Below, in pieces: positions 1-64,000 of a DNA stretch of 64,000 nt. Within the stretch, counting starts at the first letter, position 1, and the number at the start of each line of letters is the position of its first letter. Under the pieces are notes generated by a model. The model had not been told where the DNA came from. It did no database searches and was given only the letters and a program-made list of their open reading frames with translations. This DNA comes from Mesoterricola silvestris (GTDB lineage: Bacteria; Acidobacteriota; Holophagae; Holophagales; Holophagaceae): contig NZ_AP027080.1 in NCBI RefSeq assembly GCF_030295405.1, positions 1,922,001 through 1,986,000 on the forward strand, read 5' to 3'. The translations under genes and the position numbers were made by a program.

Positions 1-1022
1 AAGACCCCGGGATTCGTGATCGTGAAGGTGCCCCCGGAGATCTCGTCGGGCTTGAGCTGCTTGGCGCGGGCCCGGCCGGCCAGGTCGTTGAGGGCCAGGG
101 CCAGGCCGCCCAGGTTGAGCTGGTCGGCGTTCTTGACCACGGGGACGATGAGGCCCCAGTCCAGGGCCACGGCGATGCCCAGGTGCACGTCCTGCTTGTA
201 GACGATGGAATCGCCGTCCACGCTGGCGTTGACTACGGGGTAGGCCCGGAGGGCCTTGGCCACGGCCATCATGGCGAAGGGCATGAAGCTGAGCTTGGTG
301 CCGTACGAAGCCTCGAAGGCCTGCTTATGCCGGGCGCGCAGGCGCGACACGTTGGACATGTCGATCTCGAAGACCGTGTACACGTGGGCGCTGGTGTGCT
401 TGGAAAGGACCATGTTGTCGCTGATGATCTTGCGCATGCGGGACATGGGCTCCACCCGGACGCGCTCGCCGGGGGCGAAGGCGGGGACGGCGGAGGCCGG
501 GGCGGCCTTGGGGGCGGCCGGCGCGGCGGAGGCCGCAGGCTTGGCGGCCAGGTAGGCCTCCATGTCCTGCTTGGTGACCCGGCCCATCATGCCGGAACCG
601 GGCACCGTGGCCAGGTCCACGCCGTGGTCCCCCGCCATGCGGCGGACCAGGGGACTGGACTTGGTGCGCAGGCGGCCTTCCAGGGTATCCCCGGCGGGGG
701 CCGGGGGCAGGGCGGGAGCCGCCGCGGGGGCGGCGGGGGCCGGGGCCGGCGCGGCCTTCCCGGGAGCGGCGGCGGGCTTCTCCCCGGCCGCGCCGATGCG
801 GGCCACCACGGTGCCCACGGGCACCGTGGCGTTCACGTCCACGAGGATCTCCAGGAGGGTTCCGGCGATGGGCGCGGGGATCTCGGCGTCCACCTTGTCG
901 GTGGAGATCTCGTAGAGGGTCTCGTCCTTGCCGATGGCTTCCCCCGGCTGCCGGTGCCACTTCAGGATCGTAGCCTCGGCGATGGATTCCCCCATCTGGG
1001 GCATGACGACGTCGAATGCCAT
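1..1022 (-). CDS. Dihydrolipoamide acyltransferase (E2) of a 2-oxoacid dehydrogenase complex, 3' end cut by window edge
   Basis: Catalyses acyl transfer from lipoamide to CoA in a pyruvate- or 2-oxoglutarate-type dehydrogenase complex. The N-terminus is a lipoyl domain (residues about 2-77) with the lysine to be lipoylated in the motif TDKVD. An Ala/Pro-rich hinge follows, then a peripheral subunit-binding domain (about 125-160, with SPLVRRMA and GSGMMGRVTKQD). The first part of the catalytic acyltransferase domain begins near RVRVEPMSRMRKII. The C-terminal HxxxD(G) active site lies beyond base 1, so the substrate cannot be decided (PdhC, SucB or BkdB). The ATG follows the upstream amidase stop by nine bases, so the two are probably cotranscribed. 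A lipoate-making LipB-like gene lies at 24-25 kb. Confidence 0.9.
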   Translation of the reverse strand, partial: MAFDVVMPQMGESIAEATILKWHRQPGEAIGKDETLYEISTDKVDAEIPAPIAGTLLEILVDVNATVPVGTVVARIGAAGEKPAAAPGKAAPAPAPAAPAAAPALPPAPAGDTLEGRLRTKSSPLVRRMAGDHGVDLATVPGSGMMGRVTKQDMEAYLAAKPAASAAPAAPKAAPASAVPAFAPGERVRVEPMSRMRKIISDNMVLSKHTSAHVYTVFEIDMSNVSRLRARHKQAFEASYGTKLSFMPFAMMAVAKALRAYPVVNASVDGDSIVYKQDVHLGIAVALDWGLIVPVVKNADQLNLGGLALALNDLAGRARAKQLKPDEISGGTFTITNPGV

Positions 1023-1031
1023 TGGGTGCTC

Positions 1032-2486
1032 CTAGCAATCGAGGCGGGGCGCCTCGGTGTGATGCTTCGTGATCTGCTGGTAGGCGTGGGCCAGTTCCAG
1101 CAGGGAAACGTCCGAAAGGGAGGGACCGATGAGCTGGAGGCCCACCGGCAGGCCGGACGCGAAGCCCGCCGGCATGGAAAGGGCGGGCAGGGCCGCCAGC
1201 GAGGGGGTGACGGTGAAGACGTCCGAGAGGTACATCGAAAGGGGATCGCCGGTCCGGTCGCCCAGGGGAAAGGCGGTGCCGGGGCACACGGGGGTGGCCA
1301 GGACGTCCACCTGCCCGAAGGCTTCGGTGAAATCGCGCAGGATGAGGGTCCGGGCCTTCTGGGCCTTCAGGTAGAAGGCCTCGTAGTAGCCGCGGGAGAG
1401 GCAGAAGGCCCCCAGGAGGATGCGGCGCTTGGCCTCCATCCCGAAGCCCTCGTCCCGGGTGGCGGCGACCATGGTGTCCAGGGTTTCCGAAGGGGTCCGG
1501 GCGCCGAACCTCACCCCGTCGAACCGGGCCAGGTTGCTGGACACCTCCGAGGTGGTGATGAGGTAGTAGGTGTCGATGGCGAAGCGGGTGTGGGGCAGGG
1601 AGACCTCCACCAGCTCGGCCCCCTCGGCCTCCAGGGCGCGCAGGGCGGCCTCCAGGACCCCCCGGACCCCCTCTTCGATGCCTTCGCCGAAGCACTCCCG
1701 GGGAAGGCCGATGCGCAGGCCCTTGAGGGCGCGGGGCCGCAGCTCCGCGAGGCGCTCCCGCCCGGGCAGGTCCACGCTGGTGGCGTCAAGGGGATCGGAG
1801 CCGGCCATGACGGAGAGGGCCGCGGCGAGGTCCCGGGCCGAGGCGGCCACGGGCCCCACGATGTCCAGGGAGGAGGCCATGGCCGTGACCCCGTACCGGC
1901 TCAGGGCGCCATAGGTGGGGCGCAGGGCGGTGACGTTGCAGAAGCTTCCCGGCAGCCGAACGGAACCGCCCGTGTCGGTGCCCAGGGCCAGGGGGGCGTA
2001 GCCCGCGGCCACCGCCACCACCGAGCCCGAGGAGCTGCCCCCGGGCACCCGGGAGAGGTCCCAGGGATTGCGGGCGGGGCCCGAGGCGCTGTGCTCGCCG
2101 CTGGAGCCCATGGCGAACTCGTCCATGTTGGCCTTGGCCACCGGCACGGCCCCCGCCTCCAGGAGCCTGCGCACCACTGTGGCGTCGTAGGGGGCCCGGT
2201 AGCCCCGCTGGATGCGGGAGCCGTTGCCCACGGGGGCCCCCTTCCAGTTGAGGTTGTCCTTGAGCACCACGGGGATGCCCAGGACGGGCGAGCGCTCTCC
2301 CCGGGCCAGGCGGGCGTCGGCGTCCCGGGCCGCGGCGAGGGTGCGCGCGCGGTCCAGGGAGGCGGTGGCATTGAGCCGGGGCTCGAGGCGGGCCATGCGG
2401 TCCAGGGAGCGCAGGGCCAGGAACTCGGCGGACAGATCCCCCGCTTCCAGCCCCTCCCTCAGATCTGCCAACGAACCCGGACCCAT
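1032..2486 (-). CDS. gatA: Amidase-signature enzyme, GatA-type Asp/Glu-tRNA amidotransferase subunit A
   Basis: Expected to release ammonia from glutamine or asparagine for the tRNA-dependent transamidation of Glu-tRNA(Gln) or Asp-tRNA(Asn). The amidase-signature triad is visible: Lys in VLKDN (about residue 75), a Ser in the GGSSSGS loop (about 150) and a Ser in DTGGSVRLPGSF (about 174). The length (484 residues) and the C-terminal stretch ending near GLQLIGP are typical of GatA. I chose the ATG at 2486 because AGGAG sits six bases upstream; a TTG two codons earlier is less likely. Neither gatB nor gatC is adjacent, so a different amidase role remains possible. The J-domain gene is divergent. 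Confidence 0.82.
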   Translation of the reverse strand: MGPGSLADLREGLEAGDLSAEFLALRSLDRMARLEPRLNATASLDRARTLAAARDADARLARGERSPVLGIPVVLKDNLNWKGAPVGNGSRIQRGYRAPYDATVVRRLLEAGAVPVAKANMDEFAMGSSGEHSASGPARNPWDLSRVPGGSSSGSVVAVAAGYAPLALGTDTGGSVRLPGSFCNVTALRPTYGALSRYGVTAMASSLDIVGPVAASARDLAAALSVMAGSDPLDATSVDLPGRERLAELRPRALKGLRIGLPRECFGEGIEEGVRGVLEAALRALEAEGAELVEVSLPHTRFAIDTYYLITTSEVSSNLARFDGVRFGARTPSETLDTMVAATRDEGFGMEAKRRILLGAFCLSRGYYEAFYLKAQKARTLILRDFTEAFGQVDVLATPVCPGTAFPLGDRTGDPLSMYLSDVFTVTPSLAALPALSMPAGFASGLPVGLQLIGPSLSDVSLLELAHAYQQITKHHTEAPRLDC

Positions 2487-2714
2487 GCCCAACTCCTGCT
2501 CTGCTTCGAGTGTGCCACCAAAATCGATATTGAGATAGATTCTCCAAGAGCGGCGCCGGGGGCCAAAGGTCCTTGCGGAACGGGAGAACCTTGGCGCGTT
2601 CCGCCCCGGACCGCGATTGTCCCCTATCTTTTTCCCAAGAGTCCTGGGTTAATATCACAGACACACCGGACACCGCAGAACCCCCGAGATGATCCTTCTC
2701 GCCATGGAACCGAG
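2487..2714. promoter_or_regulatory. Divergent intergenic region between gatA-like and dnaJ-like genes
   Basis: This is 228 bases with two AT-richer patches, around 2518-2545 and 2630-2660, against a GC-rich background. It must contain the promoters of both divergent transcription units. I did not find an unambiguous -35/-10 pair, so no exact promoter is assigned. Confidence 0.4.
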
Positions 2715-3458
2715 ATGAACCCATACGAAGTGCTGGAAATTTCGCCTGGTGCCACGATCGAGGAGATCAAGGCCGCCTACCACCGGATGGCGAAAGTCTG
2801 GCACCCGGACCGGTTCACCGGCGAGGCCAAGGCCGACGCGGAGCGCCGCTTCCGCATGCTGGCCGAGGCCTTCAGCATGCTCAAGGACACCCCCAGCCGG
2901 GGCCCGGCCCCCGCCGCCGCGCCCCCGGAGCCCGCGCAGCCCCAGGCGCAGCCCGAGGCGGCGCCGATCCAGCTCGACGAGGGGCATGACCGGGCGGCGA
3001 TCCCCAAGACCGCCGACGAGTGGTACAAGGACGCCCTGGGCGCCTTCGATGGCCGCGCCTTCGGACGTTCCCTGGCCCTGATCCTCTACGCCATCCGCCT
3101 GGACAACGAGCGCCCCGAGTTCCACGCCCTGCACGGCAAGGTCCTGGAGGCCACCGGAGGGGATGCCCGGGCCAAGGTGAAGGCGCTGGAGACCGCCATC
3201 AAGCTCAACGCGAAGGATGTCGATTCCATGATCCTCCTCGCCCAGACCTTCCAGGGCCTGGGGATGCAGGCCCGGGCCACCCGGCTCTGGGAATCCGTGC
3301 GAAACCTGGCCCCCGATCACGCGATCTTCAAACAGCCCGGCAAGCCCGCCGACAAGAAGGCCGTGGCCAAGGAACAGGTGGCGAGCCTGGGCGAACAGTG
3401 GGCCGAACTCGTCGCGGAAACGCGCATCAAGCTGGAAAAGCTATTCAAAAGGGGTTGA
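2715..3458 (+). CDS. J-domain protein with C-terminal TPR-like region
   Basis: A 247-residue cytoplasmic protein with an N-terminal J domain (residues 1-60). The HPD motif needed to stimulate DnaK ATPase is at 30-32 (VWHPDRF). A Pro/Ala-rich linker (about 62-90) follows. The C-terminal half (about 100-215) is predicted helical and TPR-like, reading as repeated A..L..AI.L motifs. It lacks the Gly/Phe region and zinc fingers of true DnaJ, so it is a specialised co-chaperone. The stop is two bases before the ATG of a PP2C phosphatase, and pilMNOPQ follows, so a role connected to pilus assembly or to that phosphatase is possible but not shown. Confidence 0.85.
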   Translation: MNPYEVLEISPGATIEEIKAAYHRMAKVWHPDRFTGEAKADAERRFRMLAEAFSMLKDTPSRGPAPAAAPPEPAQPQAQPEAAPIQLDEGHDRAAIPKTADEWYKDALGAFDGRAFGRSLALILYAIRLDNERPEFHALHGKVLEATGGDARAKVKALETAIKLNAKDVDSMILLAQTFQGLGMQARATRLWESVRNLAPDHAIFKQPGKPADKKAVAKEQVASLGEQWAELVAETRIKLEKLFKRG

Positions 3459-3460
3459 GC

Positions 3461-4234
3461 ATGCGGGTGGTGGCAGCGGGACGGACGGAAGTCGGGTGCG
3501 TTCGCAAGCACAACGAGGACAATTTCCTCATGGAACCCGACCTCGGCCTTTTCGTGGTCGCCGATGGCCTGGGCGGCCATGCCGCGGGGGAGGTGGCCAG
3601 TCAGATCGTGGTGGAGAAGATCGGACAGTTCATCACCCACACGGTGGAGCGGGACCGGACCTGGCCGGTGGAGTACGACACCGCCCTGCCGTACGACGGC
3701 AACCGGCTCAAGGCGGCCCTCCTCCTGGCCGACCAGAGCATCCTGAACGATATCCGCGCCAACCCCGAGCGGGAATCCATGGGCTCCACGGTGGTGGCCT
3801 GCCTGGTCAACGGGGAGACCGTCACCCTCGTCCACGTGGGCGACAGCAGGGCCTACCTTCTGAACGCCGAAGGGATCCAGCAGGTCACCCGGGATCATTC
3901 CTGGGTGGCGGAGCAGGTGGCCAACGGGATCCTGACCCCCGACGAGGCCCGCCGCCACCCCTTCCGCAACGTCATCACCCAGGCCCTGGGCAATGGCGGA
4001 GAACTCGATATTTCGGTCAGGGAAATCCAGGCCAAGGAATTGGACCGGATTTTGCTTTGCTCCGATGGACTGTCAGGAATGATTCAAGATCAGGAAATCT
4101 GGGAAATAGTCCAGAGTGCCCCGGACATGGATGAGGCTGCAGGTCGATTGATCGCCAAAGCCATGGGCAATGGGGGGGAAGACAACATCACCGTCGTCAT
4201 CATCGCGTTCGATCCGGATAAAAATGTCTGCTAG
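3461..4234 (+). CDS. PP2C-family serine/threonine protein phosphatase
   Basis: A 257-residue stand-alone PP2C (Stp/PrpC type) that removes phosphate from Ser/Thr residues using two metal ions. The metal-binding and core motifs are all present in order: HNEDNF, VADGLGGHAAGE, GSTVV, GDSRAYL, CSDGLSG and EDNITVVI. There is no signal peptide or membrane segment. It starts two bases after the J-domain gene and is followed after 70 bases by pilM. No partner Ser/Thr kinase is seen in this window. A second PP2C gene sits at 10.3 kb. Confidence 0.92.
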   Translation: MRVVAAGRTEVGCVRKHNEDNFLMEPDLGLFVVADGLGGHAAGEVASQIVVEKIGQFITHTVERDRTWPVEYDTALPYDGNRLKAALLLADQSILNDIRANPERESMGSTVVACLVNGETVTLVHVGDSRAYLLNAEGIQQVTRDHSWVAEQVANGILTPDEARRHPFRNVITQALGNGGELDISVREIQAKELDRILLCSDGLSGMIQDQEIWEIVQSAPDMDEAAGRLIAKAMGNGGEDNITVVIIAFDPDKNVC

Positions 4235-4244
4235 CAACATTCGG

Positions 4245-4272
4245 TTGACCGGGAAGATATAAGGGTTAAACT
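4245..4272 (+). promoter_or_regulatory. Weak sigma-70-like promoter candidate for pilM
   Basis: TTGACC at 4245-4250 and TAAACT at 4267-4272 are separated by 16 bases, inside the 70-base gap between the PP2C stop and pilM. The -35 is good and the -10 poor. Read-through from the PP2C gene is an alternative. Confidence 0.3.
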
Positions 4273-4304
4273 GAACCGCCTAATCAACTAAAGCGAGGCT
4301 CCAA

Positions 4305-5387
4305 GTGGGTCTTTTCGGTGGCAAAAAAAACCAGCTCGTGGGCCTGGACATTGGTTCCAGTTCCGTAAAGGTCTGTGAACTGCAGGTGCTAGGCAAAGGC
4401 GGGAGCCAGCGTTACCGGCTCCAGAAACTTGGCATAGCCCCGCTCCCCTTCGACGCGATCGTCGACGGGGACATCATGGACAGCAACGCGGTGGCCGCGG
4501 CCATACGCCAGGTGCTCGCGGAGCAGAAGATCAAGGCCAGGGACGTGGCCATTTCCGTGGCGGGCCAGCAGGTGATGGTCAAAAAAGTGACCTTCCCGCT
4601 CATGAGCCCCACGGAGCTGGCGGAGTCGGTGCGGTGGGAGGCCGAGAGCTTCTTCCCGGCCGGCCAGGGCCTCGACGCCTACGCCCTGGACTTCGCGGTC
4701 CTGGAGGAGCGCCCCTCCGAAGGCAACATGGACGTGGTCCTGGTGGCCTGCCGCAAGGACAAGATCGAGTCCTACATCGGCTGCGTGGCCATGGCCGGCG
4801 CCCGTTCGGTCCTCGTGGACGTGGACGTGTTCGCCATCCAGAACGCCTACGAGATCAATTCGCCCCCGGGCGGGCGGGACGAGGTGGTCGCCCTGGTGAA
4901 CATCGGGGCCCAGTTCACGAACCTGACCATGCTGGTCGGTCGCAAGTCGCTCTTCTGGCGGGACATCGCCTGGGGTGGCCACCGGTTTACCGACAAGCTC
5001 ATGGAGGACTGGGGCGTGAGCCGCGAGGCCGCCGAACTGCTCAAGGAAGGCCAGGCCGCCGAGGGCCGCACGCCCGAAGAGGTGGAACCCTCCCTTTCCT
5101 CCGTTTCCGACGGCTTCGCCGACGAACTGGGCCGCACCATCGATTTCTTCCGCTCCAGCTTCAAGGTGGACCGCCTCGACCGGGTCCTCCTCTGCGGCGG
5201 CAGCGCCAAGGTGGACAAGCTCCCCGAGATCCTGGGGGATCGTCTGAGGGTTTCCGTGGATCGCCTGAATCCGTTCCAGCTCCTCGAAATGGATGAGCGG
5301 AGTCTCGATCCTGCCGTGGTCAATGGAGTCGGCTGCACGGCCGCTGTCGCGGTCGGATTGGCCTTGCGCCAAGTGGGGGACCGATGA
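4305..5387 (+). CDS. pilM: Type IV pilus inner-membrane platform protein PilM
   Basis: An actin/FtsA-like cytoplasmic ATP-binding protein that binds the N-terminal tail of PilN and organises the pilus alignment complex. It has the phosphate-binding loop LDIGSSSVKV near residues 14-23, the VGLDIG start typical of PilM, and a second nucleotide-binding segment (LLCGGSAK, about 300). The length of 360 is normal. The start is GTG with GAGG a few bases upstream. Its stop overlaps the pilN ATG by four bases, so translation is coupled. First gene of the pilMNOPQ operon. Confidence 0.95.
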   Translation: MGLFGGKKNQLVGLDIGSSSVKVCELQVLGKGGSQRYRLQKLGIAPLPFDAIVDGDIMDSNAVAAAIRQVLAEQKIKARDVAISVAGQQVMVKKVTFPLMSPTELAESVRWEAESFFPAGQGLDAYALDFAVLEERPSEGNMDVVLVACRKDKIESYIGCVAMAGARSVLVDVDVFAIQNAYEINSPPGGRDEVVALVNIGAQFTNLTMLVGRKSLFWRDIAWGGHRFTDKLMEDWGVSREAAELLKEGQAAEGRTPEEVEPSLSSVSDGFADELGRTIDFFRSSFKVDRLDRVLLCGGSAKVDKLPEILGDRLRVSVDRLNPFQLLEMDERSLDPAVVNGVGCTAAVAVGLALRQVGDR

Positions 5388-5974
5388 TCAAGATCAACCT
5401 TCTGGGAGACACGCTCGCCCAGGTGGGTGGGAAGAAGGCCGAAAAGGCCGAGGCCGTGCCCGTCTACGCGGACTCCGCGGCTACCGGACGGCCGAGTCTT
5501 CCCATCGCAGGGGTGCTTTTCGGTCTGGTCATCGCCTCGGCGGGCGGCATCTACTACGTCATGCTGAATTCCCAGATCGAGCGCGAGCAGCGGACCAAGG
5601 TCGAACTGCTGGCCAAGAAGAAGGAGCTCGAAAAATACATGGATCTTGAACGCAAGTTCAGGACCCAGAAGGAGATGCTCCAGAAGAAAAAGGAAGTGAT
5701 GATGGGGCTCAAGTCCTTCCAGCACCTTCCGGTGCATTTCCTGGAGGAACTGGCCAATGCGCTCCCCGACGACGTGTGGTTCCGGGAGATCAACCAGAAG
5801 GGACTGAGCATCAGCATAAGGGGCGAGAGTTCCAGCTTCGAGGCCGTGAACCAGTTCCGCAATCGCCTGGTGGAGCAGACCAAGTGGTTCAAGAACGTGA
5901 ACTATCCGGCCGCCAACAAGAACGGGCGCACCGTCGAATTCACCATCTCCTGTGATTTGAAGAATTCGGCCTGA
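5384..5974 (+). CDS. pilN: Type IV pilus assembly protein PilN
   Basis: A bitopic inner-membrane protein of the pilus alignment subcomplex. It opens with MIKINLLGD, the conserved PilN tail that docks into PilM. A single membrane helix is at about 39-61 and a Lys/Glu-rich coiled coil at about 62-110. The remainder is a ferredoxin-like periplasmic domain. The length (196) is usual. It overlaps pilM by four bases and is followed by pilO after seven bases. Confidence 0.93.
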   Translation: MIKINLLGDTLAQVGGKKAEKAEAVPVYADSAATGRPSLPIAGVLFGLVIASAGGIYYVMLNSQIEREQRTKVELLAKKKELEKYMDLERKFRTQKEMLQKKKEVMMGLKSFQHLPVHFLEELANALPDDVWFREINQKGLSISIRGESSSFEAVNQFRNRLVEQTKWFKNVNYPAANKNGRTVEFTISCDLKNSA

Positions 5975-5981
5975 GGTAGCT

Positions 5982-6590
5982 ATGAACTCGCAACTTCAGA
6001 AACAACTGCTGATCGGTGGCCTGGCTGGCCTGATGCTGGCCATCCTCATCGTCTTCTTCCTGGGCGGCAAACGCGACGAGCTCGCGGGCCTGAAGGTCGT
6101 GAACCAGGGCCTCCAGGCGGACGTCGCCAAGGGCTACGCCCTCAAGGCCAACTACGAGAAGCTCAAGGCCGAGGTGGTGGAGCAGGAGAAGGTGATCGAC
6201 GAGCTGATCAAGATCATGCCCACCGACGCCGACCGCGGCGAGCTCCCCTACCGCGTCAAGAAACTGGCGGACACCGCCGGGATCGAACAGGTGTCCTTCA
6301 CGCTCATGGCGCCCGTGGCCAAGGACTACTACACGGAGTATCCCGTGCAGTTCACGTTCCGCGCCGGCTACCACACGCTGGGCCAGTTCGCCTCCCTCAT
6401 TTCCGGCTACGAGAAGATCATCAACCTCAGCGAAATGGCCCTGAAGCGGGAGACCAAAGGAACCCTGTATCCCGTTTCGGTCACCTGCAAGGTCAGCGCC
6501 TTCGTATACAACCCGGCGCCGCCTCCGCCTCCGGCGGGCACGCCGGCCAAACCGGCCCCCGCGCCGGCCAAGAAAGAATCGGGAGACTGA
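5982..6590 (+). CDS. pilO: Type IV pilus assembly protein PilO
   Basis: The partner of PilN in the inner-membrane alignment complex. One membrane helix is near residues 8-28, followed by a coiled coil (about 30-75) and a periplasmic ferredoxin-like domain containing the PilO-typical stretch with YPVQFTFRAGYHTLGQF. The last 30 residues are an Ala/Pro/Lys-rich tail. The length (202) is standard. It lies between pilN and pilP with gaps of seven and four bases. Confidence 0.93.
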   Translation: MNSQLQKQLLIGGLAGLMLAILIVFFLGGKRDELAGLKVVNQGLQADVAKGYALKANYEKLKAEVVEQEKVIDELIKIMPTDADRGELPYRVKKLADTAGIEQVSFTLMAPVAKDYYTEYPVQFTFRAGYHTLGQFASLISGYEKIINLSEMALKRETKGTLYPVSVTCKVSAFVYNPAPPPPPAGTPAKPAPAPAKKESGD

Positions 6591-6594
6591 GACC

Positions 6595-7077
6595 ATGGCA
6601 CGGATCGCATACATCCTCCCCGCCCTGGCGCTCGGCCTTCAGCTCTTCGCCCAGGGCACCCCCGCCAAGGAAGGCGCCAAGCCCCACGCGGAATCCGTGG
6701 CGACGCCGGCCCTTTCCGCCAACCAGGGGATCAATCCCGACGAGCTGATCGCCGTCCGCGCGACCCCCTACAGGCCCACCCTGCAGCGGGACCCCTTCTC
6801 CGCCCCCACCGATGCGGAGCAGACCAACAAGGGGGACCTGGTGGATGACATCGGCGTCAAAGGAATGGTGGTTTCCAACGGCAAGGTCTTGGCCGTGGTC
6901 ACCGATGCCCGCGGGAACGTCCGTTCCCTGCCCATCGGGTATCGGTTCCGGGACGGTGAACTGGTCGCCATCAACGACAAGTCCGTCACGTTCCATCAGT
7001 GGGATGCCAGCAGCACTAACACCAAAATCTTCCGAACCGTCGTCAAGACGTTCAAACGCGAGGAGGGTAAACGATGA
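6595..7077 (+). CDS. pilP: Type IV pilus assembly protein PilP (no lipobox)
   Basis: A periplasmic protein that links PilNO to the PilQ secretin. It has an N-terminal hydrophobic export segment (about 5-20), then the PilP signature RDPF (in TLQRDPFSAP) and the C-terminal beta-sandwich with DIGVKGMV and IGYRFRDGELVAI. Most PilP proteins are lipoproteins with a Cys after the signal. Here no Cys is present at the predicted cleavage site (LFAQGTPAK), so it is probably a soluble or signal-anchored variant. It overlaps pilQ by four bases. Confidence 0.88.
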   Translation: MARIAYILPALALGLQLFAQGTPAKEGAKPHAESVATPALSANQGINPDELIAVRATPYRPTLQRDPFSAPTDAEQTNKGDLVDDIGVKGMVVSNGKVLAVVTDARGNVRSLPIGYRFRDGELVAINDKSVTFHQWDASSTNTKIFRTVVKTFKREEGKR

Positions 7078-9227
7078 ATGCTCGCCTGAGTTCCTTGCTG
7101 GTCGCAGGGGGCGTGGTACTGGCGGGGATCCAATCCGGATCTCTCAACGGAGCCCTCCCTGATGCCGGCGCCAACGCCGCCACCGCAACGCTCGTGGGGG
7201 CTGCCATGCAGCCCGGCGCCATCCAGGTGCTGAAACTCAGCATCCCCGGCTTCACGGGCGTTCCCCGCCTGCAGGTGCTGCCCAAGCCCTCCCGGGTCGT
7301 GGTGGACCTCCCGGGGGTGAACCGCGGGGACAAGGTCTCCAGGAAGGATCTGCTGGGGCTTACCTGCCCGCAGATCCTCCGCTCCCGCCTGGCGCAGTTC
7401 GCGACGGCGCCCCAGCCCGTCACCCGCATCGTCCTCGAAGTGGTGCCCGGGACCCAGGCCACGGTGACCAGCGACGGCACCGGGGTGAGCATCGCCCTGG
7501 ATGCCGGTCAGGGCGCGGTGCGCGCCCAGATGGGGACCCAGGTGGCTCCGGCGCCCGCCGTTCCCGCGCCGCCCATGGAATCCGAAACCGTGGCCTCCAG
7601 CCTCGCCGCGCTCCCCCAGACCCCCGTCCTGCCCGAGCGCGCGGCCATGACGCCCGTGCCCCAGCCCGGTCTTCCCACGGCCGCCCCCGCGCCCGTGGAG
7701 CGCGCCCCGTACGTGGTGAAGGAGGAGACCCCCGCTCAGCCGGCGGCCCCCATCGTGATCAAGGAAGAGGCCCCCAAGGTCGCGGCCAAGGCCGAGCCCC
7801 TGGCCCCCGTTCCGGCCATCGGCGCGCCCTTCCAGGCCCTGCCGTCCCTGGCCGTGCAGTCCGTGCTGCCCACCGCCCTGGGCCAGGAAAAGGCCGCGCC
7901 GCACCGGGAGCAGTCCCGCAGCGGGCGCACCCTGGGCGACACCACCGGCCGCTACACCGGCGCCCGCATGACCATCGACGTCGTGGGCACCGACCTCACC
8001 AGCTTCCTGCGCATCATCGCCGACACGGCCCACCTGAACCTCATCGTGGACCAGGACGTGCAGGGCATCTACACCTTCAAGTTCACCGACACCCCCTGGG
8101 ACCAGGTGCTGGACGTGATCCTCAAGCATGCCGGGCTGGGCAAGGAAGTGAGCAACGGCATCATCCGCGTGGCCAAGATCGAGAAGCTCCAGAAGGAAGA
8201 GGAGGATCGCAAGCGCCTGGACGACGCCAAGAGCCTCGCCGGGGACGTGCAGAGCATCACCCGGCCGCTCTCCTTCGCCAAGGCGGTGGAATCCAAGGCC
8301 ATCCTGGACAAGATGCTCACCAAGCGCGGCAGCATCATCGTGGACGACCGCACCAACACCCTGATCATCACGGACCTGCCCCGGAACCTCCCCCTCCTGG
8401 ACGATCTGATCGCCCAGCTGGACGTGCAGATCCAGCAGGTGCAGATCGAGGCCCGGGTGGTGGAGGCCTCCAAGAACTGGGAAAAGGACTTCGGGGTCAA
8501 GTGGCCCACGACCAACACCGGCAATGCGGCCATCACCAACTCGGCCGGCACCGCCGCCCCCTGGGGCAGCACCAACGGCACCTCCTGGAACAGCATAAAC
8601 AACCTGGCCACCACGGGCAACGCCGCCACCGTGGCCTTCGCGCCCGGGGCCACCGGCGTCACGGACATCTCCAGCCCCGCCGGGGAATTCTGGGTCTCCT
8701 TCCTGAGCAACCGCATGAGCGTGAACGTCATTCTCCAGGCCCTGGAAAAGCAGGGCGTGGTCAAGATCGTCTCCTCGCCCAAGGTGGTCACCCAGAACAA
8801 CAAGAAGGCCAAGGTCCTGTCCGGCGCCAAGATCCCCTATCCCGCGCAGCAGGCCGGCAACGCCAACGGCGCCATCGCCGTGCAGTTCGCCGATGCCAAC
8901 CTGGAACTGGAGGTCACCCCCCAGATCACCAACGACGGCACCATCCTCATGGACGTGAAGGTCGAGAAGGCCGACGCGGACTTCGGGCAGCTGGTGGGCA
9001 CCACGCCGACCATCACCCGCAAGGCCGTGGAGACCCAGGTGCTCGTGAAGGACGGCGGCACGGCCATCATGGGCGGCGTCTACAAGAACAACAATACCCA
9101 GCAGTCCACGGGCGTGCCCTTCCTCAAGGACCTGCCCCTCATCGGGTTCCTGTTCCGCAACAAGATCAACAAGGACAGCAACGACGAACTGCTGATCTTC
9201 ATCACCCCGCGCATCCTCAAGAATTAG
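7074..9227 (+). CDS. pilQ: Type IV pilus secretin PilQ
   Basis: The outer-membrane secretin through which the pilus fibre passes. Domains in order are: an export signal (about 1-25), one AMIN domain (about 45-135, binds peptidoglycan), a long Pro/Ala/Glu-rich linker (about 150-290), an STN/N0-like domain (about 300-360, TIDVVGTDLTSFLRIIA), an N1 domain, and the secretin core. The core ends with GVPFLKDLPLIGFLFR and DELLIFITPRIL, both highly characteristic. The length (717) is within range. An Asn/Thr-rich insertion at about 475-530 is unusual. Last gene of the pil operon; the stop is followed by a structured non-coding region. Confidence 0.96.
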   Translation: MNARLSSLLVAGGVVLAGIQSGSLNGALPDAGANAATATLVGAAMQPGAIQVLKLSIPGFTGVPRLQVLPKPSRVVVDLPGVNRGDKVSRKDLLGLTCPQILRSRLAQFATAPQPVTRIVLEVVPGTQATVTSDGTGVSIALDAGQGAVRAQMGTQVAPAPAVPAPPMESETVASSLAALPQTPVLPERAAMTPVPQPGLPTAAPAPVERAPYVVKEETPAQPAAPIVIKEEAPKVAAKAEPLAPVPAIGAPFQALPSLAVQSVLPTALGQEKAAPHREQSRSGRTLGDTTGRYTGARMTIDVVGTDLTSFLRIIADTAHLNLIVDQDVQGIYTFKFTDTPWDQVLDVILKHAGLGKEVSNGIIRVAKIEKLQKEEEDRKRLDDAKSLAGDVQSITRPLSFAKAVESKAILDKMLTKRGSIIVDDRTNTLIITDLPRNLPLLDDLIAQLDVQIQQVQIEARVVEASKNWEKDFGVKWPTTNTGNAAITNSAGTAAPWGSTNGTSWNSINNLATTGNAATVAFAPGATGVTDISSPAGEFWVSFLSNRMSVNVILQALEKQGVVKIVSSPKVVTQNNKKAKVLSGAKIPYPAQQAGNANGAIAVQFADANLELEVTPQITNDGTILMDVKVEKADADFGQLVGTTPTITRKAVETQVLVKDGGTAIMGGVYKNNNTQQSTGVPFLKDLPLIGFLFRNKINKDSNDELLIFITPRILKN

Positions 9228-9238
9228 TAATCGCACGG

Positions 9239-9291
9239 GTCCCAGATTTTCGCCCCGGTTCGTTGTCGCCGGCGGGGCCGGCGACAACGAA
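9239..9291 (+). repeat. REP-like sequence with perfect 15-bp hairpin (left member of an inverted pair)
   Basis: The segment starts with GTCCC, then TTCGCCCCGGTTCG, and then a perfect stem of 15 bp (9259-9273 with 9277-9291) closed by a GGG loop. Its first 34 bases match the reverse complement of 9606-9637 at most positions. There is no run of T after the stem, so it is not a classical intrinsic terminator, though it could still end pilQ transcription. Confidence 0.6.
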
Positions 9292-9590
9292 CTGCTCGCG
9301 TCGGGGGGTGTGAGGGCTGTGTTGCACCTTCTGGCCCCGGTCGGGATTGGAATCGCTTCGAGTCCTTCGGGGTGATTTGGGGGGCGCGCCGACGTTTTTT
9401 CGGTTCGCTCATCCGCCTGCACCATCGTCTCAAGTCAACGTCGGCGCGGGTCAAGCTGCTCCCGGATCCCTTGAAGCGTGCACCCAAGGGATAGGTCCTT
9501 CAGGGGAGCCCCATCGCTGTCACCTGGTCGGCCGCTCATCGGAGAAGGAATGCGGCAGCACTTCCCCCGGTCCCAGGGCGGGGGGCTTTC

Positions 9591-9642
9591 CGATGGCGCA
9601 GCTTGCCTGCGCCAGCGAACCGGGGCGAAGGTCCGGGACACG
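9591..9642 (-). repeat. REP-like sequence, second member of inverted pair; also matches 41974-42034
   Basis: Read on the minus strand it begins CGTGTCCCGGACCTTCGCC and then CGCTGGCGCAGGCAAGCTG. The same two 19-base blocks, each with one mismatch, occur on the plus strand at 41974-42019. A hairpin with an 8-bp stem is at 9594-9601 with 9607-9614. Two dispersed non-coding copies that share blocks and hairpin-forming potential are the hallmark of a REP family. Confidence 0.65.
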
Positions 9643-9680
9643 GACGAATCCTAGGCCACACTCCTGGCTTTCGGCCGATC

Positions 9681-9716
9681 CAAAGGAAAGGGGCCCGCGA
9701 GGGCCCCTTTCCTTTG
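9681..9716. terminator. Bidirectional terminator-like hairpin
   Basis: A perfect 16-bp inverted repeat (9681-9696 with 9701-9716) with a GCGA loop lies 12 bases past the stop of the minus-strand gene at 9729. The outer arms contain CTTTCCTTTG, giving a partial U-rich tail for minus-strand transcripts. It is well placed to end both that transcript and any reading through from pilQ. Confidence 0.65.
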
Positions 9717-9728
9717 GGTCGGCTCCGG

Positions 9729-9941
9729 TTACTTGCCGATGGGGAGGGTGCGCACGAGGCGCTTGCAGGTGTTGCAGAGAATGGTGTAGGTGTCGGGCTG
9801 TTCGAAGTGGTACTTGAAGCCGGGGCCTTCCATGGGGGCCTGGTCGACCTTTTCCAGGCGGCCGAAATGGTATTCGGCGATGCGAACGCTCTGGGGGACG
9901 GTGAGATCAGCGCCGCAATTGGGGCAGGAGATGGCAGCCAT
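9729..9941 (-). CDS. Small four-cysteine (zinc-ribbon-like) protein
   Basis: A 70-residue protein with two CxxC knuckles, C6-P-N-C9 (CPNCGAD) and C56-N-T-C59 (CNTCKR). The spacing suggests one structural zinc site across the chain. It has no signal peptide or membrane segment. It starts with ATG preceded by GGAG. I do not recognise the family. It is followed on the same strand by a strong hairpin, and a second tiny gene lies 40 bases upstream. Confidence 0.7.
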   Translation of the reverse strand: MAAISCPNCGADLTVPQSVRIAEYHFGRLEKVDQAPMEGPGFKYHFEQPDTYTILCNTCKRLVRTLPIGK

Positions 9942-9981
9942 GCTTGCTCCTCGAGGGATGGTGAAGGGAAGGACGAAAATT

Positions 9982-10176
9982 CTACCTGATCAAAAGGTAC
10001 CAGATGCCGTAGCCGGCGAGGCCGAGAAAAAGCAGGCCCGCCACGACCTGGAGGATCACTTTCCCGATTCTATAGGCAACCCAGAGCACCAGGACCAGGA
10101 GAATGACCGCGATGACCGTCTGGGTCGGGGTCATGGGAGGGAGGTGCTGGGAGGCGGCGGGGGCATGGGTGATCAC
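9982..10176 (-). CDS. Small hydrophobic membrane protein
   Basis: A 64-residue protein with a polar N-terminus and a long hydrophobic stretch (about 19-62), enough for two short membrane helices separated by RIGK. The GTG at 10176 is preferred because AGGAG lies six bases upstream, whereas the internal ATG at 10134 has no ribosome-binding site. The family is not recognised. It probably shares a transcript with the zinc-ribbon-like gene 40 bases downstream, and it is divergent from the PP2C operon. Confidence 0.6.
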   Translation of the reverse strand: MITHAPAASQHLPPMTPTQTVIAVILLVLVLWVAYRIGKVILQVVAGLLFLGLAGYGIWYLLIR

Positions 10177-10315
10177 GGGAGGCTCCTGGATTTCTGATTT
10201 ACGTATGATGGGCGGTCAGGGGATATGATGGGGTTCCTGGTACCATGGAATCCTCCCCGCACCGGTTCTGCGCCCCGGATGTGACCACTTCGCCGTCTGC
10301 AGGAACATCCCCTTC

Positions 10316-11263
10316 ATGCTCATCGATTATGCTGCCATCACCCACGTCGGAAGGGTGCGGAAAAACAACGAAGACGCCTATCTGGTCAGTGCCCTGGATG
10401 GGGATGAGCCTCTCGTGAACGGGCTGGGGCCCATGCCCAACACGTGCCACGCCGGCATCCTGGCCGCGGTGGCCGATGGCATGGGGGGGGCGGCCTCCGG
10501 CGAAATCGCCAGCCGGGAAGGGCTGGCGTCCGTGGCGGTGAACCTCTTCGGGCACTGGGGGCGGTTCCCGGCCCACCTGGCCAACGAGGCCGGGCTCCTG
10601 AAGGCCCTCAAGCGCGCCGTGGAGGGCGCCTCCAGCGCGGTGCTCAGCTACGCGGATTCGGAGCGCTCCAGCCGGGGCATGGGGTCCACCCTCACCGCCG
10701 CCGTCATCTGGAAGGGCCACGCGTACCTGGCCCAGGTGGGCGACAGCCGCGCCTACATCTATCGCAAGCCCGGCCTGGTGCAGATCACCGAGGACCAGAC
10801 CCTGGTGCGGGAGATGATCAGCAACGGCACCATCACCGCCGACGAGGCCAAGACCCACCCCCAGCGCAGCATGATCACCCAGGCCCTGGGCGCGCCGGTG
10901 CCCATCCGGGCCGTGCTGAGCCGGGTGGCGCTGCGCCGCGGGGACCGCCTGCTGCTCTGCACCGACGGCCTGCACGGGGAGGTGCCGGACGAACACCTGG
11001 CCCTGCTGCTGTCCCGGGGGGACCCGGCCAGCGCCACCCTGGAGGCCATGGCCCAGGAGGCCCTTCTCCGGGGCGGCCGGGACAACCTCACGGGGCTGCT
11101 CCTCACCCTGGACGACCCGGGCCTGGCCATGCCCGACCTCCACGAACCCGTGCGCATCGTCGAGCCGCAGCTCTCCTCGGACCCGCTGCTGGCCAACGAG
11201 GACACCCATCCCAACCAGCCCATCATCAATCGTCTAGGCCGCCTTTTGCGGGGGAATACATGA
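10316..11263 (+). CDS. PP2C-family serine/threonine protein phosphatase (second copy)
   Basis: A 315-residue metal-dependent phosphatase. The motifs in order are NNEDAY, VADGMGGAASGE, GSTLTAAV, GDSRAYI, CTDGLHG and RDNLTGLLL. It carries about 60 extra C-terminal residues after the catalytic fold, ending in a basic NRLGRLLRGNT, with no membrane segment. It starts a five-gene operon. Its stop overlaps the ATG of the rdgC-like gene by four bases, so the phosphatase and the RdgC-like protein are made together. The substrate is unknown. Confidence 0.9.
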   Translation: MLIDYAAITHVGRVRKNNEDAYLVSALDGDEPLVNGLGPMPNTCHAGILAAVADGMGGAASGEIASREGLASVAVNLFGHWGRFPAHLANEAGLLKALKRAVEGASSAVLSYADSERSSRGMGSTLTAAVIWKGHAYLAQVGDSRAYIYRKPGLVQITEDQTLVREMISNGTITADEAKTHPQRSMITQALGAPVPIRAVLSRVALRRGDRLLLCTDGLHGEVPDEHLALLLSRGDPASATLEAMAQEALLRGGRDNLTGLLLTLDDPGLAMPDLHEPVRIVEPQLSSDPLLANEDTHPNQPIINRLGRLLRGNT

Positions 11264-11871
11264 GCCTGATCCAAGGAACCTTATCACTCAGGCGCTTCCT
11301 GGTGCTTGGGCCCGTGCCCTCCGAGCAGGAACTGCACGAGGGGCTCAAGGAGCATTCCTACCGCCCCTTCGAGGACGGGCTCGAGGAGGAGCGCATGGGC
11401 TGGTGCGACTGGCGCAACCTCCTCATCCTGCCCCCGGACCGGGACTGGGTGGTCCAGGAGCGCTTCGCCGTCTTCGGCCTGCGCATGGATTCCCGCAAGG
11501 TGCCCGGCGCCCTCCTGAAGGCCCAGGTGGACCTGCGGCTGCAGAACCTGCAGAAGGAGAAGGATCTGGCCTTCGTGGGCCGGGAGGCCCGCACCTCCCT
11601 GGCCGAGGAGGTGAAGGTGGAGCTGCTGCTCAAGGTGCTGCCCACCCCCAAGGTGGCCGAGGTGGCCTGGGACCTCAAGGGCGGCATGCTCTGGACCACC
11701 GCCTCCTCCTCCAAGACCCAGTCGGCCCTCTTCGAACTCTTCATGAAGTCCTTCGGACTCGAGCTGCAGCCCCTGGCGCCGCTGCTCCTCGCCGGGCGCA
11801 TGCTGCCCGGCATCTCCGTGGACTCCCTCATGGCCCTCGATCCCCTCGATCTCACGCTGGAGCATGCATGA
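11260..11871 (+). CDS. rdgC: RdgC-like recombination-associated protein
   Basis: A 203-residue protein resembling the shorter RdgC proteins of deltaproteobacteria. Features in support are an N-terminal beta-rich segment, the GWCDWRN element near residue 47 where RdgC has a conserved GW, FGLRMDSRKVPGALLK, a basic helical middle, and TPKVAEVAWDLKGGMLWTTASS. E. coli RdgC is a ring-shaped DNA-binding protein that modulates RecA; it is about 300 residues, so this one is shorter. Start and stop both form ATGA overlaps with neighbours. The assignment is by pattern memory and should be checked with a profile search. Confidence 0.65.
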   Translation: MSLIQGTLSLRRFLVLGPVPSEQELHEGLKEHSYRPFEDGLEEERMGWCDWRNLLILPPDRDWVVQERFAVFGLRMDSRKVPGALLKAQVDLRLQNLQKEKDLAFVGREARTSLAEEVKVELLLKVLPTPKVAEVAWDLKGGMLWTTASSSKTQSALFELFMKSFGLELQPLAPLLLAGRMLPGISVDSLMALDPLDLTLEHA

Positions 11872-12410
11872 AACCCATGGAACTCATTGAACAGGGCCGG
11901 TTCCTCGGCGAGGAGTTCCTGCTCTGGCTCTGGATGCGCGGCCTCAAGGAGGGCGGCGTCAGCGGCCTGGACGGGGACCAATCCGCCTGCTTCGTGGACG
12001 ACGCCATGCAGCTGGTCACGGAAAGCGGCGACGTGAAGGAGCTGAGCCTGCGCAAGGGCAATCCCGCGGAGAGCCGCGAGGCCTTCGAGGCCCTGAGCCG
12101 GGGCATGCGTCCCGCCAAGGCCAAGGTGCGCCTCCTCTCCGGCGACATGGAATGGACGTTCACGCTGGGGGCCGCGGGCCTGGAGATCAGCACCATGAAG
12201 CTGCCCCCCACCCAGGCCAAGGATCCCCAGGGCCGCATCGCCGACCGGCTCTTCCTGCTGGAGGAGGGCACCTCCCACCTGGAACGGCGCTTCCAGGCCT
12301 TCCTGGAGGCCCGGGCCCAGGATCCCGAGGCCATGGAGGAGAGCATGCGGGAGTGGGTGCGCGCATCCCTGGCCGGCGTCTCCGGCGAAGAAGTGCCATG
12401 GGAGGGCTGA
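11868..12410 (+). CDS. Conserved-looking protein of unknown function coupled to rdgC
   Basis: A 180-residue protein, predicted alpha/beta and soluble. It starts with an amphipathic helix (FLGEEFLLWLWMRGL), followed by an acidic segment and several beta-like stretches (VRLLSGDMEWTFTLG). No catalytic motif or metal-binding site is evident. The ATG overlaps the rdgC stop by four bases, and its 3' end overlaps the amidase gene by 13 bases. This suggests that it works with RdgC, for example as a partner subunit. I do not recognise the family. Confidence 0.75.
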   Translation: MKPMELIEQGRFLGEEFLLWLWMRGLKEGGVSGLDGDQSACFVDDAMQLVTESGDVKELSLRKGNPAESREAFEALSRGMRPAKAKVRLLSGDMEWTFTLGAAGLEISTMKLPPTQAKDPQGRIADRLFLLEEGTSHLERRFQAFLEARAQDPEAMEESMREWVRASLAGVSGEEVPWEG

Positions 12411-14056
12411 GGGCGCTGGCCTTCGCCGCCGCGGCGGGCTTCGTGGCCCTGGCGGCCCCGGCCACGGCGGAGGTCAAGGCCAGGCTCCCCAAGGGCGGCG
12501 CGGCCCGCATCCGCCTCGTCTTCCGGCAGGGCGTGCTGGTGGAGGCCCCGAAGCTGCCCCGCAGGTTCCTGGCGGCCCCGGCCTCCGGCTGGGCCAGTTT
12601 CCAGGACCTCACGCCGGAGGGCAGGCTCTGGGCCCTCCACGCCCTGTTCCCCGAGGACCGGTGGTCGGCCTCGGAGGTGCGCCACAAGGTGCGCTGGCCC
12701 GAACTGGAATCGGTGTGGCTCATGTCCGCGCTCTTCGTGGGGCACGGCCAGCACTACGACAAGCTCCAGGCCGCCAACCCCGCCCGGCCCGAAAAGCTGA
12801 GGCTGGGTGACGTCTGGGTGATCCCCCGCACCCTCCTGGCCCGGGAGCTGGGAGGCCGGGGCCAGGCCAAGGTGGACCGCAGCCAGCCCGAGGACGGCCT
12901 GGACGACGAGGCCCGGGTCGCCGCCTACCGGGCCCTGCTCACCTTCGGCGAGGACGCCCAGGGCAAGTACGCCGCCTACCACCTGCGCAAGGGCGAGGCG
13001 CTCTACACGGCCGTCGTCATGCGCTACACGGACCAGGTGGACCCCAAGGGCGTCAACGACCTGGCCCTGGAGATCGCGCGGCGCAGCGGCATCGAGGACG
13101 TGCGGGCCATCCAGCCCGGGCAGCTCATCAAGATCCCCCAGACGCTCCTGGCCGATCCCTTCCAGGCCGAAGGGTCCGTGGCCCTGGCCGAGGAGCGGGA
13201 GGTCCGCGCCGAGGTGCGGCGCACCCCCGCCGTGGAGGCCGGACCCCGCCTCAAGGGCATCCGCATCGTCCTGGACGCCGGCCACGGCGGCGTGGACAAG
13301 GGGGCCGCGGCCAACGGCGCGTGGGAATCCGACTTCGTCTACGACATCGCCATGCGGGTGCGCAGGATCCTGGAGCAGGACACGGAGGCGGTGGTGTCCA
13401 GCACCATCCGCTACCCCAGCATCGGCTTCAAGGTCCGCGAGAGCATCGTCCGCCCCACCCACGACGCCGAGATCCTCACCACGCCGCCCTTCGCCAACGA
13501 CGGCGAGAGCCCGAACGCCGTGAGCGTGCACCTGCGCTGGGTGCTGGCCAACGACCTCTTCGCGGCCTTCGCCCGCGCCGGCGACGCCCGCAAGACCCTC
13601 TTCATCAGCTTCCACGCCGACAGCCTCCACCCCTCGGCCCGGGGCACCATGGTCTACGTGCCCGGCGCCTCCGGCGTGCCCTCCAGCTTCGCCCTGGGCG
13701 ACCGCCGCGCGGCCAGGGTCAAGGAGATGAAGGTGGGCGCCCGGGTCGCCTTCACCGCCAAGGAACGCCTCCAGTCCGAAGCCCGCAGCCGCCTCTTCGC
13801 GGAGGCCCTCCTGAAGACGCTGGGCCAGGACGATCTCCCCGTCCACGGAAACCGCCCCATCCGCAACGTCATCCAGCGCTCCGGCAAGAGCTTCGTCCCC
13901 GCCGTCATCCGCTACAGCGCCGCGGCCACCAAGGTGCTGGTGGAGGTGGCGAACCTCACCAACGAGGACGACGTGGAAAACCTCAAGGACCCCGCCTTCC
14001 GGGAGCGCTACGCCGAGGCCGTGGTGAACGCCGTGAAGGCCTATTACCGGAGCTGA
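12398..14056 (+). CDS. N-acetylmuramoyl-L-alanine amidase (Amidase_3) with LysM-like repeats
   Basis: A secreted zinc amidase that cleaves the bond between muramic acid and the stem peptide in peptidoglycan. It has an N-terminal signal peptide (about 1-24), two LysM-like wall-binding segments (about 103-147 and 193-250), and an Amidase_3 domain (about 288-550). The zinc ligands are visible: His in DAGHGG (295), Glu in WESDF (310) and His in SFHAD. The catalytic Glu is in VEVANLTN. The 552-residue length is larger than typical AmiA/AmiC because of the N-terminal binding region. The start overlaps the previous gene. Confidence 0.9.
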   Translation: MGGLRALAFAAAAGFVALAAPATAEVKARLPKGGAARIRLVFRQGVLVEAPKLPRRFLAAPASGWASFQDLTPEGRLWALHALFPEDRWSASEVRHKVRWPELESVWLMSALFVGHGQHYDKLQAANPARPEKLRLGDVWVIPRTLLARELGGRGQAKVDRSQPEDGLDDEARVAAYRALLTFGEDAQGKYAAYHLRKGEALYTAVVMRYTDQVDPKGVNDLALEIARRSGIEDVRAIQPGQLIKIPQTLLADPFQAEGSVALAEEREVRAEVRRTPAVEAGPRLKGIRIVLDAGHGGVDKGAAANGAWESDFVYDIAMRVRRILEQDTEAVVSSTIRYPSIGFKVRESIVRPTHDAEILTTPPFANDGESPNAVSVHLRWVLANDLFAAFARAGDARKTLFISFHADSLHPSARGTMVYVPGASGVPSSFALGDRRAARVKEMKVGARVAFTAKERLQSEARSRLFAEALLKTLGQDDLPVHGNRPIRNVIQRSGKSFVPAVIRYSAAATKVLVEVANLTNEDDVENLKDPAFRERYAEAVVNAVKAYYRS

Positions 14057-14057
14057 C

Positions 14058-14270
14058 GTGATCGTCTACGCGCGCATCAACAACATCGGGTGGGCGCACC
14101 TCTGGACCTCCCGCGAGGCCTACGAGGACGGCGAGGCCTCCGTGCACTTCTTCAATTCCCGGATTGATCCGCGGTGGCAGGAGCTGGTGCTCACCGAAGA
14201 CCAGCGCACCCGGCTGGCGGCGGGGGAACTGGTGGAGATGGAGGACCCGGGGTACCTGGAAGGTTCCTAG
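14058..14270 (+). CDS. Small protein of unknown function, last gene of the PP2C-rdgC-amidase operon
   Basis: A 70-residue acidic protein, rich in Trp, Glu and Arg, with no signal, membrane segment or cysteine. It starts with GTG one base after the amidase stop. The stop is followed by a long-hairpin repeat in the convergent gap. The family is not recognised; the coupling and the plausible composition argue that it is real. Confidence 0.6.
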   Translation: MIVYARINNIGWAHLWTSREAYEDGEASVHFFNSRIDPRWQELVLTEDQRTRLAAGELVEMEDPGYLEGS

Positions 14271-14336
14271 GTTCCGACTCACCCGAACGATCCCTGCCGA
14301 AGCCAACCGATAGCCATCCCGGGAGGACTGCGGTCT

Positions 14337-14529
14337 GGCTCGTCGGCCGGGAACGGGCAGCGTTCGAGGGCTCATCCCCTTCATCCTGTTCATCCCATTT
14401 TCATCCCTGTTCCCGCAGGGCCAAAGCAGGGATGGGTCGGCGCACGCGGATCAACGACGCGCCGGCCCACTTCATCGCTGGCCCTGCGGGAACAGGGATG
14501 AAAAAGGGATGAACAGGATGAAGGGGATG
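14337..14529. repeat. Long-hairpin repeat element, copy 1 (family A)
   Basis: Two 51-nt arms (14373-14423 and 14479-14529) form an inverted repeat with a single mismatch. The interior also carries a shorter, imperfect hairpin. A short conserved block (GGCTCGTCGGCCGGGAACGG, 14337-14356) precedes the left arm, as in the other copies. It fills the convergent gap between the small protein at 14270 and the TPR gene ending at 14557. Copies 2 and 3 are at 27080-27270 and 59536-59744. Confidence 0.9.
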
Positions 14530-14556
14530 AAAGAGGGGATCAGCCTCAGGGCCTCC

Positions 14557-16311
14557 CTACAGCGTCAATCGCCTTTCCAGGGAGGCGCGCTCGGCCTTGA
14601 ACCCGGCCACTTCCCTGGCTTCCTTCAGGGTCGCCAGGGCCGGTCCCTGCTGGCCCAGCCGGGCCTGGCAGGTGGCGCGCATGAGGGCCACCCAGCCCTG
14701 GTTGGCGGCGGTGGGATTTGTGGGGTAGAGGGCCAGGGCGGCGCGCCATTCCCCGGCCCGCATGCGGTGGTCGGCGGCCAGGAGGGTCAGGGGTTCCTTG
14801 TCGGCGGGCTTTTCCGGGGATCTGGCGTGCCAGGCCTCGATGTCCTTGGCGCGGGCCTCGGGCTTCTCCCCTTCGTCCAGGGGGCGGCACAGGTACAGCA
14901 TCAGGGCCTGGATGCGCTCGGGCCCGGGGCGGGCCTTGGCAAGGGCGGCGCGGGCCTCCTTCCAGTGGCGCAGGGCCACCTCCGCCTGGGCCCGCAGGAG
15001 GCTCTCCCGGGGGCCGGAGGCCCGGGGCGGCAGCAGGGCCAGGGTGCCCTCGGGGTCGGTGCCGGGGTTCAGCCCCTCCAGGGCGGCCTTGGCCAGGGCG
15101 GGCTGCTCCTTGGCGGGGACGGCCCGGGCCATGGCGCGGGAGGCCTCGGTGAGGCCCTTGCGGGCCAGGGCGCGGGAAAGGTCCGCGCGCTGGGCGGGTT
15201 TCAGGGAGAGGATGCCCTCGGCGTCCAGGATGGGCAGGAGGCGCTGGGGTTCCTGCCTTTCCAGGCACTCCCTCACCAGGCCCCGCACGGCCTCGGCCCG
15301 CAGGTCGGCCACGGGCTTGCCTTCCCCGGGCCCGGGTTTGGTGGCCCGGAACTGGCCCACGGTGTCCAGGGCCGCCTGCCAGTGGCCTTCCTTGAGGGCG
15401 ATGCGCAGGTTGATCATGAGGGCCCGCCGGGTGGCATCCTCCCTGCCGCCGGCCTTCTTCACCCGGGCCAGGAGGGCCTGGGCGTCGGGGTAGCCTTCGG
15501 CGTCCTTGGGGGGCAGGGAGCCGTCCGTGAGCAGGGTGGCCAGGGCCATGCGGGCCTCGTCGGCCTCGGGGGCGTTGGGCTTTTCCTCGATGAGCTTCTG
15601 GAAGGCCCGGGCGGCGTTGCGGGAATCGCCCGTGGTGCCCAGGAGCTTGCCCCAGGCCAGGTTCAGCCGGGCCAGGTAGGTTCCCCGGGGATAGAGCCTT
15701 CGGTAATCGGCCAGGACACCCTCGGCCTCGGAGCGCTTTTCCGCCGCGCACAGGGCTTCCATGATGCCCACCAGGCCCTTTTCCGTGGGCCTGGAGAGGC
15801 CCAGGGGCTTGAGGCCCCGCACGGTTTCGATGCCTTCGGCGGCCCGGCCCTGGTCGGCCAGGCACCAGAGGTACATCTCCTGGCACCGGCGGATGGTCTC
15901 GGCGGGAAGGTCGGCGGCCAGGGCCTTGGTGAGCCGGGACTCGGCCTCCTTGGGCCGGCCCCGGTCCAGGGCGGCCTGGGCCATGGCGGGCTGGGCCTCG
16001 GGCAGGTAGGAGGATTTGGGCCAGGTGGTCTCCAGCTTGTGGAAGGAAACGGCCGCGCGAGCGGTATCCCCCATGCGGTCCTGGAGGAAGCCCTGGGCGA
16101 AGAGCACCGTCTCCCGCTCCTTGGCGAAGGTGCTCTTGAAGTGGTAACCCTCCAGCTGGTTCAGGACGTGCCGCTGGAATTTCGCGTCGTCCGAGGCCAT
16201 GGCCTGGCGGGCCAGGGCCTCCGCCTGTTCGTCCGTCATCCGGGGCGCCTTGGGTTCCGCCGCGCCCGCCACCAGGGCCACCACCAGGAGGGCGGCGGTG
16301 AGTCCCCTCAC
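14557..16311 (-). CDS. Exported TPR-repeat protein
   Basis: A 584-residue protein with an N-terminal signal peptide (about 1-20, RGLTAALLVVALVAGAA). It is almost entirely helical with repeated A..L..A/G motifs, consistent with about ten TPR or Sel1-like repeats, probably periplasmic. There is no lipobox Cys and no catalytic motif. The GTG at 16311 overlaps the stop of the response-regulator gene (GTGA), so it is translationally coupled to it. It sits at the end of the flagellar-export directon, but nothing in its sequence proves a flagellar role. Confidence 0.8.
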   Translation of the reverse strand: MRGLTAALLVVALVAGAAEPKAPRMTDEQAEALARQAMASDDAKFQRHVLNQLEGYHFKSTFAKERETVLFAQGFLQDRMGDTARAAVSFHKLETTWPKSSYLPEAQPAMAQAALDRGRPKEAESRLTKALAADLPAETIRRCQEMYLWCLADQGRAAEGIETVRGLKPLGLSRPTEKGLVGIMEALCAAEKRSEAEGVLADYRRLYPRGTYLARLNLAWGKLLGTTGDSRNAARAFQKLIEEKPNAPEADEARMALATLLTDGSLPPKDAEGYPDAQALLARVKKAGGREDATRRALMINLRIALKEGHWQAALDTVGQFRATKPGPGEGKPVADLRAEAVRGLVRECLERQEPQRLLPILDAEGILSLKPAQRADLSRALARKGLTEASRAMARAVPAKEQPALAKAALEGLNPGTDPEGTLALLPPRASGPRESLLRAQAEVALRHWKEARAALAKARPGPERIQALMLYLCRPLDEGEKPEARAKDIEAWHARSPEKPADKEPLTLLAADHRMRAGEWRAALALYPTNPTAANQGWVALMRATCQARLGQQGPALATLKEAREVAGFKAERASLERRLTL

Positions 16312-16940
16312 GGCTTCCACCCCGCGAGGAGGGCCTTGCGCGCCGCGCTGAAACGCTCCTCGTCCAGGATGCCCCGGGCCCGGAGATCCTTGAGCAGCTG
16401 GAGGCTCCCGGCTTCGGGCGTGCGCGGATCCATGCGCTGGGCCAGCATTTCCATGCGGCCCTGGATGGCTTCCAGGCGGCCGATGCGCTCCTCCAGCTCC
16501 CGCACCCGGGCCGCGAGGCCGTCCCGCTCGCGGATGAGGTGGGCCCGCTCCACGATGCGCCGGAGGGTCTGGCGGAAGGCCTCGATCTGCAGGGGCTTGT
16601 TCACCAGGCCGTAGGCTCCCTTGTCCATGGCCTCGGTGGCCTCCCGCACCGTGCCGTACCCGCTCAGCACCAGGACGGTGCAACTGGGGTTCCGGGCCAG
16701 GGCGGCCCTGAGCACGTCCATGCCCGATTTTCCCGGCATCACCAGGTCCGTGAGCACCAGATCGAAGGGCGGATGGATCTGGCCGATGAGCTCGTCGGCC
16801 TCCTCGCCGGAGGAGGCGGGGGTGACCGTGAAGCCTTCGGCTGTCAGGAGTTCCTGGAGGGTCTCCAGGAGGATGAGGTCGTCATCCACCAGGAGGAGGC
16901 GTTGGGGGGGAAGGTGGGAGGGGATGATGGGGGGTGGCAA
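16308..16940 (-). CDS. Response regulator with coiled coil and SHOCT-like C-terminus
   Basis: A 210-residue protein with a CheY-like receiver domain (about 14-125). The acidic pocket is VDDD (18-21), the phospho-acceptor is D65 (TDLVMPG), S93 is the switch residue and K115 the conserved lysine (NKP). A coiled coil follows (about 135-172), then a short helical pair resembling a SHOCT domain (about 178-210, LLKDLRARGILDEERF). It has no DNA-binding or enzymatic output domain. The only usable start is TTG at 16940, because an in-frame stop lies three codons upstream; the ribosome-binding site is weak. It lies 83 bases after flhB on the same strand. Confidence 0.85.
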   Translation of the reverse strand: MPPPIIPSHLPPQRLLLVDDDLILLETLQELLTAEGFTVTPASSGEEADELIGQIHPPFDLVLTDLVMPGKSGMDVLRAALARNPSCTVLVLSGYGTVREATEAMDKGAYGLVNKPLQIEAFRQTLRRIVERAHLIRERDGLAARVRELEERIGRLEAIQGRMEMLAQRMDPRTPEAGSLQLLKDLRARGILDEERFSAARKALLAGWKP

Positions 16941-17023
16941 AGGGGTTCACCGAAGCTATATCTATTGTTTCGGATGGGGACGCCCCGGACCCAAGTTTTT
17001 TTTTCCTAATAATGCATAGGCCC

Positions 17024-18079
17024 TCAGGCCGCGCTTTTGAGGCGGTACACATACGCGAGCACCTGGGCCACGGCCTGGTACAGCTCCCCGGGAATGGGCT
17101 TGTCCAGGTCCACGTTGTGGTAGATGGCCCGGGCCAGGGGGGGATTCTCCACGATGGGCACGCCGGATTCCTTGGCCCGCTCCCGGATCTTCAGGGCCAG
17201 GTGGTCCACCCCCTTGGCCACCAGGATGGGGGCGGCGGTGGTGGGATCGTAGCGCAGGGCCACGGCGAAATGGGTGGGGTTGGTGATGACCACCGAGGCC
17301 TTGGGCACCTTGGACATGATCCGGCGCATGGCGGCGGCGAAGATCAGGGACTTTTGCTTGCCCTTGATCTCGGGGTTGCCTTCCGCGTCCTTGGCCTCGT
17401 CCTTGACCTCCTGCTTGGTCATCTTCATGCCCTCCTCGTGCTGGTGGCGCTGGTACAGGAAATCGCCCAGGGCCAGGGCGATCATCACGAGCATGATGTC
17501 CCGGTAGAGCAGGAAGATGGTCTCGCGGAAGTATTCCAGGGCCTGGGCCATGGGGTAGGTCATGGTGGCCAGGATGGCCGGGATGCGCGGCACCACCACG
17601 AGGTAGGCCACCCAGGCCACGATGATGAACTTCAGGATGCTCTTGAGGAGGTTGGCCACGGACTGGGGCGAGAACAGCTTCTTGAAGCCCGAGGCGGGGT
17701 TGAGCTTGTCGAACTTGGGCACCAGCAGCTTCATGTGGAAGCTGAACCCGTGCTGGGCGAACTGGTTGGCCAGGGCCAGGATGAAATTGGCCAGGAGGAA
17801 GGGGCCCAGGATCCGCCCCACCATCTGGAGCAGGCTGAGGGCCAGGGCGTGGAGGTTGTTCTCCACCAGGTACCCGGCCTGGCCGGAGGTGCGCAGGATG
17901 AAGGTCATGGCTCCGGCGAGCCCGCCCACGGTGGCCGCGCCCAGGGAGAGGAACAGGAAGAAATTGGCCCACAGCATGATCGTGGCGTCCAGGTCGGCCA
18001 CGCGCAGGATCGACCCCTCCTCCTTGGCCTTCTGCCTTCGTTTGGGGGTGGCCTTCTCGGTACGTGAGGGATCAGCCAT
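17024..18079 (-). CDS. flhB: Flagellar export switch protein FlhB
   Basis: A membrane protein of the flagellar type III export gate that switches specificity from rod/hook to filament substrates. It starts with a basic cytoplasmic segment (EKATPKRRQKAKEEG), has four membrane helices, and carries the autocleavage site N267-P-T-H270 in its C-terminal domain. The length (351) is normal. Its ATG overlaps the end of fliR by eight bases. Order on the minus strand is fliO-fliP-fliQ-fliR-flhB. Confidence 0.97.
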   Translation of the reverse strand: MADPSRTEKATPKRRQKAKEEGSILRVADLDATIMLWANFFLFLSLGAATVGGLAGAMTFILRTSGQAGYLVENNLHALALSLLQMVGRILGPFLLANFILALANQFAQHGFSFHMKLLVPKFDKLNPASGFKKLFSPQSVANLLKSILKFIIVAWVAYLVVVPRIPAILATMTYPMAQALEYFRETIFLLYRDIMLVMIALALGDFLYQRHQHEEGMKMTKQEVKDEAKDAEGNPEIKGKQKSLIFAAAMRRIMSKVPKASVVITNPTHFAVALRYDPTTAAPILVAKGVDHLALKIRERAKESGVPIVENPPLARAIYHNVDLDKPIPGELYQAVAQVLAYVYRLKSAA

Positions 18080-18863
18080 GGCTCACCAGCAGGCGCAGGG
18101 CTTCCCGGGGCGCGGCCTCCAGGAGGGGGCCGATCCAGGGGGAGAATTCCCGCAGGATGACGCCCAGGAGGATGAGCCCGATGGCGATCTTCAGCGGGAA
18201 GGTGAGGGTGATGAGGTGGAGCTGGGGCATGAACTTGCCCGCGATGCCGGCGATGAAGTCCACGATGAAGAGCGTGAACAGCACCGGGAAGGCCAGCTGG
18301 AAGCCCTTCACCAGGATCTGGCCCATCATCACCACCACCAGCTGCGGATTGACCGCCAGCGTCCCGCCCATGGGGAGGATGCGGTAGCTCTCCACCAGGG
18401 CCCGGATCATCTGGTGATGGAGGCCCGAGACGAGGATCAGGAGCATGGCGACCTGGTTGAGCAGGGATCCCGACACGGCCACGGGGTGGGCGCTGACGGG
18501 GTCCAGGAACTGCACGAAGGAGAAGCCCATCTGGGTGTCCATGAGCTGGCCCGCGAAGGAGACCATGTCCACGATCCAGCTCACGGCGAGCCCCAGGAGG
18601 AGGCCGGCGGCGAATTCCGTGAACGCCACGCCCGTGAGGTCCCACATGGTCTCCACCGGCGCGCGGGGAACGCCCGCGAGGGGGGTGATGACGGCCGCCA
18701 TGAGCACCACCAGGGCCACCCGGGCCTGGAGGAGCACCCGGGTCTGCCCGAAGCCCGGCATCGTGGCGAGAAGGCCCGTGAGCCTCACGAGCGTGAGCAG
18801 GAACACGAGGACCCTGGCCTGGGTGAAGACCCAGAGCGCGGGGCTCCCCAGGGTGGCGGGCAT
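18072..18863 (-). CDS. fliR: Flagellar export gate protein FliR
   Basis: An inner-membrane component of the flagellar export gate, 263 residues with about six membrane helices. The FliR signature region VQFLDPVSAHPVAVSGSLLNQ is present near the middle. I chose the ATG at 18863, which shares one base with the fliQ stop (TGATG), rather than a longer upstream frame inside fliQ. The end overlaps the flhB start. Confidence 0.96.
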   Translation of the reverse strand: MPATLGSPALWVFTQARVLVFLLTLVRLTGLLATMPGFGQTRVLLQARVALVVLMAAVITPLAGVPRAPVETMWDLTGVAFTEFAAGLLLGLAVSWIVDMVSFAGQLMDTQMGFSFVQFLDPVSAHPVAVSGSLLNQVAMLLILVSGLHHQMIRALVESYRILPMGGTLAVNPQLVVVMMGQILVKGFQLAFPVLFTLFIVDFIAGIAGKFMPQLHLITLTFPLKIAIGLILLGVILREFSPWIGPLLEAAPREALRLLVSHG

Positions 18864-19141
18864 CAGTTGAGGGCCTTGATGACGCCGTTCCATTCCGTGA
18901 ACATGCGGGTGGTGAACTGGATCAGGAGCCGCATCATCCAGGGGAAGCAGAGCACCACGGTGGCCATGACGGCCACGACCTTGGGCACGAAGGCCACGGT
19001 CTGGTCCTGGAGGCTGGTCACCACCTGGAAGACGGAGATGGAAAGGCCCACGATCATGGAGACGACGAGGGCCGGGCCGGCCACGTAGAGGGCCGTCCTC
19101 AGGGCATCCCGGGCGATATCGACGATGACGATCTCGTTCAT
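18863..19141 (-). CDS. fliQ: Flagellar export gate protein FliQ
   Basis: A 92-residue protein with two membrane helices joined by the FliQ-typical loop SIFQ/SVFQVVTSLQDQTVAF, with FVPKVVAV following. Four copies normally assemble around FliP5FliR1. It is located 13 bases after fliP and overlaps fliR by one base. Confidence 0.97.
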   Translation of the reverse strand: MNEIVIVDIARDALRTALYVAGPALVVSMIVGLSISVFQVVTSLQDQTVAFVPKVVAVMATVVLCFPWMMRLLIQFTTRMFTEWNGVIKALN

Positions 19142-19154
19142 GGCTTCTTCTCCA

Positions 19155-19907
19155 TCAGCCCGTGAACCCGCGCACCAGCGAGCCCACGATGAGGTACCAC
19201 CCGTCCACCATCACGAAGAGCAGGATCTTGAAGGGCAGGGATATGACCACGGGCGGCAGCATCATCATGCCCATGCTCAGCAGGATGGAGGCCACGACCA
19301 TATCCACGATGAGGAAGGGCAGGAAGATCATGAAGCCGATCTCGAAGGCCGTCTTGAGCTCGGAAATGAGGAAGGCGGGCATGAGCACTTCCATGGGGAC
19401 GTCGGCCTTGGTCTGGGGCGGCGGCGCCTTGGCGATCCCCAGGAACAGGGCGATGTCCTTCTTGCGGGTGTGCTTGAGCATGAAGACCTTCAGCGGCGCG
19501 GCGGCCTTGTCCAGGGCCTGGTCCACCGTGAGCTCGTTGCGGTTCAGGGGCTGCAGGACCGTGGTGTTAATCTCCCGGCCCACCGGCGCCATGATGAAGA
19601 ACGAAAGCACCAGGGCCAGGCTGATGAGCACCTGGTTGCTGGGCGTGGAGGCCGTGCCCATGCCCTGGCGCATGAAGCCCAGGACGATGATGATGCGGAT
19701 GAAGCAGGTGGTGGTCATGAGGATCGTGGGCGCCAGGGTGAGCACCGTCAGGAGCAGCACCGCCTGGAGGGTGGCGCTGAGGGCCGGCCCCTGGGGAGTC
19801 TTGCCGAAGTCCACGGTGAGGCTGGGCAGGTTCGCGGGGGCCTGCTGGGCGTGGAGGGCCGCCCCGGCCATGAGAAGGATCAGGAGGGCGGGCCAGAAAC
19901 GCTTCAT
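19155..19907 (-). CDS. fliP: Flagellar export gate protein FliP
   Basis: A 250-residue protein with a cleavable signal (MKRFWPALLILLMAGAALHA), as in most FliP proteins, then four membrane helices. The signature segments are TSFIRI-like (TTCFIRIIIVLGFMRQ), TPSNQVLISLAL, and FLPFLIVDMVVASILLSMGMMMLPP. It overlaps fliO by four bases (ATGA). Confidence 0.97.
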   Translation of the reverse strand: MKRFWPALLILLMAGAALHAQQAPANLPSLTVDFGKTPQGPALSATLQAVLLLTVLTLAPTILMTTTCFIRIIIVLGFMRQGMGTASTPSNQVLISLALVLSFFIMAPVGREINTTVLQPLNRNELTVDQALDKAAAPLKVFMLKHTRKKDIALFLGIAKAPPPQTKADVPMEVLMPAFLISELKTAFEIGFMIFLPFLIVDMVVASILLSMGMMMLPPVVISLPFKILLFVMVDGWYLIVGSLVRGFTG

Positions 19908-20419
19908 GGCTTTTCCCCCCGCATCATGGCTTCCACGTCCCGCACGGCCATGGGCGTGGCGATGTCGGCCTCCCGGGCGAGGGCCGTGGCGAAGTCCGCG
20001 GGGCCCCCGGCCTCCACGCTGTCCAGGCGCGCCAGGAGGGTGACCCCCTGGGGCCCCAGGGCGATGAGGAATTTCTCGTCGTCGGCCCTCAGGATGGAAA
20101 CGAACCGGCGGTCCCCCAGGGCCAGGGTCTCCTCCACGTTCAGGCGCGCCCCGCCGCTGCCCGGCAACCGCTTGGCCCCCCATTTGCGGAAGGCCCACAG
20201 CCCTCCGCCCGCCAGCCCCAGCACGATGAGCATGGACCCCAGGGCCCGCCAGCCCGAAGGCGCACCGGCCTCGCCGCGGCCCTGCGTCGGTTTACCGTCA
20301 TCGGGCACGTACCTTTCCTGGAGGGCCCGCTCCGACGGCCCCGGCGCCGGCGCCTGGGCCAGGGCCCCCGGCCCCGCCACCAGGAGGGTTGCACACAGGA
20401 TGAGACCTTTGATCCCCAC
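19904..20419 (-). CDS. fliO: Flagellar biosynthesis protein FliO
   Basis: A 171-residue protein with a signal-like N-terminus (about 1-21), a periplasmic Pro/Gly-rich stretch, one membrane helix (about 58-78) and a small cytoplasmic FliO domain (LNVEETLALGDRRFVSILRADDEKFLIALGPQGVTLLARL, given here as its limits 92-131). It assists FliP assembly. The start is GTG at 20419 with GGGAG six bases upstream. It is the first gene of the operon and lies directly behind a sigma-54-like promoter. Confidence 0.88.
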   Translation of the reverse strand: MGIKGLILCATLLVAGPGALAQAPAPGPSERALQERYVPDDGKPTQGRGEAGAPSGWRALGSMLIVLGLAGGGLWAFRKWGAKRLPGSGGARLNVEETLALGDRRFVSILRADDEKFLIALGPQGVTLLARLDSVEAGGPADFATALAREADIATPMAVRDVEAMMRGEKP

Positions 20420-20448
20420 GACGGACTCCCGACACGACGGGGGGAGGG

Positions 20449-20465
20449 TGCGACGGGCGTGCCAA
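20449..20465 (-). promoter_or_regulatory. Sigma-54-like (-24/-12) promoter upstream of fliO
   Basis: On the minus strand the sequence TTGGCACGCCCGTCGCA has the GG-N10-GC spacing that defines sigma-54 promoters, with a consensus -24 block (TTGGCACG) and one mismatch in the -12 block (TCGC for TTGC). Transcription would start about 12 bases downstream, near 20438, leaving a 20-base leader with a good ribosome-binding site before fliO. Sigma-54 control of flagellar structural genes is well known in several phyla. Confidence 0.65.
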
Positions 20466-20500
20466 TCGGGGGGACCGCCCCTGCGGCGCCCGGATACGGC

Positions 20501-20524
20501 GAGCGCCCGCAGCTGCGGGCGCTC
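20501..20524. terminator. 24-bp perfect palindrome, terminator-like
   Basis: GAGCGCCCGCAG followed directly by its reverse complement. It lies 27 bases past the stop of the minus-strand NTF2-like gene and before the fliO promoter. There is no T-run, so it is either a factor-assisted terminator or a protein-binding palindrome. Confidence 0.45.
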
Positions 20525-20551
20525 AGGCGGACCGATCGGTTGATTTTCCGC

Positions 20552-21400
20552 TTACTTGGCGGGCACTTCCACTTCCACGGCCAGCTTCCAGGAACCGCCG
20601 GTCTTCTTCCAGACATGGACGTAGTTGGAGGTCTGGGGGCCGGAGGGGTCCTTGCGGGTGAGGGTGCCGCGGGAGAAGCCCAGGTCGCCGCTGCCGGAGA
20701 CGATGGCCTCGGCGGGCTGGAAGGTCACCGGGAAGGGATCCAGGTAGCGCTGGAGGCTGCCGGCGCCCTCGAGGGGGAAGCGGCCCTTGCGGTACAGCCG
20801 GACGTTGGTGTCCACCCGGGCCTTGTAGGCGTTCTGGATGTTCTTGGCGGCGTCCTCGCCGAAGGCGGCGTCCAGGGCCGTGAGTTCGGTGGAGGCGGAG
20901 GGGCTGACGGCGGGAGCGGGGGGCAGGGCGGCGGTGCTGCGGGGCAGGGCCTTGGGGGCCGGCAGTTCGCTGGGGTCGGGGGTGGAGACGCCAATGTCCA
21001 GGCGGACCTTCCAGGGCGATCCGGCCTCCCGCTGCCAGACGCTCACGAACCAGCCGTAGGCCGCGTCCGGGGCGTCCTTGGCGCTCCGGAAGGTGTAGGG
21101 ACCGGTGGAGTACCCCAGGTCCCCGGCGGAGGAGGTGTCGACGCGGATGGGGAACCACTGGAGGGAGGCCCCCATCTCCAGCTGGGTGCCGTAGTAGGCG
21201 AGGCCGTTGACGGCCCGGGGGATGAAGACCAGCCCGTCCTTGTGGAAGGCGCCCATGAAGGCGGCCCGGATCCCGTCCTTGGCGGACTGGTCCGAGAAGG
21301 CATACTCGGCCGCCACGAGGCTCTGGGCCGCGGGCGTGAGGGCCGGCCCGGTCTGGGCCACGGCGGAGGCTACGACGAAGGTGAGGGGCAGAAGCAGCAT
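20552..21400 (-). CDS. Exported protein with two NTF2/DUF4440-like domains
   Basis: A 282-residue exported protein. The ATG at 21400 is favoured over upstream starts because GGAG sits six bases before it and it begins directly with a signal peptide (MLLLPLTFVVASAVAQ). Two similar alpha+beta units (about 22-130 and 165-282) each begin with a helix like LVAAEYAFSD or LTALDAAFGE and end with an HVWKK/SVWQRE..W.V strand, joined by an Ala/Pro linker. This matches NTF2-like folds of the DUF4440 type, usually of unknown ligand. It is divergent from the nucleotidyltransferase gene. Confidence 0.75.
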   Translation of the reverse strand: MLLLPLTFVVASAVAQTGPALTPAAQSLVAAEYAFSDQSAKDGIRAAFMGAFHKDGLVFIPRAVNGLAYYGTQLEMGASLQWFPIRVDTSSAGDLGYSTGPYTFRSAKDAPDAAYGWFVSVWQREAGSPWKVRLDIGVSTPDPSELPAPKALPRSTAALPPAPAVSPSASTELTALDAAFGEDAAKNIQNAYKARVDTNVRLYRKGRFPLEGAGSLQRYLDPFPVTFQPAEAIVSGSGDLGFSRGTLTRKDPSGPQTSNYVHVWKKTGGSWKLAVEVEVPAK

Positions 21401-21482
21401 CAAAAACTCCACAAAAGTTCGGTGAATGGATGATACCGCCATGGCCCTATCCTGTTGGTTACAACTTTCCACGGGACCGCCC

Positions 21483-22019
21483 ATGCTACCCGCCGTCATC
21501 CTCGCCGCAGGCGCCTCCCGGAGGCTGGGCCGGCCCAAGCAGCTGGAGCGCTACGGCGGGGTGTCCCTCCTCCGGAGGGCGGTGGCCGCCGTGGGGGCCT
21601 GCTCGCCGGTTCTGGTGGTGACCGGGTGCCGCGCGGCGGACATGGAGGCGGAGCTGCGCGGGCTGGATGTGCGGGTGGTGCCCAACCCCGGCTGGGAGGA
21701 GGGCATGGCCAGCTCCATCCGGGCCGGGGTGCGGGCTCTGGATCCCGGCGTGGAAGGCGCGCTTTTCCTGGTGTGCGACCAGCCCGCGGTGGACGCGGCG
21801 CTGGTTGCGCGGCTCCTGGCCCGGTGGAAGGGAGAACCCGTGGCCTGCGCCTACGGCGGGGTGCGGGGCATCCCGGCCATCCTTCCGGCCCGGGCCTTCC
21901 CGGAGCTCCTGGCCCTGGCCGGGGACCGCGGCGCCCGGGGGCTGCTCCAGGGGCCCGGGGTCGCGGAGGTGCCGTTTCCCGAAGGCGCCTGGGACGTGGA
22001 CGAGCCCGGGGATCTCTGA
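21483..22019 (+). CDS. MobA/MocA-like nucleotidyltransferase
   Basis: A 178-residue GT-A-fold nucleotidyltransferase. It begins with the nucleotide-binding loop LAAGASRRLGRPKQL and has a metal-binding aspartate in VCDQPAV. The size and the GMASSIRAGV segment match molybdenum-cofactor cytidylyl- or guanylyltransferases (MocA/MobA) and related XdhC-partner proteins. No other molybdenum-cofactor or xanthine-dehydrogenase gene is nearby, so the substrate is uncertain. It is convergent with the next gene, with only five bases between the stops. Confidence 0.8.
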   Translation: MLPAVILAAGASRRLGRPKQLERYGGVSLLRRAVAAVGACSPVLVVTGCRAADMEAELRGLDVRVVPNPGWEEGMASSIRAGVRALDPGVEGALFLVCDQPAVDAALVARLLARWKGEPVACAYGGVRGIPAILPARAFPELLALAGDRGARGLLQGPGVAEVPFPEGAWDVDEPGDL

Positions 22020-22024
22020 CGGGC

Positions 22025-22384
22025 TCAGTTCCTGGGAATGGGCATCCCGTGCATGCGGAGGAACGACAGCTTGTCCCAGTACCCGCGCTGGAACACGATC
22101 TTCCCGTCCACCACCCGGAAGAACCCGCAGCCCCTCAGGCCCAGCGGATCCCGCCATTCGAGGATGGCCCATTCGCCGTCCTCGAAGATGTTCTCCACGA
22201 TGCAGACCATCTCGGCGGCCCTGAACCCTTCGGCGAACATGCGCCGGATGGCCTCGCGGCCTTCCACGGGGGCTTCCGCGACCTGGTGGTTCACGGCGTC
22301 CTCGGCGTAGAAGGCCGCGAGGCCGTCGGGGTCGGCGCGGTTGAAGGCCTTTGCCCAGGCCATCACGAGTTCCCGGGGGCGCAT
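22025..22384 (-). CDS. SnoaL/NTF2-like protein
   Basis: A 119-residue protein of the SnoaL-like NTF2 superfamily: an N-terminal helix (MAWAKAFNRADPDGLAAFYA), then VEGREAIRRMF and a run of beta strands ending RGYWDKLSFLRMHGMP. The fold usually forms a small hydrophobic pocket; without a known catalytic dyad no reaction can be assigned. It starts seven bases after the tolC-like stop, so it is probably cotranscribed with it. Confidence 0.8.
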   Translation of the reverse strand: MRPRELVMAWAKAFNRADPDGLAAFYAEDAVNHQVAEAPVEGREAIRRMFAEGFRAAEMVCIVENIFEDGEWAILEWRDPLGLRGCGFFRVVDGKIVFQRGYWDKLSFLRMHGMPIPRN

Positions 22385-22391
22385 GGGCGGC

Positions 22392-23903
22392 CTACTTGAT
22401 GGTGAGGTTGCGGGCTTCCATGAGGTTGCCCACGGCCTGCTCCAGGGCCGTGACGGACTTGGCGTAGGCGATCTGGGCCTGCAGCTCGGCGCTCTTGGCG
22501 TTGTCGAGGTTGGTCATGACCTGCAGGACCACGAAGTTCGTGCTCATGCCGTTCTCGAACTTCTTCTGCTCGGCCTCGAGGTTCTTCTGCTGGAAGTAGC
22601 GGGTCTTCTCCGCGGCCTTGACGCCCTTCTCGGAGGCTTCCACGTTGCGCAGGGCGGTGCGGACCTCCAGGACGATGCTCAGCTCCTGGTCCCGCAGGCC
22701 CAGCTCCTTGCTGCGCAGGGCGGCCCTGGCGGCGGAGAGGGTGCCCTTGGCGGCGCGGTTCTGGATGGGCATGGCGAACTGCAGGCCCACGGTGTAGCCG
22801 GGGTACTTGGCGCCGGTAAGGTCCTTGTTCACGGGGCTGAGCGAATCGTAGTTGTTGGAGTTGCCGGTGTAGGTGCCGAAGGCGGAGAGGGTGGGCAGGG
22901 TCCGGTTCTGGGCGACCTTGGCGTTGAGCTGGGCGATGTCCTTGCCGATGCGGGCGGACTTGAGCTCCACGCGGCGATCGATGGCCATCTTCGTGGCGGC
23001 GGCCTCGTCCAGCTGGATGTGGGCGAGGGTGGGGGAATCGGTGGTGTCCAGGGCCGCGGGGCGCTCGGCGTTGGGGTAGAGGCTGCGGACGAGGGCGTCC
23101 CTGGCGTTGGCCAGGGCGGCCTCGGCCTTGATGATGTCCTGCTCGGCCTGGGCCACCTGGGCCTCGGCGCTGGTGACGTCGATGGGCGCCATGGTGCCCA
23201 CCTGCATGCGGATGGTGTTCTCCTTGAGCTGCTTCTGGGCCAGCTCGAGGGAGACCTTCTTGTTGGCCAGGTTGCGCTCGGCGAAGACCAGGTCCCAGTA
23301 CTGGCCCTCGGTGCTGGCGACCAGGTTGATGATGGCCAGCTGGAAGGTGAAGTCCGCGGCCTGGGCGTTCTTCTGGGCCACGACCATGGGCGCGGTGGTG
23401 ACCTCGCGGCCGAAGCCGGAAAGGAGGTTCTGGCTGTAGGTGGCCGAGAGGGAGCCGGTGTAGGGATAGGAATTGTTGGAGGGGACGTCGGGCGTTCCCA
23501 GGGTGAGGCCGCGGTAGTAGCTGTAGACGGGGGCGTACTCGAACTTGACGCTGCCGCCCCACACGAAGGCCTTGTTCATGTCCACGGTCAGGCTGCGTCC
23601 GTACGAGGTGTACTGGGACGCCACCACGGTGGAGGAGCCCTTGAACAGGGGCGAATTGGAAGCGGTGTCGATGCGCGACGACTGGGCCTGGGCCGAGAGG
23701 TTCCAGTCGAAGGCGCCCTGGCTGAAGAGGTATCCCGACTGGGTCTCCTCGCGGGCCTGGCGGGCGATGTCCACCTGCAGGTTGTTGCGCAGGGAGATCT
23801 GGATGGCCTCCTGGAGGCTGAGGTGCTTGCCTTCGGGGGCCGGGGTCTGGGCCCCGAGGCTGCAGCACATTGCGAGGACGGGGACCATGGAGGCACGAAC
23901 CAT
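22392..23903 (-). CDS. TolC-family outer-membrane efflux protein
   Basis: A 503-residue outer-membrane channel component for tripartite efflux or type I secretion. It has a signal peptide (about 1-20), the TolC start motif LSLQEAIQISLRNN, and two long helical hairpin repeats with alternating Gln/Ala/Lys-rich coiled coils. Beta-strand segments rich in Tyr, Asn and Ser lie between (SYGRSLTVDMNKAF; FGTYTGNSNNY). The ATG at 23903 is chosen since AAGGAG is five bases upstream. No membrane-fusion protein or pump gene is adjacent, so its partners lie elsewhere. Confidence 0.88.
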   Translation of the reverse strand: MVRASMVPVLAMCCSLGAQTPAPEGKHLSLQEAIQISLRNNLQVDIARQAREETQSGYLFSQGAFDWNLSAQAQSSRIDTASNSPLFKGSSTVVASQYTSYGRSLTVDMNKAFVWGGSVKFEYAPVYSYYRGLTLGTPDVPSNNSYPYTGSLSATYSQNLLSGFGREVTTAPMVVAQKNAQAADFTFQLAIINLVASTEGQYWDLVFAERNLANKKVSLELAQKQLKENTIRMQVGTMAPIDVTSAEAQVAQAEQDIIKAEAALANARDALVRSLYPNAERPAALDTTDSPTLAHIQLDEAAATKMAIDRRVELKSARIGKDIAQLNAKVAQNRTLPTLSAFGTYTGNSNNYDSLSPVNKDLTGAKYPGYTVGLQFAMPIQNRAAKGTLSAARAALRSKELGLRDQELSIVLEVRTALRNVEASEKGVKAAEKTRYFQQKNLEAEQKKFENGMSTNFVVLQVMTNLDNAKSAELQAQIAYAKSVTALEQAVGNLMEARNLTIK

Positions 23904-24044
23904 CACCACTCCTTAGGTGTCAAATGGATGAAACGCGATCAGTCGGCATACGAACGAGGGAAAGGCGGGTTTAGCCTCTGCACTATCAGAGCATGAATGC
24001 GGGGAGGCCGCGGAGCAAGGGGTATTTCACCGGGTGTTGAAATT

Positions 24045-24080
24045 CGCCGGGGCCCCCGAAGGTATGGAGGGGGCCGGCGG
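24045..24080 (-). terminator. GC-rich hairpin after the lipB-nudix gene
   Basis: A stem GGCCCCC/GGGGGCC extended by CGCC/GGCGG with a small bulge, and a loop of 11 bases. It lies about nine bases after the stop at 24089 on the minus strand. There is no T-run, so the terminator role is probable by position only. Confidence 0.45.
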
Positions 24081-24088
24081 GGAAAGGT

Positions 24089-25216
24089 TTAGGCCTCGAG
24101 CTCCCTGCGGAGGCGGCGGAGGGCGGCCTTGGAGCCCTCCCACATCATGAGGTCATGGGCCTCCTGGAACCCGCACCAGCGGTATTCGCTGTGCTCGTCC
24201 CGGGCCAGGTCCACCTGGGCCCCGGGGGCCACCTCCATGTGGAAGCAGGTCTCCCGGTTGAACCGGGGCGGGCCGGAAGGCAGTCCCAGGATCGCCGGAT
24301 CCATCCAGAAGCTGTGGGAGAAGGCCATGTCGGTGAGGGTGCCCGTCAGGCCCGTCTCCTCCTTCAATTCCCGGTGGGCCGTGGCCTCGGGGGTCTCGCC
24401 GGGCTCCACCATGCCGGTGACGCTGGACCACCAGAGGCCCTGGTCGGGGTTGCGCAGCATGACGAGGATCTCCACCCCGCCGGGGGCCCGGCGCCAGGTG
24501 AGGGCGGAGACGCTGCGGCTGGATTCGGGCACGGGCAGCACGTCCAGGCCGAGGGTGGCGGCCATGTGCGCCTGGAGGCTGTCGGCGGCCTGATCCCAGG
24601 TGGGGGCGGCGTCGCCCAGGAGCGAGGCCAGGGAGCACACGCCCTTGTCGGTGATGCCGCAGGGCGTGATCCACCTGAAGTGGGCCAGGTCCGGGGCGAC
24701 GTTGAAGGCGATGCCGTGGGTGGTGATCCAGCGGTTGAGGTGGATGCCCAGGGCCCCCAGCTTCTCCGGGCCCCGGGGGGTGTCCACCCACACGCCGGGG
24801 AACCCCTGGAGCCGGTCGGCCTTGACGCCGAAGTCGGCGGCGCAGCGGATCATGGCCTCCTCCAGGCCGCGCACGAGCCGGCCCACGTCCTCCCGGCCCC
24901 CCTTGAGGTTGCAGATGGGGTAGACCACCACCTGGCCGGGGCCGTGGTACGTGACCTGGCCGCCCCGGTCCGTCTCGAAGACCTCCACGCCGCGCTGGTC
25001 CAGGAAGGCGTCGGCCACGTGGATGTCCTGGCGGGTGGCGTTGCGGCCCAGGGTGAAGACCGGGTTGTGCTCGAGGACGAGGATCTGGTCGGGCCGGGTG
25101 CCGTCCTTCACGTACTCGGCCATGGCCTTCTGCATGCGCAGGCCCGCGGCGTAGAGCACGTGGCCCAGACGGCGGAACTGCGCGGGTCTTGGGTTGGTGA
25201 ATCCGATTCCAGTCAT
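24089..25216 (-). CDS. lipB: Octanoyl-ACP:protein octanoyltransferase (LipB) fused to a Nudix hydrolase
   Basis: Residues 1-225 are LipB, which moves octanoyl from acyl-carrier protein to apo-lipoyl domains. They contain EHNPVFTLGRNA, the RGGQVTYHGPGQ motif, the catalytic Lys in EKLGALG (K152) and the catalytic Cys in TPCGITD (C186). Residues 240-375 are a Nudix domain whose box is complete (G268, E274, R282-E283, E286-E287, G289), followed by a C-terminal segment like dihydroneopterin-triphosphate pyrophosphatase or NudB. The reading frame is continuous, so this is a real fusion rather than a frameshift. The Nudix substrate is unknown. The purE stop is 15 bases upstream. Confidence 0.92.
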   Translation of the reverse strand: MTGIGFTNPRPAQFRRLGHVLYAAGLRMQKAMAEYVKDGTRPDQILVLEHNPVFTLGRNATRQDIHVADAFLDQRGVEVFETDRGGQVTYHGPGQVVVYPICNLKGGREDVGRLVRGLEEAMIRCAADFGVKADRLQGFPGVWVDTPRGPEKLGALGIHLNRWITTHGIAFNVAPDLAHFRWITPCGITDKGVCSLASLLGDAAPTWDQAADSLQAHMAATLGLDVLPVPESSRSVSALTWRRAPGGVEILVMLRNPDQGLWWSSVTGMVEPGETPEATAHRELKEETGLTGTLTDMAFSHSFWMDPAILGLPSGPPRFNRETCFHMEVAPGAQVDLARDEHSEYRWCGFQEAHDLMMWEGSKAALRRLRRELEA

Positions 25217-25231
25217 TCCCTCAGACTAGCA

Positions 25232-25729
25232 TCAGAGGGACAGATCGTCGTCGGCCAGGGCCTTCTCGGTCTGGGCCTTGCGGTAGGCCAGGAGGCGCTC
25301 CCGCAGCGCGGGATCCCCCAGGGCCAGGATGGCCGCCGCCAGGAGGGCGGCGTTGGTGGCCCCGGCCTTGCCGATGGCCAGGGTGCCCACGGGGATCCCC
25401 GCGGGCATCTGCACCGTGGAGAGCAGGGAATCCATGCCGTCCAGGGACCACCCCTTCATGGGCACCCCCAGCACCGGCAGGTGGGTCTTGCCCGCGCAGA
25501 CCCCGGCGAGGTGCGCGGCGCCCCCGGCCGCGGCCACCAGCACCCGGATCCCGCGCCCCTCGGCGTTCAGGACGTAGTCGATGACCTTGTCGGGGGTCCG
25601 GTGGGCGGAGGCCACGTGGGCCTCGAAGGCCACGCCCAGGGCCGCCAGGGTGCGGGCGGTCTCCTTCATGGTCTCCCAGTCGGACCTGGATCCCATGAGG
25701 ATTCCCACGAGGGGGTTGATTGTCTGCAT
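25232..25729 (-). CDS. purE: N5-carboxyaminoimidazole ribonucleotide mutase PurE
   Basis: Catalyses the N5-CAIR to CAIR rearrangement in purine synthesis. The 165-residue length and the class I PurE motifs [18 protein letters not shown] and [12 protein letters not shown] are clear, with [29 protein letters not shown] marking the active-site loop (limits about 95-123). The ATG at 25729 follows GGAG at five bases; an earlier start has no ribosome-binding site. purK is not adjacent. Confidence 0.95.
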
Positions 25730-25803
25730 CGGAGCTCCTTGGCCTGGGAAAACCATTATCATGGGGTCATGGAACCCGTGAACAGCTCTTTGGGCGTGAT
25801 CCT

Positions 25804-27048
25804 TTGAAGGTCCTGGTGGCCGGGGGCGGGGCCGCGGGCATGATCGCGGCCTGGCGCGCGGCGAGCGCGGGCTTCGACACCACCCTCCTGGAAGCCAACG
25901 ACCGCCTCGGCATGAAGATCCGCATCAGCGGCGGCGGGAAGTGCAACATCACCCACGACGGGCCCATGGCCTCGGTGCTGGCGGCCTTCCCCCGGGCCCA
26001 GGCCCGTTTCCTGCGCCCGGCCCTCTTCGCCTTCACCAACCGGGACGTGCTGGACCTGCTGGCCCGGGAGGGCGTCCACGCCCAGGCCCGGGACAACGGC
26101 CGGGTCTTCCCGGTGGACGGCCCGGGCTCGGCCGCCAAGGTGACGGCCGCCTTCGAAGCCCTGGTGCGCCGGGCGGGGGTCCAGGTTCGCCTGGGGGCGC
26201 GGGTGCGGGCCCTGGAGGGCCGGGCGCCCCGGCTGGAGGCCCTGGTGCTGGAGGACGGCACCTGGCTGCGGGCGGACCGGTTCATCCTGGCCACCGGCGG
26301 GGCCAGCTATCCCAGGACGGGCACCCGGGGCGAGCTCCTGGCCGCCCTGGGGGCCCTGGGCGTGCCCGTGGCCCCCTGGTTCCCGGCCCTGGCCCCCATT
26401 CCCCTGAAGGCCCCCCGGCCGGAATGGGAGGGCATCCCCCTGCGGGAAGGCGCCCTCCTCCTCAAGGCCGGCCCCGGCGCCAAGGTCCTGGCCCGGTACC
26501 CGGGGGATGTCCTCTTCACCCGGGCCGGGATTTCGGGTCCGGCCGCCCTGGAATTGAGCCGCCCCGTGGAGGCCGCCCGCCGGGACGGGGCCGCGTGGCT
26601 GGGCTACGAGCTGGCCGCCGGGGATCTGGACGGGGACCTGGTGGCCCTGCAGCGGGAGAACCCCCACCTGGCCGTGCGCACCTGGCTGGCCCGGTGGCTC
26701 CCCGAACGCATGTGCGCGCCGGCCCTGGGGATGCTGGGCCTCGCCCCCGACCAGCGCATGAAGGACCTGCCCCGGGCCGGCCGGAAGGATCTGGCCGCCC
26801 TCCTTGCCGCTTTTCCCCTGGGTGAGCCCGGCCGGGTGGATCTGGAGAAGGGGGAGGTCAGCGCGGGCGGCGTGCTCCTTTCCGCCGTGGATCCCCGGAC
26901 CCTGGCCGTCAAGGGCTGGGAGAACCTGCGGGTGTGCGGGGAACTGCTGGACGTGGACGGGCCGGTGGGCGGCTACAACCTGCAGGCCGCGTTCAGCACG
27001 GGGTACCTGGCGGGTTCCTTGGCCGAGGTTTCGACCCACTCCACCTAG
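25804..27048 (+). CDS. NAD(P)/FAD-dependent oxidoreductase, HI0933/BaiN-RdsA family
   Basis: A 414-residue flavoprotein with an N-terminal dinucleotide-binding loop (VAGGGAAGM), the family motif [11 protein letters not shown], a second FAD contact [11 protein letters not shown] and a C-terminal [12 protein letters not shown]. Members include BaiN-type reductases, but most have no proven substrate. The frame has no ATG near the expected start; TTG at 25804, directly before [11 protein letters not shown], is the likely start, with a weak ribosome-binding site. It is divergent from purE and followed by a long-hairpin repeat. Confidence 0.85.
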
Positions 27049-27079
27049 CGTTATCGATGCCAGAGGATGGCAACCGTGG

Positions 27080-27270
27080 GGCTCCTCGGCCGGGAACGGA
27101 CTGAATGCGATCGCCCATCCCCTTCATCCTGTTCATCTGATTTTATCCCTGTTCCCGCAGGGCCAGAGCCGGGATGGGTCGGCGCATGCGGATCCAGGAC
27201 GCGCCGCCCCATCTCATCGCTTGCCCTGCGGGAACAGGGATCAAATTGGATGAATGGGATGAAGGGGATG
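27080..27270. repeat. Long-hairpin repeat element, copy 2 (family A)
   Basis: Arms at 27116-27165 and 27221-27270 form an inverted repeat with several mismatches, more decayed than copies 1 and 3. The upstream block GGCTCCTCGGCCGGGAACGG (27080-27099) and the central GGGATGGGTCGGCGCATGCG are retained. It fills the convergent gap between the flavoprotein and the beta-lactamase gene. Confidence 0.9.
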
Positions 27271-27302
27271 AAAGAGGGGATCCACTCCGGGGACGGAGTT
27301 CA

Positions 27303-28142
27303 TTACCTCGGTAATTTAGAAACGATGCGCCCCACTTCTTCCAGGATGGCGTCCCTGGCCTGGGCGTCCCCCTTGGCCCCGGTCAGGTAGGCCGCGATGT
27401 AGAGGGGGGAGCCGCCCTGGGGGATGGCCACGGCGATATCGTTGGCGATCCCGGATTTCTCGAACCCGGACCCGGTCTTGTCCTGGATCTGCCAGGAGGC
27501 GGGAAAACCGGCGCGCAGGCGATGGGTGCCGGTGGTGCAGGTCGCCATCCAACCCGCCAGACGGCGCTGGGAGGCCGGAGAGAGGGTCTTGCCCGCCAGC
27601 AGTTCCCGGAGGGTCCGGGCCATGGCTTCGGGGGTGGTGGTGTCGCGGGGATCCCCGGGGGGCACGTCGTTGAGTTCGGGCTCCTTGCGGTCCAAGCGGG
27701 TGACGGGGTCGCCCAGGCTCCGGGCGAACACGGTGACGGCCCCGGGGCCCCCGAGGGTGTCCAGGAGCAGGTTGGCGGCGGTGTTGTCGCTCACCTGCAC
27801 GCTGGCGGCGCACAGCTCCTCCAGGGTCAGGGCGCCCTCGGCGGCCCGGGCCCGGGTGACGGGGGCGTAAGCCAGGAGGTCCTTCTCCCCGTAGGGCACC
27901 CTGCGGTCCAGGGCCGCCCGGCCCGCGTCCACCCGGAACAGCACGGCCCCGGCCAGGAGGACCTTGAAGGTGCTGCAAAGGGGGAAGCGCTCCCGGGCGC
28001 GGTACTCCAGGAGCTTCCGGCCCCCGGCGTCCAGGACGCACACGCCCAGGCGCCCGCCGCTCCGGGCCTCCAGGGACCGCAGCCCCGGGGCCTTCGCGGC
28101 CAGGAGCGTGCCCAGCAGCGCCAGGGCCCAGGCGATCTTCAC
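27303..28142 (-). CDS. Class A (serine) beta-lactamase
   Basis: Hydrolyses beta-lactams in the periplasm through an acyl-serine. A signal peptide (about 1-16) precedes a 279-residue chain with all four class A motifs: S57-T-F-K60, S118-D-N120, E154-P-E-L-N158 (the Omega-loop general base) and K222-T-G224. The segment HRLRAGFPASWQIQDKTGSG resembles CTX-M-like and other class A enzymes. A Cys precedes the active serine, but no partner Cys follows KTGSG, so the carbapenemase-type disulfide is not expected. The ATG overlaps the cheZ-like stop by four bases. No mobile element is adjacent; it looks chromosomal and resident. Confidence 0.93.
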   Translation of the reverse strand: MKIAWALALLGTLLAAKAPGLRSLEARSGGRLGVCVLDAGGRKLLEYRARERFPLCSTFKVLLAGAVLFRVDAGRAALDRRVPYGEKDLLAYAPVTRARAAEGALTLEELCAASVQVSDNTAANLLLDTLGGPGAVTVFARSLGDPVTRLDRKEPELNDVPPGDPRDTTTPEAMARTLRELLAGKTLSPASQRRLAGWMATCTTGTHRLRAGFPASWQIQDKTGSGFEKSGIANDIAVAIPQGGSPLYIAAYLTGAKGDAQARDAILEEVGRIVSKLPR

Positions 28143-29107
28143 CCCTTGGCCTTCTTGAACTGGGCGATGATGTCGTCCACCGATTCCTTCTTGTCGTCGG
28201 CTTCCAGGCTGGTCTCGAAGATGTGGTCCTGGGTGGCGGTGGCGCGGTTGTCGAAGATGGCCTCCTCCTGAGGGGGGATCCCCACCAGGGCGCCCTCGAT
28301 GTTGAAGATGGCCAGGAGGCGGTTGAGGCCGTCCTTGAACTGCTTGAGGAGCAGCACCACCTTCTCCACCTTCTGGCGGGTGATGTCCTGGAACTGGAGG
28401 GTGTTCAGGATCTCGAAGGCCTCGTCGGCCACGGTGTTGAGGGGGGCCAGGCAGGCCTCCATGTCCGCGGGCGGGGGCGGGGGGTTCATCTGGTGCTCGA
28501 AGAGGAATTCCAGGATCTCCTGGGACAACTGGGCGGGATCCGCGCCCTGGCTGGCCTTCTCCAGGTAGGTGTCCATCTGGGCGTGGAATTTCGCCTGGGC
28601 CTCCTGGGTGGCCACCAGGGATTTCACGGCGGCCTTCACGGAGGACTGGGCCTGGTCGCTGGCGGCCATGAGCACGTCCAGGCGGTTCATGACGTTCTGG
28701 GTGGCCTTCTCGGTGTCGGCGGTGATGGCGTCCAGCTGGGCGGCGAGCTCCGGCACCTGGGTGCTCTGCTGCTTCACCGAGCTGTCCAGCTGCTGCAGGT
28801 TCATGAGGGTGGAGTTGATGCTGGCCACCAGGGCCCCCAGCTCGCCCTTGGCCTGGATATCGATCTGCTGGAAGATCTTGCCGTTGGCCATGTCCTCGGC
28901 GGCCCGGGCCAGGCGCTGGAGCTCGGTCTGGCTTTCCTGGTGGATCTCGGTGCGGATGGCCTGCACCAGATCCAGGAGCGCGTCCAGGCGGTGGTCCAGG
29001 GCCTCGCCCCGCTCGCGGAATTCCTTCAGGAGGCCTTCCGGCTGGATCTCCTCGGTTCCGTTCGGGACGGCGGGATCGGTGGGCGTGAGGGGTTCCTGGT
29101 TTTCCAT
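28139..29107 (-). CDS. cheZ: CheZ-like CheY-phosphate phosphatase
   Basis: A 322-residue, largely helical protein. The CheZ catalytic motif is seen at F239-Q-D241-I-T-R-Q245 (E. coli uses D143 and Q147 in the same DxxxQ arrangement). The C-terminus DDIIAQF (311-317) matches the CheY-binding tail of CheZ. The region before it (about 25-200) is long coiled coil, longer than in E. coli CheZ (214 residues). It would dephosphorylate a CheY-type regulator and so tune motility. It is followed by a beta-lactamase gene overlapping by four bases and preceded by a DUF4388 gene 25 bases upstream. Confidence 0.82.
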   Translation of the reverse strand: MENQEPLTPTDPAVPNGTEEIQPEGLLKEFRERGEALDHRLDALLDLVQAIRTEIHQESQTELQRLARAAEDMANGKIFQQIDIQAKGELGALVASINSTLMNLQQLDSSVKQQSTQVPELAAQLDAITADTEKATQNVMNRLDVLMAASDQAQSSVKAAVKSLVATQEAQAKFHAQMDTYLEKASQGADPAQLSQEILEFLFEHQMNPPPPPADMEACLAPLNTVADEAFEILNTLQFQDITRQKVEKVVLLLKQFKDGLNRLLAIFNIEGALVGIPPQEEAIFDNRATATQDHIFETSLEADDKKESVDDIIAQFKKAKG

Positions 29108-29132
29108 GGGATATCCCTGTGAAAGGTCCGGG

Positions 29133-29948
29133 TCAAGGGGCGGGACGGACGGTGATGGCTATGCCTTCGGGTAGCCCCCACGATTGCATAAGTTCCTTCG
29201 GAATACCAACGGTGTGGTCGTCCATGCCCTTGATGAACCGCACGGGCTCCACCGAAAGGCCGTCGGGCCACACCAGGCGCACGTTGGCCACGGTGCCGTA
29301 GGGCCCCATGCCCTGCCAGCGGGCCTCGTGGGCCTTGGACAGCTCGATGTGCTCGGCCTTGCGAAACAAGGTCCCCTTGAGGGCCGTGGCCTTCAGGGAG
29401 GCGTCGGGTTCGAGGAGGGTGAGGCGGTGGGCCTCCTTGAGCTGGGCGCAGGCCTGCAGGACGCTCACTTCGCTCAGGCCGGCGGCGGCGATGACCTCCA
29501 GGAAGGTGCGGTAGCCGTCCAGGAAGGGCAGGCAGCGCCGGTCCTCCTGGAAGATGCGGAGCCCCTGGGTGAGGGCCGGTTCCGCGAGGCGGGGCCAGGG
29601 CACCACCGCCAGGCTGGGGAAGATGCCGCGGAGGTGCTTGCGGGAATCCGCGGTGCGCGCGGCCTCCATGAGCAGGTCGGGCACGGAGCGCCGGATGGTG
29701 GTAGGCGCCTTGAACTTGGTGGAGATGAATTCGAATTCGCCCTTGTCCCATTCCAGGATCTCGAAGGCGCCGGACTCCCCCAGGGTGCCGCCGATCTCCG
29801 CGTGGACGACGTCGCCGTTGAGGACGTACAGCACGCCCGAGAGCCGGGCCTGGCTTACCACGAGCTTGCCGGTCTTGCGGTTGACGTTCAGGAGCTGGAC
29901 CACGTCCATGAGGGAGATGCTCTGCAGGTTGCCGCGCAGGGTCGACAT
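29133..29948 (-). CDS. DUF4388 (PATAN-type) domain protein
   Basis: A 271-residue cytoplasmic protein. The N-terminal 100 residues (LRGNLQSISLMDVVQLLNVNRKTG, GVLYVLNGDVVHAE, GAFEILEWDKGEFEF) are a DUF4388 domain, often found in two-component and gliding/pilus regulation proteins. The C-terminal half is helical, then ends in a small beta-rich part (TVGIPKELMQSWGLPEGI). Its exact function is unknown; the domain family and the adjacent cheZ-like gene suggest signalling. Confidence 0.8.
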   Translation of the reverse strand: MSTLRGNLQSISLMDVVQLLNVNRKTGKLVVSQARLSGVLYVLNGDVVHAEIGGTLGESGAFEILEWDKGEFEFISTKFKAPTTIRRSVPDLLMEAARTADSRKHLRGIFPSLAVVPWPRLAEPALTQGLRIFQEDRRCLPFLDGYRTFLEVIAAAGLSEVSVLQACAQLKEAHRLTLLEPDASLKATALKGTLFRKAEHIELSKAHEARWQGMGPYGTVANVRLVWPDGLSVEPVRFIKGMDDHTVGIPKELMQSWGLPEGIAITVRPAP

Positions 29949-29988
29949 CAGCCGTCCTCCCGCAGCCTGGAGATGTCCCCGTCCCTGG

Positions 29989-30717
29989 TCATTGGCCGCC
30001 TTCGTTGATGGTGGTGATCATCTCCCGCACCGCCAGGTCCAGGCCCACCAGGAGCGCCCTGCCGATGATGGAGTGCCCGATGTTGAGCTCCTCGACTTCC
30101 GGGATCGCGGCCACGGGGCCGACGTTGAAGAGGCTGAGCCCGTGCCCCGCCAGGACCTTCAGGCCGAGCTTGGAGGCCAGCCGGGAGGCCTCGCGCAGGC
30201 GGTTCAGCTCCGGCAGGGGGTCGGCGCCGGGGGTGAGGTCGGCATAGACGCCGGTGTTGAACTCCACCGCCTCCGCCTCCAGCTTGGCGGCCATCTTCAC
30301 CTGCTCCTGCTGGGGATCGATGAACAGGCTCACGCGGATCTCCGAGGCATGGAGCTCCCGGATGATCTGCCTCAGGTGCGCGTGGAGGAAGAGCACGTCC
30401 AGGCCCCCCTGGGTGGTGAGCTCCTCCCGGGTCTCGGGCACGAGCGTCACCCACGCCGGCTTGATGGGGACCACCGCCTCCATGGCTTCGGACGTGGCGG
30501 CGCACTCGACGTTGAGGGGCACCGCGAGCACGTCCTTCAGGACCTTGATGTCGCGCTCCTGGATGTGCCTGCGGTCGGCCCGGAGGTGGACGGTGATGCC
30601 GTGCGCGCCCGCGCCCTGGGCCAGGAGGGCCGCGGCGGTGGGTTCGGGCTCGTGGCCGCCCCGGGCCTGGCGGATGGTCGCCACATGATCGATGTTGACA
30701 CCAAGGCGTACGGGCAA
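29989..30717 (-). CDS. pdxJ: Pyridoxine 5'-phosphate synthase PdxJ
   Basis: Condenses 1-deoxyxylulose 5-phosphate with 3-amino-2-oxopropyl phosphate to make pyridoxine phosphate. Motifs are RLGVNIDHVATIRQAR at the start, TVHLRADRRHIQERD, EFNTGVYAD, GHGLSLFNV and ELNIGHSIIGRAL at the end. The length (242) is standard. The start is TTG at 30717 with GGAG six bases upstream; this is the only start that fits the family's N-terminus. It is in the same directon as glmM. Confidence 0.95.
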   Translation of the reverse strand: MPVRLGVNIDHVATIRQARGGHEPEPTAAALLAQGAGAHGITVHLRADRRHIQERDIKVLKDVLAVPLNVECAATSEAMEAVVPIKPAWVTLVPETREELTTQGGLDVLFLHAHLRQIIRELHASEIRVSLFIDPQQEQVKMAAKLEAEAVEFNTGVYADLTPGADPLPELNRLREASRLASKLGLKVLAGHGLSLFNVGPVAAIPEVEELNIGHSIIGRALLVGLDLAVREMITTINEGGQ

Positions 30718-30773
30718 TTCGGACTCCAGGCGGGAATTTGTCACAGCTAGGTCGAAGTTCCAGCCTAGCAGAA

Positions 30774-32087
30774 TCAGGCCAGGGCGAGGTCCGCCCGGGC
30801 CGCTAATTCCAGGGTGCGGAGGGCATCCTCCATGAGGCCCTCGGACCGGGCCTCCACCATGAGGCGGAGCTTGGGCTCCGTGCCCGACCACCGCACCACG
30901 ATGCGCACGTCGTCGCCGTGGTCGGCCTGGAGCGTGGCCATGGCCGAGGTGAGCCGGGGGCAGTCCTCCACGGGGCGGCGGTCCCGGGCGACGAGGTTGA
31001 CCAGGCGCAGGGGCCAGGCCCGGAAGCGCCAGGACCACCGCTCCGCGGCGGGACGGCGCAGCAGGGCCCGGAGGGAGGCCAGGGCCGTGGCCAGCCCGTC
31101 GCCGCTGGGGCCGACGTGCTTCTGGATGACGTGGCCGGAGGCCTCGGCGGCCAGATCCCACTCCAGCTTGCCCAGCTCCCGGAGCATGAACTTGTCGCCC
31201 ACCTGGGTGCGCACGAAGGGGATCCGGAGCCCGGCCAGGGCCTCCTCCAGGCCGGCGTTGCTCATGAGGGTGCCCACGACGCCGGGGATGGTCTCGCCCC
31301 GGGCGCGCAGGTCCTGGGCCAGGAGCCACAGGAGCTGATCCCCGTCCACGAGCTCGCCCCGGGAATCGACCATCAGGCAGCGGTCGCCGTCGCCGTCGAA
31401 GGCGATGCCCAGGGCGGCGCCCCGCTCCCGCACCTGGGCGGCCAGGCCATCCAGGTGGGTGGATCCGACCCCGACGTTGATGCGCGCGCCGTCGGCGGGC
31501 ACGCCCATCCAATGGATGGTCCCGCCGTGGAAGACCTGGGGGGCCCAGGGGGCGGTGGCGCCGTGGGCGCAGTCCACCACCATGGAAAAGTCCCTGGGCA
31601 GCTCCAGGGGGCCCAGCTGCTGGATGTACGCGTGGGGAAGGGCGGTCTCCAGGTCCAGGGCCGCGGGCCCCGCCTTCAGGGGGCCGGTGGCCTCGAAGGC
31701 GGCCTCCAGGGCGGCCTCGTCCTCCTCGGGGAGCTTTTCGCCCAGGCCGTCGAAGCCCTTGATGCCGTTGTCCTCCGGCGGGTTGTGGCTGGCGGAGATC
31801 ATGAGGCCCCAGGCGCCGGGGCGCAGCAGGGCGGCGTAGGCCACCGCGGGGGTGGGCACAAGGCCCAGGATGCACAGGCGCAGCCGGCCCCCGAGTCCGG
31901 AAACGAAGGCTTCGGCCAGGGGCTCCGAGCTGAGGCGGGGGTCCCAGCCGATCACCAGTTCCTGGATGCCCCGGGCCCGGGCCACCTGGGCCCATGCGGC
32001 GCCCCACCGGGCCGCCTCGTCCAGGGTGAGGGGTGACTCGAAGGCCTTGCCGCGTACCCCGTCCGTGCCGAAATAGTTCAGTGCCAT
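30774..32087 (-). CDS. glmM: Phosphoglucosamine mutase-type phosphohexomutase
   Basis: Interconverts glucosamine-6-phosphate and glucosamine-1-phosphate for peptidoglycan and LPS precursors. The four-domain alpha-phosphohexomutase motifs are present: FGTDGVRG, the phosphoserine loop SASHNPPEDNGIKGF (about 107), the metal loop DGDGDR (about 226) and the phosphate-binding RWSGTEPKLRLMVE near the end. The length (437) is normal. The ATG at 32087 has AGGA five bases upstream. It follows folP as in many bacteria. Confidence 0.93.
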   Translation of the reverse strand: MALNYFGTDGVRGKAFESPLTLDEAARWGAAWAQVARARGIQELVIGWDPRLSSEPLAEAFVSGLGGRLRLCILGLVPTPAVAYAALLRPGAWGLMISASHNPPEDNGIKGFDGLGEKLPEEDEAALEAAFEATGPLKAGPAALDLETALPHAYIQQLGPLELPRDFSMVVDCAHGATAPWAPQVFHGGTIHWMGVPADGARINVGVGSTHLDGLAAQVRERGAALGIAFDGDGDRCLMVDSRGELVDGDQLLWLLAQDLRARGETIPGVVGTLMSNAGLEEALAGLRIPFVRTQVGDKFMLRELGKLEWDLAAEASGHVIQKHVGPSGDGLATALASLRALLRRPAAERWSWRFRAWPLRLVNLVARDRRPVEDCPRLTSAMATLQADHGDDVRIVVRWSGTEPKLRLMVEARSEGLMEDALRTLELAARADLALA

Positions 32088-32122
32088 GGTCATCCTTTGG
32101 AATTTCAACCTGTCCAGGAATT

Positions 32123-33465
32123 CTACAACCCCGGGGCCGCCGGTGCCAGGGTCAGTCGGTAGCGCATCAGCCGGAGGGCGATGCCGTCCTGCCATTCGGT
32201 GCGCCTGGCGGCGGTGGGTTCCCAGCCGTTGCGTTCGTAGAAGTGCCGGGCCCGGGTGTTGCGTTCCATGACCCAGAGGACGGCCTCCGGGAATCCCGCC
32301 TCGCGCAGGCCTTCCAGGGCCCGGTCCGCGAGGGCGCGGCCCAGGCCCTGGCCCCAGGCCTCCTTCACCAGGTAGATGGCGTGGATCTCCCCCGCCTCCG
32401 CCGTGTCCGCGTCCCGGCAGGGCCCCGCCACGGCGAAGCCCACCAGGGTGCCGCGGGTCTCCAGGGCATGGATGGCCCAGCGGGGCCGGGCTTCCGCCAG
32501 GGTCTGGGCGAAGGCCGCCGCGCTGGTGTCCACGGACAGGGCCGCCAGGAGGGATTCGGGCAGGATCCCGGGGTAGGTGGCCCTCCAGGCGTCCACCTGG
32601 ACCTGGGCCAGGGCCCGGGCGTCCTCCGGGAGGGCGGGGCGGATCACGGGCCGGGTGACGGCGTGGGTGCGGAAGACCCGGTAGCCCAGGGCGGCGGCCT
32701 CCAGGTGGGCCCGGGCGCCCAGGGGGTCCCGGGCCAGGGGTGCCAGGCCGGGGTTCCCCGCGCGCCAGGCCAGGAACCGCTTCCGGGAGATGCCGATGCA
32801 GAACCGCTCCACGGGCCAGTCCAGGGCCGCGGGCAGGGCCGGCAGGGCCTCCCACAGGGCCAGGTCCTCCCCGAAGGTGGTGCCGAACCCGAAGCCGGGA
32901 TCCAGGAGGATGCGCCCGGGTTCCACGCCGGCCCCCAGGAGGCGGTCCTTGACGTTGGCCAGCTCGGACACGGCGCCGGCGGCGGATTCGTCGCCGGCCC
33001 CGCCGTAGGGGGGCATGGCCAGGGCGCCGTCCGCGAGCCGGCTGCGCATGGCGATGAGGCCGCAGTCGCTGTTCCGGGCCACGTGGAGGAGCCCCGGCTC
33101 CTGGAAGCCGGTCACGTCGTTGATGATGGCCACCCCCAGGCGCAGGCCCCGGGCCGCCACCTCCGCGTGGCGGGTGTCCAGGCTCAGGGGGATCCCGGGC
33201 AGGGCGGAGGCGAACAGGGCCAGCACCGGCTCCAGCCGGGCCCATTCCTCCTCGGGGGAGACGCCGCGGGACCCGGGGCGCGTGCTTTCCGCCCCCAGAT
33301 CCAGCGCCCGGGCCCCCTGGGCCAGGAGATTCCTGGCCTGCTGGAGGGCCCGGGCGGGATCCATGAACCGGCCCCCGTCGCTGAAGGAATCCGGCGTGAT
33401 GTTGAGAATGCCGAGGTCGAGGGGCTCCCGGAGGTCCAGGGCGCCGATGGCCGTTTGCCAGGCGG

Positions 33466-33469
<4 letters not shown>
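32123..33469 (-). CDS. folP: Dihydropteroate synthase (FolP) fused to a GNAT acetyltransferase
   Basis: Residues 1-272 are FolP, which joins p-aminobenzoate to dihydropterin pyrophosphate: [13 protein letters not shown] (21-33), [37 protein letters not shown] and RTHAV. Residues 275-445 are a GNAT N-acetyltransferase: [22 protein letters not shown] at its start and the acetyl-CoA loop [10 protein letters not shown] (371-380), then [14 protein letters not shown]. The reading frame is continuous. Start GTG at 33469 overlaps the ftsH stop (GTGA). The substrate acetylated is unknown. Confidence 0.92.
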
Positions 33470-35376
<1,907 letters not shown>

Positions 35377-35461
35377 GGAATTCAAGGTGCCTCCAGGGGG
35401 GGACTCCCCGCCGATATCCAGTCTAACCTGCATCGGCTCGACCGGTTCCTGACTTTGGATG

Positions 35462-35479
35462 CCTCCAGGGACCTGGAGG
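35462..35479 (-). terminator. Short hairpin between tilS and ftsH
   Basis: CCTCCAGG and CCTGGAGG form a perfect 8-bp stem with a two-base centre, just after the tilS stop. There is no T-run. It may separate ftsH expression from tilS or be an RNA-processing site. Confidence 0.35.
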
Positions 35480-35482
35480 TTC

Positions 35483-36478
35483 TCAACATCGCTTCAAGGT
35501 CCATGGAAATAAGCTTTCCTGGGCCGAATCTGCCGGGCCTTCCCCCGTGCCGGACAGGTGCCAGCCGCCCCAGGTCTTGGGGGCGCCGGGGCGGCGAACC
35601 AGGTGGGGGAGCATCCAGGCCGCGAGGTCCCGCAGGAGGGCCGCCTCCCGCGGCCAGTCCCGCTCCTGGAAGGCGGCGTCCAGCACCCAGCGCAGCTCGG
35701 GGCCCGCCCAGCCCCGGGCGAGGCGCAGCCCGCCCGGGTCCACGTCCCACCGCGTTCCGCGCCAGCGCGCCACCTGGGCGTCCTTGAAGGCGGCCAGCTC
35801 CTCCACTTGCAGGTGGGTCTCCCACAGGTGGGCGTCCAGGCTCGGCGCCTCCCGGCGCATGGGGTCCAGGAGCACCCGCCAGCGGTTCCGGGGGGTGAAG
35901 GGGTTGGCGTTGCTGGCGTCCTCGCGCCAGGCCACGCCCTTGGCCTTGAGGTAGGCGCGCAGGTCGCTCCGCCGCGCCTGGATGAGGGGCGACCAGCGCG
36001 GGCCCTGGCGCGCCGCCAGGGGCGTGAGGCAGCCCGCCCCGCCCCCCCGGGCCAGGCGCACGAGGACGGTCTCCGTGTGGTCGTCCAGGGTGTGGCCCGT
36101 GGCCACGGCGAGGGCCGAGCAGCTTTCGGCCTGGGCCCGGAGCCAGCCCCAGCGCAGCTCCCGGGCGGCGGTCTCCAGGCCCTGGCCCGTGGCCTTGGCG
36201 TGGGCCCTCACGTCCAGGGAGGCCTCCACCAGGTCCAGGTCCGCGGAGCGGCAGAGGTCCCGCACCAGCGCGGCCTCCTCGCGGGCCTCGGGGCGCAGCC
36301 CGTGGTCGGCGTGGGCCACCACCAGCTCGAGGCCCAGGGAGCGGCGCGCGGCCCACAGGAAGGAAAGGAGGGCCAGGGAATCCCCGCCGCCGGAGCAGGC
36401 CACGAGCACCCTGCCGTCCCGGACGCCGTCGCCCCGGCCCAGCACCTCGCCGAGCCACTGGGTCTCCCGGCGGTTCAC
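35483..36478 (-). CDS. tilS: tRNA(Ile)-lysidine synthetase TilS
   Basis: Modifies the wobble C34 of tRNA(Ile2) to lysidine so that it reads AUA. The N-terminal ATP-pyrophosphatase loop reads [11 protein letters not shown] (normally SGGxDS), followed by [11 protein letters not shown] and [22 protein letters not shown], both TilS-specific. The length (331) lacks the extra C-terminal domain found in the longer E. coli enzyme. The GTG start at 36478 directly abuts the bshB1 stop. Confidence 0.92.
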
Positions 36479-37183
36479 CTAGAGCCTGGCCAGGAGCTGG
36501 GTGAGGGCCTGGGGCACGGGGCTCTCCGTCCAGAGCGCCTCGGCCCAGGTGGCGCGGATGAGCGAGCCCCAGTGCATGGCACGGCCCTCCACCCCGCGCC
36601 GGAAGGCGGGGTCGGAGATGCGCGTGGGGGGCCCGGAGGGATCGGCCGTGAACTGGCTCCCGAAGGCGTCGAAGGCCGCCATGCGCTGCTCCCACACGGC
36701 GGAGACGTCCACCACCAGGTCCGGGCGCCCCGGGTTCTCCCCGCCCACCCAGGCCACGGCCGCGGGGCGCCAGGGCTCGCCGGGGCAGGGGTAGTTGCGC
36801 AGGCCCGAATAGTACGCGGCCTCCCTCACCAGCCGGAAGGCGCGCCTGTGGTCGGGGTGGCGGTCCTCGGGGTCGGGCAGGATGAGCACCGACGGGCGCA
36901 GGGAGCGGATCATGGTCATGACCTGGATGCGGTGGGGCTCGCTCTCCTCGAACCGCGCGTCGGGGAGGTCCAGGATGATGCGCCGCACGCCCAGGATGCG
37001 CGCGGCCTCCGTGGCCTCCGCGTGGCGCGTGGCGGCGTCGCCCCGGGTGCCCAGCTCCCCCGCGGTGAGGTCGAGGATGGCCGCCGACAGGCCCTTGCGG
37101 GCCGCCAGGGCCAGGATGCCGCCCACGTGCACTTCCCCGTCGTCGGGGTGGGCGCCCACCACCAGCAGATCCAGCGTGTTCAT
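36479..37183 (-). CDS. bshB1: Bacillithiol biosynthesis deacetylase BshB1
   Basis: A zinc-dependent LmbE/PIG-L-family deacetylase, expected to remove acetyl from GlcNAc-malate. Zinc ligands are in AHPDDGEVHVGG (near residue 12) and HPDHR (about 108). The segments LDLTAGELGTRGD and RFEESEPHRI match BshB1 proteins well. The length is 234. The ATG overlaps the bshC stop by four bases, so the two bacillithiol steps are coupled. bshA is not in the window. Confidence 0.92.
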   Translation of the reverse strand: MNTLDLLVVGAHPDDGEVHVGGILALAARKGLSAAILDLTAGELGTRGDAATRHAEATEAARILGVRRIILDLPDARFEESEPHRIQVMTMIRSLRPSVLILPDPEDRHPDHRRAFRLVREAAYYSGLRNYPCPGEPWRPAAVAWVGGENPGRPDLVVDVSAVWEQRMAAFDAFGSQFTADPSGPPTRISDPAFRRGVEGRAMHWGSLIRATWAEALWTESPVPQALTQLLARL

Positions 37184-38364
37184 CGTTCCTCCAGGAGGAC
37201 CAGGGGCGGCGCGCCGCCCAGCGTTTCCAGCATTCTGTCCAGAAGTCCGGCCTGGCGCAGCCACAGGATGCCGGGCAGGACCCGCTCCTGGGGCCGGCCC
37301 AGGGGGAAGAGGCGCTGCCTCAGGCGCTCGGGGTCCATGCCCAGGGCGGCGGCGGCCCGGTCCCGGCGCAGCCTGCGGTCCAGGCGCTCCAGCCGCTTGC
37401 GGGCGCGGTCCAGTTCTTTCTCGAAGCGGCCGGCGAGGGCCGGGTCCCAGCGCGGGTCCGGCGTCCCGGCCAGGGCGGCGCTGGGCAGGGCCGCGCCGTC
37501 CAGGGCGCCGGGGAAGTCCTCCCAGCGGCCCTTGCGCAGCGGCTCCAGGTCCCCGGCCTCCAGGGCCGCCCCCGGGGGCAGGAGGAACACCGAAGGCCGG
37601 CTGATGATGCGCGGCTTCGCCAGGCCCACCCGCTCCCAGCAGGGCTCGGTGAGCTGCCAGTAGGCCCTCTCGCCGGGGCCCAGCACCACGGCCTCCAGGC
37701 CCGGCAGGAGAAGGGACTGCATGAGGGGGCGCAGGGCGGCGCCCGGGCTCAGCCAGCGCCCCCGGGGGCAGGGTTCCGAGGGTTCCAGGCGCGCGCGCCT
37801 TCCGGTGCGGGGATCCAGGGAGAACCAGGCCGACTGCTGCGTGGGGTCCAGGCCGAACCGCACGCCCGCGGCCTCCAGCCGCTGCGCCTGGGCCACCAGG
37901 TCCCGCTCCAGCCCCAGGCTCCGCCAGCGCTCCAGCTCCTCCTGGATGGGCTGGCGCAGGGCGGGGTCCGTGGGGGAGAAGGGGCGCAGGCCGCGGTCCC
38001 ACAGGGGCGCGCCCAGGGCCAGGGCGTGGCCCCGCAGGGTGGGTTCCCCGGGCAGGGGGACCTCGCCCCAGAGGGCCTCGGCCTCCCGCTGGTGGTCCCC
38101 GGTCCAGGGGAGCCACCCCGTGGCGGTGTTGTCGGGGGCGGCGAAGCGGAAGCGGTGGGGGAGGATGCGGTCCTCCCGGAGACCCACGGTGGTGGCCACT
38201 TCCAGACGGTCATGGTCCTCGTCGGCCAGCCAGTAGACGGCCTGGCCTCCCAGCCTTCGCGCCTCGGCCAGCGCGGCCAGGGCCTTCACTACCGAAAGGG
38301 CGGGAGTCCAGCCAGCTCCGATCTGCTGGCCGGTGGCGACGCGGGGACAGGGGGAGGGTTCCAT
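37180..38364 (-). CDS. bshC: Short BshC-like bacillithiol cysteine-adding enzyme
   Basis: BshC is thought to add cysteine to glucosamine-malate, the last step of bacillithiol synthesis. The conserved BshC elements ATGQQIGAGWTPAL, VYWLADEDHDRLE and the C-terminal LFPLGRPQERVLPGILWL are present. At 394 residues it is about 140 shorter than Bacillus BshC (about 540). The N-terminal ~70 residues before VTGQQ and part of the internal region are missing. The context with bshB1 supports the assignment, but activity of this compact form is an inference. Confidence 0.82.
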   Translation of the reverse strand: MEPSPCPRVATGQQIGAGWTPALSVVKALAALAEARRLGGQAVYWLADEDHDRLEVATTVGLREDRILPHRFRFAAPDNTATGWLPWTGDHQREAEALWGEVPLPGEPTLRGHALALGAPLWDRGLRPFSPTDPALRQPIQEELERWRSLGLERDLVAQAQRLEAAGVRFGLDPTQQSAWFSLDPRTGRRARLEPSEPCPRGRWLSPGAALRPLMQSLLLPGLEAVVLGPGERAYWQLTEPCWERVGLAKPRIISRPSVFLLPPGAALEAGDLEPLRKGRWEDFPGALDGAALPSAALAGTPDPRWDPALAGRFEKELDRARKRLERLDRRLRRDRAAAALGMDPERLRQRLFPLGRPQERVLPGILWLRQAGLLDRMLETLGGAPPLVLLEER

Positions 38365-38378
38365 GACTCAAGCCTATC

Positions 38379-38384
38379 TATAAT
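38379..38384 (+). promoter_or_regulatory. TATAAT -10 box six bases before an ATG (leaderless candidate)
   Basis: A consensus TATAAT ends six bases before the ATG of the plus-strand gene at 38391. A transcript starting the usual six to eight bases after the -10 would begin at or within a base or two of that ATG. The upstream -35 region is poor. The box lies in the 26-base divergent gap with bshC. Confidence 0.5.
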
Positions 38385-38390
38385 AGGCCC

Positions 38391-38855
38391 ATGGACGGAA
38401 TTTTCCTTGAGCCCTGGCTGCCCCCCCCGGAACCGGGCCTGGCCCGCCTGGCCATGGAGGCCGCCGACGAGGCCGGGCTCCGGAGCCTGGATCGCTGGCC
38501 GGAATTCCGCAAGGGCGGCATCGGCTTCGGGGACCTGCCCCCCTTCCTGGCCTGGCACGGCGTCCGGGGCGGCCACCACCTGATCCTGGTGCAGCCCCGG
38601 GAGGTGGGGGCCCTGGTGCCCGGGGCCCGGGCCCCGGGGCTGCCGGAAGGCTGGCTGGAGGACCTGGACCTGGAGGCCCTGGCCAGGCCCCTGGCGCGTC
38701 ACCCGGGCTTCCCCGGAGGCGCCTCCGTCCACGTGGTGCGCATCCTGGGGCCGGGCCGGTTCAAGGTGCGCTCCTGGGGGGAGGCCCCCGGGGACCTGGT
38801 GGCCGGCGTCCTGGGGCGGATCAGCGGCGTTCGGGACTGGTCTGGATCAGCCTGA
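38391..38855 (+). CDS. Hypothetical acidic/proline-rich protein
   Basis: A 154-residue soluble protein rich in Pro, Gly and Leu, with no cysteine, signal peptide or membrane helix and no recognised motif. Strong third-position GC and a consensus -10 immediately upstream argue that it is real. There is no Shine-Dalgarno before the ATG, in line with leaderless translation. Its last 35 bases overlap the convergent membrane-protein gene. Confidence 0.6.
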   Translation: MDGIFLEPWLPPPEPGLARLAMEAADEAGLRSLDRWPEFRKGGIGFGDLPPFLAWHGVRGGHHLILVQPREVGALVPGARAPGLPEGWLEDLDLEALARPLARHPGFPGGASVHVVRILGPGRFKVRSWGEAPGDLVAGVLGRISGVRDWSGSA

Positions 38856-39801
38856 AGATCCGGCTGAGGAACGAAACCACCGAGACCACGGCGATGATCA
38901 CCAGGACCGAAGCCGCGAAGCCGTCCACCATGGCGGAGACGTCCCGGGTGCGGCCCAGGTCCCTCAGGGCGCCCAGGGCCTGGTGGATCGCGGGGCGGTT
39001 GGCCTGGATGGCCATGGCGCAGATCGCGGCGGCGCAGGCGTCGGCCAGGATGCCGTAGCCCATGCGGAACGTCGCCAGGTGGGGCCGGGCCAGGCACAGG
39101 GCCCCCACGGCGATCCCCGCGAGGTTGAGGGCCAGCACCGGCCAGAACAGCTGGGCGTGGAGCGTCGTCCACAGGGGACCACCCGCGTACACCGCCCCCA
39201 GGCGCGAGGACCAGGCGATGGGCAGGTGCCCGAAGCCCTCCACCCACCACGCCACGAAGAGCAGGCCGAAGACCACCTCCGCGAAGGACCCGGCCCGGGG
39301 CACGGGCTTGGGGCCCTGCCGCCGCAGGGGCGGGAGCTTCAGGGGGTCCCATCCCCGGGTCCGCTCCTGGCTGGCCACCAGGATGAAGGCGAGGGTGATG
39401 CAGCCCAGGGCGAAGATGGACGAGAAGGCATAGGAGCCCAGGGTCTCCACCATGGAGGCCAGGGGGTGGTCCGACAGGAGCGCCGAGGGCACCGCCGCCA
39501 CGGCGAAGAGGGGCAGGAGGATCCACAGCAGGACGACCTTCACCACCAGGCGGAAGATCATGGAAAGGGCGGGGTCCAGCAGGGGCTTCTCCTGCAGGTA
39601 CTGGCCGGCCACGGCCAGGGGATTGCCGGCCCGGGCCAGCATGGCGGCGGTCTCGGATTCGTCCAGGGGCCGGCCCAGTTCCGCCTCCTTGTCCTCCTTC
39701 TGGCAGCGGAGGTCCTCGGCCAGTTCGGCGGAGATGTCCTGCTGGTTCTCCCGGGGCAGCCAGAAGCGCACCGCCTGCACGTAGCGTTCGATCAGGTCCA
39801 T
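38821..39801 (-). CDS. HAAS/DUF1700-type membrane protein paired with PadR
   Basis: A 326-residue protein. The N-terminus (about 1-65) is a soluble helical domain, RYVQAVRFWLP, ISAELAEDLRCQKEDKEAELGRPL and AGNPLAVAGQYL, typical of HAAS-like domains encoded with PadR regulators. About seven membrane helices follow (from residue 78 to the end). Function is unknown; such pairs often respond to envelope or membrane stress. It starts 11 bases after the padR-like stop and so is in its operon. Confidence 0.8.
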   Translation of the reverse strand: MDLIERYVQAVRFWLPRENQQDISAELAEDLRCQKEDKEAELGRPLDESETAAMLARAGNPLAVAGQYLQEKPLLDPALSMIFRLVVKVVLLWILLPLFAVAAVPSALLSDHPLASMVETLGSYAFSSIFALGCITLAFILVASQERTRGWDPLKLPPLRRQGPKPVPRAGSFAEVVFGLLFVAWWVEGFGHLPIAWSSRLGAVYAGGPLWTTLHAQLFWPVLALNLAGIAVGALCLARPHLATFRMGYGILADACAAAICAMAIQANRPAIHQALGALRDLGRTRDVSAMVDGFAASVLVIIAVVSVVSFLSRIFRLIQTSPERR

Positions 39802-39812
39802 GGCCGGGCTCC

Positions 39813-40136
39813 TCAGAGAATCTGCGTCAGGGATCGGGAAATGCCGCGCCATTCCTCCAGGAGCAGGGCCAGGGTGGCCGTGCCGTCCGGGGACAGGCGG
39901 TAGAAGCGCTTGTTCCGTTTCTCCTCCTCCCGCCACTCGCTGAGGAGGAGGCCCTGGGCCTCCAGGCGGCGCAGGAGGGGGTAGAGGGTGCTTTCGTCCA
40001 GGTCCAGGCCATGCTCGGCCAGGGATTTGCGCAGGGTGTAGCCGTAGCGCTCCGCGCGCAGTTCGGCCAGCACCGCCAGCACCAGGCTGCCCCGGCGCAG
40101 TTCGAGGCGCAGGTTTTCGAAGACGTCTGGATTCAT
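39813..40136 (-). CDS. PadR-family transcriptional regulator
   Basis: A 107-residue winged-helix regulator: LRRGSLVLAVLAEL, RYGYTLRKSL, the recognition helix region ESTLYPLLRRLEAQGLL and the wing EEEKRNKRFYRLSPDG. The C-terminal dimerisation helix is short, as in PadR subfamily 2. I use the ATG at 40136 (MNPDVFENL) rather than an upstream start. The promoter region contains several dyads that may be its own operator. Confidence 0.9.
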   Translation of the reverse strand: MNPDVFENLRLELRRGSLVLAVLAELRAERYGYTLRKSLAEHGLDLDESTLYPLLRRLEAQGLLLSEWREEEKRNKRFYRLSPDGTATLALLLEEWRGISRSLTQIL

Positions 40137-40141
40137 GGGCT

Positions 40142-40192
40142 CACACTGTGCGGCATATGCCGTTCGACACATAGTGTGCGTCACACAGTATG
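40142..40192. promoter_or_regulatory. Cluster of dyad sequences upstream of padR-like gene (candidate operator)
   Basis: Within 45 bases there are CACA-C-TGTG (40142-40150), the perfect 12-bp palindrome CGGCATATGCCG (40151-40162) and GTGTG-CGT-CACAC (40174-40186). Repeated ACACxGTG half-sites fit binding by a small dimeric winged-helix regulator such as PadR autoregulating its operon. Confidence 0.5.
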
Positions 40193-40217
40193 ACCCGTCA
40201 ACCCCTCCTTTTGGAAA

Positions 40218-41492
40218 TCAGGGCCTGCCCAGGGCCTCCAGGGCGGAAAAGGTGAGGGCCAGCACGCCGGTGCGCAGGGTTCCGGGCATGGCCGGGGCGA
40301 ATTCCGGGGCGTGGAGGGAGGGCAGGGGCGTGCCCGCGGCCTTGGCGGCCTGGTACCGGGCCGGGTCCACCGTGCCGAACCGCAGCAGGGCCGACGGGAT
40401 TCCCGCCGCCGTGCCGAAGGCGCCGAAATCCTCGGAGACCATGTCGGGGCGTCCCGGCGCCACCTTGTCCGCGCCCAGTTCCGTCGCGAGCCGGGCCGCG
40501 AGCCGCCTGGTGAAGTCAGGGTCGTTCCAGGTGGCGGGCAGGGTCTCGCCCAGGTCCAGGAGCGGCTCCCGGGGGGATCCTGCGGCCAGGGCCTCGCCCT
40601 TGGCCACCCGCGCGATGCCCGCCAGGAGCCGGGCCTGCACCTTGGGGTCGTAGCTGCGCACGGTCATGAGGAGGGTGACCTGGTCGGGGATGACGTTGGT
40701 CTTGGTGCCGCCGTTGATGGCGCCCACGGTGAGCACCGCGGGCTCCAGGGGATCCTTCTCCCGGGAGACCAGGGTCTGGAGGGCCAGGACGGTGCGGGCC
40801 GCCAGGACCACGGGGTCCACGGCGGCCTCGGGCCGCGCGCCGTGGCCGCCCCGGCCGAAGAGGGTCAGGGAACCGGAATTCACCGCGGCCATGGTGTAGC
40901 CGGCCACGTAGGCCACGCTGCCGGCGGGCAGGTCCGGCGAATCGTGCAGGGCGATGGCGAAGCCGGGCCGGGGGAACCGGGTGAGGAGGCCGTCCTTGAG
41001 CATGGCCTGGGCGCCTTCCCCCAGTTCCTCCGCGGGCTGGCCCACCATGAGCACGGTCCCGCGCCACCGGTCCCGGTGCCGGGCCAGGAGCCACGCCGTG
41101 CCCGCCCACACCGCCATGTGCGCATCGTGGCCGCAGGCGTGCATGACGCCCTTGGCCTCGCTGGCGTAGGCCAGCCCCGTCCGCTCCTCCACGGGCAGGG
41201 CGTCCAGTTCCGTGCGCAGCAGCACCACGGGCCCCGGGCCGTTGCGCAGGACCCCCACGACGCCCCCGCCCACCCGGGCCACCTCGTAGCCCCCCTCCCC
41301 GAGCACCTCGGCCATGCGGGACGCGGTGCGGGTCTCCCGGTTGGACAGTTCCGGATGGCGGTGCAGGTCCTGGTAGAGGGTTTCCAGCCGGGGCAGCAGG
41401 GTCTCCAGATCCGCCCGCACCGGAGTGCTTGTTTGAGCGGAGGCCAGGACGGTCCAGGCCAGGGCAAGGGGAAACCGGAAGGGAAGGCGCAT
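40218..41492 (-). CDS. Exported M20-family amidohydrolase/peptidase
   Basis: A 424-residue metal-dependent hydrolase of the M20D (hippurate hydrolase, IAA-amino-acid hydrolase) type. A signal peptide (about 1-21) comes first. Metal-binding motifs are ACGHDAHMA (C and H), QPAEELGEGA (catalytic Glu-Glu) and HDSPDLPAGSV, with the dimerisation lid between (FGRGGHGARPEAAVDP). MVSEDFGAF gives the last metal contact. The ATG at 41492 has GGAG five bases upstream. It probably cleaves N-acyl amino acids in the periplasm. Confidence 0.88.
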   Translation of the reverse strand: MRLPFRFPLALAWTVLASAQTSTPVRADLETLLPRLETLYQDLHRHPELSNRETRTASRMAEVLGEGGYEVARVGGGVVGVLRNGPGPVVLLRTELDALPVEERTGLAYASEAKGVMHACGHDAHMAVWAGTAWLLARHRDRWRGTVLMVGQPAEELGEGAQAMLKDGLLTRFPRPGFAIALHDSPDLPAGSVAYVAGYTMAAVNSGSLTLFGRGGHGARPEAAVDPVVLAARTVLALQTLVSREKDPLEPAVLTVGAINGGTKTNVIPDQVTLLMTVRSYDPKVQARLLAGIARVAKGEALAAGSPREPLLDLGETLPATWNDPDFTRRLAARLATELGADKVAPGRPDMVSEDFGAFGTAAGIPSALLRFGTVDPARYQAAKAAGTPLPSLHAPEFAPAMPGTLRTGVLALTFSALEALGRP

Positions 41493-41562
41493 GGGCACTC
41501 CAGAATTTCCAAGGGAAGGGCTGGAAGCAGGATACCTCCCAGGGTCCCGGGCCGGGGGAGGG

Positions 41563-41591
41563 TTGACAGCCCGGGAGCCGAGGCCTAGATT
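41563..41591 (+). promoter_or_regulatory. Sigma-70-like promoter upstream of small plus-strand gene
   Basis: TTGACA (41563-41568) and TAGATT (41586-41591) are separated by 17 bases: a perfect -35 and a 4/6 -10. An AT-rich stretch (41604-41640) then lies in the putative leader of the gene at 41706. Confidence 0.55.
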
Positions 41592-41705
41592 GACTCCGCG
41601 TCGGAAAAATTCAAAGAACTCTATATAAAAATTTTATTCAACACGGGTTGCCGGTGGCGCCTCCCTGGGGCGTCCGGGATCTCCATGCCGGAAAGGAGGC
41701 GGGCC

Positions 41706-41954
41706 ATGATGCTGATTCCCGAAGGCCTGGCCACGTCAAAAGCGCTTTCCGCGGCCTGCCTAAGGCGAACGGTACTGCGGGGGAGTTTGTCCCCGGTGCA
41801 GGCGGCCCAGGTCCTGCGGATGCTCGATGACGGTCACCTCAAGGAGGCCGCCGGGGACGGGGACCCCGGCGGCCTGCGGACGCTCCTGCGGGACCTCCAG
41901 GAGCGCTACCCCGAAGCCCTCTCCGCCTTCAACGCCCGGCTGCCGGGGGCCTAG
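41706..41954 (+). CDS. Small hypothetical protein
   Basis: An 82-residue, predicted helical protein (SPVQAAQVLRMLDDGHLKEA, LRTLLRDLQERYPEAL) without cysteine, signal or membrane helix. GGAGG lies seven bases before the ATG at 41706, and a good promoter lies about 115 bases upstream, so it is likely expressed. The helical pattern resembles small regulatory or anti-sigma-type proteins, but I recognise no family. Confidence 0.65.
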   Translation: MMLIPEGLATSKALSAACLRRTVLRGSLSPVQAAQVLRMLDDGHLKEAAGDGDPGGLRTLLRDLQERYPEALSAFNARLPGA

Positions 41955-41973
41955 GAGCTCGGAAAGGATCATA

Positions 41974-42034
41974 CGTGTTCCGGACCTTCGCCAGGGACCC
42001 GCTGCCGCAGGCAAGCTGGGCAAGGTAGCCATCG
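41974..42034 (+). repeat. REP-like sequence, dispersed copy of 9591-9642
   Basis: It begins CGTGTTCCGGACCTTCGCC and contains CGCTGCCGCAGGCAAGCTG, each a one-mismatch match to the reverse strand at 9591-9642, and ends in GCCATCG as that copy does. It also has hairpin-forming potential (GCTGCC with GGTAGC). It lies 19 bases past the stop of the small gene. Confidence 0.65.
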
Positions 42035-42095
42035 CGAACATCGTGGTCGGGTTGAGCGGGTGAACGGCCCGCCCATGGCGATTCGGCAAGACCAG

Positions 42096-42243
42096 CGAAA
42101 AAATCAAACGCTGAGGCGCAGAGGACTCGCTGGGGCGCTGGGGGCACTGCCTCTGGTCTGAAACCCGGCGGATCCCGCCACGGTTCACCTTCCTTTCCCA
42201 GCGCCCCAGCGAGTCCTCTGCGCCCCAGCGTTTGGTTTTTCTG
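42096..42243. repeat. Large inverted repeat with 47-base arms (family C)
   Basis: Arms 42096-42142 and 42197-42243 match with about three mismatches around a 54-base loop. The arm core (AACGCTGGGGCGCAGAGGAC plus CTCGCTGGGGCGCTGGG) reads like the CGCAGAG-type repeats seen in many environmental genomes. A-rich and T-rich ends (AAAAAATC / TTTTTCTG) flank it, so it could act as a bidirectional terminator. Confidence 0.8.
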
Positions 42244-42399
42244 CCTGGTTCTTGTGGCGCAACGCGGTTCGGGCGCGGATTCCTTGTCCCCGCCCTTGAC
42301 CCCAGAACCTGCGCACTCCATGAGCAGGGCACCAAGGTAGGGACTGCCCTTGCGAAACGCCCCGCATGGCCTTGCCGCCCGGGGCCACCCCCACCCCCC

Positions 42400-43395
42400 C
42401 TACAGCCGATTCACCAGCTCGCAAAGCCGGGCGGCGTAGGCGAGTTCGTTGTCGTGCCAACCGCAGACTTTCACCAGGGTTCCGCCCACCACGCGGGTGA
42501 GGTCGGGGTCCATGACCACGCTCTCCTCCCGGCCGGTGAAATCGCGGCTCACGAGGCCGCCCTCGCTCACGGCCAGGATGCCCCGGAGGCGCACCCGGGA
42601 GGCCTCGTCGAAGGCGTCGTTCAGCTCGGCGGGGGTGACGGGGCGGCGCAGGACGGCGGTGAGGTCCACCAGGTTCACGTTGAGGCAGGGCACCCGGAGG
42701 GCCCAGCCGTCGAAGCCCCCGGGCAGGTGGGGCAGGGCCTTGCGCAGGGCGCCGAAGGCGCTGCTGGTGGTGGGGATGATGCTCATGAAGGCGGCCCGGG
42801 CCCGGCGCAGGTCCTTGTGGGGGAGGTCCAGGAGGCGCTGGTCGTTGGTGGCCACGTGCACGGTGCTCATGCTGGCGGTCTCCAGGCCGAAGGCCTTGTC
42901 CAGCACGTCCAGGATGGGGGCGGTGGCGTGGGCGGTGCAGCTGGCGTTGGAGATCACCCGGTGGCGCTCGGGGTCCAGGAGGTGGCCGTTGAAGGGGTGG
43001 ATCACCGTGAAATCGGCGTCGGGGCTGGGGGCGGAGATGACCACGTTGCGCACGGGGCCCCGCAGGTGCCGGGCGGCGCCCTCCCGGGTGGCGAAACGGC
43101 CGCTGGCCTCCACCACTACCCGGGCCTGGTGGTCCCCGAAGGGGATGCGGGCGGGGTCGGTCTCGTGGTAGAGGGGGTACTCCTTGCCCTCCATGACGAT
43201 GAAATCCCAGTCGCCCTTGCGCAGGCCCAGCACCGCTGGGTGGTCGTCCCCGTGGATGGAATCGAAGCGCAGGAGGTGCACCACGGTTTCCAGGTCGGCG
43301 GGATCGTTGAGGGCGCAGAGGCGGTGGGGGCGCTGCAGGGCCAGACGCCGCGCGGCCAGCCTTCCGATGCGTCCGAGTCCATTGATGGCGATCAT
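42400..43395 (-). CDS. GAPDH-family dehydrogenase, Epd-like
   Basis: A 331-residue GAPDH-fold enzyme with the NAD loop INGLGRIGR, the catalytic Cys153 in SNASCTAHA and the catalytic His180 in TVHVATNDQ. The segment NDQRLLDLPHKDLRRARAAFMSIIPTT is nearer to erythrose-4-phosphate dehydrogenase (Epd: HDQQVID..HPDLRRTRAA) than to glycolytic GAPDH. It may supply 4-phosphoerythronate for pyridoxal phosphate made by PdxJ. The ATG overlaps the stop of the next upstream paralogue by four bases. Confidence 0.8.
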   Translation of the reverse strand: MIAINGLGRIGRLAARRLALQRPHRLCALNDPADLETVVHLLRFDSIHGDDHPAVLGLRKGDWDFIVMEGKEYPLYHETDPARIPFGDHQARVVVEASGRFATREGAARHLRGPVRNVVISAPSPDADFTVIHPFNGHLLDPERHRVISNASCTAHATAPILDVLDKAFGLETASMSTVHVATNDQRLLDLPHKDLRRARAAFMSIIPTTSSAFGALRKALPHLPGGFDGWALRVPCLNVNLVDLTAVLRRPVTPAELNDAFDEASRVRLRGILAVSEGGLVSRDFTGREESVVMDPDLTRVVGGTLVKVCGWHDNELAYAARLCELVNRL

Positions 43396-44366
43396 CGGGC
43401 GAGCTCCAGGCAGAGGTCCCTGAGCCGCGCGGCGTAGGCGGCCTCGTTGTCGTACCAGGCGAAGACCTTGACGAAGCGGGGGGCGTGGATGCGGGTGAGC
43501 CAGGGGTCCACGATGCAACTGGCCTCGCGTCCCCGCAGATCCACGCTCACCAGGGGGGCCTCCAGGAACTGGACGAGGCCCGGGGCGCCATCCCCGGCCC
43601 GGCGCAGGGCGGCGTGCACGGATTCCAGGTCCGCGTCGGTCCGCAGGGTGGCGCCCAGGTCCAGGATGCTCACGTCCGGCGTGGGAACACGCACGGCCAG
43701 GGCCTCGAAGCGGCCCCGGGTCCAGGGCAGCGCCTCCCCCAGGCACCGGGCCATGTCGGTGGGGGCGGGGATCATGCTCATGGCGGCGGCCCGCGCCATG
43801 CGCGGATCGGCGTGGGGCAGGTCGAGGATGCGCTGGTCGTTGCCGTAGCTTTCCACGGCGGTGGCCAGGCCGGCCTCCACGCCGAAGGCCGCGTCCAGGG
43901 CCCCCACCAGGAGGGAGAGGGCGTGGGTGGCGGGGCAGGCCGCGCTGAGCACCTCCCGGCGGGAGGCGTTGACGCCGGGCACCACGGTGGCGTCGGCGTC
44001 CGGGGAGGGGGCGCTGATGACCACGTGGCGGACGCTTCCCCGCAGATGGCCGGCGGCCTCCGCGCGCCGGGTGAAGCGCCCCGAGCACTCCAGCACCACC
44101 TCCGCCCCCAGGTCGCCGAAGGGGGTCCGGGCGGGGTCCGGCGCGGCGGAAAGGGGCACCGGGAGGCCGTCCAGGACGAGGTGCCCCGCCTGGACCTCCA
44201 CCGGGAAGGGCGCCTTCCCGTGCACGGAGTCGTAGGTCACCAGGTGGGCCAGGGTGGCGGCGTCGGCGGGGTCGTTGACGCCCACCAGCTCCAGCCCGGG
44301 CACCCCGTGGATCCGGCGCAGGACCTGGCGCCCGACGCGTCCCAGACCGTTGATGGCGATGCGCAT
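43392..44366 (-). CDS. Divergent GAPDH paralogue lacking the catalytic histidine
   Basis: A 324-residue GAPDH-fold protein with the NAD loop INGLGRVGR. It keeps a Cys at the active-site position (C144 in SAACPATHA, where the family has SNASCTTN), but the following Thr-Thr-Asn is changed. The usual catalytic His (TVHAAT) is replaced by Glu172 in TAVESYGNDQ. It otherwise resembles the Epd-like neighbour (GNDQRILDLPHADPRMARAAAMSMIP). It may have altered chemistry, such as a thioesterase or dehydrogenase without the proton relay, or be a regulatory subunit. It is coupled by ATGA to that neighbour. Confidence 0.8.
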   Translation of the reverse strand: MRIAINGLGRVGRQVLRRIHGVPGLELVGVNDPADAATLAHLVTYDSVHGKAPFPVEVQAGHLVLDGLPVPLSAAPDPARTPFGDLGAEVVLECSGRFTRRAEAAGHLRGSVRHVVISAPSPDADATVVPGVNASRREVLSAACPATHALSLLVGALDAAFGVEAGLATAVESYGNDQRILDLPHADPRMARAAAMSMIPAPTDMARCLGEALPWTRGRFEALAVRVPTPDVSILDLGATLRTDADLESVHAALRRAGDGAPGLVQFLEAPLVSVDLRGREASCIVDPWLTRIHAPRFVKVFAWYDNEAAYAARLRDLCLELAR

Positions 44367-44434
44367 TCGATTCCCCAGAATGGGAAGAGCCGGCAGGGGG
44401 TTCCCGCCGGCTCTCCTCCGGTTGCGGCGCTGGA

Positions 44435-45493
<1,059 letters not shown>

Positions 45494-45718
45494 TCAGCAG
45501 TTGACAGCAGGATACCGCAATGCGCCCAGATGTTGTTCAAGCTTCTTGGACAGCGTGTTCCGGTGCATGCCCAGCTTGCGCGCCGCGGCGCTCTGGTTTC
45601 CGTGGTGGGCCTCGAGGACCAGCTCGAGGTAGATGCGCTCCAGTTCCCGCTTGGCGATCTCGAGGGGGATGTCCTTTCGCACGAGCTCGGCGATCAGTTC
45701 CTCCATCATGTGGCGCAT
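45494..45718 (-). CDS. Small Fis-family DNA-binding protein
   Basis: A 74-residue protein with an N-terminal amphipathic helix and a C-terminal Fis-type helix-turn-helix (YLELVLEAHHGNQSAAARKLGMHRNTLSKKL). This is the HTH found at the end of NtrC-type regulators and in Fis itself; here it stands alone. AGGAG lies eight bases before the ATG at 45718. It sits between gap and the divergent pyk gene, so it may control either; nearby is a CCGAA-TTTAC-TTCGG dyad (45775-45789). Confidence 0.8.
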   Translation of the reverse strand: MRHMMEELIAELVRKDIPLEIAKRELERIYLELVLEAHHGNQSAAARKLGMHRNTLSKKLEQHLGALRYPAVNC

Positions 45719-45849
45719 CGGGGTGGCTCCTGGGGTAGCCCAAAAAAATAGCACCTCGGATGGGCCGTGGACAGCCGAATTTACTTCGGTCCCGGCCCCT
45801 CCGCTGCGGAAAAACCTGTGGAATACTTGTGGATACTCCGGAGGACTCC

Positions 45850-47276
<1,427 letters not shown>

Positions 47277-47280
<4 letters not shown>

Positions 47281-47438
47281 AAGGGCTCCTGGGGTTCTTC
47301 GGCATGAGCCTCGGGGGGGCCCTGGGGTGGTGGCTGGGAGGGCTCCAGAGCCTCACGCTGGCCGTGGTGCTCAGCGCCGTGGGCAGCGGACTGGGACTCT
47401 ACTGGACGCGGCGGCTCGCGGAGGATTACCTCGAATGA
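47277..47438 (+). CDS. Very small membrane protein coupled to pyk
   Basis: A 53-residue protein with one long hydrophobic segment or two short ones (FGMSLGGALGWWLGGL and LTLAVVLSAVGSGLGLYW) and a charged C-terminus (TRRLAEDYLE). The start is TTG inside the pyk stop (TTGA overlap), giving translational coupling. The GxxxG-rich helix suggests helix packing. The stop directly abuts the stop of the convergent transglutaminase-like gene. Family not recognised. Confidence 0.5.
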
Positions 47439-49178
47439 TCAGCGGCGGATCTCCAGGGCGTCCAGGAGCCTGAAGGCCTCGGGTTCGGAAACCGCCTCCA
47501 CCCGGAGCCATTCGCCGCCGCCCGCGTCCGCCCAGAGGGTGCCCGATCCGAACCAGCCCCGTCTTCCGTCCCTGCCCTGGAGGAGGCGCACCGCGGATGA
47601 GGAGCCCGGCCGGGGCGAGGCGGTGACCCGGTGCCGTCCGTCCAGGTCCAGCCGGCCCTCGACCCAGGTCCACCGGGACCCGGGAAGGCGCAGGGCGAAG
47701 CCCGGCCCGTAGGCGGTGTCGCCCTGCACCCGCACGGCCGCGGCCCAGGGGGCCTCGGGCACCCAGGTGCCGTCCTGGAAGGTGGAGGCGGCGTTCTCCC
47801 AGCCCACCGCGCCCAGGTCGGCCAGGTCGGTGGTGCCGAGCTTGAGGCGGAAGGCCGAGGCCGGGACCATGTCGAAGGTGGGGTCCACCGGGAACCACCG
47901 GGCCCCGATGCGGGCCTCCACCCAGAAGTGGAGTCCCATGCCTTCGCCCATGGCCACCCAGCCCACCACGCCCCGGGCCGGCACCCCCAGGCGGCGCAGG
48001 AGGGCCACCTCCAGCACCCCGTGCTCCGTGCAGTCGCCCCGGGGGCAGCGGGCCACCTCCTGGGCGGAGGCGAAGCCCACGGTGTAGTCCTTGTCCCGGA
48101 TCCAGTCGTACACGAAGGCGGTGACCCGCCGCACCAGTTCGGCCCGGGTCGCGCCGGGCGGCGGATCCAGGCGCTTGACGAGGCCGTCGAAGACGGGATC
48201 CCGGAACTGCACCAGCGGCGTCGCGGCGAGGAAGGGACGGTCCTCGGCGGAGGGGGCGCCCTTCACCGGCGGCTCCGTGCATTCCGCCCCGGCCAGGGGC
48301 GCGGCGCGCTCCAGGCGGAAGCGGTTGGGCCCCAGGGGGCGCTGCTGGGCGTCCACGGGAAGGTCCAGGGTCCCCTTGCCCTCCCACCGCACCGTCACGT
48401 CGCGCACCCAGGGGACGAAGGGATGGGGCGGGAGGGTCTTGAGGGTGGGTTCGAAGAAGGTCTTGTCCCCCTTGGCCGCGGCCAGGGGGGGCAGCCCCTC
48501 CCGCTGGGAGACCATGACGATGCCCGCGAAGGAGCCCACCGACTTGAGGTCGCCCTCGGCGGGATCGATCCACATCTCCATTTCCTGGGCCATGGGGCCC
48601 TCCGAGGCCTTGCCCCGGAACCGCACGGCCCCGGGGTACCCCGGCAGGGGGTCGGCCCCCACGGGCTCCAGGTCCAGGGCCGCGGGCTGCTGGGTGGGGA
48701 CGTTGAAGCTCCTCAGGTGCACGGGGCGCCGGGCCGCGGCGGCGGCCTTGAGGAGGTCGTCCACGTCCCCGGGCCAGAGGGTGGTGCCTTCGGGCAGATC
48801 CACGGTCTTCACGGGCAGGTTCCGGTAGGTGACCCGGAGCTTCCCGGGTTCCGCGGGGGTCCAGGAGGCCTGGCCCTCCACCGGTTCCTGGGAGAGGGCC
48901 ACGCGGAACGTGAACTGCAGGGAGCCGTCGGGGCGCTTCAGGGCGGATTCCCAGAGGTCCTGGGAGATGGTCACGCCCATGCGCTCGAGCTTGGCCCATT
49001 CGCGGGATTCGATGCGGACCCCCTCGGGTCCGCGGGTGAGCTTGCGGGAGGATCCGCCGGCCTCCTGGCCCGCGATCCACTGCCGGAAGGTCTGGGTCCC
49101 GCCGGTGCGCGGCGCCGGGTCCGCCAGCAGGACGGCGGCCAGGGTGAAGGTGAGGATCGCGCGGATGGGGACGGCCAT
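47439..49178 (-). CDS. Exported protein with transglutaminase-like domain
   Basis: A 579-residue protein with a signal peptide (about 1-20), a beta-rich N-terminal region (about 50-330) and a transglutaminase-like domain (about 335-430). The papain-type triad is visible as Cys in PRGDCTEHG, His in GLHFWVEA and Asp in WFPVDPTFD. Such proteins in Bacteria are usually cell-surface peptidases or amidases acting on proteins or peptidoglycan. The C-terminal 130 residues are beta-strand rich. The ATG at 49178 has GGAG six bases upstream. Confidence 0.85.
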   Translation of the reverse strand: MAVPIRAILTFTLAAVLLADPAPRTGGTQTFRQWIAGQEAGGSSRKLTRGPEGVRIESREWAKLERMGVTISQDLWESALKRPDGSLQFTFRVALSQEPVEGQASWTPAEPGKLRVTYRNLPVKTVDLPEGTTLWPGDVDDLLKAAAAARRPVHLRSFNVPTQQPAALDLEPVGADPLPGYPGAVRFRGKASEGPMAQEMEMWIDPAEGDLKSVGSFAGIVMVSQREGLPPLAAAKGDKTFFEPTLKTLPPHPFVPWVRDVTVRWEGKGTLDLPVDAQQRPLGPNRFRLERAAPLAGAECTEPPVKGAPSAEDRPFLAATPLVQFRDPVFDGLVKRLDPPPGATRAELVRRVTAFVYDWIRDKDYTVGFASAQEVARCPRGDCTEHGVLEVALLRRLGVPARGVVGWVAMGEGMGLHFWVEARIGARWFPVDPTFDMVPASAFRLKLGTTDLADLGAVGWENAASTFQDGTWVPEAPWAAAVRVQGDTAYGPGFALRLPGSRWTWVEGRLDLDGRHRVTASPRPGSSSAVRLLQGRDGRRGWFGSGTLWADAGGGEWLRVEAVSEPEAFRLLDALEIRR

Positions 49179-49202
49179 GGAGTGCTCCGTCCCCACGATA
49201 AC

Positions 49203-49658
49203 CTACCTGGGGCCGCCCCCGGGATGGCGCATGCGCATGCCTTCGAGCCTGCCCATGAGCCGCGCGGCCTTTTCCCGCTGCTCGGGGGTGAGGATCGCGC
49301 GGATCTCCATGCGCTGGGCCCGGTGCTCCAGGAGCAGGTCCAGGTTGGCGTCGGCCTGGGCGCGGTGGAGGGCCTTGAGGTCCTCGGCCTTGGCGTCGGG
49401 GTTCTTCATGGCGTCGGCGAAGGCCTTGTGCGCCGTCTCGGCCGCGGCGCGGCGGGATTCGATGGCGGCCTTGTGCTTGCCGCGGATCTCCTTGACGGAG
49501 GTCTTCTGGGCTTCGGTGAGATTCAGGGCCCGGTCGAAGCGCGCCTCCCGGTCCGGAAGGCGGTCCCCCATGCGGGGCCGGGGCGGGGGGGCGTCCTGGG
49601 CCAGGACCGGCGTCAGGCCGATCCCCAGGGCGAGCGCGGCGGATGCGAGTGTTCTCAT
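49203..49658 (-). CDS. Spy/CpxP-like periplasmic protein
   Basis: A 151-residue periplasmic helical protein with a signal peptide (about 1-20, ending VLAQD). It has two LTxxQ motifs (LTEAQKTSVKEI and LTPEQREKAARL), as in Spy/CpxP and related metal-resistance or chaperone proteins. The middle is a long helix rich in Ala, Lys and Glu. It starts 25 bases past the transglutaminase gene's ATG on the same strand and so is probably the upstream gene of that pair. Confidence 0.8.
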   Translation of the reverse strand: MRTLASAALALGIGLTPVLAQDAPPPRPRMGDRLPDREARFDRALNLTEAQKTSVKEIRGKHKAAIESRRAAAETAHKAFADAMKNPDAKAEDLKALHRAQADANLDLLLEHRAQRMEIRAILTPEQREKAARLMGRLEGMRMRHPGGGPR

Positions 49659-49728
49659 GGCCTTCTCCTGGAGGATGTGGGATTTCTTTCCACAGCGTAT
49701 GGGACGCCCCGGGGGCCGGGAGGGTTTA

Positions 49729-50478
49729 ATGGTGGAGATGATCCGCACCCATTCCGCCATCGTCCTCCGGCCCACCCCCTTCGAGGAGGGGGGGCTGGTG
49801 GTGTCCTTCCTCACGGAGCACGGGGAGCGGCTGGTGGGCCTGGCCCGGGGCGCCAAGAAGCCCACCGCCAAGTGGGTCTCCAGCTTCGAGCCCCTGGGGC
49901 TGGTGAAGGTGGGGTTCTTCGGCCGGGAGCAGGCGGAGATCAAGCGGGTCACCCGGTGCGAGCTCCAGCATTCGCCCATGACCCTGGGCCACCTGGAATC
50001 CAGCCTCGTGGTGGCCTGCCTCGCGGATGTCTTCGACCGGGTGGCCCGGGAAGGCGTGGAGGACGACCGCCTCTTCCGGCTCCTGTCGGCCTGCGCCCGG
50101 TGCCTCAAGGAGGACCCCAGCCGGTCCCTGGCCGTCCTGGCCTACGCCGAGCACTGGATGCTCCACCTCATGGGCCTGCTGCCCCACCCCAGGCTCTGCG
50201 GCCGCTGCGGCGGCGGGGAGGCCCCCCTGGTGCTCTTCACCCAGGACCACGGCTGGTGCTGCGCCGCCTGCACCCCGGTGGACCCCCGCGAAGCCCTGCC
50301 CCCGGGCACCCGGGAGCACCTGAAGCTCCTGCGCACCCTTCCCGCGGCCCAGGCCCCCGATCCCGGCGGCTCCGAGGCCGCCCGGGCCGTGACCCGCATC
50401 CTCCGGGACCGCCTGCGGCGGGAACTGGGGGGCCTGAAGAGCTACGAGGTCCTGGAGAAGTTGGTCGTGCCTTGCTGA
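49729..50478 (+). CDS. recO: DNA repair protein RecO
   Basis: A mediator that loads RecA on SSB-coated DNA. It has an N-terminal OB fold (AIVLRPTPFEEGGLVVSFLTEHGERLVGLARGAKK, limits about 10-45), a helical C-terminal domain, and a zinc knuckle formed by CGRC and CCAAC (about 150-182), typical of many RecO proteins. The length (249) fits. The ATG follows GGAGG at five bases. Confidence 0.92.
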   Translation: MVEMIRTHSAIVLRPTPFEEGGLVVSFLTEHGERLVGLARGAKKPTAKWVSSFEPLGLVKVGFFGREQAEIKRVTRCELQHSPMTLGHLESSLVVACLADVFDRVAREGVEDDRLFRLLSACARCLKEDPSRSLAVLAYAEHWMLHLMGLLPHPRLCGRCGGGEAPLVLFTQDHGWCCAACTPVDPREALPPGTREHLKLLRTLPAAQAPDPGGSEAARAVTRILRDRLRRELGGLKSYEVLEKLVVPC

Positions 50479-50587
50479 CGATGCGGCTCGTAGGCCTGAC
50501 ACGTCCGTGACATCCGGCCCAGCGGTGACACGATCGTGGCGGAAAGGGCGCCCAGCATCACTGTCCTGTAACTTCCGCCGACGCGCC

Positions 50588-50616
50588 TTGACGAGCGAAC
50601 GAACGTAACCGATACC
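50588..50616 (+). promoter_or_regulatory. Promoter candidate upstream of tonB-like gene
   Basis: TTGACG (50588-50593) is followed after 17 bases by GATACC (50611-50616): a good -35 and a poor -10. It would place the start just before a strong hairpin at 50643. Confidence 0.3.
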
Positions 50617-50642
50617 TTGGCAACACGATCTTTGGGACACAA

Positions 50643-50680
50643 GGAAGCGGCGCGGGACCCTGGGGTCCGCGCCGCTTTCC
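50643..50680 (+). other. Strong hairpin in the leader before tonB-like gene
   Basis: GGAAGCGGCGCGGGACCC pairs with GGGTCCGCGCCGCTTTCC around two bases, with one bulged base on each arm. It is 165 bases after the recO stop and 33 bases before the ATG at 50714. There is no T-run. It could end recO transcripts with help of a factor, or act as a leader structure controlling the tonB-like gene. Confidence 0.5.
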
Positions 50681-50713
50681 CGTACCCGGAGGTCCCCAGC
50701 CCAAGGAGGTCCC

Positions 50714-51475
50714 ATGTCCGCCCGCGACCGTTGCCCTCGGCCTGCCGAGATCCTGCCCCCCACGCTGCTGTTCAATGCCGTGCACCTGGCGGCGCCCCCC
50801 ACGGACCGCCTGGCCAGTTTGATGCTGGCCTGCGCCATTTACGCCGGCCTGGGCGCCGCGGTCCTGGGCGGGGCCCGGCACCTGGCCATCCGGAGGCCGG
50901 TTACCACCCTGCCGCCGGTGGTCATCATCGATCCGGACCTCGATCCGCCCCGCCCGGCCGTCCGGGTCGAGCCGGCCCGGGGCGGGGGCCCGGTGCCGCC
51001 GGGGCTCAAGGTGGTGCAGCCGCCCCCGGACGCCAACGTCATTCCCGACCACACGCCGGCGGGCCTCCCCACGGCAAACCACGGGGGGGAGATCGCGGGG
51101 GATCCCAACGCCCCGGTGGGCCCCGGGATCGTGGGGCTCCCCCCGGGGCCGCCCACGCCACCCGTCCAGACGGCCCCCCGCGCCGCCCAGGTGGTGGAAA
51201 TGGAAACCCAGGCCATGCGCATCCTCAGTCAGGTGCCCCCCGTGTACCCGGCCCTGGCCAGGCTGACGCGCATCCAGGGGCCCGTGGAACTGCGCATGAC
51301 CGTGGATGTCACCGGGACGCCCACGGATATCCAGGTCATCTCCGGCCCCCACCCCCTGCTGGTGAACGAGGCGGTGCGGGTGGCCCGGCTCTGGCGCTTC
51401 CAGCCCGCGAAGCTGGACGGGATCCCCGTGGCGGCCACCTTCCGGCTCACCGTGGCATTCCGGCTGGAGAGATGA
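50714..51475 (+). CDS. tonB: TonB-family energy-transducing protein
   Basis: A 253-residue protein with a 33-residue polar N-terminal extension, one membrane helix (about 33-55, LASLMLACAIYAGLGAAVLGG), a Pro-rich periplasmic linker and a C-terminal TonB domain (about 175-253). The TonB domain shows PPVYPALARLTRIQGPVELRMTVDVTG and ARLWRFQPAKLDGIPV. It couples inner-membrane proton motive force to TonB-dependent receptors. No exbB/exbD is adjacent. The start has AAGGAG in the normal place. Confidence 0.9.
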   Translation: MSARDRCPRPAEILPPTLLFNAVHLAAPPTDRLASLMLACAIYAGLGAAVLGGARHLAIRRPVTTLPPVVIIDPDLDPPRPAVRVEPARGGGPVPPGLKVVQPPPDANVIPDHTPAGLPTANHGGEIAGDPNAPVGPGIVGLPPGPPTPPVQTAPRAAQVVEMETQAMRILSQVPPVYPALARLTRIQGPVELRMTVDVTGTPTDIQVISGPHPLLVNEAVRVARLWRFQPAKLDGIPVAATFRLTVAFRLER

Positions 51476-51502
51476 GGTAGGCTGTTCCTTTGGAGCAAGC
51501 CC

Positions 51503-53134
51503 TTGATCGCCCTTTCCGATGTGAGCAAGCAGTACGGCAAGCAGATCCTTTTCATCGACGCCTCCTTCCAGTTGAACCCCGGCGAAAAGGCCGGGCTGGT
51601 GGGGCCCAACGGCGCCGGCAAGTCCACCCTCTTCCGCATGATCCTGGGGGAGGAGACCCCGGACGACGGCGTGGTGAGCGTCCCGAAGAAGCTGTCCATC
51701 GGCTATTTCCGCCAGGAGGTGGACGAAATGTCCGGGCGCTCGGTGCTGGACGAGGCCATCGCCGGCAGCGGGCGCCTGGGTGATCTGCACCACGAGCTCA
51801 CGGACCTGGAGCACGCCATGGGCGACCCGGACCGCGCGGGCGAATTGGAGGCCATCATCGACCGCTTCGGCCAGGTGCAGGAGGAATACCAGCACCTGGG
51901 CGGCTACGAACTGGAGACCCGGGCCCGCACCACCCTGGAGGGCCTGGGTTTCGAGCCCGGGCAGATCGACGGGGACGTGGGGGCCCTCTCCGGCGGCTGG
52001 AAGATGCGCGTGTCCATGGCCAAGGTGCTCCTGGGGCGCTTCGACGTGCTGCTGCTGGACGAGCCCACCAACCACCTGGACATCGAATCCATCCTCTGGC
52101 TGGAGACCTACCTGAAATCCGTGTCCGCCACCCTGCTCATGACCTCCCACGACAAGGACTTCATGAACCGCATCGTCACCAAGGTCATCGAGATCGACGG
52201 CGGGGACATCGTCACCTACTCCGGGGACTACGATTTCTACGTCAAGGAGCGGGAGACCCGGGAGACCAACCAGGAGGCGGCCTACGCCCGCCAGCAGGCC
52301 AAGCTGGCCAAGGAACAGCGCTTCATCGAGCGCTTCTCCACCCACGCCGCCAAGGCCGCCCAGGTGCAGAGCCGCGTCAAGGCCCTGGACAAGATCGAGC
52401 GCATCGAACTGCCCAAGCGCCGCAAGGTGGTGAAGTGGGATTTCCGGCTCCCCATGCGCAGCGGCGAGGACGTGGCCATGCTCGAGGGCGTCGCCAAGGG
52501 CTACGGCGCCAGGAAGATCTACAGCGACTTCGATTTCCACATCCGCCGGGGGGAGCGGTGGTGCGTCATGGGCAAGAACGGCGCCGGCAAGTCCACCCTC
52601 CTCAAGATGGTGGCCGGCGCCCTGGAACCCGACGCCGGCTCAGTGCGCCTGGGGGCCAGCCTGCGCATGGGCTACTTCGCGCAGCAGTCCCTGGATCTGC
52701 TGGATCCGGAGCTGACGGTCCTCGAACAGCTCATGCAGGACTTCCCCATGGAGGGCCTGGGGGTGCTGCGCAATATCCTGGGCGCCTTCCAGTTCAGCGG
52801 CGACGACGTGGACAAGCGCATCCGCAACCTCTCCGGCGGCGAGAAATCCCGGCTGGTGATGGCGCGCATGCTCTTCAACCCGCCCAATTTCCTCGTGCTG
52901 GACGAGCCCACCAACCATCTGGACCTGGGCACCAAGGAGATGCTCATCGAGGCCCTGAAGGACTTCGAGGGCACCATGCTCTTCGTGTCCCACGACCGCA
53001 CCTTCCTGCGGGGGCTGGCCAACCGGGTGCTGGAGCTGGGCTGCGAGGAGCACGCGGGGCCCATGAAATACCCCGGCACCTACGCGGAATACGTGGAGAG
53101 CACCGGCCGGGAGGCGCCCGGCGTGCACGGCTGA
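51503..53134 (+). CDS. ABC-F family ATPase
   Basis: A 543-residue protein with two fused ATP-binding cassettes and no membrane segment, i.e. ABC-F (ribosome-associated) type. Cassette 1 has GPNGAGKST, signature LSGGWKMR and Walker B LLLDEPTNHLD. Cassette 2 has GKNGAGKST, LSGGEKSR and LVLDEPTNHLD. The charged helical inter-domain linker (about 245-300) would reach the ribosomal P-site tRNA. The LSGGWKMR signature is closest to YheS/Uup-type members; I cannot tell whether it confers antibiotic resistance. TTG start at 51503 with GGAG seven bases upstream. Confidence 0.92.
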   Translation: MIALSDVSKQYGKQILFIDASFQLNPGEKAGLVGPNGAGKSTLFRMILGEETPDDGVVSVPKKLSIGYFRQEVDEMSGRSVLDEAIAGSGRLGDLHHELTDLEHAMGDPDRAGELEAIIDRFGQVQEEYQHLGGYELETRARTTLEGLGFEPGQIDGDVGALSGGWKMRVSMAKVLLGRFDVLLLDEPTNHLDIESILWLETYLKSVSATLLMTSHDKDFMNRIVTKVIEIDGGDIVTYSGDYDFYVKERETRETNQEAAYARQQAKLAKEQRFIERFSTHAAKAAQVQSRVKALDKIERIELPKRRKVVKWDFRLPMRSGEDVAMLEGVAKGYGARKIYSDFDFHIRRGERWCVMGKNGAGKSTLLKMVAGALEPDAGSVRLGASLRMGYFAQQSLDLLDPELTVLEQLMQDFPMEGLGVLRNILGAFQFSGDDVDKRIRNLSGGEKSRLVMARMLFNPPNFLVLDEPTNHLDLGTKEMLIEALKDFEGTMLFVSHDRTFLRGLANRVLELGCEEHAGPMKYPGTYAEYVESTGREAPGVHG

Positions 53135-53140
53135 TGCCCC

Positions 53141-53917
53141 TCAGCGGGCCAGAGCCTTTCGCAGGGCGGCTTCCACCAGGGGCGCCACGACGGCGAAACC
53201 CGCGGCGTTCGGGTGGAGCCCGTCGTCGGCCAGGGTGCGTTTGAGCTGGCCGCGGCCGTCCAGGGTGGCCGCATGGAGATCCGCCAGGTCCAGGCGGTTG
53301 CGCTCGCAGTGGGACCGGATCCAGTCGTCCAGGGCCCGGATGCGGTCCAGGGGCCGCGTGACGAAGTAGTCCCGGGAGGCGGGGGTGTCGTTGTGCACGG
53401 GCAGGACGGTGCAGAGGACGGGGCGGATCCCGTTGGCCACGGCCAGGTCGGTGAGGGAGGCGAGGTTGGCCTCGATGTCCTCCAGGGCGATGGGACCGGT
53501 GTTTCCGGCGAGGTCGTTGGTCCCGGCGAGAATGACGACCGCCCGAGGGTGCAGGGCCACCACGTCCTGGCGGAAGCGCAGGAGCATCTGGCCCGTGGTC
53601 TGGCCGCTGATGCCGCGGTTCACGTAGGGCCGCCCGGGGAAGCTCGCGGCCAGATCCCAGATTTCCGTGATGGAATCCCCCAGGAACACCACGCGGTCCT
53701 CCCCGGGGCGGGGCGCCCTGAGCCGGGCGTTGGCGTCCCGGTAGCGCGCCAGCTGGCCCCAGTCATCCATGAGTTCGGCCTGGTTGGAACGGCGCCAATC
53801 CTGGAGGTGGCGCCGGGCCGTGGCCAGGGCCTCGCCGGGGTCGGGGGGAGGCGCCTGGCCGGAGAGGGAAGGAGCCGCTAGAACGGCCAGGCACGCGAGG
53901 GTTCGCCAGTTCGGCAT
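53141..53917 (-). CDS. Exported SGNH/GDSL hydrolase
   Basis: A 258-residue esterase or lipase-like enzyme with a signal peptide (about 1-22). The SGNH blocks are all visible: block I FLGDSITEIW (catalytic Ser), block II NRGISGQ (Gly), block III AGTNDLAG (Asn) and block V DDGLHPNAAG (Asp-His). Members act on acyl groups of carbohydrates or lipids. The ATG at 53917 has GGAG five bases upstream. It is convergent with the ABC-F gene, with six bases between. Confidence 0.9.
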   Translation of the reverse strand: MPNWRTLACLAVLAAPSLSGQAPPPDPGEALATARRHLQDWRRSNQAELMDDWGQLARYRDANARLRAPRPGEDRVVFLGDSITEIWDLAASFPGRPYVNRGISGQTTGQMLLRFRQDVVALHPRAVVILAGTNDLAGNTGPIALEDIEANLASLTDLAVANGIRPVLCTVLPVHNDTPASRDYFVTRPLDRIRALDDWIRSHCERNRLDLADLHAATLDGRGQLKRTLADDGLHPNAAGFAVVAPLVEAALRKALAR

Positions 53918-53941
53918 GGGCACTCCGGGCGGGATTCGGGG

Positions 53942-55681
53942 TCAGAGGATATCCACCGCGAGGATCCGCGTCCCCACCGTCAATCCATCCAGGATCGGCA
54001 GGGCGGTGTCGGGATCCTCCACCTCGCCCACCCGGGTGTATCTCCCCGTGAGGTGGGGCGCGGCGTTGGTGGTGATGAAGAACTGGCTGCCCCCGGTGTC
54101 CTTGCCGCTGAGGGCCATGCCCACGCTGCCGGGGCCGTACCAGGCGAGGCTGTCCTCGCAGCGGACGGTGTAGCCGGGGCCGCCGTCCATGGTGTCCACG
54201 GGGCTGCCCATCTGCACGACGAAATCGGGCACGACCCGGGGGACCTGGCGGCCGTTGAAGAAGCCCCGGCGGGCCAGGAGCACCAGATTGGCCACGTTGA
54301 TGGGGGCGACGGCGGGGTCCAGGGCCAGGACGACGCGGCGGCCCCGGTCGAAGGTGATGCGCATGCGCACGGACTTGCCCGAGCGGGCCAGGCGCAGGGC
54401 CTCGTCCCGGATGAGGTCCTCCAGGAAGGAGGGCCTGGGGGCGGAGGGCCAGGGGGTGGCGGGGTCCCCCTTGGCCAGGAGGGTGTAGGCGTCCAAACGC
54501 GCCGTCCAGCAGGGGTGTTCCAGGAACCGCGCCAGCAGGGCCCGGCGCTGCGGCTCGGGCAGCTTCCAGCGTTCCAGGGCGGGCAGCAGGACCTGGACGG
54601 CGTCGTACATGGAGGTCTTCCAGAGGCGCTGGACCAGGGCCTCCAGGTTGGCGGGGGGCCGGGGCAGGTCCTCGATGGCGGCGGAGAGGGTCAGGGGATC
54701 GTCGGAACCCAGGAGCCCCTGGCCGTACCGGTCGGCGTCCCCGGGCGCGTGCTTGCGCAGGGCGGCCAGGATGCCGCTGGAAAGGGGGCCTCCGAAGGTG
54801 CGGGAGGCGATCCGCCGCAGGGCGGCCAGGGCCTCGGGCTCGAGGGCCGGGAGCCGGGCGAAATGATCCAGGGCGGCCATGCGCACCAGGAGATGCGGGG
54901 AATCCAGGGCCTTGACGGCCAGGGCGCTGGCCGCGGGATCGGGGGTGGCCGGCAGGCCCTCCAGGAGCCGCTGGGCCGCGCCGGGCGCGAGGCCTCCGGC
55001 CAGGGCCCCGGTGAGCAGCTGGAGGTGCTCCGCGGCCCGGGGGGCCCAGGGACCGCGGTTCCAGGCGTCCAGGTACGCGAGAAGGGAGGGGTCGGCCATG
55101 CGGGGTTCGCCCTTTTCCTTGCCGGCGAGCACCATGCGCAGGTGGGCGGCGCCGCCCCGGATGGGATCGCCCTTGCCGGCCTTGAAAAGGGCTTCCATGA
55201 AGGCGCGCACCGCGGGGGTGGCCGTGGCGCCGTTGAGGAGGGCGGTGGCCAGGGGGCCCTCCAGGTGGAGGTGGGCCGGCCAGGAGGCGGCGTCCGTGGG
55301 GGTCAGGCTCTCCAGGGCGCTGAGGGCCCGGCTGGATTTGAGGCGGTTCAGGAAGAACAGGGCGGTGAACCGGTCCTGGGGGGTGACCGCCGCCAGGGCC
55401 CGGGCCTCCCAGACGGCCGTCGTGGGATCCGCCAGCCACGGCGGCAGCAGGGCGGGGGCTCCGGGGGCGCCGATGCGCTGGAGGGTCAGCTCCAGGCGGG
55501 CCCGGTCGGCGGCGGGCAGGGCGGACAGGGCCTCGGGGGGGAAAACGGGAGGCTTGCGGTCCCATTCCGCCTTCACCGCGTCCACGGGCGTGAAGGCCGG
55601 GCCGCTCACGGGCGGGGCGGCCTGGACCGAAAAGGCCGCCACCAGGGCGAAAAGGGCGGGGCGGCTGGGCGGAGGCTGCAT
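53942..55681 (-). CDS. Exported protein with HEAT-like repeats and C-terminal cyclophilin domain
   Basis: A 579-residue protein: signal peptide (about 1-21), a long region of short helical pairs (about 60-430) resembling HEAT/Armadillo repeats, and a cyclophilin-type peptidyl-prolyl isomerase domain (about 435-575). The isomerase domain shows RVVPDFVVQMGSP, GMALSGKDTGGSQFFITT and HLTGRYTRVGEV. The catalytic Arg is in VPRVVPDF. The helical part may bind a client or scaffold. The family is known in Acidobacteriota-like genomes only as predicted proteins, to my knowledge. Confidence 0.85.
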   Translation of the reverse strand: MQPPPSRPALFALVAAFSVQAAPPVSGPAFTPVDAVKAEWDRKPPVFPPEALSALPAADRARLELTLQRIGAPGAPALLPPWLADPTTAVWEARALAAVTPQDRFTALFFLNRLKSSRALSALESLTPTDAASWPAHLHLEGPLATALLNGATATPAVRAFMEALFKAGKGDPIRGGAAHLRMVLAGKEKGEPRMADPSLLAYLDAWNRGPWAPRAAEHLQLLTGALAGGLAPGAAQRLLEGLPATPDPAASALAVKALDSPHLLVRMAALDHFARLPALEPEALAALRRIASRTFGGPLSSGILAALRKHAPGDADRYGQGLLGSDDPLTLSAAIEDLPRPPANLEALVQRLWKTSMYDAVQVLLPALERWKLPEPQRRALLARFLEHPCWTARLDAYTLLAKGDPATPWPSAPRPSFLEDLIRDEALRLARSGKSVRMRITFDRGRRVVLALDPAVAPINVANLVLLARRGFFNGRQVPRVVPDFVVQMGSPVDTMDGGPGYTVRCEDSLAWYGPGSVGMALSGKDTGGSQFFITTNAAPHLTGRYTRVGEVEDPDTALPILDGLTVGTRILAVDIL

Positions 55682-55737
55682 GAAATGATCCTTGGATGAA
55701 GTCTTATCTTACGCGAGGATGAAGGCTGGAGGCTCAC

Positions 55738-56742
55738 GTGAACGATGCCGTGCCCATGGGGGCCCACTGGGTGCGCTTCCCCCGCTTCTTCGGGGACGCC
55801 ATGATGATCCACGGCGCCATCGCGCGCCTGCGGGCGGCGGGTCTGCCCCTGGTGGCCTGGGGACCCGCCTGGATCGTGGATCTCTTCGAAGGGAGTGCCG
55901 ACTACCTGGCCGCGGTGCCCGACCCCCAGCGCAAGTACAGCCCGTTGAAGGCGGCCCGCCTTCTGCGCGCCCACAGGCCCGCCTCCCTCATCAATTTTCC
56001 CAAGAGCAGCCGTCCCGCGGTGGCGGGGTTTCTGGCCCGGGTGCCCCTGCGCCTGGGCTGCGGCGACGGTGGGGCCTCCCTCCTGTACACCCAAAGCATC
56101 CCCTTCTACAAGCTGGATACGCCCTTCGTGGAGCGGTACCGCATGGCCGTGGCCCGGGCCTTCCCCCAATGGCCCGAACCGCCGGCTTTCCTGCCCTTCC
56201 GGCCCCGGGCCGCGGCCATGGCGGAGGCGGCCGAGCGCAAGGCGGCCCTGGGCCTGGGGGACTACGTGATCCTGGCCCCCGGGGCCAACTGCGCCTGCAA
56301 GCGCCTCTCGGTGGAGTCCTTCGGGGCCCTGGGCGCGCGGCTCGTGGCCGCGGGCATCACCCCCGTGATCCTGGGGGCGGGCCCGGTGGACGCCATGCTG
56401 GCCGCGCAGATCCACGCCCGGGTTCCCCGTTCGGTGGATCTCACGAACCAGGGGGGCCTCGCGCTTTCCGCCGCGTGGATCGCCGGGGCCCGGGCGCTGA
56501 TCGGCATGGATTCGGGCCTGGCGCACATCGCCGCGGGCTGCGGGATTCCCACCGTGGCCATCTTCGGGCCCACCCGGCCGCGCCATTCCGCCCCCTGGGG
56601 ACCCCGGGTCCGCACGCCGCGCAAGGAGGGCCTGGCGTGCCTGGAATGCATGGGCGTCGTGTGCGTGGTGGAGGGCAATCCCTGCATGACGACCCTGGAC
56701 GACGACTACCTCTGGGGGGAGCTGCAGGCCGTTTTGCCTTGA
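55738..56742 (+). CDS. Glycosyltransferase family 9 (heptosyltransferase-like)
   Basis: A 334-residue GT-B glycosyltransferase of the ADP-heptose:LPS heptosyltransferase type. Key segments are RFPRFFGDAMM near the N-terminus, LAPGANCACKRLSVESF, and in the C-terminal half GMDSGLAHIAAGCGIPTVAIFGPTRP. It probably builds the LPS core. Start GTG at 55738. It ends 55 bases before glgC on the same strand, so the two may share a transcript. Confidence 0.85.
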   Translation: MNDAVPMGAHWVRFPRFFGDAMMIHGAIARLRAAGLPLVAWGPAWIVDLFEGSADYLAAVPDPQRKYSPLKAARLLRAHRPASLINFPKSSRPAVAGFLARVPLRLGCGDGGASLLYTQSIPFYKLDTPFVERYRMAVARAFPQWPEPPAFLPFRPRAAAMAEAAERKAALGLGDYVILAPGANCACKRLSVESFGALGARLVAAGITPVILGAGPVDAMLAAQIHARVPRSVDLTNQGGLALSAAWIAGARALIGMDSGLAHIAAGCGIPTVAIFGPTRPRHSAPWGPRVRTPRKEGLACLECMGVVCVVEGNPCMTTLDDDYLWGELQAVLP

Positions 56743-56797
56743 ATCGGCGCTGCATTGGGCGCATCCTTCGGGGGTACAGCATGCACGAGGTGTGCGA

Positions 56798-58063
56798 ATG
56801 TCCCAGCGCGAGGTGTTCCTTGCGGCTCAGCGAACCATCGCCATGGTGCTGGCGGGAGGCCGCGGCAAGCGGCTCCACGACCTGACCCGGCGCCTTTCCA
56901 AGCCCGGCCTGGCCTTCGGCGGGAAGTACCGCATCATCGACTTCACCATGTCCAATTGCGTGAATTCCAATATCCGCAAGATCCTGGTGGTCACCCAGTA
57001 CAACTCCCACAGCCTGCTGGAGCACCTGCAGTTCGGCTGGACCTTCCTCAATGGGAAGTTCAACGAGTTCATCCACGTCCTTCCGGCCCAGCAGAGCCTG
57101 GAGAGCGACGCGTGGTACAGCGGCACCGCCGACGCGGTGTACCAGAATCTCGAGACCATCGGGGCCCACCGTCCCGAGAACGTGCTGGTGCTGGCGGGGG
57201 ACCATATCTACAAGATGGACTACCGCCGCTTCCTGGAGGACCACCTGGAGAAGGACGCGGACCTGACGATCGCCTGCCTTGAAGTGCCCCTGGCCGACGC
57301 CCGGGAATTCGGCGTGGCCGAGGCCGACGCGTCGGACCGCATCGTCTCCTTCGTGGAAAAGCCCCAGCAGCCCACCCCCGTGCCGGGCCGGCCGGGCTAC
57401 GCCTTCGCGAGCATGGGGATCTACCTGTTCAAGGCCGATTTCCTGTACGCCGAACTGGCGCGGGACGCGGCGGACCCGACGTCCAGCCACGATTTCGGCA
57501 AGGACGTCATCCCCTACCTGGTGCCCCGGGCCCGGGTCTACGCCCACCGCTTCAACCGCAGCCACATCCGCAACATGGACAAGCCGCCCTACTGGCGGGA
57601 CGTGGGCACCGTGGACGCGTACTGGGAGGCCAACATGGACCTCACCAACGTGGACCCCGACCTGAACCTCTACGACTACGACTGGCCCATCTTCACCCAC
57701 CAGGAGCAGCTCCCGGCGGCCAAGTTCGTGCACAGCGGCCCCCACCGCAACGGCGTGGCCATCAGCAGCCTGGTGTCGGCGGGGTGCATCGTTTCGGGGG
57801 CCACGGTGCACCGCTCCCTGCTCTTCAGCAAGGTGCGGGTCCATTCCCACGCCTACCTCCACGAGGCGGTGGTGCTGCCCGGGGCGGACATCGAGGAGCA
57901 TGCGCGGCTGCACCGGGTGATCGTGGACCGGAACTGCCGGGTGCCCATCGGGCTGGTGGTGGGGGAGGATCCGGAGGAGGACGCGCGGCGCTTCCATCGC
58001 ACGCCGGGAGGTGTAACCCTGATCTCCCAGCGGATGCTGGACAACCTGCAGGAAGGCCGATGA
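56798..58063 (+). CDS. glgC: Glucose-1-phosphate adenylyltransferase GlgC
   Basis: Makes ADP-glucose, the glycogen precursor. It has the nucleotide loop MVLAGGRGKRLHDLT, PLKPAV-like SKPGLAFGGKYRIIDF, the SGTADAVYQN substrate loop, IYKMDY, FVEKP, FGKDVIP and YWRDVGTVDAYWEANMDL (limits about 265-282). A left-handed beta-helix C-terminus follows. Length 421. ATG at 56798; GAGG seven bases upstream. It overlaps glgA by four bases. Confidence 0.96.
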   Translation: MSQREVFLAAQRTIAMVLAGGRGKRLHDLTRRLSKPGLAFGGKYRIIDFTMSNCVNSNIRKILVVTQYNSHSLLEHLQFGWTFLNGKFNEFIHVLPAQQSLESDAWYSGTADAVYQNLETIGAHRPENVLVLAGDHIYKMDYRRFLEDHLEKDADLTIACLEVPLADAREFGVAEADASDRIVSFVEKPQQPTPVPGRPGYAFASMGIYLFKADFLYAELARDAADPTSSHDFGKDVIPYLVPRARVYAHRFNRSHIRNMDKPPYWRDVGTVDAYWEANMDLTNVDPDLNLYDYDWPIFTHQEQLPAAKFVHSGPHRNGVAISSLVSAGCIVSGATVHRSLLFSKVRVHSHAYLHEAVVLPGADIEEHARLHRVIVDRNCRVPIGLVVGEDPEEDARRFHRTPGGVTLISQRMLDNLQEGR

Positions 58064-59508
58064 AGATCCTCCACGCCGCCACGGAACTGTTTCCCTACGT
58101 GAAGGTGGGAGGCCTGGGCGACGTGCTGGCCGCGCTGCCCGGTGCCCAGCGGACCCTGGGGGCGGACGCCCGGATCCTCCTGCCGGGCTACGGGGCGCTT
58201 CTGGCCCGGATCCGGGACCTGGAACCGGCCGGCGGCTTCCCGGACCTCCTGGGGCAGGGGGAGGCGCGCCTGCTGCGGGGCGCGACCGCGGACGGGGTGC
58301 CCGTGTACCTGCTGGACCATCCGGGGCTGTACGATCGCGCGGGCGGTCCCTATGCGGAGTACGGGGACAGCCACCTGCGCTTCGCCGCCTTCGCCTGGGC
58401 GGCGTCCCAGCTGGGCCGCAACGGCGACTGGGCCGGATGGCGCCCGGACGTGCTCCAGGTCCACGACTGGCAGGCCGCCCTGGCTCCCGCGTACTACGCC
58501 CAGGATCCGGGCCGGGTCCCCCTCACGGTCACGACCATCCACAACCTTTCGTACCAGGGCATCTACCCCGCCCCCCTGCTGCCGGAACTGTGGCTGGGCC
58601 CCAGCATCTTCCACACGGAAGGGGCCGAGTTCTACGGCAAGATCAATTTCCTCAAGGCCGGACTGGCCTTCGCGGACCGCATCACCACCGTGAGCCCCAC
58701 GTACGCCAAGGAGATCCAGCAGCCGGAGGCGGGAAGCGGCCTGGACGGGCTCCTGACCCATCGCCGGCGGGACTTGGCGGGCATCCTCAACGGCGTGGAC
58801 AACGCCATCTGGAACCCCGCCACAAGCCCCCACCTGGAACACCACTTCGACGCCCGGCACCTGTCGGGCAAGAAGCTCGACAAGAACCTCCTGCAGCGGG
58901 AGATGGGCCTGGACGAATCCCCCGGCGACCCGGTGTTCGGGGTGGTGAGCCGTCTGGCCGAGCAGAAGGGCCTGGACCTGGTGCTGGAGAACGTGGCCTA
59001 CCTGCTCCAGCTCAACGCCCAGCTGGTCATCCTGGGCACCGGCGACCCCGTGCTGGAGGAGGGTTTCGCCGCCGCCGCCAAGGCCCATCCCGGCCGCGTG
59101 GCCTGCGCCCTGGCCTACGACGAGGGCCTGGCCCACCGCATCCTGGCCGGCTCCGACGTGATGCTGGTGCCCAGCCGCCAGGAGCCCTGCGGCCTCACCC
59201 AGCTCTACGCCCTGCGCTACGGCACCCTGCCCCTGGTGCGCCGCGCCGGGGGCCTCGCCGACACCGTGGTGGACACCGACGCCCAGTCCCTGGTGGATTC
59301 CACCGCCACCGGCTTCGTGTTCAAGGAGGCCAGCAGCTGGATCCTGGGGGAGACCATCGGCCGCGCCTGCCGGCTCTACCGGGAGGACCCCCGCACCTGG
59401 ACCCGCATCCAGCGCCACGCCATGGCGCAGAATTTCAGCTGGAAGGCCAGCGCGAAGGAATACCTGGAGCTCTACGAAGGGATGATGCGGAAGGCCAAGG
59501 GCGAGTAA
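58060..59508 (+). CDS. glgA: Glycogen synthase GlgA
   Basis: Transfers glucose from ADP-glucose to glycogen chains (GT5). The N-terminal KVGGLGDVLAALP (ADP-glucose loop; Lys15), VHDWQAAL, TVTTIHNLSYQG, and the C-terminal ILNGVDNAIWNPATSP, SRLAEQKGLD, PSRQEPCGLTQLYALRYGTLPLVRRAGGLADTV (limits about 385-417) are canonical. Length 482. The ATGA overlap couples it to glgC. A family A hairpin repeat follows. Confidence 0.96.
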   Translation: MKILHAATELFPYVKVGGLGDVLAALPGAQRTLGADARILLPGYGALLARIRDLEPAGGFPDLLGQGEARLLRGATADGVPVYLLDHPGLYDRAGGPYAEYGDSHLRFAAFAWAASQLGRNGDWAGWRPDVLQVHDWQAALAPAYYAQDPGRVPLTVTTIHNLSYQGIYPAPLLPELWLGPSIFHTEGAEFYGKINFLKAGLAFADRITTVSPTYAKEIQQPEAGSGLDGLLTHRRRDLAGILNGVDNAIWNPATSPHLEHHFDARHLSGKKLDKNLLQREMGLDESPGDPVFGVVSRLAEQKGLDLVLENVAYLLQLNAQLVILGTGDPVLEEGFAAAAKAHPGRVACALAYDEGLAHRILAGSDVMLVPSRQEPCGLTQLYALRYGTLPLVRRAGGLADTVVDTDAQSLVDSTATGFVFKEASSWILGETIGRACRLYREDPRTWTRIQRHAMAQNFSWKASAKEYLELYEGMMRKAKGE

Positions 59509-59535
59509 TCCCTGGCGGATCCCGTAATACTGTCC

Positions 59536-59744
59536 GGCTCCTCAGCCGGGATGGGGCTGAGTTGGAGGCCTCATTCCCTTCATTCCCTTCATCCCCTTCA
59601 TCCTGTTCATCCGATTTAATCCCTGTTCCCGCAGGGCCAGGGCAGGGATGGGTCGGCGCATGCGGATCAGCTACGCGCCGACCCATCCCATCGCTGGCCC
59701 TGCGGGAACGGGGATTAAATCGGATGAACAGGATGAAGGGGATG
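59536..59744. repeat. Long-hairpin repeat element, copy 3 (family A)
   Basis: Arms 59590-59639 and 59695-59744 form a 50-bp inverted repeat with one mismatch. Nested inside is a perfect 15-bp stem (59645-59659 with 59675-59689). The upstream block GGCTCCTCAGCCGGGATGGG is at 59536-59555. It fills the convergent gap between glgA and the phosphodiester-glycosidase-like gene. Best-preserved of the three copies. Confidence 0.9.
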
Positions 59745-59759
59745 AAAAAAGAATCACCT

Positions 59760-60632
59760 TCAGGCCGCGGGGGGGAGCGGCCTCGCGAAGACGCCCAGGT
59801 TGTTCCCGTTGGAGCGCTGCTGGGGCTCCCCGCCGGCGTTGCTGGTGGAGCCCAGGGCCACGCCGCTGGGGTGGTTCACGAGCCGGGGCTGGCCCTCCAC
59901 CTCCCGCACCAGGGCGGTGGAGCCGCCGCCGTCCAGGTTCAGGCCGTCGGCGGCGCCGAAGCGCAGCAGCCAGTCCACCACCTCGTCCAGGGTGGCGCCC
60001 ACGCTGTAGCCGGCCTGGCGGCCGTCGATCACCAGGAGGATCAGGTACCGGCCGTCCCGGCTGAGGCCCACCGCCGTGCGGGGGTGGGTGGCCTTGTTGA
60101 AGGGGATGGGGGCGACGCTCCGCACGCCGTCCGCCAGGATCACCTCGGTGCCGGCCACGGCGGTCCAGAGGCCGCTGGTGCGGAAATCGGGGCCGGTCTT
60201 CAGGATGGTGGCGAAGTTGTCCCGGGTGGCCACCAGGGCGGCCTGGCCGATGCCGTGGGTGGCGGCGGGGGAGACCACCTGGCCGCCGGACATGGCCAGG
60301 CCCAGGAGGTCCTTGTCCCCGGGGGTGCAGCAGGGGTCGTAGAAGTTGGCGTTGATCGCCACCTGCAGGCGGTGGTGGGCCAGGAACTCCCCCGTGGTCT
60401 CGCTGGTGGTCTCCTTGGAACCGGCGTGGGGCGTGGCGAAGAGCCGCACCCCCGGGGCCCGGAGATCCACCCGCACGGCAAAGGCCTTCTGGCGGCGGGG
60501 CTCCGGGGCCTCGCCCGAGGCCAATTCCACCCCCTGGTAGGCGGGTACCCAGGGTTCCACCTTGACCTGGGCCCGCAGGGGCGCGAAGGCGACGAGGCAG
60601 GCGATGGCCCGCAGGGCCCCTGGGAATCTCAT
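59760..60632 (-). CDS. Exported phosphodiester-glycosidase (NAGPA-like) domain protein
   Basis: A 290-residue protein with a signal peptide (about 1-21) and a NAGPA-type domain: VAINANFYDP, GLAMSGGQVVSPA, RTAVGLSRDGRYLILLVIDGRQ and the family signature ADGLNLDGGGSTAL. Characterised relatives remove capping sugars or act on exopolysaccharide. The Cys-Cys pair (DPCCTPGD) may be oxidised in the periplasm. It is 13 bases downstream of an outer-membrane protein gene and probably cotranscribed. Confidence 0.85.
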   Translation of the reverse strand: MRFPGALRAIACLVAFAPLRAQVKVEPWVPAYQGVELASGEAPEPRRQKAFAVRVDLRAPGVRLFATPHAGSKETTSETTGEFLAHHRLQVAINANFYDPCCTPGDKDLLGLAMSGGQVVSPAATHGIGQAALVATRDNFATILKTGPDFRTSGLWTAVAGTEVILADGVRSVAPIPFNKATHPRTAVGLSRDGRYLILLVIDGRQAGYSVGATLDEVVDWLLRFGAADGLNLDGGGSTALVREVEGQPRLVNHPSGVALGSTSNAGGEPQQRSNGNNLGVFARPLPPAA

Positions 60633-60645
60633 GGGACGCTCCCGG

Positions 60646-61320
60646 TCAGAAGGTGAGGCTCACGCCGAAGGTGAGGGTGGAGACGGTGAGCTTGTCGAAG
60701 GCCACCTGGGCGGGGGTGGCGATGCCCAGGCCCTTGAGGTCCAGCTTGCGGGTCTGGGCCTTCATGGAGGTGGTCTGGTACCGGGCCTCCAGGGCCAGGG
60801 ACCGGGTGATCTGGAAGCCCAGGCCGGCGCAGTAGTAGGGGACGAAATTGTTGGCGTCGTAGTTGCTCTTCACGGGGCCGGCGCCGGCGTTGGTGAGGTC
60901 GAAGGTGCCGGTGCGGTTGGCGGTGGCGTAGGCCACGCCCAGGCCGGCCAGCACGTAGAGCCGGGCCGGGAGGGTGCGCACGTACTCGGCTCCGTAGGTG
61001 AAGGCGTAGGCCTCGTTGTCGGTGTTGGCGGGGTAGGTGGCCTGGGCCCATCCGGGGACCGTGAGGGTCTGGGGCGCGGAGCTGCTGGCCTTGAAGGTGA
61101 AGTACCCGAAGCGCATGCGCACGGAGTCCTGGCCGCCCAGGCTGTAGGTGTCGGTGACGTCCAGGGCGACGCCCACGGTGGAGTCCACCCACTGCTTGGC
61201 GCCCCCGGAGGGCTGGGCCATCCCGATCTGCCCGCCCCAGATCCCGCTTTCGGCCTGGAGGGCGCCGCTGGCCAGGAGGACCGCGGCGGTGGTGGCGAGG
61301 ACGCGCAGGGAGGTGCCCAT
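60646..61320 (-). CDS. Outer-membrane beta-barrel protein
   Basis: A 224-residue protein with a signal peptide (about 1-23, ending SGALQA) followed by alternating amphipathic strands and ending in the C-terminal signature TLTFGVSLTF, with a terminal Phe for BAM recognition. The pattern and length resemble OmpW/OprF-like eight-stranded barrels. Ligand unknown. The ATG at 61320 has AGGA eight bases upstream. Probably cotranscribed with the next gene. Confidence 0.8.
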   Translation of the reverse strand: MGTSLRVLATTAAVLLASGALQAESGIWGGQIGMAQPSGGAKQWVDSTVGVALDVTDTYSLGGQDSVRMRFGYFTFKASSSAPQTLTVPGWAQATYPANTDNEAYAFTYGAEYVRTLPARLYVLAGLGVAYATANRTGTFDLTNAGAGPVKSNYDANNFVPYYCAGLGFQITRSLALEARYQTTSMKAQTRKLDLKGLGIATPAQVAFDKLTVSTLTFGVSLTF

Positions 61321-61439
61321 GAACGGATTCCTTTTGGCTGGTAGGCGGTTGAACATGAAAGCAGTGTAAGTCATCCCGCCCCGGGAAGCCACGGCGCCGC
61401 CCGCCCCGGAGGGGGCGGCGACGTTTGCTTTGATCACCA

Positions 61440-63563
61440 TCAGGGGTTGGGCATCTGGCAGGAGGCGGCCACCGCGGCGGGGAGGTAGCAGTTCCGCACG
61501 TAGTCCATGACCATGCGGTCGGCGTTGAAGCGCCAGGCCAGGGTGCGCATGGAGCGCTGGATGGCGTGGATCCACGGGCGGGGCACGCCGTTGGCGTCCT
61601 GCCGGTAGTACATGGGCACCACCTTCTCCTCCAGGAGCCGGAAGAGGGCGTCGGCGTCCCGCTTGTCCTGCACCTCGGAGGACGCGTGGATCTCCCCGTT
61701 GCCGATGGCGAAGCCGTTCTCGCCGTCGTAGGCCTCGGCCCACCACCCGTCCAGGACGGAGATGTGGAGGCCGCCGTTCATGACCACCTTCATGCCGCTG
61801 GTGCCGCAGGCCTCCAGGGGCCGCTGGGGGTTGTTGAGCCAGGCGTCCACGCCCTGGTAGAGGTTGCGCCCGATGTGGATGTTGTAGTTCTCCACGAACA
61901 GGATGCGGTTGCGGAAGCGGGGATCGGCGGTGAGCTGGCCCACCTTCTGGATGAGGGCCTTGCCCGGGCCGTCGGCGGGGTGGGCCCGGCCGGCGAAGAT
62001 GAGGTTCACGGGCCGCTGGGGGTTGTTCACCAGGGCGTCCAGGCGGTCCAGGTCCGTGAAGAGCAGGTCGGGCCGCTTGTAGGGCACGAAGCGCCGGGCG
62101 AAGCCGATGGTAAGGGCGTCGGGGTCCAGGGGGGCGGGGTCCAGGGGCGGCAGGCCCTGGCGGGCGCGCATGGCGGTCTGGCGCTCCCGCACGAGCTTGA
62201 GCATGCGGCCCTTGAGGACCTTCTTGATCTCCCAGATCTCGGCGGGGTCGATGGCGGCGATCTTGGTCCACAGATCGGGACGCACGATGCCCTCCATCCA
62301 GTTCACGCCCAGGTGGGTGGTCATGAGGGTGTTGAGCTCCGAGGAGAGCCAGGAGGGCACGTGCACGCCGTTGGTGATGTGCCCGATGGGCACGTCGTGC
62401 TCGCTGCGGGTGGGCCACAGGTGCTGCCACATGGACCGGGCGACCTTGCCGTGCAGGGCCGAGACGCCGTTGGCGCGCCGGCAGTGCTTCAGGGCCAGCA
62501 CCGTGGGGAGGAAGGCGGAACCCAGGTCCCCGGGGTTGGTGCGGCCCAGGCCCAGCACGTCGTGCAGGGGAAGCCGGAGCCCCTCGGCCAGGGCCCGCAG
62601 GTGCTCCTCGGCGAGATCGGCGGGGAACTTGTCGTGGCCGGCCTCCACGGGGGTGTGGGTGGTGAACACCGTGCCCGAGGCCGCCTCGGCGATGGCCGCC
62701 CAGGGCTCCATGCCGTCCTGCTGCACCCGGTGCCGGGCCCATTCCAGGATGGCGAAGGCCGAGTGGCCCTCGTTGAGGTGGATGACGCTGGGGGTGATGC
62801 CCAGGGCCCGCAGGGCCCGGGACCCGCCCACGCCCAGGAGGAGCTCCTGCTGGATGCGCATGCGGTTGTCGCCGCCGTAGAGGTTGGCGGCCAGGGCCTT
62901 GTCCTCCTCGCTGTTGGCGTCGTCCCGGGTGTCCAGCAGGATGAGGCGGATGCGGCCCACGTGGCATTCCAGGACCTTGGCCCACACCAGGCGCCCCGGG
63001 AGCTCCACGCTCACCCGCGCGGGCTTGCCGTCGGCGCCGATGGCGGGATACACGGGCAGGTCGTCCAGTTCGAAGGGCTCGCTCACGTCCTGCTGCCAGA
63101 AGGAGGCGTCCAGCAGCTGGGTGGTGTAGCCCCGGTGGTACATGAGGCCCACGCCCACCAGGGGCACGCCCAGGTTGCTGGCGCCCTTGAGGTGGTCGCC
63201 GGCGAGGATGCCCAGGCCGCCGGAGTAGATGGGCAGGGACTCGTGGATGCCGAACTCGGCGCAGAAGTAGGCCACGGGCCGGGACTGGAGGCTGCCGGCG
63301 TGGATCATGCCCCAGGTGGTCAGGGGGTTCAGGTACTCGTTGAGCTGGCGCAGGGCGCGGTCCGTGCGGGTGGCGATATCCACTTCGTCGGCGCGCTTCT
63401 CCAGCAGGGCCGGGGTGATCTCCTTGAGCACCCGCACGGGGTTGCGGTGGGCCTTGTGGTAGATGTCCAGGTCCAGGTCCCGGAAGATGGCGCGCACTTC
63501 GGGGCGCCAGGTCCACCAGAGGTTGCGGGTGAGCTTCTGGAGCTTCTGTTGGAGCGTATCCAT
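61440..63563 (-). CDS. glgP: Alpha-glucan (glycogen) phosphorylase, short GlgP type
   Basis: Releases glucose-1-phosphate from glycogen using pyridoxal phosphate. The 707-residue GT35 protein has the short-form N-terminus (LTRNLWWTWRPEV), AYFCAEFGIHESLPIYSGGLGILAGDH (limits about 98-124), HLNEGHSAF, TTHTPVEAGHD and FARRFVPYKRPDLL. The PLP lysine lies in EACGTSGMKVVMNG. Vibrio- and Thermotoga-like short forms share these features. It is upstream of the glgB remnant on the minus strand, 44 bases apart. Confidence 0.95.
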   Translation of the reverse strand: MDTLQQKLQKLTRNLWWTWRPEVRAIFRDLDLDIYHKAHRNPVRVLKEITPALLEKRADEVDIATRTDRALRQLNEYLNPLTTWGMIHAGSLQSRPVAYFCAEFGIHESLPIYSGGLGILAGDHLKGASNLGVPLVGVGLMYHRGYTTQLLDASFWQQDVSEPFELDDLPVYPAIGADGKPARVSVELPGRLVWAKVLECHVGRIRLILLDTRDDANSEEDKALAANLYGGDNRMRIQQELLLGVGGSRALRALGITPSVIHLNEGHSAFAILEWARHRVQQDGMEPWAAIAEAASGTVFTTHTPVEAGHDKFPADLAEEHLRALAEGLRLPLHDVLGLGRTNPGDLGSAFLPTVLALKHCRRANGVSALHGKVARSMWQHLWPTRSEHDVPIGHITNGVHVPSWLSSELNTLMTTHLGVNWMEGIVRPDLWTKIAAIDPAEIWEIKKVLKGRMLKLVRERQTAMRARQGLPPLDPAPLDPDALTIGFARRFVPYKRPDLLFTDLDRLDALVNNPQRPVNLIFAGRAHPADGPGKALIQKVGQLTADPRFRNRILFVENYNIHIGRNLYQGVDAWLNNPQRPLEACGTSGMKVVMNGGLHISVLDGWWAEAYDGENGFAIGNGEIHASSEVQDKRDADALFRLLEEKVVPMYYRQDANGVPRPWIHAIQRSMRTLAWRFNADRMVMDYVRNCYLPAAVAASCQMPNP

Positions 63564-63607
63564 GTCATCAAGCCTTTCTGGGGGGGCCCGTTGAGGAAAG
63601 CACTATC

Positions 63608-64000
63608 TTAGCCCAGTCGGAGCACCACCACCCCGAGGGGGGGCAGGGTGAGCTCCAGGGACTGGGGAAAGCCGTGCGCTGGAAGGGGTTTCGACGCCAC
63701 GGCGCCGCCGTTGCCGAAGTTCTGGCCCCCGTAAAGCGAGGCATCGGAATTGAGCACCTCCAGGTACGTCCCCGGGGCCGGCACGCCCACGCGGTACCCG
63801 TGGTGGGGCATGGCCGTGAAGTTCAACACCGCCACGGCGAAGGAGCCGTCGCCGGCCCGGCGGATGAGGGCGAGGATGCTGTTCTTCCGGTCCTCGCAGT
63901 CGATCCACTGGAAGCCGCCGGGCGCGCAGTCCCGTTCGTGGAGGGCCGGGAGGCCCCGGTACAGGGTGTTGAGGTCCCGCACCAGGCGCTGGACGCCCTG
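63608..64000 (-). CDS. glgB: 1,4-alpha-glucan branching enzyme GlgB, C-terminal end only
   Basis: The last 131 codons visible of a GH13 branching enzyme; the 5' part is beyond the window. The sequence LVRDLNTLYRGLPALHERDCAPGGFQWIDC followed by RKNSILALIRR, and then the C-terminal beta-sandwich with LNFTAMPHHGYRVGVP and YLEVLNSDASLYGGQNFGNGG, is characteristic of GlgB. It introduces alpha-1,6 branches. With glgP it forms the second half of the glycogen cluster. Confidence 0.92.
   Translation of the reverse strand, partial: QGVQRLVRDLNTLYRGLPALHERDCAPGGFQWIDCEDRKNSILALIRRAGDGSFAVAVLNFTAMPHHGYRVGVPAPGTYLEVLNSDASLYGGQNFGNGGAVASKPLPAHGFPQSLELTLPPLGVVVLRLG

Follow-up and report, generated by a model that had tools for sequence, protein, structure and literature searches.

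In the genome of Mesoterricola silvestris, a gene that resembles rdgC is embedded in a tightly packed cluster and is followed directly by a gene for a protein without a known family. This arrangement raises the question of what the second protein is, and whether the cluster as a whole serves one coordinated function, as a first-pass annotation of the locus had proposed. Here, the question was addressed by analysis of a 64,000-nt stretch of that genome (NZ_AP027080.1, positions 1,922,001-1,986,000), hereafter referred to as the window, in which the operon occupies positions 10316-14270 of the + strand.

Layout of the operon and its outer genes

The features of the locus, in window coordinates, are as follows.

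4305..9227, +, pilMNOPQ type IV pilus operon, upstream context (Pfam PilM_2, PilN, PilO, PilP at sub-threshold score, and Secretin)
10316..11263, +, gene 1, PP2C-type Ser/Thr phosphatase, Stp1/IreP-like (Pfam PP2C_2, conserved position)
11260..11871, +, gene 2, probable RdgC N-terminal subunit, 203 aa (Pfam RdgC, hhalign, predicted structure)
11868..12410, +, gene 3, probable RdgC C-terminal subunit, 180 aa (predicted structure, homology to the C-terminal half of single-chain RdgCs)
11868..11871, +, ATGA overlap of the gene 3 start and the gene 2 stop, which would cut RdgC in two (ORF reading)
12398..14056, +, gene 4, secreted-type N-acetylmuramoyl-L-alanine amidase (Amidase_3), 552 aa (Pfam Amidase_3)
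14058..14270, +, gene 5, small protein without known family, 70 aa (no Pfam or NCBIfam match over cut-off)

All five ORFs were confirmed at the place and on the strand where they had been annotated, with junctions that overlap or nearly touch: genes 1/2, 2/3, and 3/4 overlap by 4, 4, and 13 nt, respectively, and a 1-nt gap separates genes 4 and 5. Because the genes overlap, we infer that the unit is co-transcribed. The operon is real and not a chance arrangement, as its gene order is kept in relatives. A search around the operon gave no sigma-70-like promoter, and terminator-like sites there were no more common than in shuffled sequences; evidence from promoters and terminators, amounting to no more than the shuffles gave, was dropped.

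The product of gene 1 matched Pfam PP2C_2 with 49.9 bits (cut-off 24). Its score against NCBIfam Stp1_PP2C_phos was 198.9 bits, under the cut-off of 230, and gene 1 was therefore considered to encode a PP2C relative, not Stp1 itself. For gene 4, the amidase call was borne out by Pfam Amidase_3 (81.9 bits), and a signal peptide was read by eye. The annotation had also given this protein a LysM domain; Pfam assigned Amidase_3 only to the window amidase, even at E<=5, and a relative from the second family of the class scored a sub-threshold LysM match (16.7 vs 20.9 bits).

Several other features were observed near the operon. Another gene for a PP2C relative, with 32% identity to gene 1, lies at 3548-4216 (+), just upstream of pilMNOPQ; the pilus operon thus has a phosphatase gene on either side. 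Two small proteins encoded on the - strand are kept near the operon, namely a 70-aa zinc-ribbon-like protein (9732-9941), which showed 66-100% identity wherever it occurred in Holophagaceae loci and was present also in reduced genomes, and a 64-aa membrane-type protein (9985-10176). Following the operon, positions 14372-14530 hold an inverted repeat with 72-nt arms (88% complementary) and a 15-nt loop. At <=3 mismatches, the half-site of this repeat matched the genome 95 times and its reversed control 0 times; the matches often form inverted pairs about 110-135 nt apart, and the repeat is a dispersed palindromic element.

Genes 2 and 3 and their relation to RdgC

Gene 2 had been annotated as RdgC-like. 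This assignment passed a profile search (Pfam RdgC, PF04381, 38.5 bits vs a cut-off of 25) and was the one RdgC match in the M. silvestris genome, but the match covered profile positions 18-163 of 298 only, and gene 2 covers RdgC only up to about residue 168. A single-sequence phmmer search with gene 2 missed RdgC; the family profile found it, matching PDB 2owl at E 7.5e-6, and comparison with proteobacterial RdgC by hhalign gave E 2.7e-15. The AF2 model of gene 2 (pLDDT 86.1) has the centre-plus-tip fold of the RdgC N-terminus. It matched residues 1-167 of 2owl with a VIA Z of 11.7 (165 residues, rmsd 3.6), and Foldseek matched it to 2owy at E 7.9e-12.

Gene 3 had no match in Pfam or NCBIfam. 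Its sequence gave chance matches only against PDB sequences, and its profile, compared directly with seven proteobacterial RdgCs, gave a probability of 0.2, i.e. no match. An AF2 model built from an alignment of 70 relatives (pLDDT 84.8, pTM 0.81) contained five strands and flanking helices, in agreement with the description of the RdgC base domain as a five-stranded antiparallel sheet with four helices (PMC11077077). When this model was searched with Foldseek against 350,542 PDB chains, RdgC 2owy was the sole match under E 0.001 (E 4.1e-4), with a modest TM-score of 0.41 and an rmsd of 12.6 over 173 columns. VIA matched the model to residues 170-305 of 2owy with a Z of 8.4, which is near the level that the tool calls common (121 residues, rmsd 4.3), and to residues 170-302 of 2owl with a Z of 8.0 (118 residues, rmsd 3.0); the next entry after RdgC stood at Z 4.4. 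When the C-terminal halves only of pooled split and fused sequences were compared with proteobacterial RdgC, the profile match was weak (probability 36.8, E 3.6e-4). Because the direct profile comparison fails, the link between gene 3 and proteobacterial RdgC rests on intermediate sequences together with the fold.

Such intermediates were found among single-chain RdgC-like proteins of ~300-330 residues, encoded on phage-type contigs of two Holophagaceae genomes and in IMG/VR (loci L136, L137/L138, and L141/L142). In these proteins, residues 1-153 were matched by gene 2 (E 2.9e-13) and residues 173-302 by gene 3 (E 3.6e-7), and the proteins themselves matched proteobacterial RdgC over 19-256 (E 1.2e-7). 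Moreover, the Geoalkalibacter plasmid pGSUB1 encodes a 396-aa protein annotated as rdgC (WP_040202910; Pfam RdgC, 46.3 bits), of which residues 1-170 aligned with gene 2 (BLASTP, 26%, E 5e-12) and residues 222-390 with gene 3 (29%, E 2e-12) of the second family. This protein is thus homologous to both genes and has a longer linker, but unlike the Holophagaceae pair it is fused and plasmid-borne, with no amidase or PP2C gene annotated beside it. The gene 3 profile matched four single-chain proteins, Geoalkalibacter included, with a probability of 97.2 (E 4e-11). Against the phage-type single-chain profile alone the probability was 93.6, compared with 0.1 for a reversed control and <=1.8 for 20 column shuffles.

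In the predicted structures, the two genes tile E. coli RdgC as residues 1-167 and 170-302, so that the cut falls at about residue 168-170; 11 of the 12 aligned pairs split at E. coli residue 171, and the twelfth splits at 174-175. The two genes were also inherited together. Searches with Pfam RdgC and with the gene 3 profile matched the same 32 of 297 Acidobacteriota genomes, all within the class except one (G177). Its 9-kb contig, on which an antirepressor-type (BRO-N-like) gene and a gene for a regulator were recognised by eye, is either from a prophage or wrongly placed in that genome. Among the 32 gene 3 copies, that of G270 contained an in-frame TAA within the search frame.

In summary, each gene is homologous to the matching half of RdgC, the predicted folds tile the E. 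coli structure, the two genes are inherited together, and each has a reading frame of its own. It is therefore highly probable that one RdgC is divided here between gene 2, the N-terminal half (centre plus tip), and gene 3, the C-terminal half (base), produced as separately translated, coupled subunits. That gene 3 is instead an unrelated protein partnering an RdgC N-terminal half would fit its lack of a Pfam match and the failure of its direct profile comparison with the proteobacterial proteins; we regard this as very improbable, given that single-chain RdgC proteins hold both parts in the same order and that the fold match of gene 3 to RdgC residues 170-305 lies far above all others. Slightly less probable still is a split without physiological meaning, arising from a sequencing frameshift, from gene decay, or from a single chain made by programmed frameshifting. 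The overlap of the two frames by only 4 nt in the window would be in keeping with such an origin. Against it, both frames are open in many species of two families with the same split point, and the junction varies among relatives (-11, -4, -1, 0, or +1 nt; -4 in the window). In phage-type copies the halves are set apart by 198 nt or by a whole ORF, which a frameshift could not bridge, and a plasmid of Desulfovibrio type has the same split with a 30-nt gap. The variable junctions and the intervening DNA of the phage-type copies therefore argue for two proteins and not a frameshift. RdgC is one continuous polypeptide of ~300 residues; here two ORFs of 203 and 180 aa were found, and the pair was therefore classed as an RdgC homologue in split form and kept apart from standard RdgC. 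The "protein of unknown family" of the first-pass annotation thus gives way, on the basis of fold, single-chain homologues, and co-occurrence, to the probable C-terminal half of RdgC, and the combination encoded here accordingly becomes a split RdgC with a phosphatase and an amidase.

The plasmid just mentioned, Nitratidesulfovibrio pDsulf-L2-2, encodes a 204-aa "rdgC" product, with a 178-aa "hypothetical protein" encoded next downstream, and is a second lineage with a split RdgC. It is split at the same place as the Holophagaceae pair, but it differs in being a plasmid, in its gap, and in having no amidase or PP2C gene annotated in the region shown. Since only the first half is named RdgC there, a gene that matches just half of the RdgC profile should be interpreted jointly with the one that follows it. 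A cluster of SAVED, Mov34, ThiF, and nucleotidyltransferase genes adjoins this split RdgC (locus L151, 7043-11340) and presumably represents a CBASS-type defence system.

In IMG/VR contig 3300035183_001487, genes 2 and 3 occur with another ORF between them, and the RdgC pair is therefore also carried independently of the other operon genes. Phage-type gene 3 copies (L140, 4416-5249 +; L139/L076) carry a C-terminal extension of ~100 residues that is absent from the chromosomal copies. Searches of isolated phages by tblastn with gene 3 of the second family and two Desulfovibrio-type queries gave no match, and neither a Desulfovibrio-type gene 3 nor an L136-type single chain was confirmed in viral contigs. 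A tree of the N-terminal halves (23 rows, with weak deep support) needed three changes between split and fused forms and was compatible also with a single origin.

Conservation of the cluster within the class

The distribution of gene 2 was broad in Holophagaceae: it was present in 71 of 77 genomes, and in 46 of 48 of the better assemblies. The six genomes without it comprised three of one reduced-genome genus and three incomplete assemblies (58-71%). Gene neighbours were scored at the 68 loci with a gene 3 alignment in the scan of the genome collection (61 in Holophagaceae and 7 in the second family), wherever the flank was long enough. At GC-rich loci, longest-ORF calling gave antisense shadow ORFs, and frames were read around matches instead.

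Gene 2 lay directly before gene 3 in 59/59 evaluable Holophagaceae loci, the PP2C gene lay directly upstream of gene 2 in 51/54, the amidase gene followed gene 3 in 57/59, and pilQ was found upstream in 40/45. Scattering of the genes in relatives, the outcome named beforehand as speaking against the annotated operon, was not seen, and the order PP2C, gene 2, gene 3, amidase was kept across the family. The description as a five-gene operon held for four genes. Of the 52 Holophagaceae loci that could be evaluated, only 5 had the small gene 5 directly after the amidase gene (in Geothrix, it was often ~1.6 kb downstream), and the conserved Holophagaceae unit therefore consists of four genes, with gene 5 outside the core. 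In the second family, gene 2 was present at 7/7 and the amidase gene at 6/6 evaluable loci, and PP2C and pilQ were present at 0/5 and 0/4, respectively. From these neighbour counts, the unit comprises four genes in Holophagaceae and a three-gene core in the class.

Exceptions were few. One locus (L076) is a phage-type second copy without PP2C, amidase, or pilQ; two others (L119 and L133) were without PP2C or pilQ, and L119 was also without the amidase gene; at two more (L082 and L123), no pilQ lay within the permitted distance. A methyltransferase gene precedes the RdgC pair in the second family. At one locus of that family (L074), the order was dprA-topA, then the methyltransferase gene, then the pair (dprA and methyltransferase by Pfam, topA by eye), and at two (L068 and L071) the methyltransferase gene was preceded by ATP-synthase-like genes, read by eye.

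Function of the operon and meaning of the split

Whether the four genes form one pathway was then a separate matter from whether they form one cluster. Such a pathway would couple recombination to the envelope, e.g. in DNA uptake via the type IV pilus, with the amidase opening the wall, PP2C signalling, and the split RdgC controlling RecA on incoming DNA. The gene order kept across Holophagaceae, the overlaps between the genes, the pilMNOPQ operon upstream (with pilQ recurring at most evaluable loci of the family), and the dprA-topA genes before the RdgC pair at one locus of the second family all point in this direction, as does a link of RdgC to pilin antigenic variation in Neisseria, named in the title of a reference within PMC11077077. 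Against this stand the second family, in which neither PP2C nor pilQ accompanied the pair, the RdgC pair of L119 without PP2C, amidase, or pilQ nearby, and the phage-type copies, in which the pair is alone. Moreover, two reduced 1.2-Mb genomes (G001 and G002, 96-97% complete) kept the amidase gene (54-55% identity) but had no gene 2, and the region surrounding their amidase gene yielded neither half of RdgC; PP2C was kept by these genomes only as a relative of 30-34% identity, and the G001 copy read with stops in the genome search. Because the reduced genomes keep the amidase without gene 2 and L119 has the pair alone, the gene cluster is solid and the shared pathway is not, and the proposal of a coordinated function for the unit was not upheld. 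We therefore consider a single pathway unlikely. A link between the RdgC operon and DNA uptake is possible. PP2C and the amidase are probably co-expressed neighbours, with functions that, judged from the comparisons among genomes, are separable from that of the RdgC pair.

An anti-phage defence system was considered as well and was rejected, as no PADLOC-DB model matched convincingly. The matches were weak (PDC-M21C for PP2C, E 5.9e-4; Cas11e for gene 3, E 0.0016), and nothing was found for genes 2, 4, and 5.

Among known systems, proteobacterial RdgC (E. coli rdgC, PDB 2owl; PDB 2owy) is matched by both Holophagaceae halves in order, but it is one chain of ~300 residues, whereas the Holophagaceae form is encoded by two genes, has a longer stretch around the split point in the alignment, and lies in a different operon. 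The RdgC-like proteins of histone operons in Bacillus and Halobacteria also belong to a conserved multi-gene operon outside Proteobacteria; they are described as one protein with extra small domains, encoded beside a histone and a membrane protein, in contrast to the split RdgC of Holophagaceae (PMC11390915). RdgC-like operon proteins outside Proteobacteria have thus already been described, as one protein. Phage lambda RexA is related in structure to the centre and base domains of RdgC and binds DNA non-specifically, but it is described as a single chain in the context of phage exclusion (PMC11077077). Literature searches, with most subscription papers outside their range, found no work that connects RdgC to Acidobacteri(ota) or to Geobacter and nothing evidently related on RdgC with an amidase and an operon; the term "split RdgC" was absent.

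RdgC lowers RecA strand exchange, and its dimerisation is mediated by base and tip (PMC11077077). By analogy, the base chain encoded by gene 3 would pair non-covalently with the centre-plus-tip chain encoded by gene 2, and two such pairs would most likely close a 2+2 ring, the counterpart of the E. coli homodimer ring. Like E. coli RdgC, the predicted ring would enclose duplex DNA and hold RecA in check. As a tentative proposal, which we hold to be of low probability, a ring held by non-covalent contacts between two kinds of subunit may open by subunit exchange, not only by domain rotation, and so may act as a loadable and regulable DNA clamp, whose supply, and perhaps phosphorylation via the co-translated PP2C, may be tied to wall remodelling by the amidase.

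The identification of gene 3 would give a name to an otherwise unannotated protein family. With the pair read as a probable split RdgC, RdgC would exist outside Proteobacteria in a natural two-gene form that is divided between its ring-building parts and, in one bacterial class, belongs to a stable operon on the chromosome, and the split would make the opening of the RdgC ring and its loading onto DNA accessible through the mixing of two subunits.

Follow-up and report, generated by a model that had tools for sequence, protein, structure and literature searches.

A probable CTAG-targeting MITE family with a long hairpin as its cargo in Mesoterricola silvestris

Three hairpins between genes of the window

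Three copies of a long hairpin, here called family A, lie in the window, that is, the whole 64,000-nt stretch of the Mesoterricola silvestris genome that was analysed (NZ_AP027080.1, positions 1,922,001 to 1,986,000). They are found at 14337-14529, 27080-27270 and 59536-59744, where the first-pass annotation had placed them.

Copy 1 has to its left an Amidase_3 gene on the plus strand (12398-14056; Pfam Amidase_3, E 1e-22), with a small predicted ORF (14058-14270, plus strand) intervening, and to its right a predicted TPR-like gene that faces it on the minus strand (14557-16320; gene call, weak Pfam match). According to the gene call, the stop codon of the small ORF coincides with the CTAG of a left terminal repeat (CTAGGTTCCGACTCACCCG.., 14267-14286, plus strand), which was recognised from the sequence, the gene call and the consensus terminal repeat. 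It is followed on the plus strand by an asymmetric left arm (14287-14371; left-arm alignment of 49 copies), the hairpin core with its outer stem and nested hairpin (14372-14528, genome 1936372-1936528; covariance-model score 177.7 bits) and a right remnant (AAAGAGGGGATCAGCCTC.., 14529-14559; assigned from the sequence and the right-flank types), the right terminal repeat having been lost.

Copy 2 is faced by an HI0933-like flavoprotein gene (25804-27048, plus strand; Pfam E 1.7e-61, gene call) and a beta-lactamase-family gene (27303-28142, minus strand; Pfam E 9.5e-47). On the plus strand, it comprises a left terminal repeat with three mismatches (CTTGGCCGAGGTTTCGACCCACTCC, 27018-27042, genome 1949018-1949042), a left arm (27043-27114; sequence and left-arm alignment) and a core (27115-27269; 168.7 bits). 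Copy 3 is faced by a glycogen/starch synthase gene (58060-59508, plus strand; Pfam Glyco_transf_5, E 1.6e-68, gene call) and a NAGPA-domain (phosphodiester glycosidase) gene (59760-60632, minus strand; Pfam E 1.7e-25). Also read on the plus strand, it consists of a left-arm remnant without terminal repeat (CTGTCCGGCTCCTCAGCCGGGATGGGGCTGAG.., 59530-59569; sequence and left-arm alignment), extra 9-nt units that extend this arm (TTCATTCCC, 59570-59588; direct reading and repeat search) and the core (59589-59743, genome 1981589-1981743; 185.0 bits).

The core is a near-palindrome of about 155 nt with a nested hairpin. In the consensus, its outer stem is made of ATCC words (CCCCTTCATCCTGTTCATCC..), its inner stem pairs CTGTTCCCGCAGGGCC with GGCCCTGCGGGAACAG, and the nested hairpin reads GATGGGTCGGCGC..GCGCCGCCCCA. 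The inverted arms span 72 nt at 88% complementarity in copy 1, 89 nt at 79% in copy 2 and 72 nt at 94% in copy 3, and the folding z-scores (-13.7, -11.3 and -17.7, respectively) are equalled by no shuffle. Two further details of the first-pass annotation are borne out, namely an upstream GGCTC..TC..GCCGGGA block in all three copies and matched changes on the opposite arms of copy 1 (CATTTTC/GAAAAAGG) and copy 3 (GATTTA/TTAAATCGG). The extents it gave belong to real copies but cover no more than the inner portion of a longer element.

The covariance-model search that had been proposed for this genome was carried out with a model trained on 30 copies, and it yields at least 81 distinct copies in 4.99 Mb, the three of the window among them; the list counts both strands of each palindrome, and the 81 distinct sites are a lower bound. 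A search of the window against Rfam gave no match, nor did a search of plasmids and phages with copy 1. The description of the hairpin as dispersed, mobile and without a named family stands. A young subgroup is formed by the copies at genome positions 374086, 1699526 and 2542095 (G000:C1), whose left arms are 88-89% identical and which have a right flank of their own.

Terminal repeats and empty sites

The hairpin is carried as cargo within a larger element, most copies of which are truncated. Intact copies carry terminal inverted repeats of about 25 bp, CTAG-CCCAA(N)GTTCCGACCCACCCC, with CTAG at each end, and the 49 copies with an asymmetric left arm give as their common end CTAG-CCCAAGGTTCCGACCCACCCC on the left and its inverse on the right. 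The terminal-repeat pattern has 45 matches in the genome versus one for a reversed-pattern control. Of these matches, 43 border a catalogued copy; a match at 2241937, outside the catalogue, adjoins a hairpin of this type in shortened form. Among the 81 listed copies (at least 81 exist), both ends are kept by seven and one end by 29, while the remaining 45 have neither end by the pattern test and owe their membership to the core. Within the window, copies 1 and 2 retain the left terminal repeat (14267 and 27018) and copy 3 is truncated.

Comparison with the relative Holophagaceae bacterium UBA692 (L283; genome also G005/G041), of which 579 kb were examined, shows that the element is absent at all five orthologous sites that are comparable on both flanks (flank identity 85-91%). 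At these sites UBA692 has gaps of -7, 7, 10, 101 and 1786 nt, three of them of 10 nt or less, versus the 252-315 nt inserted in M. silvestris. Particularly, at site 1724168 UBA692 reads GGGCTAGAATC, with one CTAG, and M. silvestris reads GGCCTAG-[element]-GGGCTAGAATT, with two, which is the sole clean CTAG duplication. A search for the core in UBA692, whose assembly is 83% complete, gave one weak match (E 1.5e-4). At the ortholog of the copy 2 gap (G000:C1:1949115, window 27115), UBA692 carries a different, ATCC-rich sequence of 101 nt (L403), so that this convergent gap may have received more than one kind of hairpin.

Family A displays the traits expected of a MITE: terminal inverted repeats, a short and non-coding body (323-457 bp between the ends in copies that have both) and a target-site duplication with an empty orthologous site (1724168; at two more sites the relative shows gaps of 7 and 10 nt). 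Taken together, these features very probably identify family A as a MITE (a short DNA transposon that is not autonomous) whose cargo is the hairpin core. Family A is a transposable element and not a new kind of RNA, and its definition as a new MITE family is well supported; searches of the open-licence literature, which offers partial coverage, gave no description of family A, of IS1634 MITEs or of CTAG stop-codon targeting. One observation, however, speaks against this history. The left arms are about 70% alike, whereas the relative is about 88% identical, so that insertion after the split is hard to reconcile with the data, unless the elements from which the copies derive differed from one another beforehand.

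The core and the hairpins around GxxExxY genes

Relative to the left arm, the core lies one way in 27 copies and is flipped in 22 (49 copies, with a few labels near threshold). Its orientation is unlinked to left-arm similarity, as 25 of 49 nearest neighbours agree versus 24.2 expected. When the same 28 copies are compared, the core is 86.2% identical versus 69.5% for the left arm, and the distances measured on the two parts show a weak correlation (r 0.23, P 0.0135).

Similar arms surround genes elsewhere. GxxExxY genes (PF13366, PDDEXK_3) lie inside imperfect inverted repeats in 29 of 40 cases, above the 99% shuffle level of 13, compared with two of 44 control glycogen-synthase genes; the sample covers L191-L227 in the relatives G007-G023 (e.g., L209, L200, L192 and L208), other genera of the family. 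The arms flanking these genes are built of quasi-periodic words of about 9 nt (CACGAAGG, ACGCGAATG, CACAGAGGG and TTCATCCCC). Likewise, eight of 12 S23 four-helix genes (L063-L074) are enclosed by inverted repeats. The literature search, restricted to partial, open-licence coverage, found nothing on GxxExxY inverted repeats or on GxxExxY function.

In this regard, the core could tentatively be read as a mobile hairpin in its own right, derived from a GxxExxY (PDDEXK_3) hairpin module but without the gene, that settled in the MITE and spreads by itself into matching hairpins. Such a reading is compatible with the MITE explanation, to which it adds a second layer. It is in keeping with a core that occurs in either orientation and is more uniform than the MITE flank, with ATCC-type arms that flank GxxExxY genes or stand alone in other genera, and with the match of the right arm of the core to DNA downstream of GxxExxY genes in the same genus (score 19-32 versus shuffle maxima of 14-18). 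The left arm, however, matches the DNA upstream of GxxExxY genes only at shuffle level, a lone core insertion with clean borders was not found, and the GxxExxY copies of this genome ride a different, IS5-like element. More broadly, long hairpins made of words of about 9 nt may possibly represent a widespread, undescribed class of mobile modules, some with a GxxExxY or S23 four-helix-bundle gene enclosed by the arms and many gene-less. The core of family A would then be a gene-less one that was captured by a CTAG-targeting MITE and is now exchanged between copies in either orientation. This link could open the common GxxExxY family to study.

Two observations concern the GxxExxY genes of the genus itself. 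The full-length genes of M. silvestris, at G000:C1 139924, 841045, 2781700 and 3276391 (L077-L080), sit inside an IS5-like element, after its transposase stop codon and before its right end (GGTTTGCCGACAGCCCCTAG); this element, too, ends in CTAG. In the same-genus genome G001 (L085-L090), one transposase element carries as passengers some 30 truncated fragments of GxxExxY (profile positions 1-54), nearly identical to one another, which constitute a recent burst.

Gene ends, base pairing and the probable parent

Gene calls made with a GC3-seeded codon-usage model, and checked against Pfam, show convergent neighbours for 57 of the 81 listed copies, tandem neighbours for 22 and divergent neighbours for one, one case being undecided. 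The element appears to target CTAG, a word that is scarce here and clusters at stop codons. The window contains 14 CTAGs versus 177 expected from base composition (about 13-fold rare), and of the 45 CTAGs at element ends, 29 serve as the stop codon of the predicted gene next to them. Because CTAG is its own reverse complement, TAG can be retained by each of two convergent genes once the word has been duplicated. Duplication of the word would leave the neighbouring gene or genes with a stop codon, rendering the insertion harmless and producing the convergent-gene bias. This bias follows from CTAG being rare and located at stop codons, and the location of the copies needs no selection for terminator function. 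Family A shows how a transposon can be directed to gene 3' ends, and made nearly harmless, by a rare target word that is at the same time a stop codon.

A family of bidirectional transcription terminators, spread by insulating convergent genes, would be expected at such places as well, and the hairpin is indeed long and GC-rich. We consider this explanation unlikely, as the location bias is already accounted for by CTAG at stop codons, the 59400-59900 interval around copy 3 contains no site with a hairpin and a U-tract, and the relative UBA692 does without the element. As a side effect, the element might hinder read-through from one convergent gene into the other.

The matched arm changes had been taken by the first-pass annotation as covariation that maintains a paired structure, with the copying of one arm from the other as an alternative. 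The first part holds to the extent that two-sided changes exceed chance, with 18 cells changed on both sides in 30 copies versus 7.3 +/- 2.0 in shuffles. The signal is nevertheless weak: in the same copies it is confined to five of 53 pairs, mostly variable letters between the ATCC words, and the RNAalifold covariation term is -0.11. Among the 81 listed copies, an arm matches its own partner at 83.2% of positions versus 79.2% when partners are permuted (300 permutations, none above 80.0%). With gap columns included, the two arms of a copy thus disagree at about 17% of their positions. The mismatches of these copies comprise 76 G-U versus 98 A-C pairs (P = 0.11), with no wobble bias, unlike REPs, for which frequent G-T pairing has been reported (PMC3733652).

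Selection for base pairing would suit a structured RNA, be it an mRNA 3'-end stabiliser, an RNase III site or a regulatory RNA. The very stable folds, the excess of two-sided changes, the better conservation of the core than of its flank and the position between convergent or tandem genes, where transcription would reach, are all consistent with it. Nevertheless, this seems quite improbable, as the absence of wobble bias gives no indication of RNA selection, the arms diverge within copies, the window has no Rfam match and the hairpin is missing at the tested orthologous genes of the close relative UBA692.

The copying alternative fits better, given the random flipping of the core. Near-identical inverted arms would permit the core to flip, and sequence to be copied between arms and between copies, through recombination or template switching. 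Arm copying and flipping would together explain why changes on one arm are matched on the other, why the core is oriented at random and why it varies less than the sequence around it. DNA-level copying accounts for the flipped, uniform core better than RNA selection does. It is also possible that the uniformity of the core stems from selection on the hairpin itself, with which the weak correlation of distances is compatible. Family A offers a concrete example, open to testing, of bacterial hairpins whose apparent RNA covariation probably reflects the copying of arms and the flipping of the core at the DNA level.

A REP/BIME-type palindrome mobilised by a RAYT (Y1 tyrosine transposase) shares with family A a dispersed, intergenic distribution biased to gene 3' ends (PMC3733652) but is a highly improbable explanation, since family A is several-fold longer than the 20-40 bp of a REP, its terminal repeats and CTAG duplication point to a DDE element, and the search for a RAYT-type mobiliser that the first-pass annotation suggested gave no Y1_Tnp match in the single-contig genome, versus matches in five of 14 controls.

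The mobiliser is likely an IS1634-type DDE transposase rather than a RAYT, and comparison of the sequences points to an IS1634-family insertion sequence as the probable parent. The transposase that moved family A would now be gone from M. silvestris, where a search for IS1634 transposases gave no match and an autonomous parent was not found. In the same-genus genome G001, four loci fuse transposase codons 1-58 directly to the hairpin core, and the copies checked have the same terminal repeats as family A. The 58-aa remnant is 44-57% identical to IS1634 transposases, with 57% to that of G007; on its own, it is too short to match NF033559 and gave no significant match in NCBIfam. The C-terminal part of the G007 transposase does match NF033559 (IS1634; E 3.8e-21), and the left end of this element reads CAGCCCAACTTTCCTACCCC. 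The left ends of the IS1634 elements in G003 and G082 also begin with words similar to those of family A, and among G003, G007 and G082 there is no intact IS1634 element with identical ends. What speaks against this parent is the target, as family A duplicates the 4 bp of CTAG and not the 5-6 bp expected of an IS1634 derivative. A CTAG (YTAR) target is typical of IS5, and the assignment of the parent family could therefore be wrong. The IS5-like elements that carry GxxExxY genes were considered as the parent and ruled out, because their ends differ and the G001 relics point to IS1634.

When compared with known systems, family A shares with the IS5 family the 4-bp CTAG target but has ends unlike those (CTAG-GGGCTGTCGGCAAACC) of the genome's own IS5-like elements. 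With the IS1634 family, it has in common terminal repeats that begin alike (CTAG-CCNAA-GTTCC) and relics in G001 that keep the first 58 transposase codons inside family A ends; it differs in having no transposase and in its 4-bp CTAG duplication, versus 6 bp in the Geobacillus IS1634 element ISGka5 (PMC8024623). REP/RAYT palindromes are likewise intergenic and biased to gene 3' ends, whereas family A is longer, has CTAG terminal repeats and occurs in a genome with no RAYT. The MITEs RUP, Correia/NEMIS and ERIC resemble family A in being short and non-coding, with terminal inverted repeats, target duplication, strong secondary structure and many dispersed intergenic copies. Unlike these MITEs as they have been described, family A has a CTAG target that is often a stop codon and a modular hairpin cargo of about 155 nt that is found in both orientations.
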